This document shows positions 1-35,393 of a stretch of 35,393 nt of DNA, one piece after another. Each line of letters opens with the position of its first letter. Position 1 is the first letter of the stretch. The position numbers were made by a program, and so were the translations under genes. Source of the DNA: an uncultured Bacilli bacterium. Its GTDB lineage: Bacteria > Bacillota_I > Bacilli_A > RF39 > UBA660. The notes below the pieces were generated by a model, which ran no database searches, was not told the DNA's origin, and was given only the letters and a program-made list of their open reading frames with translations. The stretch covers positions 1 through 35,393 of the forward strand of contig CANPZG010000013.1 of the NCBI GenBank assembly GCA_947588765.1, read 5' to 3'.

Positions 1-294
1 TTAGAAAATATTGTTTATAATGAATTGATAAATAGAAACTATGAAGTATATATAGGTAAGACTAAAAATGGTGAAGTGGATTTTATAGCAAAAAAAGATG
101 GAAATATTAAATATATTCAAGTAACTTATGAAATGGCAGGTAATGATAATACTATTGAAAGAGAATTTGGAGCATATAAGTCTATTGAAGATAATTATCC
201 AAAATATGTTATTTCTCTTGATAAAATAGATTTATCTCGTGATGGTATTATTCATCTAAATTTAATTGATTTTCTATTGAGTGAAAAGTTTTAA
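1..294 (+). CDS. ATP-binding protein of AAA/DUF4143 type, C-terminal fragment
   Basis: The reading frame is open from base 1, so the gene begins upstream of the window and only about 97 C-terminal residues are seen. They match the end of the DUF4143 region of AAA ATPases: an ENIVYNEL helix, then GEVDFIAKKDG and YIQVTYEM strands that resemble a PD-(D/E)XK-like fold (E..D followed by a strand carrying Q where E/Q-x-K is usual), then an acidic helix and a final FLLSE. Such ATPases are common in bacteria and are often accessory or of unknown role. The P-loop half lies outside the window. The next gene starts 186 bases downstream on the same strand. The family call rests only on the C-terminal pattern. 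Confidence 0.6.
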   Translation, partial: LENIVYNELINRNYEVYIGKTKNGEVDFIAKKDGNIKYIQVTYEMAGNDNTIEREFGAYKSIEDNYPKYVISLDKIDLSRDGIIHLNLIDFLLSEKF

Positions 295-408
295 TTAATA
301 TAGAAAAATAAATTGAAATAGAATCATGTTAATTACAAACTACATTTTGTAAAGATAAAAATATTGAAATGATTTACAAATTTTGTATATTAAATAATAT
401 TTAATTAT

Positions 409-430
409 CTTTGCTCTATTTAGAGCAAAG
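409..430. repeat. Perfect inverted repeat (hairpin) upstream of the HEPN gene
   Basis: CTTTGCTCTA (409-418) is the exact reverse complement of TAGAGCAAAG (421-430), with two bases between them. No T-run follows on either strand, so it is not a classical intrinsic terminator. It lies in the 186-base gap (295-480) and could be a regulatory hairpin or operator. The rest of the gap is AT-rich and shows no other clear feature. Confidence 0.6.
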
Positions 431-480
431 AATACATAGCAAAAGATAAAATACTTATATAAAACAATAAAGGAGTATAA

Positions 481-1539
481 ATGGAAAAGGTTGATGGTTA
501 CATTACAATAAAGAATGATAAACATTTTTCGATAGATGATTTACATCAGTATCTTATAGATAGTGATGAAATAGGTAAAATTGATGCATTAAATAAACTT
601 TTAATAAAAAGTCTAAATCTTACTTCAAATACAATATTAACATCAGCGAGTGCAAGTAAATATTTAAATAATATTTTGAAGAATGAAGAATGGATTTATA
701 AATATTATAATAAGAATTTGGATATATACAATAGTTTCTATAATGCTGTCCGTAAAGGAATAGATAACTTTTCGTATTCTGAGGCAATCACAAATATAAC
801 TAAATCGCTATCAACTTTATCAGCGACATTAGTTAATTTTGCAAATATATCTTATGAAAATATTATAAATAACGAATCGCTAAATTCATTACGAAAATTA
901 GCTCAGACTTTAGCTTCTATCCATTATGATTCCGAAGAAATAAAATTAGTTGATAAAAATGTTGAAAAATTGATTGAATATGGTTGGTCGGTATCTTTTG
1001 AATTAGAAGACTATGTTTTTGAAAAAATACCAGGAAAAATAAAAACAAATGAACTAGTTGAAAAATACTACACTAAACAAAGGATTAGTCACATAGAAAA
1101 AAATATACGAGATTATTTAAAATTTGATAAGTATCTAATGAAATATTTTAAAGAAGCAAAGAAAGATTTTTTTAATCGTTCTTATTATAGTTGTGTGGCT
1201 ATGCTGTTTGCAATAATTGACAGATTAATATCTATGAATTTTAGCCATGAAATAGGTATTAAAGGAATATTGCTTTTAAAGGAAAAATTAAAAGATGACG
1301 AATTTTATAATGGATATGTTAATTATTCAACTGTAAAAGTATTGTTTAAATTATATGCAGATACTAATAATTTTACATTAGATAAATCTAAACTTAATAG
1401 AAATATGATAGATCACGGATGGGGAAAAAGAAATATTAAACCGTATGAATGTTTACAGTTATTGTTAATAATAAATAATATATTATTTATATTAAATAAT
1501 GAAACAAATATAATGCCAGAAACATTAAAAAATGTATAA
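481..1539 (+). CDS. HEPN-like protein of unknown function
   Basis: This 352-residue protein starts at an ATG preceded by AAAGGAG. It is not recognised over most of its length and appears largely helical, with no signal peptide or membrane segment. The C-terminal third contains F..A..D...RSYYSCV..L followed near the end by NRNMIDHGW. Here R307 and H312 form the R-x4-H motif of HEPN domains, and the context resembles the N-R-x3-x-H-G motif of Apea-type HEPN proteins. HEPN domains are frequent in RNases of toxin-antitoxin and abortive-infection systems, so an RNA-cleaving defence role is possible but inferred. It sits between a DUF4143 ATPase and a broken amidase gene, a setting typical of an accessory insertion. 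Confidence 0.5.
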   Translation: MEKVDGYITIKNDKHFSIDDLHQYLIDSDEIGKIDALNKLLIKSLNLTSNTILTSASASKYLNNILKNEEWIYKYYNKNLDIYNSFYNAVRKGIDNFSYSEAITNITKSLSTLSATLVNFANISYENIINNESLNSLRKLAQTLASIHYDSEEIKLVDKNVEKLIEYGWSVSFELEDYVFEKIPGKIKTNELVEKYYTKQRISHIEKNIRDYLKFDKYLMKYFKEAKKDFFNRSYYSCVAMLFAIIDRLISMNFSHEIGIKGILLLKEKLKDDEFYNGYVNYSTVKVLFKLYADTNNFTLDKSKLNRNMIDHGWGKRNIKPYECLQLLLIINNILFILNNETNIMPETLKNV

Positions 1540-1569
1540 TATTAAGTGAAAAAAGTTACATTTTGACCT

Positions 1570-2670
1570 ATGCGAGGTGGCGATGGTGCGGAAGTAATTT
1601 ATGCTTTACGTAATAGTGATGCTTTAGCATCAAAAATAGCTAAAGAATTAACTGCTGCTGGTCAAAATGTTAGAAAGTATTATCAAAGAAGATTACCTAG
1701 TAATCCCGCTAAAGACTATTATTATATTCATCGCGATACTCCTAATAATGAAACTGTAATTGTCGAATATGGTTTTGCTGATTCTGCTGGTGATGATGTT
1801 AACCAAATAAAAAATAACTGGAAAGAACTGGCTGAGGCTGTAGTAAAAGCTGTAACGGAATATGCCGGAGGTAAATATATTGCACCTTTAGGTTCAAATT
1901 ATTATACAGTCCAAAAAGGTGATTCGCTATGGAGTATTGCCCGTAAATTTGGTATTTCCGTTCAAGAATTGAAAGATGCTAATAACTTACAAGGTAATTT
2001 ATTAAATATCGGTCAAAATTTATTTATACCTAGTAAGGAAGAAGAGATTCCTTCGGGTGATGATATAACTTATATTGTTCAAAAAGGCGATACGTTATAT
2101 TCAATTGCTAGTAAATATAATGTAACAGTCGATGAACTAAAGAAATTAAATAATTTAAGTAGTAATAATTTAGCTATAGGTCAAAAGTTATATATTAAAA
2201 AAGTTACTAAAAAGGATGAAAATACTTATATGGTAGAAAAGGGAGATTCTTTATATAGTATAGCACAAAAATTTAATACGACTGTGGATAACTTAAAAGC
2301 TTTAAATAATTTAACAACTGATACCTTATCAATAGGTCAAGTATTAATAATACCGAAAGATGTAGAAAATAAAGATAATGATAATGTATATGTAGTTCAA
2401 AGTGGTGATACTTTGTATAATATAGCTCGTAAGTATAATGTAAGTGTTGATGAATTAAAAAAAGCAAATAACTTAACAGCTAATACTTTGCAAATAGGTC
2501 AAAAATTAATTATACCTAGTACTAATGATTATGAAACTTATACTGTCGAAAGTGGAGATACATTATATAGCATCGCTCGTAAATTTAATACTACTGTTAG
2601 TGCTATAGCATCATTAAACAATTTAGCCACAAATACTTTATCAATAGGACAACAACTATTAATCCCTTAA
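1570..2670 (+). pseudogene. 5'-truncated N-acetylmuramoyl-L-alanine amidase with five LysM repeats
   Basis: Residues 3-100 correspond to the second half of an Amidase_3 domain (GGDGAEVIYALRN, then VIVEYGFADS with the conserved Glu at E66). The front half, with the zinc-binding PGHGG, Glu and S-x-H-x-N motifs, is missing. A TGA stop lies two codons upstream in frame and no ribosome-binding site precedes the ATG, so the frame is probably a remnant. Five LysM peptidoglycan-binding repeats follow, at about residues 111-154, 167-210, 219-262, 273-316 and 323-366, each with V..GD(S/T)L..IA and ending IGQ.L.I. If translated it could bind the wall but should lack amidase activity, and it has no visible signal peptide. 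The break at about base 1572 marks a rearrangement junction. A terminator follows. Confidence 0.8.
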
Positions 2671-2681
2671 TATATAAAATG

Positions 2682-2712
2682 GTTAGTTAAAAAAATATTA
2701 ACTAACTTTTTT
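2682..2712 (+). terminator. Intrinsic terminator after the amidase/LysM remnant
   Basis: GTTAGTTAA (2682-2690) pairs exactly with TTAACTAAC (2698-2706) around a seven-base loop and is followed by six T residues. Confidence 0.8.
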
Positions 2713-2722
2713 AATTTATTGT

Positions 2723-2728
2723 TATAAT
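2723..2728 (+). promoter_or_regulatory. -10 box before the ASCH gene
   Basis: A TATAAT hexamer lies about 20 bases before the AAAGG ribosome-binding site of the next gene and just after a terminator. No convincing -35 box is visible at the right distance. Confidence 0.5.
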
Positions 2729-2750
2729 AAATAAGAAAGGAATAATAATT

Positions 2751-3092
2751 ATGGAATACGAAATGAGGCTACAACCTAAATATTATAATTTTATACTCAT
2801 GGGTACTAAAAGAATAGAAATTAGATTATTTGATGAAAAAAGACAACAAATTAAAATAGGGGATATTATAAAATTTAAAAAAGAGTCTGAATTGACAGAA
2901 AGTTTTAAAGTAAAAGTAATAGGTTTATTAAGATATAATACTTTTGAAGATTTATTTAATGATTTTGATATTACTATTTTAGCGGATGCCTCCATAACTA
3001 AACAAGAATTAATAGATGTTCTAGAAGAGTTTTATCCAAAAGAAAAACAAGAAAAATATGGCATTCTAGGAATTAGAATAGAATTAATATAA
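2751..3092 (+). CDS. ASCH-domain protein
   Basis: This small soluble protein of 113 residues fits the ASCH (PUA-like beta-barrel) family, whose members bind RNA or modified nucleotides. It opens with MRLQPKYYNFILMGTKRIEIRL, the usual start of this family (L.p..f..I..G.K..E.R), followed by a central GDIIKF strand and VKVIGLLRY, and ends YGILGIRI. The start ATG has AAAGG upstream. It stands alone between a terminator and the promoter of the next gene. The cellular role is unknown; a part in RNA or translation control is a family-based guess. Confidence 0.7.
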   Translation: MEYEMRLQPKYYNFILMGTKRIEIRLFDEKRQQIKIGDIIKFKKESELTESFKVKVIGLLRYNTFEDLFNDFDITILADASITKQELIDVLEEFYPKEKQEKYGILGIRIELI

Positions 3093-3110
3093 TTATTTAT
3101 TTAATTGTGG

Positions 3111-3116
3111 TATAAT
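3111..3116 (+). promoter_or_regulatory. Extended -10 promoter of the first thioredoxin-like gene
   Basis: TGGTATAAT gives an extended -10 element (TGn plus TATAAT) about 20 bases before the start codon. A good -35 hexamer is not evident, as is common with extended -10 promoters. Confidence 0.55.
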
Positions 3117-3136
3117 TTTTTTGTGGTGAAGTAAAA

Positions 3137-3805
3137 ATGAAAAAATTTATTATAACAATAATAACAATATTATTAACTGTTCCAATGTTGGTAAAAGCTG
3201 AGGAAAATTTAGTAAAGGTTTATATTTTTGAAGCTGGAGGTTGTCCTTCTTGTGAAGCCGAAATAAAATATTTAAAAAGTTTGGATTCCTATGAAAAGAA
3301 ATTTACAATTGTTGAAAAACAACTTTATGTTGATCATATTGACTGGAAACCCGGTAAAGATTTTAGTTTAGGAGTTAAAGTTGCTTTAGCTTTTAATAAT
3401 CAAGGTTTCACAGATGCCGAATACACAGCAACACCATTTATTGTTGTATCTGATGTTTATGCCGAATCGCATTATAATGGCACCTTAGAGGATATCATTA
3501 ATGAAGTATATACTAAAAAAGATAAAGATGTTGTTGGTTGTATTGAACAAAATAAAGATGATTGTTTGGAAGGATATGTTGATGCAACTTATGAAGCTTA
3601 TGCTAAACAAGTTTATGAAAGAATGACGGGGACAACAAATAATAGTAGTAATAGTAGTAATACGTATAAAACAAATACAGATGTTAAAGAAGATAATATT
3701 ATAATTATCTTAATTGTTGTTATTGTTTTAGCTTTTAGTTTAATTGTTGGCATCAATGTTTATTTAAGCAAAAAGTATGCCGGTAAGAGTAAGAAAAAGA
3801 AATAA
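3137..3805 (+). CDS. Membrane-anchored thioredoxin-like protein (CPSC)
   Basis: The 222-residue protein has an N-terminal signal peptide (residues 1-21, ending VKAEE), an extracytoplasmic thioredoxin-like domain with the redox motif C36-P-S-C39 after FEAGG, and a TATP motif supplying the cis-proline near residue 100. A Ser/Asn linker follows, then a C-terminal membrane helix (about 187-210) with a Lys-rich cytoplasmic tail. C135 and C143 form a second possible pair. It probably makes, breaks or reshuffles disulfides outside the membrane. A second thioredoxin-like gene follows 56 bases later, and a secretion cluster rich in exported cysteines starts shortly after that, so they may serve it. 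Substrates cannot be read from the sequence. Confidence 0.7.
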   Translation: MKKFIITIITILLTVPMLVKAEENLVKVYIFEAGGCPSCEAEIKYLKSLDSYEKKFTIVEKQLYVDHIDWKPGKDFSLGVKVALAFNNQGFTDAEYTATPFIVVSDVYAESHYNGTLEDIINEVYTKKDKDVVGCIEQNKDDCLEGYVDATYEAYAKQVYERMTGTTNNSSNSSNTYKTNTDVKEDNIIIILIVVIVLAFSLIVGINVYLSKKYAGKSKKKK

Positions 3806-3861
3806 AAATATTTATTTTTGGCTTAAATTGTGGTAATCTATAGGTGTAGAGGAGAAGAAGT

Positions 3862-4590
3862 ATGAATAAGAAAATTATGATTTTAGGTGTAGCTTTAGTA
3901 ATTACTATGGCCGCCAGTTTTTTAACTTACAAATTTATTTATAAAGGAAAGGAAGAAAAACAAGTTAATCCCGATGCGGTAAAATTTAAAGAAGAATATG
4001 AATCTTTAAATAATACCGATAATGGTAAAGGTAAAAATTATCGTGCTGTTGAAATAGATGATGAAAATGTTTTTGTTTATGTAACTGCTGAAGAATTAAC
4101 TGAAAAAATTGATAATGATGAAACATTTATTGTTTACTTTGGATTTAAATCATGTCCTTGGTGTCGTAGTGTTATCTCCACTTTAGATAAAGTATCTCGA
4201 GAAAAGAAAGTTGATAAAATTTATTATGTTGATGTTTTAGATATTCGTGATACTTTAACCTTATCTAAAAAAGATAAAGTTACAACCTCTAAAGAAGGTA
4301 GTGAAGGTTATAAAAAATTAATCGAACAATTAAGTAATGTTTTAGATGATTATACATTAACAAATTCGAAGGATAAAGAAGTAAAAACAGGGGAAAAAAG
4401 AATTTATGCTCCAAATATAGTAACTGTAGTTAAAGGCGAAGCTGTTAAACTAGTGGAAGGTATTAGTCCAGATCAAACTGATGCTTATATGGAATTAACT
4501 GATGATATGCTAGATTATACAACTAAACAATTTGAAGAAGTTATTCAATTATATTTAGATGCTGATTGTGAAAATCAAAAATTTTGTTAA
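3862..4590 (+). CDS. Membrane-anchored thioredoxin-like protein (CPWC)
   Basis: This protein of 242 residues has an uncleaved N-terminal membrane anchor (about 5-27) and a thioredoxin-fold domain outside the cell. The FIVYFGFKSCPWC strand-turn carries C98-P-W-C101, and IYAPNIV supplies the cis-proline at P184. The form resembles the PedC/BrcD-like bacteriocin accessory thioredoxins. An insertion between the active site and the cis-proline is rich in Lys and Thr, and two further cysteines (C236, C242) stand at the extreme C terminus and could form their own pair. The start ATG follows GAGGAGAAG. A strong terminator closes this two-gene group. It is likely an extracytoplasmic disulfide oxidoreductase or reductase. 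Confidence 0.72.
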   Translation: MNKKIMILGVALVITMAASFLTYKFIYKGKEEKQVNPDAVKFKEEYESLNNTDNGKGKNYRAVEIDDENVFVYVTAEELTEKIDNDETFIVYFGFKSCPWCRSVISTLDKVSREKKVDKIYYVDVLDIRDTLTLSKKDKVTTSKEGSEGYKKLIEQLSNVLDDYTLTNSKDKEVKTGEKRIYAPNIVTVVKGEAVKLVEGISPDQTDAYMELTDDMLDYTTKQFEEVIQLYLDADCENQKFC

Positions 4591-4592
4591 TG

Positions 4593-4620
4593 ACTAAACT
4601 AGAAATAGTTTAGTTTTTTT
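4593..4620 (+). terminator. Intrinsic terminator after the thioredoxin pair
   Basis: ACTAAACTA (4593-4601) pairs with TAGTTTAGT (4606-4614) around a GAAA tetraloop and runs into a T tract ending at 4620. Confidence 0.88.
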
Positions 4621-4628
4621 AAAATAAA

Positions 4629-4657
4629 TTTACTTTTAAGATTAAATTTAGTAAAAT
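4629..4657 (+). promoter_or_regulatory. Probable promoter of the HerA-like gene
   Basis: TTTACT (4629-4634) and TAAAAT (4652-4657) are separated by 17 bases and sit just after the terminator and about 20 bases before the start codon. Confidence 0.5.
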
Positions 4658-4676
4658 AATAATAGAGGTAAAGGGT

Positions 4677-6422
4677 ATGCTAGGAAAGATATTAGAAATT
4701 AAAAATAATCATCTTACTATTGCTAAAGAAGATATTTCCAATGATATCATTAATTTGTATGTCAAAATTATTGATAAAGAAAATACTTTTATAGGTGAAA
4801 TAAGTGCTTTTAATGAAAATACAATATCTATTAATTTAGTAGGAGAACTAAATAATAATTCCTTTTATTATGGCTTAAATAAGAAACCTACCTTGGATGC
4901 TAAAGTTGAAATATTACCTCAAAATGAATTAAATATTTTATTTGGAGTTAATAATTATAGTCCTAAAACCCATTTATATTTTGGTAAAAGTGCTATTTAT
5001 GAAAATAGTTCAATTTACCTAGATATTAATAAATTATTTGCTAATCATTTTGTAGTTTTAGGCAATACTGGTTCTGGTAAATCATGTGGCATGGCCAGAA
5101 TTCTTCAAAATTTATTTTATAAAAGTGATGCTGATCCCGTTAATTCAACATTTTTTATCATTGATGCCTATGGGGAATATAAAAGTGCTTTTTCCCAAAT
5201 TGATTATGTTAATAAAGATTTAGTTTATAAAAATTATACGACGGATTTAAATAGTAGTGATGAAGTATTACAAATACCTTTATGGTTACTTAGTTTAGAT
5301 GATATCTGTTTACTTTTAGATGTTAATAATCGTAGTCAAATTCCAATTATTGAAAAAGCTTTAAAACTTGTTGGTATTTTTAAAAAAGAAGAAGAAACAG
5401 TTATTAAATATAAGAATAATGTTATAGCTAATGCATTACTTGATATTTTAATAAATGGAAATACTCCGGCTCAAATAAGAGACCAAATATTTTCGGTTTT
5501 AACAAGATACAATACCAAAGATTTAAATTTAGAAACTCCTATTTATCAACCAGGTTACACAAGACCATTAAAGCAATGCTTAATGATTGATGAAACTGGG
5601 AAGATTAGAGATATGGAATTAGTAATTAATTTTTTAAATGAATATTGTTTGGAAGAAGCAACTTTAGATTTACCAGATGGCTCATTTATGTATTCTTTAA
5701 ATGATTTATTATATGCTTTTGATTTTGCTTTAATTGATGAAGGGGTTTTAAATGATGCTCATGTATTTGAAAGAGCTCATGCTTTAAGAGTAAAATTAGC
5801 TAGTATTTGTGATAGTGAAATAAGTAAGTTTTTTCATTTTGATAACCATTTTACTAAAGAAGAATTTTATCAAAGTTTAACGCATAAGGATGGTAAAAAA
5901 GCCCAAGTTATTAATTTAAATTTACATAATATTGATGATAGATTTGCGAAAGCTGTAGCTAAAATATATGCGAAAATGTTATTTGATTATAACAAAAATG
6001 CTTTAGAAAGAGGCAAAAATCCGATTCATATTGTTTTAGAAGAAGCTCATCGTTATGTCCAAAATGATAATGATGTTAATATTTTAGGTTACAATATTTT
6101 TGAAAGAATAGCCAAAGAAGGAAGAAAATATGCTGTTTTACTTAGTTTAATTAGTCAAAGACCTAGTGAACTATCGCAAACAGTTTTATCCCAATGTCTT
6201 AATTTCATTGTCTTCAAGATTACTCATCCAGCTGATATTGATTATATTAAACCAATGATTCCTTATGTAGATGATGAAATGTTAGAAAAAATTAAAAATT
6301 TACCAACAGGTAATTGTCTAGCTTTTGGTTCAGCTTTTGTAATCCCAACAATTACTAAAATTGATATGGCTAGTCCTAGTCCTTCAAGTAATAGCTGCAA
6401 TATATCAGAAAATTGGTTCTAA
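4677..6422 (+). CDS. HerA-like ATPase (DUF87 family)
   Basis: The 581-residue protein begins with a small beta-rich HAS-barrel-like domain (about 1-110) and continues with a RecA/FtsK-type motor. Walker A is G129-NTGSGK-S136 and Walker B is IVLEEAHR, with E455 and E456. Sensor-like ISQRPSEL follows, and the C-terminal GNCLAFGSAF strand is usual for HerA/DUF87 proteins. HerA-type hexamers translocate DNA, often with the nuclease NurA, which is not present here. The gene lies directly before the T4SS cluster but has its own likely promoter, and a promoter lies between it and the next gene. It may therefore be a DNA pump serving the T4SS or an independent repair or defence ATPase. Confidence 0.8.
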   Translation: MLGKILEIKNNHLTIAKEDISNDIINLYVKIIDKENTFIGEISAFNENTISINLVGELNNNSFYYGLNKKPTLDAKVEILPQNELNILFGVNNYSPKTHLYFGKSAIYENSSIYLDINKLFANHFVVLGNTGSGKSCGMARILQNLFYKSDADPVNSTFFIIDAYGEYKSAFSQIDYVNKDLVYKNYTTDLNSSDEVLQIPLWLLSLDDICLLLDVNNRSQIPIIEKALKLVGIFKKEEETVIKYKNNVIANALLDILINGNTPAQIRDQIFSVLTRYNTKDLNLETPIYQPGYTRPLKQCLMIDETGKIRDMELVINFLNEYCLEEATLDLPDGSFMYSLNDLLYAFDFALIDEGVLNDAHVFERAHALRVKLASICDSEISKFFHFDNHFTKEEFYQSLTHKDGKKAQVINLNLHNIDDRFAKAVAKIYAKMLFDYNKNALERGKNPIHIVLEEAHRYVQNDNDVNILGYNIFERIAKEGRKYAVLLSLISQRPSELSQTVLSQCLNFIVFKITHPADIDYIKPMIPYVDDEMLEKIKNLPTGNCLAFGSAFVIPTITKIDMASPSPSSNSCNISENWF

Positions 6423-6437
6423 TAGAGCCTATTTTTT
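6421..6437 (+). terminator. Weak possible terminator after the HerA-like gene
   Basis: AATAG (6421-6425) and CTATT (6429-6433) form a 5-bp stem with a three-base loop, followed by T residues. The short AT-rich stem makes it doubtful. Confidence 0.35.
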
Positions 6438-6440
6438 AGT

Positions 6441-6477
6441 GCAATTAATTGCATAAAAGAAAATAGTATGTTATAAT
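6441..6477 (+). promoter_or_regulatory. T4SS promoter with a palindrome on the -35 box
   Basis: TTGCAT (6449-6454) and an extended -10, TGT plus TATAAT (6472-6477), are spaced by 17 bases. The perfect 12-base palindrome GCAATTAATTGC (6441-6452) overlaps the -35 hexamer and is placed as a repressor operator would be. This is the main promoter visible for the secretion cluster. Confidence 0.65.
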
Positions 6478-6516
6478 TTTTCTGAGGAAAAAATAAGAAT
6501 CGGTGGTGAAAAGATT

Positions 6517-8736
6517 ATGCTATTAATGGATATTTTTGGAATAAAATCAGGTGTAATGGCTTTATTATTAACATTAGATGGCATAGTCTATAATTTTATC
6601 TGTGGTTTTTATGATATCTTTTTAGCGTTAACCCGTTTAAATTTATTTTCCAATGAAGATTATCAAACTATTGTCCAAAGAATATATATTATTATTGGAA
6701 TTGTAATGTTATTTACTTTATCTTATTCCTTACTAAGAGCAGTAATAAATCCGGATGAATATTCTAAGGGGGATAAATCAGCTTTAAATATTGTTAAAAA
6801 TATTATTATTTCTTTAGTTATAATTGTGGTATTACCTACTGTTTTTGATGTGGTCTATAGAGTTCAAGCGGTTATTTTAAATTCTGATGTGATAGGTAAA
6901 TTAATTTTAAATCAAGATGTTGGTACAAATGCTATTCGTGATGGTGGTAATACTATTGCGGTAAATGTATTTAGAGCATTTTTTCAAGTAAATCCTGATG
7001 CTGAGACTGGCGATTATAGTGGCGACTATGCAGGAGTTCAAACCGCTGTAGCAGGAGCTTTTGATGAAGTTAGTAGAGGGGGATCCTTCTATGTATTTAA
7101 TGGTAAATATGATTTTAATGGAACCGAATATAATTTTCCAAAATTAGTTGCGGATAATGTTATTAATTATTCTTATATAATTTCTACTATTGCGGGTGGT
7201 TTTGTTTTATGGTGTATTTTATTATTCTGTTTTGATTTGGGTATTCGGGCTATAAAACTAATCTTTTATCAAATGATTGCTCCAGTGGCAGTTGTTTGTC
7301 GGGTTATACCGGGATCTAAAACTAAAGATGTCTTTAATAACTGGTTAAAATTAGTTGTAGCTACATTCTTAGAAGTGTTTATTCGCGTTTTTGTTATGTA
7401 TCTAGGAGTTTATTTAATTACACTTTTAGTTACCAAGTTCCCTGATATTGCAGCTGCCGGAAATGATATGGGTTTAAATTTTTTCCAAAGAGTATTGTTA
7501 AAAGCATTCTTAATAATGGGATTAGTAGCCTTTATCAGACAAGCACCTAAATTGATTCAAGATGTATTTGGCTTTGATACTAAGGGCATGAACTTAGGAT
7601 TAAAAGGTTTAACTGAAAGAATTGGCGCCGGTGGTGGTTATGCCGTTAAAAATTTAGTAACTAATAGTGCTAAAGGATTAGCTAGAAGAGGTAGACATGC
7701 CGTACGAAATTTTAAAGAAACAAAAGGTCAAGGAGTAGGAAAAAGAACTCTTACTGCTACTAGAGAAGTTTTTAGTACCTTCGGTGGGTTAGGGGCAGGA
7801 TTTAGTTCTTTTGCCAGTGGCTTTAATGCCAAAAATGGTAAAGAGGCAAAAGAGGCTGCAGAAAAAGCCTTAAATAAATCAATGGAAAAGCAAGTTCAAA
7901 AAGATAAATATTGGGCTAAACATGGTGGCACAGTTGGTGGCGTTATTAAAGGTAAAGCTGAGGATGCTTTCAATGCTTTTATGGGTGTTGACGTTGCGGC
8001 GTATGATAGAGTCATTAAAGCAACTGGCGATGTGTCTCAAGCAAATGATGCTTTTAGAAATGAATTAAAAAAAGTTTTTGAAAAGCATAAAACTGATGCA
8101 ACAATTTTAACAGAAATGAAAGAAGAAGATTTTAAAGGTTCTCCAATGTTATATCAATTATATCAAGAATATCAAGGCCAATCTGTTGCAACTATTGAAC
8201 AAGATATTGAACGCCAAAGAAAGGAAGTTCAATCTCGGAGTGTAGATTATTATTATGAAGATGCTAAAAGAAAAGTAATAAATGAAATGATGGCAGCTGG
8301 AGCATCAAGAGAAGATATAGAACATGGTTTATCAATTGATGATAGCGTTGTTAAGGAAGAAGCTCGAAAATTCTTATTACAAGATTCTAATAGAATTGCT
8401 ATGCTTGATAGTATGATTGCCCAAATGACCAAATTTCAAATTACCAAACTTGGTGAAGTTGCCTTTGATGGCACGAGTGGAATTGGAAGTATTAAACAAG
8501 ATGAATTATATAATGCTAAAAATTTAGGAGAAAATGCTTTAGAAACTATGAAAAATGCTGGCATGAAGTTTGTTGATCCAGACCCTACAGTTACAGATAT
8601 GTCTAAGAAAAATCCTACAAGAACTCCTGGCAATACTGCTAAATACATTGATGATGTTGCATCCGTTGCTGGTAAAATGTCAAGTGATGCCTCATTTAAA
8701 AAACAAAAAATTATACAAAAACAACAAGATAAATAA
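6517..8736 (+). CDS. VirB6/TrbL-like T4SS membrane channel protein
   Basis: This polytopic membrane protein of 739 residues has likely membrane segments at about 53-76, 93-115, 219-240, 246-262, 282-305 and 325-342. An external loop of about 100 residues (115-218) is rich in Gly, Asp and Tyr. From about 345 a long cytoplasmic tail is charged and partly coiled-coil (for example EAKEAAEKALNKSMEKQ). Size, topology and position before PrgI and VirB4 match the VirB6/TrsL/TrbL inner-channel subunit of Gram-positive T4SSs. The start is the ATG at 6517 or three codons later at 6526, both behind GGTGGTGAA. Another PrgI-type gene follows after 23 bases. The large tail could recruit cytoplasmic partners. 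Confidence 0.8.
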   Translation: MLLMDIFGIKSGVMALLLTLDGIVYNFICGFYDIFLALTRLNLFSNEDYQTIVQRIYIIIGIVMLFTLSYSLLRAVINPDEYSKGDKSALNIVKNIIISLVIIVVLPTVFDVVYRVQAVILNSDVIGKLILNQDVGTNAIRDGGNTIAVNVFRAFFQVNPDAETGDYSGDYAGVQTAVAGAFDEVSRGGSFYVFNGKYDFNGTEYNFPKLVADNVINYSYIISTIAGGFVLWCILLFCFDLGIRAIKLIFYQMIAPVAVVCRVIPGSKTKDVFNNWLKLVVATFLEVFIRVFVMYLGVYLITLLVTKFPDIAAAGNDMGLNFFQRVLLKAFLIMGLVAFIRQAPKLIQDVFGFDTKGMNLGLKGLTERIGAGGGYAVKNLVTNSAKGLARRGRHAVRNFKETKGQGVGKRTLTATREVFSTFGGLGAGFSSFASGFNAKNGKEAKEAAEKALNKSMEKQVQKDKYWAKHGGTVGGVIKGKAEDAFNAFMGVDVAAYDRVIKATGDVSQANDAFRNELKKVFEKHKTDATILTEMKEEDFKGSPMLYQLYQEYQGQSVATIEQDIERQRKEVQSRSVDYYYEDAKRKVINEMMAAGASREDIEHGLSIDDSVVKEEARKFLLQDSNRIAMLDSMIAQMTKFQITKLGEVAFDGTSGIGSIKQDELYNAKNLGENALETMKNAGMKFVDPDPTVTDMSKKNPTRTPGNTAKYIDDVASVAGKMSSDASFKKQKIIQKQQDK

Positions 8737-8759
8737 TAATATAGAAAGGATAAAAGGGT

Positions 8760-9089
8760 ATGAATAATTTTATAATTCCTGCAAATACGAAAAAATCACA
8801 ATTAATATTAGGCTTTTTTACACCAACAGATTTAATAATATTCGGTACTGGTGTAAGTTTAACAATTATTTTGTTACTATTTATGCAAAATGCTAGCTTC
8901 TTTGAATTAGTTTTAATTCTACTGCCGGCATTAGTAACAGGATTTTTAGTTATGCCTGTTCCTAATTATCATAATATTTTGCAATTGATAACAAATATTG
9001 TGAATTTTTATAACGGAAGAAGAAATTATTATTGGAGAGGATGGTGTGTAAGAGATGAGTACGAGAACGAAATTAAACGACAAAAATAG
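8760..9089 (+). CDS. PrgI-family T4SS membrane protein
   Basis: The 109-residue protein has a short cytoplasmic start with F.IPAN, two close membrane helices (about 21-42 and 46-66), and a C-terminal segment containing the aromatic YYWRGWCVRDEYE typical of PrgI-family proteins. These small proteins are always found next to VirB4 in Gram-positive T4SSs and act as its membrane partner (VirB3-like position). An AGAAAGGA site precedes the start. Its 3' end overlaps the VirB4 N-terminal gene by 35 bases, which supports coupled translation. Confidence 0.82.
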   Translation: MNNFIIPANTKKSQLILGFFTPTDLIIFGTGVSLTIILLLFMQNASFFELVLILLPALVTGFLVMPVPNYHNILQLITNIVNFYNGRRNYYWRGWCVRDEYENEIKRQK

Positions 9090-9621
9090 TTCTAAATATA
9101 CAGAAAATTGGTTACCAGTAAAACAAATTATAAATGGGATGATTTTACTTGATACGGGTGAATATGTGACAGGTGTTAAGGTTGCACCCCGGAATATATT
9201 TATCATGGAATCAGGTTTACAACAAAGTATTATAAATAATTTACAAAATTTTTATAATTCTATTGATTATGAATTTTGGTTACTTATTGCTGATCGACCA
9301 GTAGATATTGATGTTTACTTATCAAGATTACAAATACTATATAATAATGCGACAAATAGCGCTATAAAAAAACTTATTATGCAAGATATAAATAAAGCTA
9401 ATTTATTTATGAGTGCTGAATATAATGTCGTTGATACAGAATATTATATTTTATTTAAAGAAAAAAGAATGGAATTAGTGCAAAAGAAATTACATAATTT
9501 GATGAGTGGATTAGCTACAGCAGGTCTTCAATCAAGTCAAACATCTAATAATGATTTAAGAATTCTTTTAGATAATTATTTAAATGGTGGAGAACAAACT
9601 ACCTTTGGGACGGTGATGTAA
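9055..9621 (+). CDS. VirB4 N-terminal domain as a separate protein
   Basis: This 188-residue soluble protein matches the N-terminal domain of VirB4/TrsE-type conjugation ATPases: NWLPVKQIINGMILLDTGEY, then a ferredoxin-like alpha-beta region with YEFWLLIADRPVDID and EYYILFKEK. In most relatives this domain is fused to the ATPase encoded by the next gene. Here a clean TAA at 9619-9621 ends it and the ATPase gene begins one base later in another frame. The start ATG has GGAGAGGATGG upstream. The two products together (782 residues) have the normal length of a full VirB4, so they probably act as one split subunit. Confidence 0.78.
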   Translation: MSTRTKLNDKNSSKYTENWLPVKQIINGMILLDTGEYVTGVKVAPRNIFIMESGLQQSIINNLQNFYNSIDYEFWLLIADRPVDIDVYLSRLQILYNNATNSAIKKLIMQDINKANLFMSAEYNVVDTEYYILFKEKRMELVQKKLHNLMSGLATAGLQSSQTSNNDLRILLDNYLNGGEQTTFGTVM

Positions 9622-9622
9622 A

Positions 9623-11407
9623 ATGAAATTAAAAAGTGAATTAGCCCCTAAGGGAATGGAATTTAAACCAACAGAATTTATGTTAGGTGGAAAATATTCT
9701 ACTATTTTAACTATAGTTTCTTATCCTAAAAATATTATGTTAGGTCATTTAGCTAATTTAACAAGTATTCAAGGTGTTAAAATTGCCGTAAAACATATTC
9801 CAATTGAATTTGCTGTATTACAAAAAATGTTAAATAAAGAAATCGCCGATTTGAAACAAAGATATCAAAATGAAAAAGACCAAACAATGCAAGAAATGAT
9901 TCGTCAAGATTATGAATCACTAGAACAATTTATTCAAATGTTGGCCGCTACGCAAGCAAGAATTTTTGATTTTCAAATGCATTTATTAATTACGGCTGAT
10001 ACAAAAGAAGAATTGGATTTAAGAAAAATTCATGTTCGTAGTTTACTTGAAGGTTTAGGAATGAAGTCTGTAGCTTTAATGTTTGAACAAGAAAAAGCCT
10101 TAAAATCAATTATTCCAATATTCCCACCTCAAGATATTGAACAAAGAATTGGTACGCCAATACCATCTATTACTATTGCAGGAATGTATCCATTTATTTT
10201 CGATAGTATTAAAGACCCGGGAGATGCGACATTGTTAGGTGTGGATTTCTCCGGTGGGGTTATTCTATTTAATCAATTCCTATATCAAATAAAGAAAGAA
10301 AATAATCGTAATAATGCCAATATAATTATTCTTGGTACATCTGGTTCTGGTAAATCAACAGCTGCCAAATTATTACTTCGAACTCATTTAAGAAATGGTT
10401 GCAAAGTTGTTTGTGTAGACCCTGAAGGTGAACTTGAAGAAATGTGTCGTTCTATTGGTGGTGATTTTCTTGATTTAGGTAAAGGTGGCGATTTTGGTAT
10501 GGTTAACCCATTAGAAATTGTCATTGATGCTGATGAAGAAGAAATTGAACAAGGCTTAGGTTATACTGTTTTAACAAGAACTATTCAACAATTAAAAGCT
10601 TTCATGAAATACTATACTCCTAGTATTGAAGAAGATGTTTTAAATATGTTTAGTGAAGTAGTTCAAGATACATATAAAAGATTTAAAATAGATTTTGATA
10701 CCGATTATACAACTTTGACAAGTAATGATTTTCCAACCTTTGATGATGTTTATGCTACTATTAAAGGACGTTTACTTTCTATGACTGATGCTACTCATGA
10801 AAGAGATATAATGGAAAGATTAGAATTAAAGATTAGACCTTTAGTAAAAGAATTAAGATATTATTTTACAGGTCATACAACCTTAAGTATTCAAAGTGAT
10901 TTTATTGTCTTTAATATCAAAGAATTAATGAATAGTGATGAAAATATTAAGAATGCTTTATTCTTTAATATCTTAAAATATGCTTGGGGCTTATGCTTAG
11001 ATAAAGATGTTAATACGGCCATGTATGTTGATGAAGCCCATGTATTGTTATCAAGCCATAACGAATTAGGTGCAGAATTCTTAGCTCAAATTCAAAGAAG
11101 AAGTCGAAAATATAATACGGGAACAATTATTGTTACCCAACAACCTACCGACTTTGCAGCTCCTAACTTAATAATGCATGGTAAAGCCATATTTGATAAT
11201 GCAGCATATTACTTAGTTATGAACTTAAGAAAACAAGCAGTAGAAGATTTGAGTAAATTAATTGACTTAAATGAAAGCGAAAAAGAATCTATTAAATATT
11301 ATAATCAAGGGGATGCGTTATTTATCTGTGGTAACAGAAGAATGAGAATTCAAGTTGTTGTTTCCCAAGAAGAATTAGATTCCTTTGGTGCTGGGGGAGG
11401 ATTATAA
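9623..11407 (+). CDS. VirB4-like T4SS ATPase
   Basis: The 594-residue ATPase has an accessory N-terminal region (1-190) and a RecA-type motor. Walker A is G238-TSGSGK-S245 and Walker B is AMYVDEAH, with D470 and E471, followed by RRSRKYNTGTIIVTQQP. VirB4 hexamers dock at the inner-membrane channel and energise assembly and transport. The FEFKPTEF-like start region continues directly from where the preceding gene stops in fused homologues. GGTGATG, partly inside the upstream gene, can act as ribosome-binding site, so translation is likely coupled. It is followed by the wall hydrolase after 32 bases, a common order in Gram-positive T4SSs. Confidence 0.9.
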   Translation: MKLKSELAPKGMEFKPTEFMLGGKYSTILTIVSYPKNIMLGHLANLTSIQGVKIAVKHIPIEFAVLQKMLNKEIADLKQRYQNEKDQTMQEMIRQDYESLEQFIQMLAATQARIFDFQMHLLITADTKEELDLRKIHVRSLLEGLGMKSVALMFEQEKALKSIIPIFPPQDIEQRIGTPIPSITIAGMYPFIFDSIKDPGDATLLGVDFSGGVILFNQFLYQIKKENNRNNANIIILGTSGSGKSTAAKLLLRTHLRNGCKVVCVDPEGELEEMCRSIGGDFLDLGKGGDFGMVNPLEIVIDADEEEIEQGLGYTVLTRTIQQLKAFMKYYTPSIEEDVLNMFSEVVQDTYKRFKIDFDTDYTTLTSNDFPTFDDVYATIKGRLLSMTDATHERDIMERLELKIRPLVKELRYYFTGHTTLSIQSDFIVFNIKELMNSDENIKNALFFNILKYAWGLCLDKDVNTAMYVDEAHVLLSSHNELGAEFLAQIQRRSRKYNTGTIIVTQQPTDFAAPNLIMHGKAIFDNAAYYLVMNLRKQAVEDLSKLIDLNESEKESIKYYNQGDALFICGNRRMRIQVVVSQEELDSFGAGGGL

Positions 11408-11439
11408 AATAATTCTTTAAAGTTTGGTGGTGAATTTTA

Positions 11440-13002
11440 ATGGCTGAAGAAAAGAAAGATAGTAAAAATAATGTAGCAAATAACCAAAATGCTACTTCTT
11501 TTCGTGGTAAAAAAAATTCAGCAAATCAAACTGAAGACAATAGATTATTATATGATCCTGAATATCGGCAACATAATTTTTTAAATAGCAATATTACTAG
11601 AGAAGATGATGAAGAACAAGAAGAATCTAGTGAAGAAGAGGAAAAAGAAACAGAAGAAAAACAAGATGAGCAACAAGCCACAAATTCTGAAGAACAAAAA
11701 CCTCAAGAAAATGTAAGTAATGCCAGACCAAAAGTTAATAATCGTGAAAAATTAAGAGTAAAAGGCAATTCTAAAATGAATAAAGCTGATTTTATTTTAA
11801 AATTTCATAAATATAAGATTATCATTATTATTGCTTCAATAATATTAGTATTGTTTATGATACTTATTCTTTTTGGGGCTATAGGTGATGCTGAAGAAAG
11901 TGACAACTCAAATTCTTTTTGTTCTTCAGGTACTGGAGGTAATTTATTATCTTTCCTTGAAGCATGGGAAGGTAATGAAGGCTATTGTGAAGTGAATGGA
12001 GAAAAAGGATATACAGCTAAAAATTTAGGCGATGGGGCGATAACTCTTGGTTCTGGTTTTACTAACTTAGCAATGGATGCAGATGTGATATCTTATATTC
12101 ATAGTAATGGTTGGGCTGCATATTTTCTTGGAAATACAGTTACAGTTGGAATGTGTGTGCCAATTTCAGTTTTTGAAAGAGTGCAATTATTTGCTATTGA
12201 AAGAACTTATGCTAAAGCAATAGATGATGCTGCTAATAAATATAATGTGGTTTTAACTCAATATCAAAAAGATGCTTTAACCGATTTTAATTATAATCAA
12301 GGAACAGCTTATAGCGATAGACTTTTATCGGCTTATGCTTCCGGGGGTTATTCCGGCTTATGGAATGAAATGAAAATTCATACTAAAGGTGGCATGGCAG
12401 GAATTATGAAACGACTTAAAGCAGAATTTGCTTTATTTGTTACTGGGGATTATTCAGATCAAAATTTATTTTATAGTCGTAGTATTGGTAATTTTGATGA
12501 CTATAATTCTGAAAAAGTTATGTCAAGAATGTTAAATTGTCGAACTTCATCTAATGGATTTATAATGCCATTAGAGGATAATACTTATCGTTGTTCATCA
12601 TCTTTTGGTCCAAGAAAACCGCCAACTCAAGGTGCAAGTTCAAATCATGGTGGTATTGATTTAGGGGCAAGTTGTGGTATACCAGTTCATGCTGCTCAAG
12701 ATGGTACTATTTCTATTAGAAGATCTGACAGTACCGGTGGTGGTAATTGGATTCAAATTGAACATGGAAATGGTATGGCTACCCGATATTTACATATGTC
12801 AAGATTTGCTAGTTATGGTGAAGGAAGTAAAGTACGACAAGGCGATGTAATAGGATATGTTGGAACAACAGGAACTTCTACTGGTTGCCACTTAGATTTT
12901 AGAATTTTAGTTAATGGCACAGCAGTAAATCCTATGGATTATATTAAAGATATAATTAAACCATTTGATAATAATTTTTATAAGTGTAATCATAATTATT
13001 AA
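11440..13002 (+). CDS. T4SS cell-wall hydrolase: GH24-type lysozyme plus M23 peptidase
   Basis: The 520-residue bitopic protein has a cytoplasmic acidic Glu/Gln-rich tail (1-125), one membrane helix (about 126-148), a T4-lysozyme-like GH24 domain (about 165-350: FLEAWEG with the probable catalytic E177, DGAITLGSGFT, and YQKDALTDFNYNQG) and a C-terminal M23 LytM-like domain (about 380-510: HGGID with H403 and D407, YLHM, GCHLDF). It would locally open peptidoglycan for the secretion channel (VirB1/TrsG role). The usual M23 H-x-H is H484-L-D486 here, so one zinc ligand is changed. The exported part holds eight cysteines, an unusual number for a Gram-positive protein, suggesting disulfides. The start follows GGTGGTGAA. 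Confidence 0.88.
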   Translation: MAEEKKDSKNNVANNQNATSFRGKKNSANQTEDNRLLYDPEYRQHNFLNSNITREDDEEQEESSEEEEKETEEKQDEQQATNSEEQKPQENVSNARPKVNNREKLRVKGNSKMNKADFILKFHKYKIIIIIASIILVLFMILILFGAIGDAEESDNSNSFCSSGTGGNLLSFLEAWEGNEGYCEVNGEKGYTAKNLGDGAITLGSGFTNLAMDADVISYIHSNGWAAYFLGNTVTVGMCVPISVFERVQLFAIERTYAKAIDDAANKYNVVLTQYQKDALTDFNYNQGTAYSDRLLSAYASGGYSGLWNEMKIHTKGGMAGIMKRLKAEFALFVTGDYSDQNLFYSRSIGNFDDYNSEKVMSRMLNCRTSSNGFIMPLEDNTYRCSSSFGPRKPPTQGASSNHGGIDLGASCGIPVHAAQDGTISIRRSDSTGGGNWIQIEHGNGMATRYLHMSRFASYGEGSKVRQGDVIGYVGTTGTSTGCHLDFRILVNGTAVNPMDYIKDIIKPFDNNFYKCNHNY

Positions 13003-13016
13003 AATAAGGAGCCAAA

Positions 13017-13784
13017 ATGAAAAAAATAATTATTTGTATATTTTTAGTATTTCTTTGTTCTGGATGTAGTGTAACATATAATTTAGAAATTAATGAAAAT
13101 GATTTTCAAGAAAATATAAGTATTTATAGTCAAGAAGACTCTACTGAAACATATGATGGAACTAATATTTTTGATTTTTATAATTTACAAAAAAATGAAA
13201 GAATTCCTAAATATTTTGATCATGGATATGATTTAGAATATTATACGGGAACTATTAGTGAAGATTTATTGTATAAAGTAGAAGATTACAGTAATGAAGA
13301 AAACAGAGGTATTCAATTAAGTGCTAATTTTGATGATACAGATTTCTATCGTTCCGCTGCAATTAAGCAATGTTTTGAAGAATTAGATAGGCAAAAAGAA
13401 AATGGATATGTTTTATTACGGACTAATAATAAATGTAATTTATTCGAAACTTATCCTATACTTGAAAATATTACTATTAGAATTAAAACAGATTTAGAAG
13501 TAATAGCTTCTAATGCCGATAATGTAGATGATAATGTATATATATGGGATATAAATAGAAATAATTATAATAATAAATCTATTCATTTAACATATGTTTT
13601 ACCAGGTAGTATAAAAAAACCAGAAGAACAACAACCAATAACCCCTGAAGAAAATGTTGAAGAAAATAAAGAAGAAGTTGTTGAAAATACAGAAGAAGGT
13701 AATTATAATATATTTCTAATTTTAGGAAGTTTTGTTGTTTTAGCTTTAGTTATTTACTTTGTTTTAAAATATAAAAATAAATAA
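13017..13784 (+). CDS. Membrane-anchored lipoprotein of the T4SS cluster
   Basis: This 255-residue protein has a signal peptide with a lipobox-like LCSGC (lipidated Cys probably C17). An extracytoplasmic beta-rich domain follows, with a CSVTYNLEI opening and IRIKTDLEVIASNAD then VYIWDINR, reminiscent of LppM/DUF3153-type lipoproteins. A Glu/Pro linker and a second membrane helix (about 229-250) complete it. Two cysteines in the middle of the domain (KQCF, NKCN) may pair. It begins 14 bases after the wall hydrolase with AAGGAG before the ATG. A structural role in the wall-spanning part of the T4SS is inferred from position only. Confidence 0.6.
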   Translation: MKKIIICIFLVFLCSGCSVTYNLEINENDFQENISIYSQEDSTETYDGTNIFDFYNLQKNERIPKYFDHGYDLEYYTGTISEDLLYKVEDYSNEENRGIQLSANFDDTDFYRSAAIKQCFEELDRQKENGYVLLRTNNKCNLFETYPILENITIRIKTDLEVIASNADNVDDNVYIWDINRNNYNNKSIHLTYVLPGSIKKPEEQQPITPEENVEENKEEVVENTEEGNYNIFLILGSFVVLALVIYFVLKYKNK

Positions 13785-13791
13785 TATTTAG

Positions 13792-13820
13792 TTGTGAAAT
13801 AAATAAATATTTTGTATAAT
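13792..13820 (+). promoter_or_regulatory. Internal promoter before the VirD4 gene
   Basis: TTGTGA (13792-13797) and TATAAT (13815-13820) are spaced by 17 bases, with the ATG 24 bases further on behind AAGGAAGG. It would allow the coupling protein to be expressed apart from the rest. Confidence 0.55.
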
Positions 13821-13843
13821 ATTGAAGGAAGGAAAGAATATTA

Positions 13844-16102
13844 ATGAAGTTCAAAATAGATAAAAAAGATTTATTAATGTTTGTAATTTATTGTATTTTA
13901 CTATTGTATTTATGTGCAATAGCTGTTTTGAATTTCACTTCATTAATTAATGAAGGTGTTTTTTATGGTTTAATGCCATTTAAAGCTTTTACAATGCCTT
14001 ATTTGCCTGTAACTATTTTATTATTTGTGGGCTCTTTAATTGCCATATTTTCAAGTGTGTCATCTTATATTTTTAAAAAAGATAAAAGTGGTGGCATAGG
14101 TATTAAGATAAAGAAAAAAGAAAGTGATGGCTATGCCAAATGGGCTGAAGCTAAAGAAATAAAAAAAGGTGAAGATGTTGTTAAAATTAATAGATTAGCG
14201 GATACTTTAGATGCTGCAGGTGTACCTTTAATAAATAATGAAAAGGAAACTTATGTTGATAATGGGGAATATCATAACTTAGTTATTGGATCTACTGGTT
14301 CTGGTAAAACTCAAACTATTGTTAAACCAATGGTTAATTTCTTAGCTAAAAAAGGCGAAAGTATGATAATTACTGACCCTAAAGGAGAAATTTATAAATA
14401 TTCAGCTAATTATTTAAAATCTTTAGGTTATAAAATTATTCTTTTAAACTTTCGGGAACCCCAAAATGGTAATGCGTGGAATCCTTTAACTTTACCATAT
14501 CAATACTATAAGAGTGGTAATATTGATAAAGCTACGGAATTACTAGATGATATTGCTTTAAATATTTTGTATGACCCTAGTAATAAAAATGATTCTGATT
14601 TCTGGGAAAAAAGTGCGGCCGATTATTTCTCTGGTTTAGCTCTTGGTTTATTCATGGACGCTCAAGAAAAAGAAATTAACTTAAATAGTATTAACTTAAT
14701 GAGTACCGTGGGAGAAGAAAGATGTGGAACTAGTCACTATATTAATGAATATTTCCGTTTTAAAGGGGAAAGTTCCAGTGCTTATATATTTGCATCAAAT
14801 ACTATAAATGCGCCAAGTGATACTAAAGGTGGTATTCTTTCAACTTTTAGACAAAAGATTAGAAAATTCTCAACCCAAGAAAACTTAAGTGAAATGTTAT
14901 CATATAGTGATTTTGATTTAAGAAGTATTGGTAATGGTAAGACCGCAATATTTATGATTATTCATGATGAAAAGAAAACTTACCATAGTTTAATGACTAT
15001 TTTTATCAAACAATGTTATGAAACATTAATTGATGTAGCTCAAGAAAATGGTGGTAAACTTCCTATTAGAACTAATTTTATTCTTGATGAGTTTGCCAAC
15101 ATGCCTCCATTAAAAGATGTTGATGCGATGATTTCGGCGGCTCGGAGTAGATTAATTCGTTTTACTTTTATCATTCAAAACTTTGCACAATTAAATCAAG
15201 TTTATGGTGAAGAAGTCGCCCAAGTTATTCGCGGTAACTGTGGTAATTTAATTTATTTAATTAGTACCGAACTTAAAGCTCTAGAAGAAATTAGTAAAAT
15301 GTGTGGGGAAGTAAAAGTTACTGATGATAAAGATAAGAATGCGACAAGACCATTAATATCAATAACTGATTTACAAAAAATGAAATTATTTGAGGGTATT
15401 ATTATTCGACTACGGACTAATCCTTATAGAGTAAAATTACAACCCGATTTTAAAATAGATTGGGGAATCAAGAGAATTGAAGAACCGTATCCGCAAAGAA
15501 TGAAACAACCGGTAGAATTATTTGATTTGAAAAAATTTGTTATGGAAGAACGTAACAAATTAATGGCCGAACAAAGTAATAATATGGGTGGAGGAATGGA
15601 TAACCCATTTGCCAATCCATTCAGTAATCCAATGGGTAGTCCATTTGGTATGGGCGGTATGGGACCTTCTTCGATGAGTTCTTTAGGTGGCTTAGATTCA
15701 CCATTTGCATCTCCAGCCAAAGAAACAAAAAAACCTCCGATGGGAAATTTAGATTTAGATGCGATGCTTAAAGATATAGATGAAAAATTAAAAGCCTTTG
15801 AATTAGAAGAGGAAGAAGCTAAGCGAGCTGAAAAAGCTAAATTAGAAGAAGAAGATGTCGTTCTTGATGCTGAAACTAAAGAAAAGGATGAAGAACCTAA
15901 AACTGAATCAACAAAAGAACCTGATACCGAAGAACTAGAAGAAGTACCAGTAGAAAAAACTGTTAGTACACCTATTGAAGAATCCACACCGACTGAAAAT
16001 GGCGAAAAACCAAAAATTAATGTTGATGCGGATAGTATCATAGTTAATGAAAATGTTATTACCGATGATGAATTCTTTGATGATTTCTTTGGTGATGAAT
16101 AG
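13844..16102 (+). CDS. VirD4/TraG-type T4SS coupling protein
   Basis: The 752-residue ATPase has two N-terminal membrane helices (about 10-33 and 53-76) and a cytoplasmic motor. Walker A is G149-STGSGK-T156 and Walker B is FILDEFANM with D415 and E416, followed by SAARSRLIRFTFIIQNFAQL. VirD4 proteins bring DNA or protein substrates to the T4SS. From about residue 570 the sequence becomes an unusual tail: a Gly/Met/Pro/Phe-rich stretch with repeated (N/S)PF units, then about 130 residues very rich in Glu and Lys, ending DDEFFDDFFGDE. Such tails can bind substrates or adaptors. No relaxase accompanies it in the window. Confidence 0.9.
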   Translation: MKFKIDKKDLLMFVIYCILLLYLCAIAVLNFTSLINEGVFYGLMPFKAFTMPYLPVTILLFVGSLIAIFSSVSSYIFKKDKSGGIGIKIKKKESDGYAKWAEAKEIKKGEDVVKINRLADTLDAAGVPLINNEKETYVDNGEYHNLVIGSTGSGKTQTIVKPMVNFLAKKGESMIITDPKGEIYKYSANYLKSLGYKIILLNFREPQNGNAWNPLTLPYQYYKSGNIDKATELLDDIALNILYDPSNKNDSDFWEKSAADYFSGLALGLFMDAQEKEINLNSINLMSTVGEERCGTSHYINEYFRFKGESSSAYIFASNTINAPSDTKGGILSTFRQKIRKFSTQENLSEMLSYSDFDLRSIGNGKTAIFMIIHDEKKTYHSLMTIFIKQCYETLIDVAQENGGKLPIRTNFILDEFANMPPLKDVDAMISAARSRLIRFTFIIQNFAQLNQVYGEEVAQVIRGNCGNLIYLISTELKALEEISKMCGEVKVTDDKDKNATRPLISITDLQKMKLFEGIIIRLRTNPYRVKLQPDFKIDWGIKRIEEPYPQRMKQPVELFDLKKFVMEERNKLMAEQSNNMGGGMDNPFANPFSNPMGSPFGMGGMGPSSMSSLGGLDSPFASPAKETKKPPMGNLDLDAMLKDIDEKLKAFELEEEEAKRAEKAKLEEEDVVLDAETKEKDEEPKTESTKEPDTEELEEVPVEKTVSTPIEESTPTENGEKPKINVDADSIIVNENVITDDEFFDDFFGDE

Positions 16103-16153
16103 AACAAATTTAAATTTTAACAACTTATTATTTTACAAAAAGGAGTGATTTTA

Positions 16154-16351
16154 ATGAATGAAAAAAAGTATATTGAATCGCAAAATGATTGTGCTAAGCT
16201 TCTAGGCCAATCTTTTTCTGAATATAATAAAAGTTTAAAAGAATTAAAGCGTTCTAATTTTGAAAAATCATATTCTAAAGAAAAAAAAGTAAAAAATATT
16301 TTAAATCAATTAGGATTAACCGAAAAAGATTTAAAGAAAAGGATGGTCTAA
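16154..16351 (+). CDS. Small protein before the PemK/MazF-like gene, candidate antitoxin
   Basis: The start is taken as the ATG at 16154, nine bases after AGGAG (16141-16145); an in-frame GTG at 16145 overlaps the ribosome site and is unlikely. The 65-residue product is highly charged and helical (CAKLLGQSFSEYNKSL, then a Lys/Glu-rich segment), with no cysteine pair or membrane helix. It ends three bases before a PemK/MazF-like toxin gene, the usual order antitoxin then toxin. It does not clearly match a known antitoxin fold, so the role is inferred from position. Confidence 0.6.
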   Translation: MNEKKYIESQNDCAKLLGQSFSEYNKSLKELKRSNFEKSYSKEKKVKNILNQLGLTEKDLKKRMV

Positions 16352-16354
16352 TAT

Positions 16355-16762
16355 ATGCAGAAACCAGTAATAGGCGAAATTTGGGTAGTAGCAATACCTA
16401 TAATTTATTATGATAAAAATAAAGATATTAACGTTAAAATTCAAAGAAGACCAGTTTTAATTCTTGATGATGGTCGTGGATTAATTGTCGAAGAAGATAA
16501 AAGAAATTATCATGTTTTTAAATTAACTACTCAAGGTGATCCTTACAAAAGAATATTAATAAAAAATTGGAAGGATTTGGGATTAAAATATAAATCATAT
16601 GTAAGAATAGAAATGCCTATAAAAATTGAAGAAGCTCAATTTGAATCTAAAATAACTGAAATGCCAGCGGAAGATTTATTAAAATATTATCAAGAATTAT
16701 ATAAAATTTTAAATATAAAAGCTTTAGAAAAATTGTCAAAAAAAGAACCTATCGAATTATAA
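16355..16762 (+). CDS. PemK/MazF-like toxin
   Basis: The 135-residue protein has the layout of the PemK/MazF fold: GEIWVVAIPI as first strand, RRPVLIL at residues 31-37, a K-L-T-T strand at 57-59 where K-x-T-S is usual, and LIKNWKDLGLKYKSYVR, followed by a C-terminal helix. MazF-type toxins cleave RNA and are held in check by the partner encoded just upstream. The longer C terminus (EDLLKYYQELYKIL...) is also seen in other Firmicutes members. The gene is the last before a terminator and follows the T4SS cluster on the same strand, so it may stabilise that locus. RNase activity is not demonstrable from sequence alone. Confidence 0.72.
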   Translation: MQKPVIGEIWVVAIPIIYYDKNKDINVKIQRRPVLILDDGRGLIVEEDKRNYHVFKLTTQGDPYKRILIKNWKDLGLKYKSYVRIEMPIKIEEAQFESKITEMPAEDLLKYYQELYKILNIKALEKLSKKEPIEL

Positions 16763-16773
16763 TATAAAATATG

Positions 16774-16799
16774 AGTAATCTTAAATGATTACTTTTTTT
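16774..16799 (+). terminator. Intrinsic terminator after the toxin-antitoxin pair
   Basis: AGTAATC (16774-16780) pairs with GATTACT (16787-16793) around TTAAAT and is followed by seven T residues. Confidence 0.85.
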
Positions 16800-16828
16800 A
16801 ATATGCCATATAATAAAGTGGTGGTAAA

Positions 16829-17083
16829 ATGAAACGAATAAATTTAGCCAACTATAATCCAAGCATGGGAACATTGATTGATGTGCAAAATGCTAAAGAT
16901 TATATGGAAGACCCAACACCTAATAGTATTAATATTTATGTAGATAAATTGCTTTTAGATCATAATAAATATTTAAATAAAAATCAAAAATATTATATTG
17001 TTTGTCACAAAGGTTATTTAAGTAAAAAAGCAGTAACAATGTTAGAATACTTTGGCTATGATGTAACTCAAGTAATTCGCTAA
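16829..17083 (+). CDS. Rhodanese-like protein
   Basis: This is a single small rhodanese-like domain of 84 residues. TLIDVQNAKDY is the first conserved strand with D18, and YIVCHKGYLSKKA is the active-site loop with the persulfide-forming Cys at C59. It ends FGYDVTQVIR, the usual last strand (G..V....GG in longer relatives). It would move sulfane sulfur or act in redox signalling in the cytoplasm. The start follows GTGGTGG. It is monocistronic, framed by terminators on both sides. Confidence 0.82.
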   Translation: MKRINLANYNPSMGTLIDVQNAKDYMEDPTPNSINIYVDKLLLDHNKYLNKNQKYYIVCHKGYLSKKAVTMLEYFGYDVTQVIR

Positions 17084-17114
17084 AAATATCAACTTCGGTT
17101 GATATTTTGTTTTT
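17083..17114 (+). terminator. Intrinsic terminator with UUCG tetraloop
   Basis: AAAATATCAAC (17083-17093) pairs exactly with GTTGATATTTT (17098-17108) around TTCG closed by C-G, a very stable tetraloop, with T-rich sequence to 17114. It overlaps the last base of the rhodanese stop codon. Confidence 0.9.
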
Positions 17115-17128
17115 GGACTATTTTGTAG

Positions 17129-17134
17129 TATAAT
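17129..17134 (+). promoter_or_regulatory. -10 box of the dehydratase-type operon
   Basis: TATAAT lies 17 bases before the start codon and just after the terminator. TTGTTT at 17107-17112 (spacing 16) is a possible -35 box inside the terminator's T-rich end. Confidence 0.5.
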
Positions 17135-17150
17135 ATTTTAGGTGGTTTTA

Positions 17151-18083
17151 ATGAAAGTAGGGATACCGAGAGGTTTTTTATATTATAAATATCATGTTCT
17201 ATGGGAAACTTTTTTTGATGAATTAGGTATAGATTATATTGTCAGTCCTAAAACAAATAAAGATATTTTAAAAAAAGGAACAATGCATGCTATAGATGAA
17301 GCCTGTTTATCAAGTAAAATATTTTTAGGTCATGTTGATTATTTAATTGATAAATGTGATTGTTTGTTTATTCCAAGAATTGCTTCTTTAGGTTCAAATA
17401 AAGATATTGTTTGTTCTAAATTTCAAGCAATCTATGATGTGGTAAATAATACCTATCGCGAAAAAGACTTAAAGATTTTATATTATAGTATTGATGTTGA
17501 AAACAAAGATACCGAATTAAAAGCTTTTTTAAAAATGGGTAAATTTTTAGGTAAGAATAAAGCATTAACTTTAAAAGCTTATATGGTGGCGAAGCAAGCG
17601 GAAAAAACGAAAAAAATGATAGATATAAATAATCAAGAATTATTACTTAAAGAAGATAAAATCAAAATATTAATTGTAGCTCATCCTTATAATATTTATG
17701 ATGAATATATAGGTAAACCAATAATTGATATTTTAACCGAATTAGATGTTAATTCTATTTTAGGTTGTGTTGTTGATGAAAAGAAAGCAAAAGATAAAGC
17801 GAAAGTAATTAGTAAAACTTTACCTTGGACTTTTAATAAAGAGTTAGTTGGTTCAATAGATATTTACAAAGATAAAGTAGATGGAATCATTTTAGTTTCT
17901 TCTTTTCCTTGTGGCCCTGATTCTTTAGTTAATGAAATGATTATTCGCCGTTTTAAAGAAAAACCTATTATTAATTTAATTTTAGATGGTCAAGAAGGAA
18001 CTGCTGGTTTAGAAACGAGATTAGAAAGTTTTGTTGATATTATTAAATTACGAAAAGAAGAAGGTGAAGTTGTACATGAATAA
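17151..18083 (+). CDS. 2-hydroxyacyl-CoA dehydratase-like protein (DUF2229 family)
   Basis: The start is the ATG at 17151, five bases after GGTGG. The 310-residue protein begins KVGIPRGFLYYKYHVLW and carries the family's cysteine motifs: DEACLSSK, CDCLFIPRI, DIVCSKF and SSFPCGPDS. It ends with NLILDGQEGTAGLETRLESF. This is the DUF2229/COG3580-type relative of the 2-hydroxyglutaryl-CoA dehydratase subunits, where such cysteines hold an iron-sulfur cluster. It forms an operon with a second homologue and the ATPase activator: it overlaps the next gene by 8 bases. In some bacteria all three parts are fused. The substrate is unknown, and a double-cubane-cluster reductase is an alternative to a dehydratase. 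Confidence 0.75.
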   Translation: MKVGIPRGFLYYKYHVLWETFFDELGIDYIVSPKTNKDILKKGTMHAIDEACLSSKIFLGHVDYLIDKCDCLFIPRIASLGSNKDIVCSKFQAIYDVVNNTYREKDLKILYYSIDVENKDTELKAFLKMGKFLGKNKALTLKAYMVAKQAEKTKKMIDINNQELLLKEDKIKILIVAHPYNIYDEYIGKPIIDILTELDVNSILGCVVDEKKAKDKAKVISKTLPWTFNKELVGSIDIYKDKVDGIILVSSFPCGPDSLVNEMIIRRFKEKPIINLILDGQEGTAGLETRLESFVDIIKLRKEEGEVVHE

Positions 18084-19146
18084 AGTAAGGGTAAGTTTTC
18101 CTAGATTTGGTTCTTATAATATTCCAATCGAATACATTATTCGCAAAGGTTTAGATTGTGATTATGTTATGGCTCCACCGATAACGAAAAAGACCATTGA
18201 ACTTGGAGCCAAGTATTCACCAGATTTTGTTTGTACCCCTTTTAAATATCATTTAGGTAGTTACATTGAAGCCATTGATGATGGGGCAACAACTTTAGTT
18301 CAAGTAGGTGGGGCTTGTCGCTTGGGTTACTACGGAGAAATGCATGAACAAATCCTAAAAGATTTAGGTTATAAGGTTAATTTTGTTAATATGGCTAATG
18401 CTAATTTTAATAAACCTTTAACTTTTTATGATGAGTTTAAAAAAATAAATCCCAATATGAATGTAAAAAAAGTAGCTAAAGCAACATTACTTGCCATAAA
18501 AATGGTGGAAATAATTGATAAAATAGAAGATTATATTAGAGAAAATGTTGGTTTTGAAGTTGTTGAAGGTTCTTTTGATAAATTACATCAAGACTTTTTA
18601 GAAGATTTAAGGGAAGTAGAAGATAAAAAAGAATTAAATATTATTTATAAATTATACATGCGAAAATTTAAAAATCTTAAAATAAATAAACCAAAGAATC
18701 CTTTGAAAGTAGGGATTATTGGCGAATATTATACGATTATGGATGAATATTCTAATCATTATATGGAAAAAGAATTAGCTAAAAGAGGAATTGTTATTGA
18801 AAGATGGATGAATATTTCCAATACTTTATTCCATAATTACGAAAAAGAAATAAAGCAAAGTATAAAAAAATATGCCAAATTTGATATGGGGGCAACAGCA
18901 ATGTATACCATCAAAAAGGCTATTGATTATGCCAAAGATGGTTGCGATGGTATAATCCATGTTAAAAGTTTTGGCTGTACTCCCGAAATAGATACGATGC
19001 CAGTATTACAAAGAATAAGTGAAGATTATAAAATTCCAATTATTTATTTTAGTTTTGATACTCAAACATCCGATGTGGGTATTAATACGAGAGTAGAAGC
19101 ATTTTATGATATGATTATGATGCGAAAAGGAGAAATGATGAAATGA
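18076..19146 (+). CDS. 2-hydroxyacyl-CoA dehydratase-like protein, second subunit
   Basis: The start is the ATG at 18076, preceded by GAAGGTGAAG within the end of the upstream gene, giving 356 residues. The protein starts KVRVSFPRFGSYNIPIEY and has PDFVCTPFKYHLGS, VQVGGACRLGYYGE and VKSFGCTPEIDTMP, the cysteine motifs of the COG3581 group, and ends FDTQTSDVGINTRVEAF. It is homologous to HgdB-like cluster-binding subunits and presumably pairs with the product of 17151-18083. Its last four bases overlap the start of the activator gene (ATGA), showing tight coupling. The reaction carried out is not known. Confidence 0.75.
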   Translation: MNKVRVSFPRFGSYNIPIEYIIRKGLDCDYVMAPPITKKTIELGAKYSPDFVCTPFKYHLGSYIEAIDDGATTLVQVGGACRLGYYGEMHEQILKDLGYKVNFVNMANANFNKPLTFYDEFKKINPNMNVKKVAKATLLAIKMVEIIDKIEDYIRENVGFEVVEGSFDKLHQDFLEDLREVEDKKELNIIYKLYMRKFKNLKINKPKNPLKVGIIGEYYTIMDEYSNHYMEKELAKRGIVIERWMNISNTLFHNYEKEIKQSIKKYAKFDMGATAMYTIKKAIDYAKDGCDGIIHVKSFGCTPEIDTMPVLQRISEDYKIPIIYFSFDTQTSDVGINTRVEAFYDMIMMRKGEMMK

Positions 19147-20102
19147 AAAAAGCGTATATGGGTGTAGATATAGGTTCGATTTCAACCAAAGGAATTATTA
19201 TTGATGAAAAAAATAATATATTAGCTAGTGAATATCTTTGGACTGAAGGAGATCCAATCGGAGCTGTTAAAAGATTAATAGCAGTTTTAAAAAAGCAATT
19301 CGATAGTAAAAAATATAAAGTTGTGGGGGTAGGAACCACTGGCTCAGCTCGAAAACTTATTGGCGTTATTTTAGGAGCTAATGTTGTAAAAAATGAAATT
19401 ACGGCTCATGCTATTGGAACTTTATCGCTTTATCCTGATGTTAAAACAATTTTTGAAATAGGTGGCCAAGACTCTAAAATAATTATTTTAGATAAAGGAA
19501 TAGTTGTTGATTATGCGATGAACACTTTATGTGCCGCGGGAACTGGTTCTTTTTTATCTAGTCAATCTAAACGTCTAGGTTTGGAGGTTGAAGAATTCGG
19601 CGAACTAGCCCTAAAAAGTAAAAATCCAACGAATATTGCGGCTCGTTGTACGGTATTCGCGGAAAGTGATTTAGTTCATAAAGCCCAAATTGGTCATAAA
19701 AAAGAAGATATTGTGGCTGGTTTATGCAAGGCAGTTGTAAATAACTATTTAAATAATGTTGGTAAAGGTAAAAAAATAAATGCCCCAATTGTCTTCCAAG
19801 GGGGAGTATCTAAAAATGTGGGGGTTATAAAAGCTTTCGAAGAAGCCACAGGTGAAAAAATTATAGTTGATCCTAACTCTCATTTGATGGGTGCTCTTGG
19901 GGTAGCCATACTTTCGCAAAAAGAAAAAGAAGTAAACTTTGATTTCAATATTGAAGATGTTGTGTTTGAAACTAAAGGTATTGAATGTAAAGGTTGTGCT
20001 AATAATTGTGAAAGAATATGTATTTATAAAGATGGTGTCTTAATTGATGCCTGGGGTAATAAATGTGATAAGGGTGCCATCAAAGTAAAAGCCAAAGTTT
20101 AA
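19143..20102 (+). CDS. HgdC/BcrA-type ATPase activator
   Basis: The 319-residue protein is an ASKHA-fold ATPase of the BadF/BcrA/HgdC family, which uses ATP to push an electron into a dehydratase or reductase partner. GVDIGSISTKG (7-17) and GGQDSK (107-112) are nucleotide-binding motifs, and FQGGVSKN is the adenosine motif. C130 (LCAAGTGSF) and C169 (AARCTVFAESD) are the cysteines that hold one [4Fe-4S] cluster between the two subunits of the dimer. An extra C-terminal cysteine cluster (CKGCANNCERIC) is present beyond the core activator. Length and order fit a three-gene dehydratase-type operon ended by a terminator. Confidence 0.88.
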   Translation: MKKAYMGVDIGSISTKGIIIDEKNNILASEYLWTEGDPIGAVKRLIAVLKKQFDSKKYKVVGVGTTGSARKLIGVILGANVVKNEITAHAIGTLSLYPDVKTIFEIGGQDSKIIILDKGIVVDYAMNTLCAAGTGSFLSSQSKRLGLEVEEFGELALKSKNPTNIAARCTVFAESDLVHKAQIGHKKEDIVAGLCKAVVNNYLNNVGKGKKINAPIVFQGGVSKNVGVIKAFEEATGEKIIVDPNSHLMGALGVAILSQKEKEVNFDFNIEDVVFETKGIECKGCANNCERICIYKDGVLIDAWGNKCDKGAIKVKAKV

Positions 20103-20105
20103 AAT

Positions 20106-20130
20106 AAAACATCAAATTTTGATGTTTTTT
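20106..20130 (+). terminator. Intrinsic terminator after the dehydratase-type operon
   Basis: AAAACATCAA (20106-20115) pairs with TTGATGTTTT (20119-20128) around ATT and runs into T residues. Confidence 0.82.
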
Positions 20131-20156
20131 GCCTTTTCAAAGGGGAAAAAACATGC

Positions 20157-20188
20157 TATAATAAAAACATAAGTTACCATAAAGGAGG
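20157..20188 (+). promoter_or_regulatory. Extended -10 promoter and strong ribosome site of the TetR operon
   Basis: TGCTATAAT (20154-20162) is an extended -10. The ribosome-binding site AAAGGAGG (20181-20188) is the strongest in the window and sits seven bases before the ATG. Confidence 0.6.
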
Positions 20189-20195
20189 TTAAATT

Positions 20196-20744
20196 ATGCC
20201 GGCTATAGTAGAAATTAAAAAAGAAAAAGTAATAAAAACTGCTGTAAAAATGGTTAATGATAAGGGGTGGGATTCCGTTAATGCTCGTTCCCTTGCCAAA
20301 GAGTTAGGTATATCAACTAAACCTTTATATCGCTTATACCAAAGTATGGATGAAATAAAAGAAGATATATATAAAGAAATATATCGCCAATATGATGCTT
20401 ACATTAATAGTCGAATTGATTCATCAAAAGCACTACTAACTTTAGCTATAGCTTATGTTGAATTTGCACAAAAATATAAAAATTTATTTAAAAGTTTATT
20501 TTTAAGTAATAATTTAAAATGGCAAAGTTTAGATGATGTTTTAGATGAAAAATGGAATCAATCAACGATAGTTAATTTAGTTAATAAACATAAATTAAGT
20601 TTTGATGATGCGAAAACTTTGTTTATGAATTATTGGTTATATGTTAATGGCTTAGCAACTTTAATTGCGACCAATGATATAAAGATAGATGAAAAGGAGT
20701 TATTAGTAAAACTTGTCAAAATGTATAAAGTTTTAACAAAATAA
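20196..20744 (+). CDS. TetR-family transcriptional regulator
   Basis: The 182-residue protein has an N-terminal TetR helix-turn-helix (about 10-55): VIKTAVKMVNDKGW, then ARSLAKELGISTKPLYRLYQ. The C-terminal helical domain is of ordinary length for ligand binding or dimerisation. It is the first gene of a two-gene operon with the [FeFe]-hydrogenase-like protein; only one base separates its stop codon from the next ATG. TetR proteins usually repress their own promoter, so it probably controls this operon in response to an unknown signal. Confidence 0.85.
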   Translation: MPAIVEIKKEKVIKTAVKMVNDKGWDSVNARSLAKELGISTKPLYRLYQSMDEIKEDIYKEIYRQYDAYINSRIDSSKALLTLAIAYVEFAQKYKNLFKSLFLSNNLKWQSLDDVLDEKWNQSTIVNLVNKHKLSFDDAKTLFMNYWLYVNGLATLIATNDIKIDEKELLVKLVKMYKVLTK

Positions 20745-20745
20745 A

Positions 20746-21978
20746 ATGGAAAGAATTGAAGTAAAAAAAGGTAATTTAGCAATTGATAGAATTGAAGAAA
20801 GATGTATTAATTGTGGAATGTGTGCTAAAACTTGTAAAGAAAATAATGACATTGGCAAAGAATGTATTAACTGTGGCCAATGTATTTTAACGTGTCCCAT
20901 GGGAGCTTTAGTTCCCCGTTTTAATTATAAAACGATCCTTAATTATTTATATGATACTAATTATGAAGTTATGGTTATTACTTCTCCCGCAGTAAGAGTA
21001 GCGATTGGAGATGCCTTTGGTTATAAAAAAGGTGAATTCTTAGAAGACAAAATGGTTAGTGCTTTAAGACAACTCGGTTTTAGTAAGGTTTTTGATACCA
21101 CCTTTGGAGCTGACTTAACTGTTATGGAAGAAGCTAAGGAATTGGTTAGTAGATTAGAGAAAAAGGAAAATTTACCGCTTATGACTAGTTGTTGTCCTTC
21201 GTGGGTTACTTATGAAAAATTATTTCATCCCAATGATTTAAATCATATTAGTTCTTGCAAAAGTCCAATTGGTATGATTGGAGCAATGGTTAAATCTTAT
21301 TATGCCGAATATGAACAAATCAATAAAAATAATATTATTTTAGTAGCTTTAACTCCATGTGTATCTAAAAAAGATGAAATCTTTCATAATGAAGATGTTG
21401 ATTTTTGTATTACGACTATGGAACTCGTGATGATGATTAAAGAAGCTAACATTGATTTTAAAGCTTTGGAATCATCTAATTTTGATGAGCTACTTGGTAA
21501 AGGTAGTGGAGCCGGACTTATCTTTGGTACTTCTGGTGGTGTCACAGAAGCTGTTTTACGGACCTCTTATTACTTGATAAATGGTAAAAATGCACCTCAA
21601 GAGTTTTATAATTTAACTAAAGTTAGAAATAACGAAAATTTTAAAGAAGCAATTATTGATTTAGAAAAATATAAGTTAAAAGTAGCCATTGTCAATAAAA
21701 TTTCAACTTTAAAAGATTATTATGAAAAATTAAAAGATTATGATTTCGTAGAAGTTATGACTTGTCCTAGTGGTTGTGTGGGTGGTGCCGGCCAAGGCTT
21801 GGTGCCAATCAATGAAATGGCTGAATATTTAAAAGAAAGACAAACCGCATTATATGAAGATGATGCTAAAAATACTTTAAAGAATAGTTATGAAAATAAA
21901 GAAATAAAAGAAGCTTATGAAACTTACATTAATAAAGGCAAAGTTAAATTGCATAATAAGGAAACAGTAGTTAATTAA
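20746..21978 (+). CDS. [FeFe]-hydrogenase-like protein with two [4Fe-4S] clusters
   Basis: The 410-residue protein has two ferredoxin motifs (C20/C23/C26/C30 and C40/C43/C46/C50) followed by an H-cluster domain with all three signature loops: TSCCPSW (C149, C150), TPCVSKKDE (C205) and EVMTCPSGCVGGAGQ (C340, C344). The C-terminal segment with ERQTALYEDD and the SYENKEI helix matches the HydA small-subunit region. The cluster ligands and the usual proton-relay Cys (C150) are present. The third loop reads GGAGQG instead of GGGQP, so H2 turnover is likely but the subtype (short monomeric, group A or B, or sensory) is unsettled. No own ribosome site is visible; translation is probably coupled to the TetR gene. 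Maturases HydE, F and G are not in the window. Confidence 0.82.
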   Translation: MERIEVKKGNLAIDRIEERCINCGMCAKTCKENNDIGKECINCGQCILTCPMGALVPRFNYKTILNYLYDTNYEVMVITSPAVRVAIGDAFGYKKGEFLEDKMVSALRQLGFSKVFDTTFGADLTVMEEAKELVSRLEKKENLPLMTSCCPSWVTYEKLFHPNDLNHISSCKSPIGMIGAMVKSYYAEYEQINKNNIILVALTPCVSKKDEIFHNEDVDFCITTMELVMMIKEANIDFKALESSNFDELLGKGSGAGLIFGTSGGVTEAVLRTSYYLINGKNAPQEFYNLTKVRNNENFKEAIIDLEKYKLKVAIVNKISTLKDYYEKLKDYDFVEVMTCPSGCVGGAGQGLVPINEMAEYLKERQTALYEDDAKNTLKNSYENKEIKEAYETYINKGKVKLHNKETVVN

Positions 21979-21991
21979 CTATTGTTTTAAT

Positions 21992-22020
21992 TTGACAAAA
22001 TGGTTAATTAATGATTTAAT
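21992..22020 (+). promoter_or_regulatory. Promoter before the 291-residue protein
   Basis: TTGACA (21992-21997) and TTTAAT (22015-22020) are spaced by 17 bases; AAAGGAG and the ATG follow at 22047. Confidence 0.65.
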
Positions 22021-22046
22021 AAGTATTAAAAAATAAAGGAGATATT

Positions 22047-22922
22047 ATGCGTAGAGAATTAAAAAAATATGTTTATGAAAAGGTAAGAGAAGGTATTAAA
22101 AAAGAATTAACAGGACATATGGGTAAATGCGTAGAAACTGATGAAATATTATATTGTTATGTTTCTAAACATAAAATAATAAATACAATTATGTTATCAG
22201 GTATAGATGAAAACAATATTGATTTAGCCCAACGATATAATTTAAATAAACCTATTGTTTATATAATAGATGATATGAATTTTCAAACAAGTATTACAAT
22301 TTTAGAAAAAAATTGTGATATAAGAATTAATAATTGTAATTTCTATTATGGTATGCATCTTAGTATTTTTAATGGTGATGGTATTCTCCAATATATTACT
22401 TTTAATTTTGGTCCTATTAATTCCATTGCAGCTGAGAATTTAATAATTGATGGTTCAGCATTATCAGGTCATGCAAATTATCATATTGGCATAGAAGTTG
22501 AAAATAAACTTGAAATAAATGATAGTTACATAAATACGAATAAGGGAGACATTTATTTAAGTAGTAAAGATTTATATCTTAAATCTGCCTCTATTCAAGG
22601 AGCAATGGTAGATATTTCAGCTCGGAATATTTTAGCACCTAAAAGTGTTATTGAAGGCAAAGAGTTAGTTAGAATATATGATAATAGAAAAATGATGCCA
22701 ACAAAAGTAGAAGCTCCAGTTATTGATTATCAAGGGGAAAAAATTTATTCTAATGAAGTAATTTTAAAAACTCTCAATACACCTTTAGAAATAAAAAGAT
22801 TGGAATTAATAAATGCTTTAAAAAAGGTTTTAGCTAAATGTGAAGATAATAAAGTTGCAGCTATGACAAGATGCGAAGATTCTTTAAATGCCAAAAGCAT
22901 TGCGAGAACTTTAAAAAAATAA
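22047..22922 (+). CDS. Unrecognised protein with beta-helix-like repeats
   Basis: I do not recognise this 291-residue protein. It has no signal peptide or membrane helix. The middle part (about 75-215) alternates short hydrophobic strands with Asn/Asp turns (ITILEKNCDIRINNC, LIIDGSAL, KLEINDSYIN, DIYLSSKDLYLKSA), a rhythm typical of right-handed beta-helix or polymer-forming (bactofilin-like) folds. A helical tail (about 245-291) is rich in Lys and Ala with three cysteines in all of the end region or before. It has its own promoter upstream, and the next gene has another, so it is probably monocistronic. Function unknown. Confidence 0.6.
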   Translation: MRRELKKYVYEKVREGIKKELTGHMGKCVETDEILYCYVSKHKIINTIMLSGIDENNIDLAQRYNLNKPIVYIIDDMNFQTSITILEKNCDIRINNCNFYYGMHLSIFNGDGILQYITFNFGPINSIAAENLIIDGSALSGHANYHIGIEVENKLEINDSYINTNKGDIYLSSKDLYLKSASIQGAMVDISARNILAPKSVIEGKELVRIYDNRKMMPTKVEAPVIDYQGEKIYSNEVILKTLNTPLEIKRLELINALKKVLAKCEDNKVAAMTRCEDSLNAKSIARTLKK

Positions 22923-22980
22923 TTATTTTATTTTGTATAAATATAAGTTTTTACTTTTAAAGAAAATAATTAAAAAAATA

Positions 22981-23010
22981 TTGACAAAATCTCATTGTTA
23001 TTAATATAAT
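22981..23010 (+). promoter_or_regulatory. Consensus promoter of the kinase/radical SAM operon
   Basis: Both hexamers are perfect, TTGACA (22981-22986) and TATAAT (23005-23010), with an 18-base spacer. The start codon at 23046 is 36 bases downstream. Confidence 0.78.
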
Positions 23011-23045
23011 GTTATTAACAAAATATTAAAATTATTGGGAGAGTG

Positions 23046-23615
23046 ATGGAATTGAAAAATATCATCATAGCAGGATGTTCTAGAACTGGTAAAACTACAC
23101 TTTCAATGTTATTTAAAGAGATGGGATACACGCATTACAAAATGGATACAATAAAAAGAGGGATTTATAATAACTTTTGCTCCAATAAAAATGATGATTG
23201 GAAAATTATAAGTCCCAAAATGTCTCATTTAATAGCAACTATTATTAATGAATGTGATAGTGACAAAACTAAAAATAAAGAATTTTATTGCATAGATACA
23301 TGTCATTTATATCCTATAGATATTGCTAATGAAAAATTAAAAAATACAATAATAGTTTTTTTAGGATATACTGATTTAAATAAAAACGATAAATTATTAA
23401 ATATAAGAAAATATGATTCCAATAATATATGGACTTCTTCTAAAAGTGATGAAGAAATTCTTGATAACATTGAACTTGGAATTAAATATAGTAAAGAAGT
23501 AAAAAAGCAATGTAATAATTTAAAAATTCCCTATTTTGATACAAGTAAAAATTTTAATAAAGTATTAAATGATGCTTATAATTTTATAAAAAATGAAATT
23601 AATGATGAGGTATAG
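23046..23615 (+). CDS. P-loop kinase-like protein
   Basis: The start is the ATG at 23046 behind GGGAG; a GTG directly before it (23043) is less likely. The 189-residue protein has an N-terminal strand and Walker A loop (G10-CSRTGK-T17), then GYTHYKMDTIKRG, where a conserved acidic/basic pair would face the substrate, and later IVFLGYTD. The size and pattern resemble small nucleoside or adenylate-type kinases, but the substrate-binding region matches none I know. It is cotranscribed with the downstream radical SAM gene, which begins four bases after its stop, so the two probably act in one pathway. Assignment beyond P-loop NTPase is uncertain. Confidence 0.7.
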   Translation: MELKNIIIAGCSRTGKTTLSMLFKEMGYTHYKMDTIKRGIYNNFCSNKNDDWKIISPKMSHLIATIINECDSDKTKNKEFYCIDTCHLYPIDIANEKLKNTIIVFLGYTDLNKNDKLLNIRKYDSNNIWTSSKSDEEILDNIELGIKYSKEVKKQCNNLKIPYFDTSKNFNKVLNDAYNFIKNEINDEV

Positions 23616-23619
23616 TAAT

Positions 23620-24858
23620 ATGAATTGGAGAGAAGAAAGAACTAAAGCAAGAAATACAAATAATATTAGTAAATTTTTAAATCATCCTAACTATTTAGTT
23701 CGGGATGGCTTATTAGATAATAAAAATATTACTGATGATATTTTAGAAAAATTATCCCATGATAATAGTGTCCAAATTAGGGAAAAACTTGCTAAAAAAT
23801 ATATTGAAAGGGCTATTAAAGATTCTAATTGGCGTGTTAGATATGCGGCAATTAATGATAATCCTGAAGTGCCATATGAATTATTAAAAGACTTACTTAA
23901 TGATAAAGATTTAAGAGTAAAAAATAAGGCTCAAAGGCTTTTAGAAATTCAAAAAGATTATATATATCGAAAGGATTTTGATAATTCTATCACTATAAAG
24001 TTAGTTATTCCCGGTGGTTGTAATGCCAATTGTAATTTTTGTTATAATAAGCATACTACTAATATGCAAAAAAATTCCTCTTTATTAAAAGAGCAATGGT
24101 TAAATAATTTTTTAATTTCCCTTGAACAAATTGTTTTAAAAATTGAAGAAAGACAACCAATCTCTATTGATATAACCGGAAATGAACCAACACTTGATTC
24201 TGATTTCTTTATTAAAGTAATGCATAAATTAAGAAGTTTTTCTTTAAAGGATAAAATTAGTAGAATTACTTGTACAACCAATGGAATTGGCTTAAAGAAA
24301 GTTGCCCCATTTATGAAGGGTGTGGTAAATTATGTAAATATATCTGTACACGATTATAATCAAGAACGCAGAAATAAAACATTTAGAACATATAATCCAA
24401 CAGATGAATATTATAAAGAAGTTGTCCAAATATTATTAGATAATAATATCCATACATCAGCAGTTGCTGTTATATATAATGAAATAAATAATTTTCCTAA
24501 ATGGCGAGATGAATTTATAAAATGGGCAGAAAAAATTGGTTTTGTAAGTTTAAGATTTAGACATAATGTTTATTTTAATAATAATAATAACTTTTTAGAA
24601 TATATGAATAATACTATTAATGATAAAAATTTTTATTTAATTCAAAAAGAAAATACTCCTGATTCTAATTGGTGTCAATTAACTACTAAAAATGGATTTT
24701 TAGTCTTTTTTCTTAAAGGTGTAGTTGATACTTACAAAGTATCTCCCGGGATAGAGTTTATTGTTCATGATGATGGCAAAGCATATGTTGATTTTAATAA
24801 AAAAATACCCTTTGAAAATTATGATTTTCCTATTGGTTATGTTTTTGATAAAAAATAG
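23620..24858 (+). CDS. Radical SAM protein with N-terminal helical repeats
   Basis: The start is taken as the ATG at 23620 (GATGAGG upstream); in-frame ATGs from 23593 lie within the upstream gene. This gives 412 residues. The first ~115 are helical repeats of HEAT/leucine-rich-variant type (NPNYLVRDGLLDN-like units, HDNSVQIREKLA, DSNWRVRYAAINDNPEV, DKDLRVKNKAQ). The radical SAM domain follows with C134-x3-C138-x2-C141 for the [4Fe-4S] cluster and GNEPT (187-191) in place of GGEPT. No SPASM-type cysteine cluster is seen at the C terminus. Such enzymes cleave S-adenosylmethionine to start radical chemistry. The fusion with repeats suggests a protein or nucleic-acid substrate, and the upstream kinase-like gene is its likely partner. 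Confidence 0.8.
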   Translation: MNWREERTKARNTNNISKFLNHPNYLVRDGLLDNKNITDDILEKLSHDNSVQIREKLAKKYIERAIKDSNWRVRYAAINDNPEVPYELLKDLLNDKDLRVKNKAQRLLEIQKDYIYRKDFDNSITIKLVIPGGCNANCNFCYNKHTTNMQKNSSLLKEQWLNNFLISLEQIVLKIEERQPISIDITGNEPTLDSDFFIKVMHKLRSFSLKDKISRITCTTNGIGLKKVAPFMKGVVNYVNISVHDYNQERRNKTFRTYNPTDEYYKEVVQILLDNNIHTSAVAVIYNEINNFPKWRDEFIKWAEKIGFVSLRFRHNVYFNNNNNFLEYMNNTINDKNFYLIQKENTPDSNWCQLTTKNGFLVFFLKGVVDTYKVSPGIEFIVHDDGKAYVDFNKKIPFENYDFPIGYVFDKK

Positions 24859-24869
24859 ATTAGTTTATA

Positions 24870-24908
24870 AGTAAATTTTTAAAACAATTATTGTTTTAAA
24901 AATTTACT
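24870..24908. repeat. 39-bp nearly perfect palindrome after the radical SAM gene
   Basis: AGTAAATTTTTAAAACAAT (24870-24888) is the exact reverse complement of 24890-24908, with a single T between. It lies 11 bases after the stop codon. It can form a 19-bp hairpin but no T-run follows on the + strand. It may block transcription or protect mRNA ends, or be a protein-binding site. Confidence 0.75.
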
Positions 24909-24966
24909 GATGTCATTAAAAGGAATAATTATTCTTTATTTTATCAAAATATAAATGGTGAAGAAA

Positions 24967-26364
24967 ATGCTTTGGAAAAAATATTTAATTGATTTAACTT
25001 GTCCCTCGTTAAAAGAAAATCAAACTATTGATACTTTAATTATTGGTGGTGGGATTGCTGGTTTAAGTACTCTTTATTTTCTAAACAAATCCAATGTCTT
25101 TTTAGTAGAAGCCAAAACAGTTGGCTCGGGAGTAACTTTAGGAACAACTGGTAAAATTACTTATTTACAACAAGATATTCTTTATAAATTATTAACTAAA
25201 AATGGTAATTTAGCCATTAATTATTTAAAAAGCCAAAAAGATGCAATTAAATTAATAAAAGAAATAGTAAAACGCGAAAATATAGCTTGTGATTTAGAAC
25301 AATCTAATTCTTTATTACTTACTAACAAAGTAAATGATTTAGAGAAAATAGATAAAATATATCAATTTTTAAAATCGCAAAAAGTAAGAGTTAAATATAC
25401 CGAATATCAAAAACTATATGGGATTATGGTAAATGATACTTATACTTTTAATCCCATAAAGTTTATTAATTATTTAAAAATAAAATTACAAGATAAGATT
25501 TATGAAAATACGAAAATAGTTAATATTAAAAAGGTAAAAAAAGATTATGTTTGTGAGACAGATAAAGGATTTACCATCAAGGCTAAAAAAGTAATTATTA
25601 CGTGTCAGTATCCTTTCTTTTTAAAACCTTTATGGTTACCAGCTTCATCGACAATTGAAAAATCAAGTATTGTAGTCGTAAAAGAAAAGACTAATCCTCA
25701 TCTAAATTATATTACTTATAGTAAGCCAATTTTATCATATCGAACTTATGAAGATGGTGATAATATCTATGGAATATATTTAAGTTGTAGTCATAATCCA
25801 ACTTTTAAAGAAAATGATAAATCTAATCAAAACAAAGTTATTAAAGCTTTTAATTTAACAGAAAAAGATATTGTTTATAGTTGGACGAATATGGATATTA
25901 TGATGGGTGATAATCTTCCTTTAATCGGAAAAGTAGATAATAATTTATACATAGCAACAGGTTTTAATACTTGGGGTATGACTAATGGCGTATTAAGTGG
26001 TAAAATAATATATGAAGAAATAAATAATAACAAAGTAATGTATGATAATATTTTTAATCCGGGAAGAATCAAAAAATATCAAAAATTTTATAAAAGTTTT
26101 ACTACTAACTTAATTGCTTTTATTAAAGGAATTAAACCTAATAAAAAATGGTATGATAGTGTAATAATAAATAATAATGTAGGCATAGTTAAAGTTAAAG
26201 AAAAAAGTTATTATGTAAAAACAATATGTCCCCATTTAAAATGTCCTTTAGTATTTAATGAAGTAGATAAAACTTGGGATTGTCCTTGTCATAGTTCAAG
26301 ATTTACTTATGATGGTAAATGGTTAAAAGGACCTAGTAAAGAGAATATAACTTTAAAGAAATAA
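24967..26364 (+). CDS. FAD-dependent oxidoreductase with C-terminal Rieske domain
   Basis: The start is the ATG at 24967, behind GGTGAAG; an in-frame ATG at 24955 would overlap that site. The 465-residue protein has an N-terminal FAD-binding fold of the DAO family (TLIIGGGIAGLSTLYFL, then VEAKTVGSG and GTTGKIT). A substrate-binding middle part and a second FAD motif (YIATGFNTWGMTNG) follow. The C-terminal Rieske [2Fe-2S] domain has C421-P-H423 and C439-P-C-H442 as ligands. Two more cysteines (C426, C441) could form the Rieske disulfide. Relatives in Firmicutes are annotated FAD-dependent oxidoreductase with Rieske domain; the substrate is not known. No signal peptide is seen. Confidence 0.85.
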   Translation: MLWKKYLIDLTCPSLKENQTIDTLIIGGGIAGLSTLYFLNKSNVFLVEAKTVGSGVTLGTTGKITYLQQDILYKLLTKNGNLAINYLKSQKDAIKLIKEIVKRENIACDLEQSNSLLLTNKVNDLEKIDKIYQFLKSQKVRVKYTEYQKLYGIMVNDTYTFNPIKFINYLKIKLQDKIYENTKIVNIKKVKKDYVCETDKGFTIKAKKVIITCQYPFFLKPLWLPASSTIEKSSIVVVKEKTNPHLNYITYSKPILSYRTYEDGDNIYGIYLSCSHNPTFKENDKSNQNKVIKAFNLTEKDIVYSWTNMDIMMGDNLPLIGKVDNNLYIATGFNTWGMTNGVLSGKIIYEEINNNKVMYDNIFNPGRIKKYQKFYKSFTTNLIAFIKGIKPNKKWYDSVIINNNVGIVKVKEKSYYVKTICPHLKCPLVFNEVDKTWDCPCHSSRFTYDGKWLKGPSKENITLKK

Positions 26365-26374
26365 AAATAAATGT

Positions 26375-26380
26375 TATAAT
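26375..26380 (+). promoter_or_regulatory. Extended -10 promoter of the MBL lipoprotein operon
   Basis: TGTTATAAT (26372-26380) is an extended -10; TTTAAA at 26352-26357 with a 17-base spacer is a possible -35. AGGAG precedes the ATG. Confidence 0.55.
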
Positions 26381-26397
26381 CCTTTTAGGAGTAACAT

Positions 26398-27252
26398 ATG
26401 AAAAGATTAAAAATATTATTTTTACCTTTGATTATTATATTTTTAACTGGTTGTAACTGGAATTTTTATCTTGATAAACCTTTACCAGCAGTTACTGTTA
26501 ACAATGATTTAAAAGTTCATTATTTAGATGTTGGGGAAGCTGATAGTATTTTTATTGAATTACCTAATGGCGAAACCATGTTAATAGATGCAGGTGAGGC
26601 TCAAGATGAAGAAAAAATTGCTGATTATATTGAAAATTTAAATTATGATACAATAAATTATGTTATCGGTACTCATCCTCATGCTGATCATATTGGAGGT
26701 CTTGCTTATATTATTAAAAACTTTGATGTTAAAAATATTTATATGCCTAAAGTAGCGGCGAATACTAAAACTTATGAAAATTTACTTAAGACTATAAAGA
26801 GTAAAAGTTTATCAATAACAGTTGCCGAAAAGGATAAAAAAATTATTAATACGGAAAATTTAAAAGCTTATTTTTTAGCTCCCGAGAATAAAAAATATGA
26901 TGAATTAAATAATTATTCAGCAATATTAAAAATAGTTTTTCAAGATAAAAGTTTCTTATTCATGGGTGATAGCGAAGCATACGTAGAAAAAACTTTGACG
27001 GATGTTTCGGCGGATGTAATTAAAGTAGGTCATCATGGCTCTAATACTTCATCTAGTACGAGTTTTATTAAAAAAGTAAATCCAGAGATAGCCGTAATTT
27101 CGGTGGGCGAAAATAATAAATATGATCATCCGGATAAAGACGTAATAAAAGCTTACGAAAAATTAGGCACTAAAATATATCGTACTGATTTAAATGGCAA
27201 TATTGTAATAAGTACGGATGGCGAAAATTTAGATGTGGAGGTGGAAAAATGA
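26398..27252 (+). CDS. ComEC-like MBL-fold lipoprotein
   Basis: The 284-residue protein has a signal peptide with lipobox FLTGC (C19 lipidated) and a metallo-beta-lactamase fold of the ComEC/Rec2 type. VHYLDVGEADS is the usual first strand, H93-P-H95-A-D97-H98 is the metal-binding HxHxDH, and MGDSE, VGHHGS and KYDHPD supply the other ligands. Such stand-alone domains are thought to hydrolyse phosphodiester or related bonds outside the membrane, possibly extracellular DNA. The next gene, a DUF3006 protein, overlaps the end by four bases (ATGA), a recurrent pairing. Lgt, encoded later in the window, would lipidate it. Confidence 0.88.
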   Translation: MKRLKILFLPLIIIFLTGCNWNFYLDKPLPAVTVNNDLKVHYLDVGEADSIFIELPNGETMLIDAGEAQDEEKIADYIENLNYDTINYVIGTHPHADHIGGLAYIIKNFDVKNIYMPKVAANTKTYENLLKTIKSKSLSITVAEKDKKIINTENLKAYFLAPENKKYDELNNYSAILKIVFQDKSFLFMGDSEAYVEKTLTDVSADVIKVGHHGSNTSSSTSFIKKVNPEIAVISVGENNKYDHPDKDVIKAYEKLGTKIYRTDLNGNIVISTDGENLDVEVEK

Positions 27253-27446
27253 AATTTACAATAGATCGAATTGAAAAAGATATTGCGATAGTTGAATGTG
27301 AAGATAATACTTTTAAAGAAATCCCTATAAGTTTACTTAAAGATGCTCATGAAGGTGATGTCTATAAAATAATTAAAGATGAAAATGAAACCAAAAAACG
27401 GAAAGAAAATATTAAACAAATGATGGATGATTTATTTAAAGATTAA
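27249..27446 (+). CDS. DUF3006 protein
   Basis: This small soluble protein of 65 residues starts FTIDRIEKDIAIVECED, then IPISLLKDAHEGDVYKI, the beta-barrel pattern of DUF3006, and ends in a charged helix. DUF3006 genes are regularly found directly after ComEC-like MBL genes, as here, but their role is unknown. The start codon overlaps the stop of the upstream gene, so the two are coupled. Confidence 0.85.
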   Translation: MKFTIDRIEKDIAIVECEDNTFKEIPISLLKDAHEGDVYKIIKDENETKKRKENIKQMMDDLFKD

Positions 27447-27449
27447 ATT

Positions 27450-27482
27450 AGTTAAAAAAAGTTGCAATTTTTTAACTTTTTT
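27450..27482 (+). terminator. Intrinsic terminator after the MBL/DUF3006 pair
   Basis: AGTTAAAAAA (27450-27459) pairs with TTTTTTAACT (27468-27477) around an eight-base loop and is followed by a T tract. Confidence 0.78.
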
Positions 27483-27557
27483 CTTATACTAAATCATGAA
27501 AAAAGTTTAAATTAGTGAAAATGAGATAAATTAGTAATATTAAAGGAAGTGTTTTTC

Positions 27558-30356
27558 ATGGATAAGATAATTATTAAAGGTGCTAGAGAAAATAATTTAA
27601 AAAATATTGATTTAGAATTACCTAAAAATAAATTAATTGTTATGACTGGTGTCTCTGGTAGTGGCAAAAGTAGTTTAGCTTTTGATACGATATATGCGGA
27701 AGGTCAAAGAAGATATGTGGAAAGTCTATCAGCTTATGCGCGTCAATTTATTGGGGTATCCGAAAAACCAGATGTTGATTCCATCGAAGGCTTAAGTCCA
27801 AGTATTTCCATAGATCAAAAATCAACTAATAAAAACCCGCGGTCAACAGTAGGAACAATCACGGAAATTTATGATTACCTAAGACTTTTATTTGCCCGTA
27901 TTGGAGTACCTTATTGCCCTAATCATCATATTCCAATAAAAAGTCAAAGTATTGAAGAAATGACTAATAAGGTTATGGAATTAAAGGATAAAACCATTAC
28001 AATTATGGCACCTATTGTCCATGGGGAAAAAGGAACGCATAAAGATTTAATTGCTAATTTACAAAAAGAAGGTTTTACCAAACTTAGAGTTAATGGTGAA
28101 ATTATTAAGATAAGTGAGGTTGAAGGTTTAGAAAAAAATATTAAAGATAATATTGATTTAATTATTGATAAAATTACCGTTAGTGAAGAAGAGCGAACCA
28201 GAATATTTGAAGCTATTGAAGAAAGTACTAAAAGAGCTGATGGTAAAGTCGTTATTAGTTATGATGAAGACGAACTATTAATGAGTGAAAAATATGCTTG
28301 TTTAAAATGTAATTATTCTATTCCCGAATTGGAACCAAGATTATTTTCTTTTAATGCGCCTTATGGGGCTTGTCCTGAATGTAAGGGTCTAGGAACCAAA
28401 TTAAAAATAAGTGAAGAATTATTAATACCGGATCGTAATAAATCAATATTAGATGGAGCTATATCCGCTTTAAGTTTAGATAGTACAACTTATTATACCC
28501 AAGTAGAAACGGTATGTAAGCATTATAAAATAGATATGAATGCTCCTTTAAAAGATATTCCACGAAAGAAACTAAATTATTTATTATATGGAACTGATGA
28601 TGTTTTAGAATTTAATTATGTTTCTAAAAATGGTAATACGCGTAATACAACTAATACTTATGAAGGAATAATTAATGCTTTAGAAAGAAGATATATTGAA
28701 ACTAAAAGTAGTTGGATTAGAGAATGGCTAGATAATTATATCGTGGAAATGCCTTGTCCTGTTTGTAATGGAAAAAGATTACAAGAATCAGTTTTATCTA
28801 TTTATATTAATAAAAAGAATATTTTTGATTTAACCGATATGTCAATTAAAGACTTACATGAATTTATTTGTAATTTAAAATTAGATGAAGAAGAAGCTAA
28901 AGTTAGTGAACTTATCATTAAAGAAATTAAATCAAGATTAGAGTTTTTAATTAATGTTGGTTTGTCTTATCTTACTTTAACGAGAAGTGCTGGAACATTA
29001 TCTGGAGGAGAAGCTCAAAGAATAAGACTAGCGACGCAAATAGGCAGTAAATTATCGGGAGTATTGTATGTTTTAGATGAACCAAGTATTGGCTTGCATC
29101 AAAAAGATAATGAAAGACTAATCAATAGTTTAAAAGAAATGCGCGATTTAGGTAATACTTTAATTGTTGTCGAACATGATACCGATACCATGTTAGCCGC
29201 TGATTATCTCGTTGATATAGGACCAGGTGCTGGTGAATATGGGGGAGAAGTTATGGCCTATGGGACACCGGAAGATGTTATGAACAATCCTAAAAGTCTA
29301 ACGGGTAAATATCTAAGAGGAGAAGAGACAATCGAAGTCCCAAAGAAAAGAAGAAAAGGTAATGGTAAAAAAATTACCATCAAAGGAGCTTGTGAAAATA
29401 ACTTAAAAAATATTAATGTTGATATCCCTTTAGGTAAATTTGTCGTTGTTACTGGTGTATCTGGTTCTGGTAAATCAACTTTAATAAATGAAATTTTATA
29501 TAAAACTGTAGCTAAGAACTTGTATCGTTCCAAAGAAATACCTGGTAAATGTAAATCGGTAACTGGTTTAAATAATATTGATAAAGTTATTCAAATAACT
29601 CAAGATGCGATTGGCAGAACGCCAAGAAGTAACCCGGCAACTTATGTTGGAGTCTTTGATGATATTAGAGATATATTTGCCCAAACTAAAGAAGCTAAAT
29701 TAAGAGGCTATGACAAGGGAAGATTTTCATTTAATGTTAAAGGGGGAAGATGTGAAGCTTGTTGGGGTGATGGAGTTAAAAGAATTGAAATGCACTTTTT
29801 AGCCGATGTCTACGTTCCTTGTGAAGTATGTGGAGGTAAACGTTATAATAAAGAAACTCTCCAAATTAAATTTAAAGGTAAAAACATTAGTGAAGTTTTA
29901 GATATGCGCGTTAGTGAAGCTATCAAATTCTTTGAAAATGTTCCTAAAATCTATAATAAATTAAAAGTTATGATGGATGTTGGTTTATCTTATATTAAAT
30001 TAGGCCAAACAGCACCAACATTATCTGGTGGCGAAGCTGGAAGAGTTAAACTATCTAAAGAACTTCAAAAGAAAGCCACGGGTAAATCATTATTTATTTT
30101 AGATGAACCAACGACTGGGTTACATATTGATGATATTAAAAAATTAATTGCTATTTTAAATCGCATAGTTGATAATGGTGATACCGTTTTAGTAATCGAA
30201 CATAATCTTGATGTTATTAAAGTAGCTGACCATATCATTGATTTAGGTCCTGATGGTGGTGAAGGCGGAGGCGATGTAGTTGCTACTGGTACTCCTGAAG
30301 AAATAGCCAAACATCCAACATCTTATACTGGCGAATTTTTACGAAAAATACTTTAA
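27558..30356 (+). CDS. uvrA: UvrABC excision repair subunit A
   Basis: The start is the ATG at 27558, behind AAAGGAAG; a GTG three codons earlier is unlikely. UvrA, 932 residues, finds bulky DNA lesions and loads UvrB in nucleotide excision repair. It has two ABC ATPase modules: Walker A at 31-39 (GVSGSGKSS) and 633-641 (GVSGSGKST), LSGGEAQRI and LSGGEAGRV signatures, and VLDEPSIGLH and ILDEPTTGLH Walker B motifs. Zinc modules are seen at C248/C251...C272/C275, CPVCNGKR near 400, and CEAC...CEVC near 740-760. The length is normal. UvrB is not in the window, and a terminator overlaps the stop codon. Confidence 0.98.
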   Translation: MDKIIIKGARENNLKNIDLELPKNKLIVMTGVSGSGKSSLAFDTIYAEGQRRYVESLSAYARQFIGVSEKPDVDSIEGLSPSISIDQKSTNKNPRSTVGTITEIYDYLRLLFARIGVPYCPNHHIPIKSQSIEEMTNKVMELKDKTITIMAPIVHGEKGTHKDLIANLQKEGFTKLRVNGEIIKISEVEGLEKNIKDNIDLIIDKITVSEEERTRIFEAIEESTKRADGKVVISYDEDELLMSEKYACLKCNYSIPELEPRLFSFNAPYGACPECKGLGTKLKISEELLIPDRNKSILDGAISALSLDSTTYYTQVETVCKHYKIDMNAPLKDIPRKKLNYLLYGTDDVLEFNYVSKNGNTRNTTNTYEGIINALERRYIETKSSWIREWLDNYIVEMPCPVCNGKRLQESVLSIYINKKNIFDLTDMSIKDLHEFICNLKLDEEEAKVSELIIKEIKSRLEFLINVGLSYLTLTRSAGTLSGGEAQRIRLATQIGSKLSGVLYVLDEPSIGLHQKDNERLINSLKEMRDLGNTLIVVEHDTDTMLAADYLVDIGPGAGEYGGEVMAYGTPEDVMNNPKSLTGKYLRGEETIEVPKKRRKGNGKKITIKGACENNLKNINVDIPLGKFVVVTGVSGSGKSTLINEILYKTVAKNLYRSKEIPGKCKSVTGLNNIDKVIQITQDAIGRTPRSNPATYVGVFDDIRDIFAQTKEAKLRGYDKGRFSFNVKGGRCEACWGDGVKRIEMHFLADVYVPCEVCGGKRYNKETLQIKFKGKNISEVLDMRVSEAIKFFENVPKIYNKLKVMMDVGLSYIKLGQTAPTLSGGEAGRVKLSKELQKKATGKSLFILDEPTTGLHIDDIKKLIAILNRIVDNGDTVLVIEHNLDVIKVADHIIDLGPDGGEGGGDVVATGTPEEIAKHPTSYTGEFLRKIL

Positions 30357-30372
30357 TTTAAAGTATTTTTTT
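30345..30372 (+). terminator. Intrinsic terminator overlapping the uvrA stop codon
   Basis: AAAATACTTTAA (30345-30356) pairs with TTAAAGTATTTT (30358-30369), followed by T residues. Confidence 0.78.
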
Positions 30373-30398
30373 GTTATTATAAATATAGGGTAGATAGT

Positions 30399-31637
30399 AT
30401 GGAAACAAATACATTTTATAATGATGCAATGAAAATTATACTAGAAATAAAGAAAAATAGTAGATGTCCTAATTGTGGGGGAAGTTTCCATAATAGTACG
30501 TGTATTTATTGTAATAGTCTTAATCCTTTACTAGAAGAAAAAATAAAACAACTAAAAAATATAACTGATGAAGTAATAAAAAACATAAATCCAACTGATG
30601 AAAAATTTAATATTTTTTTAAGCGCTTTATATTCTTTAAATAATATTGATTTTATTAATGAATTACTAACTAAATATGATTATTTTTCTAAAATGGATAA
30701 ATTATATAAAGATATCACAGATAGAATAATTAAAGATGAAAAGATAACTAAAGAAGAAATACCATATGTAGAAGGTATTATATTACGAAATGATATAAAT
30801 GAAGCCAATAAAGGAACTACTAATTATATTGCTAATTATTTTATTAAAGCTATCCTTTATAATAATTTAAATCATGAGGCAACACCAATTATTAGTTATG
30901 AAATATTTGAAGAAATGATTAAAAATTATACTACTAATATTATGAAAAATACTTATGGCTATCCATCTAGTACATGTGAAATATTACCAAGTGAAGAATA
31001 TAAAAGAATAGATGAAGATTCTTTAGTTCTAGGAGACAACATTGCTAATACCGTAAGATTTAATGAAGATATAATTAAAGCTTTATATTACTATGGTAAT
31101 ACGGAATTTATTGAAGTTTTTAATCATGAATTAAGACATTCTTATCAATATAAAGAAGTTTTTTCAGGTAACGAAGTAAGTTTATTAGGGATGATAGCTA
31201 CAAAAGATAAAATATTAAGAGACATGTTACCTAATTATTATCAAGAAAACTATAAAGCAATTAGTTATGAAAAAGATGCTTTTGCTATTGGTATTCAATC
31301 AAGATTAATGGCTTTAGAAATTTTTGGATTGGAGGCTATTAATAAACATGAACAAATGCAAGAAGTAGCTAAATATCAAAATAGTTTATTTGATACTAAA
31401 AGAGTAGATAATGGAGTAGATATCGAATTAGATGAATTATTTAATAAAACAATTATTAATAATCCAACTATTTTAAAAAGATATCCCCAATTAAATTATT
31501 TATATAAATTAGATAATAATGAAGTTATTCCAAAAACAATAGAAGAATTAAAAGAAGATTATGAACATTTAGATCAAAGTAATATTACCGAAGGAATAGC
31601 ATCTTTATATGAAGAATATTTACAAAGAAATCGTTAA
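30399..31637 (+). CDS. Putative zinc metallopeptidase with N-terminal zinc ribbon
   Basis: The 412-residue protein opens with a zinc ribbon (CPNCGG at about 23-28 and CIYC at about 35-38). It carries a zincin motif H243-E-L-R-H247 in a helix (VFNHELRHSYQY), with YEKDAF around residues 290-295 supplying a possible third metal ligand (E291 or D293). No signal peptide or membrane segment is seen, so it acts in the cytoplasm. The rest is helical and not recognised. It lies between uvrA, after a terminator, and lgt. The peptidase call rests on the HExxH motif in a suitable helix; the substrate is unknown. Confidence 0.65.
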   Translation: METNTFYNDAMKIILEIKKNSRCPNCGGSFHNSTCIYCNSLNPLLEEKIKQLKNITDEVIKNINPTDEKFNIFLSALYSLNNIDFINELLTKYDYFSKMDKLYKDITDRIIKDEKITKEEIPYVEGIILRNDINEANKGTTNYIANYFIKAILYNNLNHEATPIISYEIFEEMIKNYTTNIMKNTYGYPSSTCEILPSEEYKRIDEDSLVLGDNIANTVRFNEDIIKALYYYGNTEFIEVFNHELRHSYQYKEVFSGNEVSLLGMIATKDKILRDMLPNYYQENYKAISYEKDAFAIGIQSRLMALEIFGLEAINKHEQMQEVAKYQNSLFDTKRVDNGVDIELDELFNKTIINNPTILKRYPQLNYLYKLDNNEVIPKTIEELKEDYEHLDQSNITEGIASLYEEYLQRNR

Positions 31638-31665
31638 AAATATTTTATATAATTTAAATTAATGA

Positions 31666-31671
31666 TATACT
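31666..31671 (+). promoter_or_regulatory. Extended -10 promoter of lgt
   Basis: TGATATACT (31663-31671) is an extended -10 element; AAGGAG and the ATG follow at 31692. Confidence 0.5.
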
Positions 31672-31691
31672 ATATAAGGAGATGAAAATAA

Positions 31692-32501
31692 ATGAGTGAT
31701 ACAATGTTTACAATAGCGGGTATTAGTATTAAATGGTATTCAGTTCTTATTTTAGTAGGAGCAATACTTGCCATAATTTTAGCTTTAAGAGAAGGCCAAA
31801 GATATAAATATTCTAAAGATTATATTTTTAATATGATGTTTTGGGCTATTATTTTTGGTGTTATTGGTGCAAGATTATATTATGTTTTATTTAATTTAAA
31901 TTTATATCATAATTTCTGGGATATATTTAAAGTATGGGAAGGTGGACTTGCCATTCATGGAGGAATCATCTTTGGTTTAATAACAATTATTATTTATTGT
32001 AAAAGATATCATGTTAGTACTTTAAGAATGACGGATTTTGTAGTTCCTGGTTTAATTTTAGCTCAAGCTATAGGTAGATGGGGAAACTTCTTTAATGGTG
32101 AAGCTCATGGTGCAGCAACAACAATTGCGGAATTACAACATATGCATATTCCAGATTTTATCATTAATGGGATGAATATTGGAGGTATCTATTATCAACC
32201 AACATTTCTTTATGAATCATTATGGTGCTTATTAGGATTTTTAATAATTTTAGTTATAAGAAGATTAAAATATACTAAAGTAGGACAACCTACAGCTTTC
32301 TATTTAATGTGGTATAGTGTTGGTCGCTTTGTTATTGAAGGAATGAGGACTGATTCATTAATGCTTGGAGGCTTTAGAATGGCTCAAATAATGTCAGTGG
32401 TTTTATTCTTACTTGGTTTAATTATCTTTATGATTACGACAAGACGAGGACGATTTGAAAATCTATATAATAAAGATGCAGAACAACAAATTAACTTTTA
32501 A
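31692..32501 (+). CDS. lgt: Prolipoprotein diacylglyceryl transferase
   Basis: Lgt moves diacylglycerol from phosphatidylglycerol to the lipobox cysteine of prolipoproteins in the membrane. The 269-residue protein has about seven membrane helices and the family signatures: an H89-G-G91 motif, GRWGNFFNGE at 128-137 (the Lgt signature with R129, N132 and E137), and YQPTFLYES. The C-terminal VIEGMRTDSL helix follows. The ATG at 31692 has AAGGAGATG upstream. It would process the lipoproteins encoded at 13017 and 26398. It converges with the XRE gene, with a shared hairpin between them. Confidence 0.96.
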   Translation: MSDTMFTIAGISIKWYSVLILVGAILAIILALREGQRYKYSKDYIFNMMFWAIIFGVIGARLYYVLFNLNLYHNFWDIFKVWEGGLAIHGGIIFGLITIIIYCKRYHVSTLRMTDFVVPGLILAQAIGRWGNFFNGEAHGAATTIAELQHMHIPDFIINGMNIGGIYYQPTFLYESLWCLLGFLIILVIRRLKYTKVGQPTAFYLMWYSVGRFVIEGMRTDSLMLGGFRMAQIMSVVLFLLGLIIFMITTRRGRFENLYNKDAEQQINF

Positions 32502-32534
32502 AAAAAGAACATCAACCAGTTGGTTGGTGTTCTT
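32499..32534 (-). terminator. Hairpin terminator of the XRE gene, shared with lgt
   Basis: 32505-32518 and 32521-32534 form a 14-bp stem with one G-U pair. On the minus strand it is followed by a U-run (A residues at 32500-32506), so it mainly stops the XRE transcript. It overlaps the end of that coding region and follows the lgt stop directly. Confidence 0.8.
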
Positions 32535-32754
32535 CCATTATAGACTTAGCTAAAGGTTTCTTTATATCAGTTCGATATAGTATATAATCAATATTAGTTT
32601 TATAGTAATTTGCTAATTTTATTAAGATATCTTCGGTTAACATAGTTTGTCCTGTTTCAAGATAACTATAGTTTCTTTGTGTTATTCCTAATTTTTTCGC
32701 AATATCCTTTTGTAATAAATCATTATCTTCCCTTAATTCTTTTAATCTATTCAT
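32512..32754 (-). CDS. XRE-family (Cro/C1-type) DNA-binding protein
   Basis: The start is the ATG at 32754 (minus strand), behind GGGTGA; a GTG at 32763 overlaps that site. The 80-residue protein is a single lambda-repressor-like helix-turn-helix: LKELREDNDLLQKDIAKKLG, then ITQRNYSYLETGQ as recognition region, and KLANYYKTNIDYIL as the closing helices. It is transcribed away from the large surface-protein gene. The space between them holds two repeated operator-like sites over the surface-gene promoter. It therefore probably represses or switches that gene, and maybe itself. Confidence 0.88.
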   Translation of the reverse strand: MNRLKELREDNDLLQKDIAKKLGITQRNYSYLETGQTMLTEDILIKLANYYKTNIDYILYRTDIKKPLAKSIMEEHQPTG

Positions 32755-32772
32755 ATTATTCACCCAAGATTA

Positions 32773-32830
32773 TTTTATTATAGATAAATTATATCTATTG
32801 ACTTATAGACAAAATTTATCTATAATAAAA
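32773..32830. promoter_or_regulatory. Divergent control region with tandem operators
   Basis: The surface-gene promoter is TTGACT (32798-32803), 17 bases, TATAAT (32821-32826). Two similar 21-base sites, TATAGA-N9-TCTATW, lie at 32779-32799 and 32804-32824, 25 bases apart: one over the -35 box, the other between the boxes and over the -10. The outer arms 32773-32790 and 32813-32830 are perfect 18-base inverted repeats. A TATAAT on the minus strand (32777-32782) may serve the XRE gene, though its -35 is unclear. Confidence 0.78.
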
Positions 32831-32844
32831 ATATAATAATAAAC

Positions 32845-32988
32845 CATAATAGTAGAAGGAGTGTAGTACTATGGAAGAAAAAAATAAAAGAAAAGGAATA
32901 ATATATCTAGTAATAGCTATAGTAACATTACTAGTTTTAATTGCTGGAGCAACATATGCCTACTTTCAAGCAGTAACTGGAAATAGTG
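32845..32988 (+). repeat. Paralogous repeat, copy 1 (leader of surface protein 1)
   Basis: These 144 bases cover the ribosome-binding site, start and signal segment. They align without gaps to 35062-35205 with few differences, mostly at third codon positions. The regulatory DNA just upstream is not shared. Confidence 0.85.
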
Positions 32989-34697
32989 CGATAGCTAATT
33001 TAAATACGACAAGTGGTACAACAGATAGTTTAACATTTTCTACAACTGGAGATATATCTTTAAGTGCTGATGCAACAAATTTTGGCGAAGGTGCTAAAAA
33101 TATTGAAGGAAGTTCTATAGCAAAAGCAACATTAATTCCAAATAATACAGATAATTATGCTAAAGGAACATATAATGTATATTTGGTAATAGAAGAAAAT
33201 CCGTTTGAATATACATTATATAAAAATGGAAATGAAAATACAAAATCATATACAAATAAAGAAGAAAAAGAAAAAGCAATTAGTTTAGGAGAATTAGATG
33301 AATATACTCCTGAGCCAGAATTATTATTAACCATAACAAGAGATAAAGATAGTTATATGCAAGTAGTAACAGAATTAACACAATATAGTTTAAAAGCAGA
33401 AGATGGAACATTAGATAGTTATGATATAACCGAAGCAAAAGGATTAATAACAATAGCCGAAGATGTACCAATAGAAGCAAATGAAAAAGAAAAAATCGAT
33501 GAATGGGGAATAACCATAACCTTAAATAATTTAGATAGTGATCAAAATTTAAATACAGGAAAGTCAGTAATAGGAAAAATAATAATCCAAAAAGAAGATA
33601 TAGCAACAGAAGTATTAGATGTATGTAAAACAAATGATAATTTAGCTAATTGTTTAATCAAATTACATGATGAAAGTGAATATGGAATAACAAAGATAGT
33701 ATATCATGATGAAAAAGAAGATTATAAAGGAGAAACAAACTACGAATTAGAAGCCGGAGACTATTCATATCGATACAGTGGTTCGTATGAAGAAGTAAAT
33801 AATTATATCTGTTTTGGAGGAGAATGTTCTAATGATCCAGCAGATGAAGAAAAATATTCCAATTTATACAGAATAATAGGGGTATTTCCAACAGAAGAAA
33901 CAAAGAATTTAGATGAAAAAACATACCAACTAAAAATAATTAAAGCAGACTATGCAACTTCGAAAGAAACAGGAGGTTCAGGAATAGGTGCATATAATGG
34001 AACATATGGTTCTGTATCAACAAACTATAAAGGAGACAAAGAAAATTATTTACCAAAAATAGGAGCATATTATTGGAACAAAAATCAAAATGAGTCAGGA
34101 GATGACACAAATAACTGGGGAACAAGTAATTTACAAGAAAAAAATTTAAATGGATACTATTTAAGTGAATATCTAGGTAAAAAAACCGAAAGTGATAAAT
34201 GGCTAGGTATGATAGAAGAAGACCACAACTGGATAACAGAAGGAAATATATGGAACAAAATAGTACCTCAAAATGCCAAAATAGCATATACAAATGAAAT
34301 ATTACATTCTAATGCGGGAAAAGACTTAGAATATGGATTATCAGATGTGGCACCAACAGTTCAAGCCAACTTAGGTTTAATATATGTAAGTGATTATAAA
34401 TATGGAGCAAGTAAAGAATACTGGACAAAAGTAGGATATGATAGTAGTAGTGCAACAAACGATTATAGGGTAGCAATAAATGCTAATTGGTTATATATGG
34501 GCTTAACCGAATGGACAATAACTCGTCGAGCCGACGTTTCCAACAGTGCGTTCTATGTGCATAACAGCGGGACTGTGGGCCACGATAACGTCAACGACGT
34601 CAGCATTGCAATCCGGCCTTGTCTTTATTTAAATTCAAACGTAAAAATAACATTAGGATCTGGGAAAGCAACTGATCCTTATATACTTTCTATGTAG
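32871..34697 (+). CDS. Exported surface protein with SipW/TasA-like leader and C-type-lectin-like variable domain
   Basis: The 608-residue protein starts with a Lys/Arg-rich end, a hydrophobic helix (about 10-28) and GATYAYFQA, close to SipW-dependent leaders of TasA/camelysin proteins. The N-terminal half is Thr/Asn/Glu-rich beta structure. Cysteines occur at VCKTNDNLANC and ICFGGEC. The C-terminal ~250 residues look like a C-type-lectin/formylglycine-enzyme-like fold (YRIIGVF, LKIIKADYAT, GAYYWNK, WLGMIEEDHNW, AINANWLYMGLTEW). They end with RRADVSNSAFYVHNSG (552-567) and AIRPCLYLNSNVKI, the layout of variable regions in diversity-generating-retroelement targets. The coding DNA turns GC-rich just there (34531-34620). 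It would be a ligand-binding surface protein under XRE control. Confidence 0.75.
   Translation: MEEKNKRKGIIYLVIAIVTLLVLIAGATYAYFQAVTGNSAIANLNTTSGTTDSLTFSTTGDISLSADATNFGEGAKNIEGSSIAKATLIPNNTDNYAKGTYNVYLVIEENPFEYTLYKNGNENTKSYTNKEEKEKAISLGELDEYTPEPELLLTITRDKDSYMQVVTELTQYSLKAEDGTLDSYDITEAKGLITIAEDVPIEANEKEKIDEWGITITLNNLDSDQNLNTGKSVIGKIIIQKEDIATEVLDVCKTNDNLANCLIKLHDESEYGITKIVYHDEKEDYKGETNYELEAGDYSYRYSGSYEEVNNYICFGGECSNDPADEEKYSNLYRIIGVFPTEETKNLDEKTYQLKIIKADYATSKETGGSGIGAYNGTYGSVSTNYKGDKENYLPKIGAYYWNKNQNESGDDTNNWGTSNLQEKNLNGYYLSEYLGKKTESDKWLGMIEEDHNWITEGNIWNKIVPQNAKIAYTNEILHSNAGKDLEYGLSDVAPTVQANLGLIYVSDYKYGASKEYWTKVGYDSSSATNDYRVAINANWLYMGLTEWTITRRADVSNSAFYVHNSGTVGHDNVNDVSIAIRPCLYLNSNVKITLGSGKATDPYILSM
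34521..34620 (+). other. Putative DGR variable region
   Basis: Codons 551-583 are GC-rich (49 of 90 bases at 34531-34620) within an AT-rich gene. They are dominated by codons ending in C or T, such as GAC, AAC, CAC, GGC, AGC and GTC, interleaved with apparently fixed GCG-TTC, GTG, GGG and CGG-CCT. This is what A-to-N mutagenesis of AAC/AAT codons copied from a template repeat would give. No template repeat or reverse transcriptase is in the window. Confidence 0.6.
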
Positions 34698-34720
34698 AAA
34701 CATATAAGAAAAAATAATAA

Positions 34721-34753
34721 AAAAATCAAAATTTTTAAGATTTTGATTTTTTT
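34721..34753. terminator. Bidirectional terminator between surface gene 1 and the RHH gene
   Basis: AAAAATCAAAAT (34721-34732) pairs with ATTTTGATTTTT (34740-34751). T residues follow on the + strand and A residues precede on it, so it can stop both converging transcripts. Confidence 0.8.
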
Positions 34754-34922
34754 ATACATTACTTTTTTCTTTATTTTGTTCTTTAGAATTATTTTTAGCT
34801 GTTTCTAAATATTTTTTAAGAATATAAATTAATTGTGAATTAATACTTCTTTCTTCTTCTTGAGCAAGTTTAACTAATTCATTATAAGTTTCTTCATCAA
34901 TTCTTAAAGTTGTTGTAATCAT
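34752..34922 (-). CDS. Arc-like ribbon-helix-helix DNA-binding protein
   Basis: This short gene of 56 codons on the minus strand encodes a protein that starts MITTTLRIDEETYNELVKLA, a beta strand and first helix of the Arc/MetJ/CopG fold. RSINSQLIYILKKYLE is the second helix, followed by a charged tail. The start at 34922 has AAGGAG seven bases upstream. Such dimers bind short repeated operators with the N-terminal strand. It is divergent from the second surface-protein gene, exactly as the XRE gene is from the first, so it is the likely regulator of that gene. Confidence 0.82.
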   Translation of the reverse strand: MITTTLRIDEETYNELVKLAQEEERSINSQLIYILKKYLETAKNNSKEQNKEKSNV

Positions 34923-34975
34923 TTTATCACTCCTTAATTATTTTTATCTTATCATTTCAAAAAGAATATAAATAG

Positions 34976-35028
34976 TGTCAAAATAATACTAAAATAGTAT
35001 TGACTAGTATGGATTTTTTGATTAAAAT
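34976..35028. promoter_or_regulatory. Promoter of surface gene 2 with candidate RHH operator
   Basis: TTGACT (35000-35005) and TAAAAT (35023-35028) are spaced by 17 bases. ATACT (34986-34990), AGTAT (34996-35000) and AGTAT (35006-35010) lie at 10-base steps around the -35 box, fitting RHH dimers on one face of DNA. TGTCAA at 34976-34981 gives a TTGACA on the minus strand that may be the -35 of the RHH gene; its -10 is not clear. Confidence 0.6.
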
Positions 35029-35061
35029 ATAAAATATAGGATAAAATATAATTTGCTGAAA

Positions 35062-35205
35062 CATAATAATAGAAGGAGAGTAGTACTATGGAAGATAAAA
35101 ATAAAAGAAAAGGAATAATATATTTAGTAATAGCAGTAGTAACATTATTAGTTTTAGTTGCTGGAGCAACATATGCTTATTTTCAAGCACAAATAGGAAA
35201 TAGTG
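35062..35205 (+). repeat. Paralogous repeat, copy 2 (leader of surface protein 2)
   Basis: The second copy of the 144-base leader repeat at 32845-32988. Similarity ends soon after the signal segment. Confidence 0.85.
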
Positions 35206-35393
35206 AAAGTTTTAATATAGATGCAACTGCGGGTACTACTGATTTATTAACTTTTACTATGGCTGATATCAATACAAGTACTTCCAATCCTAATGTAACT
35301 GATAGTCATAATAAAGTAGGTGATACTGAAAATACAGAAATAGTAATAAATGCAACTCAACAAAACTTTGGTGAAGATGATACAAGCTTAGGT
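35088..35393 (+). CDS. Second exported surface protein, N-terminal part
   Basis: The frame stays open to the window end, giving 102 residues of an incomplete gene. The first 34 residues are almost identical to surface protein 1: a basic start, a hydrophobic helix and GATYAYFQA, the SipW/TasA-like leader. After GNS the sequence diverges but keeps the same style (ATAGTTDLLTFTMAD, then Thr/Asn/Asp-rich beta segments). GAAGGAG precedes the ATG. The regulator next to it is an RHH protein rather than XRE, and the upstream control DNA is unrelated. Whether it also ends in a lectin-like variable domain cannot be seen here. Confidence 0.82.
   Translation, partial: MEDKNKRKGIIYLVIAVVTLLVLVAGATYAYFQAQIGNSESFNIDATAGTTDLLTFTMADINTSTSNPNVTDSHNKVGDTENTEIVINATQQNFGEDDTSLG

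Follow-up and report, generated by a model that had tools for sequence, protein, structure and literature searches.

In BPP-1 and other DGRs, a reverse transcriptase (RT) acting together with Avd copies a template RNA, making errors opposite adenines, and the resulting cDNA replaces a variable region (VR). Remote or trans targets are already known from Treponema, cyanobacteria and Thiohalocapsa, one such target being matched to the template of a different strain (PMC4891356, PMC7517822, PMC10907252). In the TvpA-type DGR of T. denticola, one RT and one template repeat (TR) are accompanied by two to seven lectin/FGE-fold targets genome-wide, and in strain SP32 a remote target fits the template of another strain, which has been interpreted as a leftover (PMC4891356). 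The MSL accessory (PF01624, MutS domain I) is also already known from DGRs (PMC10053308). The largest DGR survey was, by its own statement, unable to detect remote targets (PMC8144416), and networks of such targets are therefore probably under-counted.

The locus described here belongs to a 1.27 Mb genome of Bacilli type (58 contigs; completeness 92.45%, contamination 0.41%), and the window – the whole stretch of DNA analysed – is its entire contig C13, 35,393 bp long. Sequence comparisons make it highly likely that positions 34524-34619, approximately, are a DGR-written VR in the gene for a probable surface protein of C-type-lectin fold, corresponding to a template type (type B) carried by the cassettes of sister species. 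The features of the window concerned are the following:

32871..34697, + strand: DGR-type target gene, an intact ORF of 608 aa, with an N-terminal hydrophobic segment, a long middle part and a C-terminal lectin-fold domain
33699..34694, + strand: predicted C-type-lectin/FGE-fold domain (residues 277-608), common to about 32 paralogs of the genome
34524..34619, + strand: putative VR, the GC-rich block, codons 552-583, apparently of type-B template origin (about CGTCAAGCCGACAATTCCAACAATGCGTTCAATGTGAATAACAACGGGAATGTGAACAACAATAACGTC...)
35088..35393, + strand: second target-family gene, 5' part only, broken off by the contig end

The original prediction had described a GC-rich block set in an AT-rich gene, and base composition bears this out: GC is 0.544 at 34531-34620, compared with 0.291 elsewhere in the gene and 0.275 over the window as a whole, the peak (0.556) falls in the 90-nt window starting at 34527, and across the whole contig 12 of 35,304 such 90-nt windows are as GC-rich as the block. 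The block had also been placed just before an R-P-x-L-Y-L end, and it is indeed closed by I-R-P-C-L-Y-L near the C-terminus, and the VR lies near the 3' end of the gene for the lectin-fold protein. Read codon by codon, the VR agrees with the AAC/AAT derivation that had been proposed, showing changes from AAC/AAT to NNY with fixed codons in between; the inferred variable codons – GTT, AGT, TAT, CAT, AGC, ACT, GGC, CAC, GAT, GAC, GTC and AGC – all end in C or T.

The placement of the block in a C-type-lectin fold, likewise part of that prediction, is supported by the predicted structure; in an alignment of the family, the window VR falls in the same region as the proven VRs of its own genome. 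The C-terminal 332 residues are predicted with a pLDDT of 92.9 to adopt a C-type-lectin/FGE-like fold, with structural matches at Z 4-6 to PvdO, animal C-type lectins, the C-terminal domain of Legionella Lcl and FGE; such values would be weak taken singly, but nearly all of the matched chains have a lectin or FGE fold. A further structural match, at Z 15.5, is to a protein of Thomasclavelia ramosa (9qa6), in its N-terminal part. Searching Pfam and PDB by sequence returned no family for the target protein, and no ortholog of the gene occurs among 30 genomes of the genus. Since a hydrophobic segment at residues about 8-32 gives a weak match to a SipW-dependent-type signal (TIGR04088, E 0.046, under the profile's own cut-off), the protein is probably exposed on the cell surface.

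Upstream of the target gene and divergent from it lies a small ORF resembling a helix-turn-helix regulator (32512-32763, - strand), which may bear on the regulation of the target. Further away, positions 4677-16102 carry conjugation-type genes (HerA/FtsK-like, TrbL-like, TraG/VirB4-like, an M23 peptidase with lysozyme and a VirD4-type coupling protein) that probably belong to an integrated conjugative element.

The lectin-fold domain is matched 32 times in the genome, the last one or two matches being weak, and a VR region could be extracted from 27 of these paralogs. Their GC content is bimodal: 11 of the 27, the window VR included, lie at 0.45-0.53 and the other 16 at 0.27-0.39, so that targets with the GC block form a class of their own. 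The 11 GC-rich VRs (GC of at least 0.45) comprise nine that correspond to the template on contig C26, that of the window and one at C4:16079, while a paralog on C15 resembles the window VR but has drifted towards AT there. At locus L022 (C4:14579-17836) the VR is GC-rich too but belongs to a further template type (SAWVVTRAG...); its gene is broken near locus position 1050, inside a GA-rich stretch, by a frameshift that may reflect a pseudogene, an assembly error or phase variation.

Three RTs are encoded in the genome, on C2, C22 and C26. The first is of group II intron type and the second a retron RT (PADLOC Ec107-like, 6e-124), and both were set aside; the retron RT (C22:6417-6983, L004) represents a separate retroelement of the same genome. 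The third is a DGR RT:

C26:12396-13466: DGR RT, in a cassette with an Avd-like ORF and a MutS_I-like ORF

The C26 cassette reads, in order, target with VR, GC-rich hairpin, TR, ORF124, Avd-like ORF and RT, the 5' end of the core target being lost at the contig end. It is a DGR by its TR–VR pair, which differs almost only at TR adenines, and by its accessory genes. The Avd-like ORF matches the NCBIfam Avd profile at 1.3e-6 and the phrog Avd profile at 8e-10, under the curated cut-offs. ORF124 is MutS-domain-I-like (PF01624 is matched by 30 of 37 homologs, and the predicted fold agrees). Among 80 related RT loci, which come from 'uncultured Bacilli' and Tenericutes MAGs, ORF124 accompanies 73 and Avd 78, and 16 have a local TR–VR pair with at most one non-A mismatch. 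An 85-aa ORF at the end of the RT gene (L005 1035-1292, C26) has homologs in 36 of the 80. The own assembly contains no second DGR cassette, second Avd or second MutS-I-like ORF.

C13 breaks off in the 5' part of a target gene and C26 (L008, C26:4000-15556) in the 3' part of the core target. They may be adjacent contigs, in which case the window gene would directly precede the cassette on its upstream side. Contig ends near target genes are seen on other contigs, too.

The GC-rich hairpin of the cassette (GGCTTGTCTTCGTGCC...GGTACGAGGCAAGCC) lies between VR and TR, 3' of the C26 core target (L008). Similar hairpins are found at the core targets of several relatives and after none of the remote targets, those with A-only VRs included; none is present 3' of the window gene. 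As a marker of active targets a downstream hairpin is thus uninformative, being missing from every remote target.

The C26 TR, compared with the VRs of its own genome over an 84-nt core, explains one local and eight dispersed VRs, the latter on six other contigs. Mismatches to it are distributed as follows:

C26 local VR: 13/23 A, 0/61 non-A
C55 VR: 13/23 A, 0/61 non-A
C7 VR: 14/23 A, 0/61 non-A
C6 VR: 16/23 A, 0/60 non-A
C1 VR: 12/23 A, 1/60 non-A
C10 (three VRs) and C2 VR: weaker A-bias

Four of the nine VRs, three of them remote, differ from the TR at adenines only. Mis-binning of the remote targets is unlikely, because some of the assembly's longest contigs are among those that carry them and contamination amounts to 0.41%. 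Given nine VRs explained by one template, four of them through A-only differences, it is very probable on this sequence evidence that the bacterium hypermutates surface lectins in trans.

The window block has a different relation to this template. As its source the C26 TR was rejected (49 nt matched, with 9 A and 7 non-A mismatches), so that the original idea of a template and RT encoded elsewhere holds for the DGR RT on C26, with its dispersed sister targets, and fails for the C26 template as the writer of this block. A predicted template, obtained by setting the variable codons of the window VR to AAC/AAT, was searched for in 30 genomes of the genus. Its best match (95% over 56 nt) is G020:C37, a TR that precedes the RT of its DGR cassette by about 0.9 kb. 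The window VR itself matches two templates of sister species:

34531..34600, + strand: match to the G020 cassette TR, differing at 15/31 A and 4/39 non-A (p=4e-4, somewhat optimistic since best hits were picked among several templates)
34518..34602, + strand: match to the orphan TR of G022:C10, 85 nt, differing at 16/37 A and 8/48 non-A

The G022:C10 match is the longer, also taking in CGTC[A]AGCCGAC at the 5' end; near the 3' end this template is shorter than the window VR by about one codon. Against a 75% consensus of 16 sister-species TRs, the window VR differs in 12/29 A columns and 1/24 non-A columns (p=0.0016, again somewhat optimistic for the same reason). The closest templates all point to an A-bias, more distant ones giving no significant bias, and at least four non-A differences separate the window VR from every template found. 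The G022:C10 locus (L076, about 1460-1585) is a TR that adjoins a recently written VR but has neither an RT nor an Avd or MutS-I-like ORF next to it.

The block fits a second template type, type B, found beside RTs in sister species. That it was not made by a DGR at all – being instead GC-rich sequence introduced through recombination among paralogs or through horizontal transfer, or a conserved lectin loop with odd codons – is very unlikely: paralogs are many and recombination could shuttle GC-rich VRs among them, but the mismatches are A-specific when compared with templates that adjoin RTs, the codons follow the AAC/AAT to NNY pattern, and a recombined segment would itself be DGR-made. A phage origin was also rejected: viral RTs reach no more than 39% identity, the target has no viral homologs and the flanks gave no matches. 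The central claim of the original prediction, that the block is a DGR variable region, is supported by its A-specific relation to sister-species templates beside RTs, its AAY-derived codons, its lectin fold and its alignment with proven VRs of the genome.

The genome search that had been proposed, for a template of about 100 bases next to an RT, succeeded in part: it led to the RT and TR on C26, while the block's cognate template was not found in the 92%-complete assembly. Searches of that assembly with a template pattern and with the predicted template gave no type-B template; apart from the block, they returned only the C26 TR and a match of 14 nt put down to chance. In the RT tree, the own C26 RT, G025 and L131 (all type A) form a supported clade. 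The templates closest to the window VR are those of L150, L155 and L166, and their RTs sit elsewhere in the tree, in a group of four rows joined by a weakly supported fork. Template type follows RT clade. The window VR would have its cassette outside the assembled sequence, or be left from a lost one. In either case a type-B template would be, or have been, present in the lineage, whether in its unassembled part or since lost or replaced.

That the target is active, with a type-B cassette or orphan template left unassembled and possibly the C26 RT acting in trans, comes only just short of an even chance in our estimate. An assembly that is 92.45% complete and in 58 contigs leaves room for it, several genomes of the genus have at least two DGR-type RTs, and G022 pairs a type-A cassette (C71) with a type-B TR that has no adjacent RT and adjoins a VR differing from it at 13/30 A and 1/42 non-A positions. 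The window VR has moreover kept its GC-rich codons where its C15 relative is AT-rich. Against this stands the own assembly, without a type-B TR, a second Avd or a second MutS-I-like ORF.

Alternatively, the block may be a frozen relic, left when the type-B cassette was lost or when a type-A template took the place of its own, or else acquired with the gene alone; we regard this as plausible, if somewhat below an even chance. It would accord with the type-A cassette being the only one in the assembly, with the parallel in Treponema denticola SP32 (PMC4891356) and with the C15 paralog as an AT-drifted likeness of the window VR. It accords less well with the block itself, in which no AT drift is visible and conserved non-A template columns differ in 1/24 only. 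The preserved GC codons slightly favour recent activity.

On the reading of the block as DGR-written, a template RNA rich in GC and in AAC/AAT would be copied by an error-prone RT, assisted by Avd and a MutS-I-like protein; misincorporation would occur at template adenines during cDNA synthesis, and in homologous target genes the cDNA would then take the place of the 3' part. The C26 template would in this way rewrite at least eight dispersed paralogs, while the window target, a member of the same protein family, goes with the other template type. Mutagenic retrohoming, surface display, ligand binding and action in trans would all form part of this scheme, in which the MutS-I-like protein perhaps binds mismatched duplexes of cDNA and target. 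A broader version, in which one RT serves at least two template types, some of them orphan and distant from any RT, within a network rewriting about 30 surface lectins and with the window gene as a target of its second channel, strikes us as unlikely.

A gut-type bacterium with a genome of 1.27 Mb thus has about 32 genes for one lectin-fold family, at least nine of which, spread over the genome, match a single retroelement template. As the window gene illustrates, base composition together with codon pattern can reveal a lone VR; the gene also raises the question of whether several templates are used in trans by one RT.

Compared with known systems, the genome shares with T. denticola its dispersed lectin/FGE-fold targets and a target that fits a different template type; it differs in having Avd and a MutS-I-like ORF, a gut Bacilli-type host, nine targets per TR and another N-terminal part (PMC4891356). 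As in cyanobacterial DGRs, dispersed variable proteins with C-terminal C-type-lectin domains occur beside VR-less paralogs, although the cyanobacterial targets are mostly predicted to be cytosolic, some of them fused to kinases, whereas the protein described here has a hydrophobic N-terminus and is probably exported (PMC7517822). With Thiohalocapsa PB-PSB1 it has in common several template classes per genome, incomplete loci and candidate remote targets in trans; that organism, however, has nine loci, 15 targets, ties to conflict systems and diversification seen in population data, compared with one cassette here (PMC10907252). MSL DGRs have a similarly small MutS-domain-I-like ORF within the cassette, but here Avd is present as well, the two accompanying 73/80 (MutS-I-like ORF) and 78/80 (Avd) related loci (PMC10053308). 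This genome is notable for how many targets one template has and for its mix of template types.
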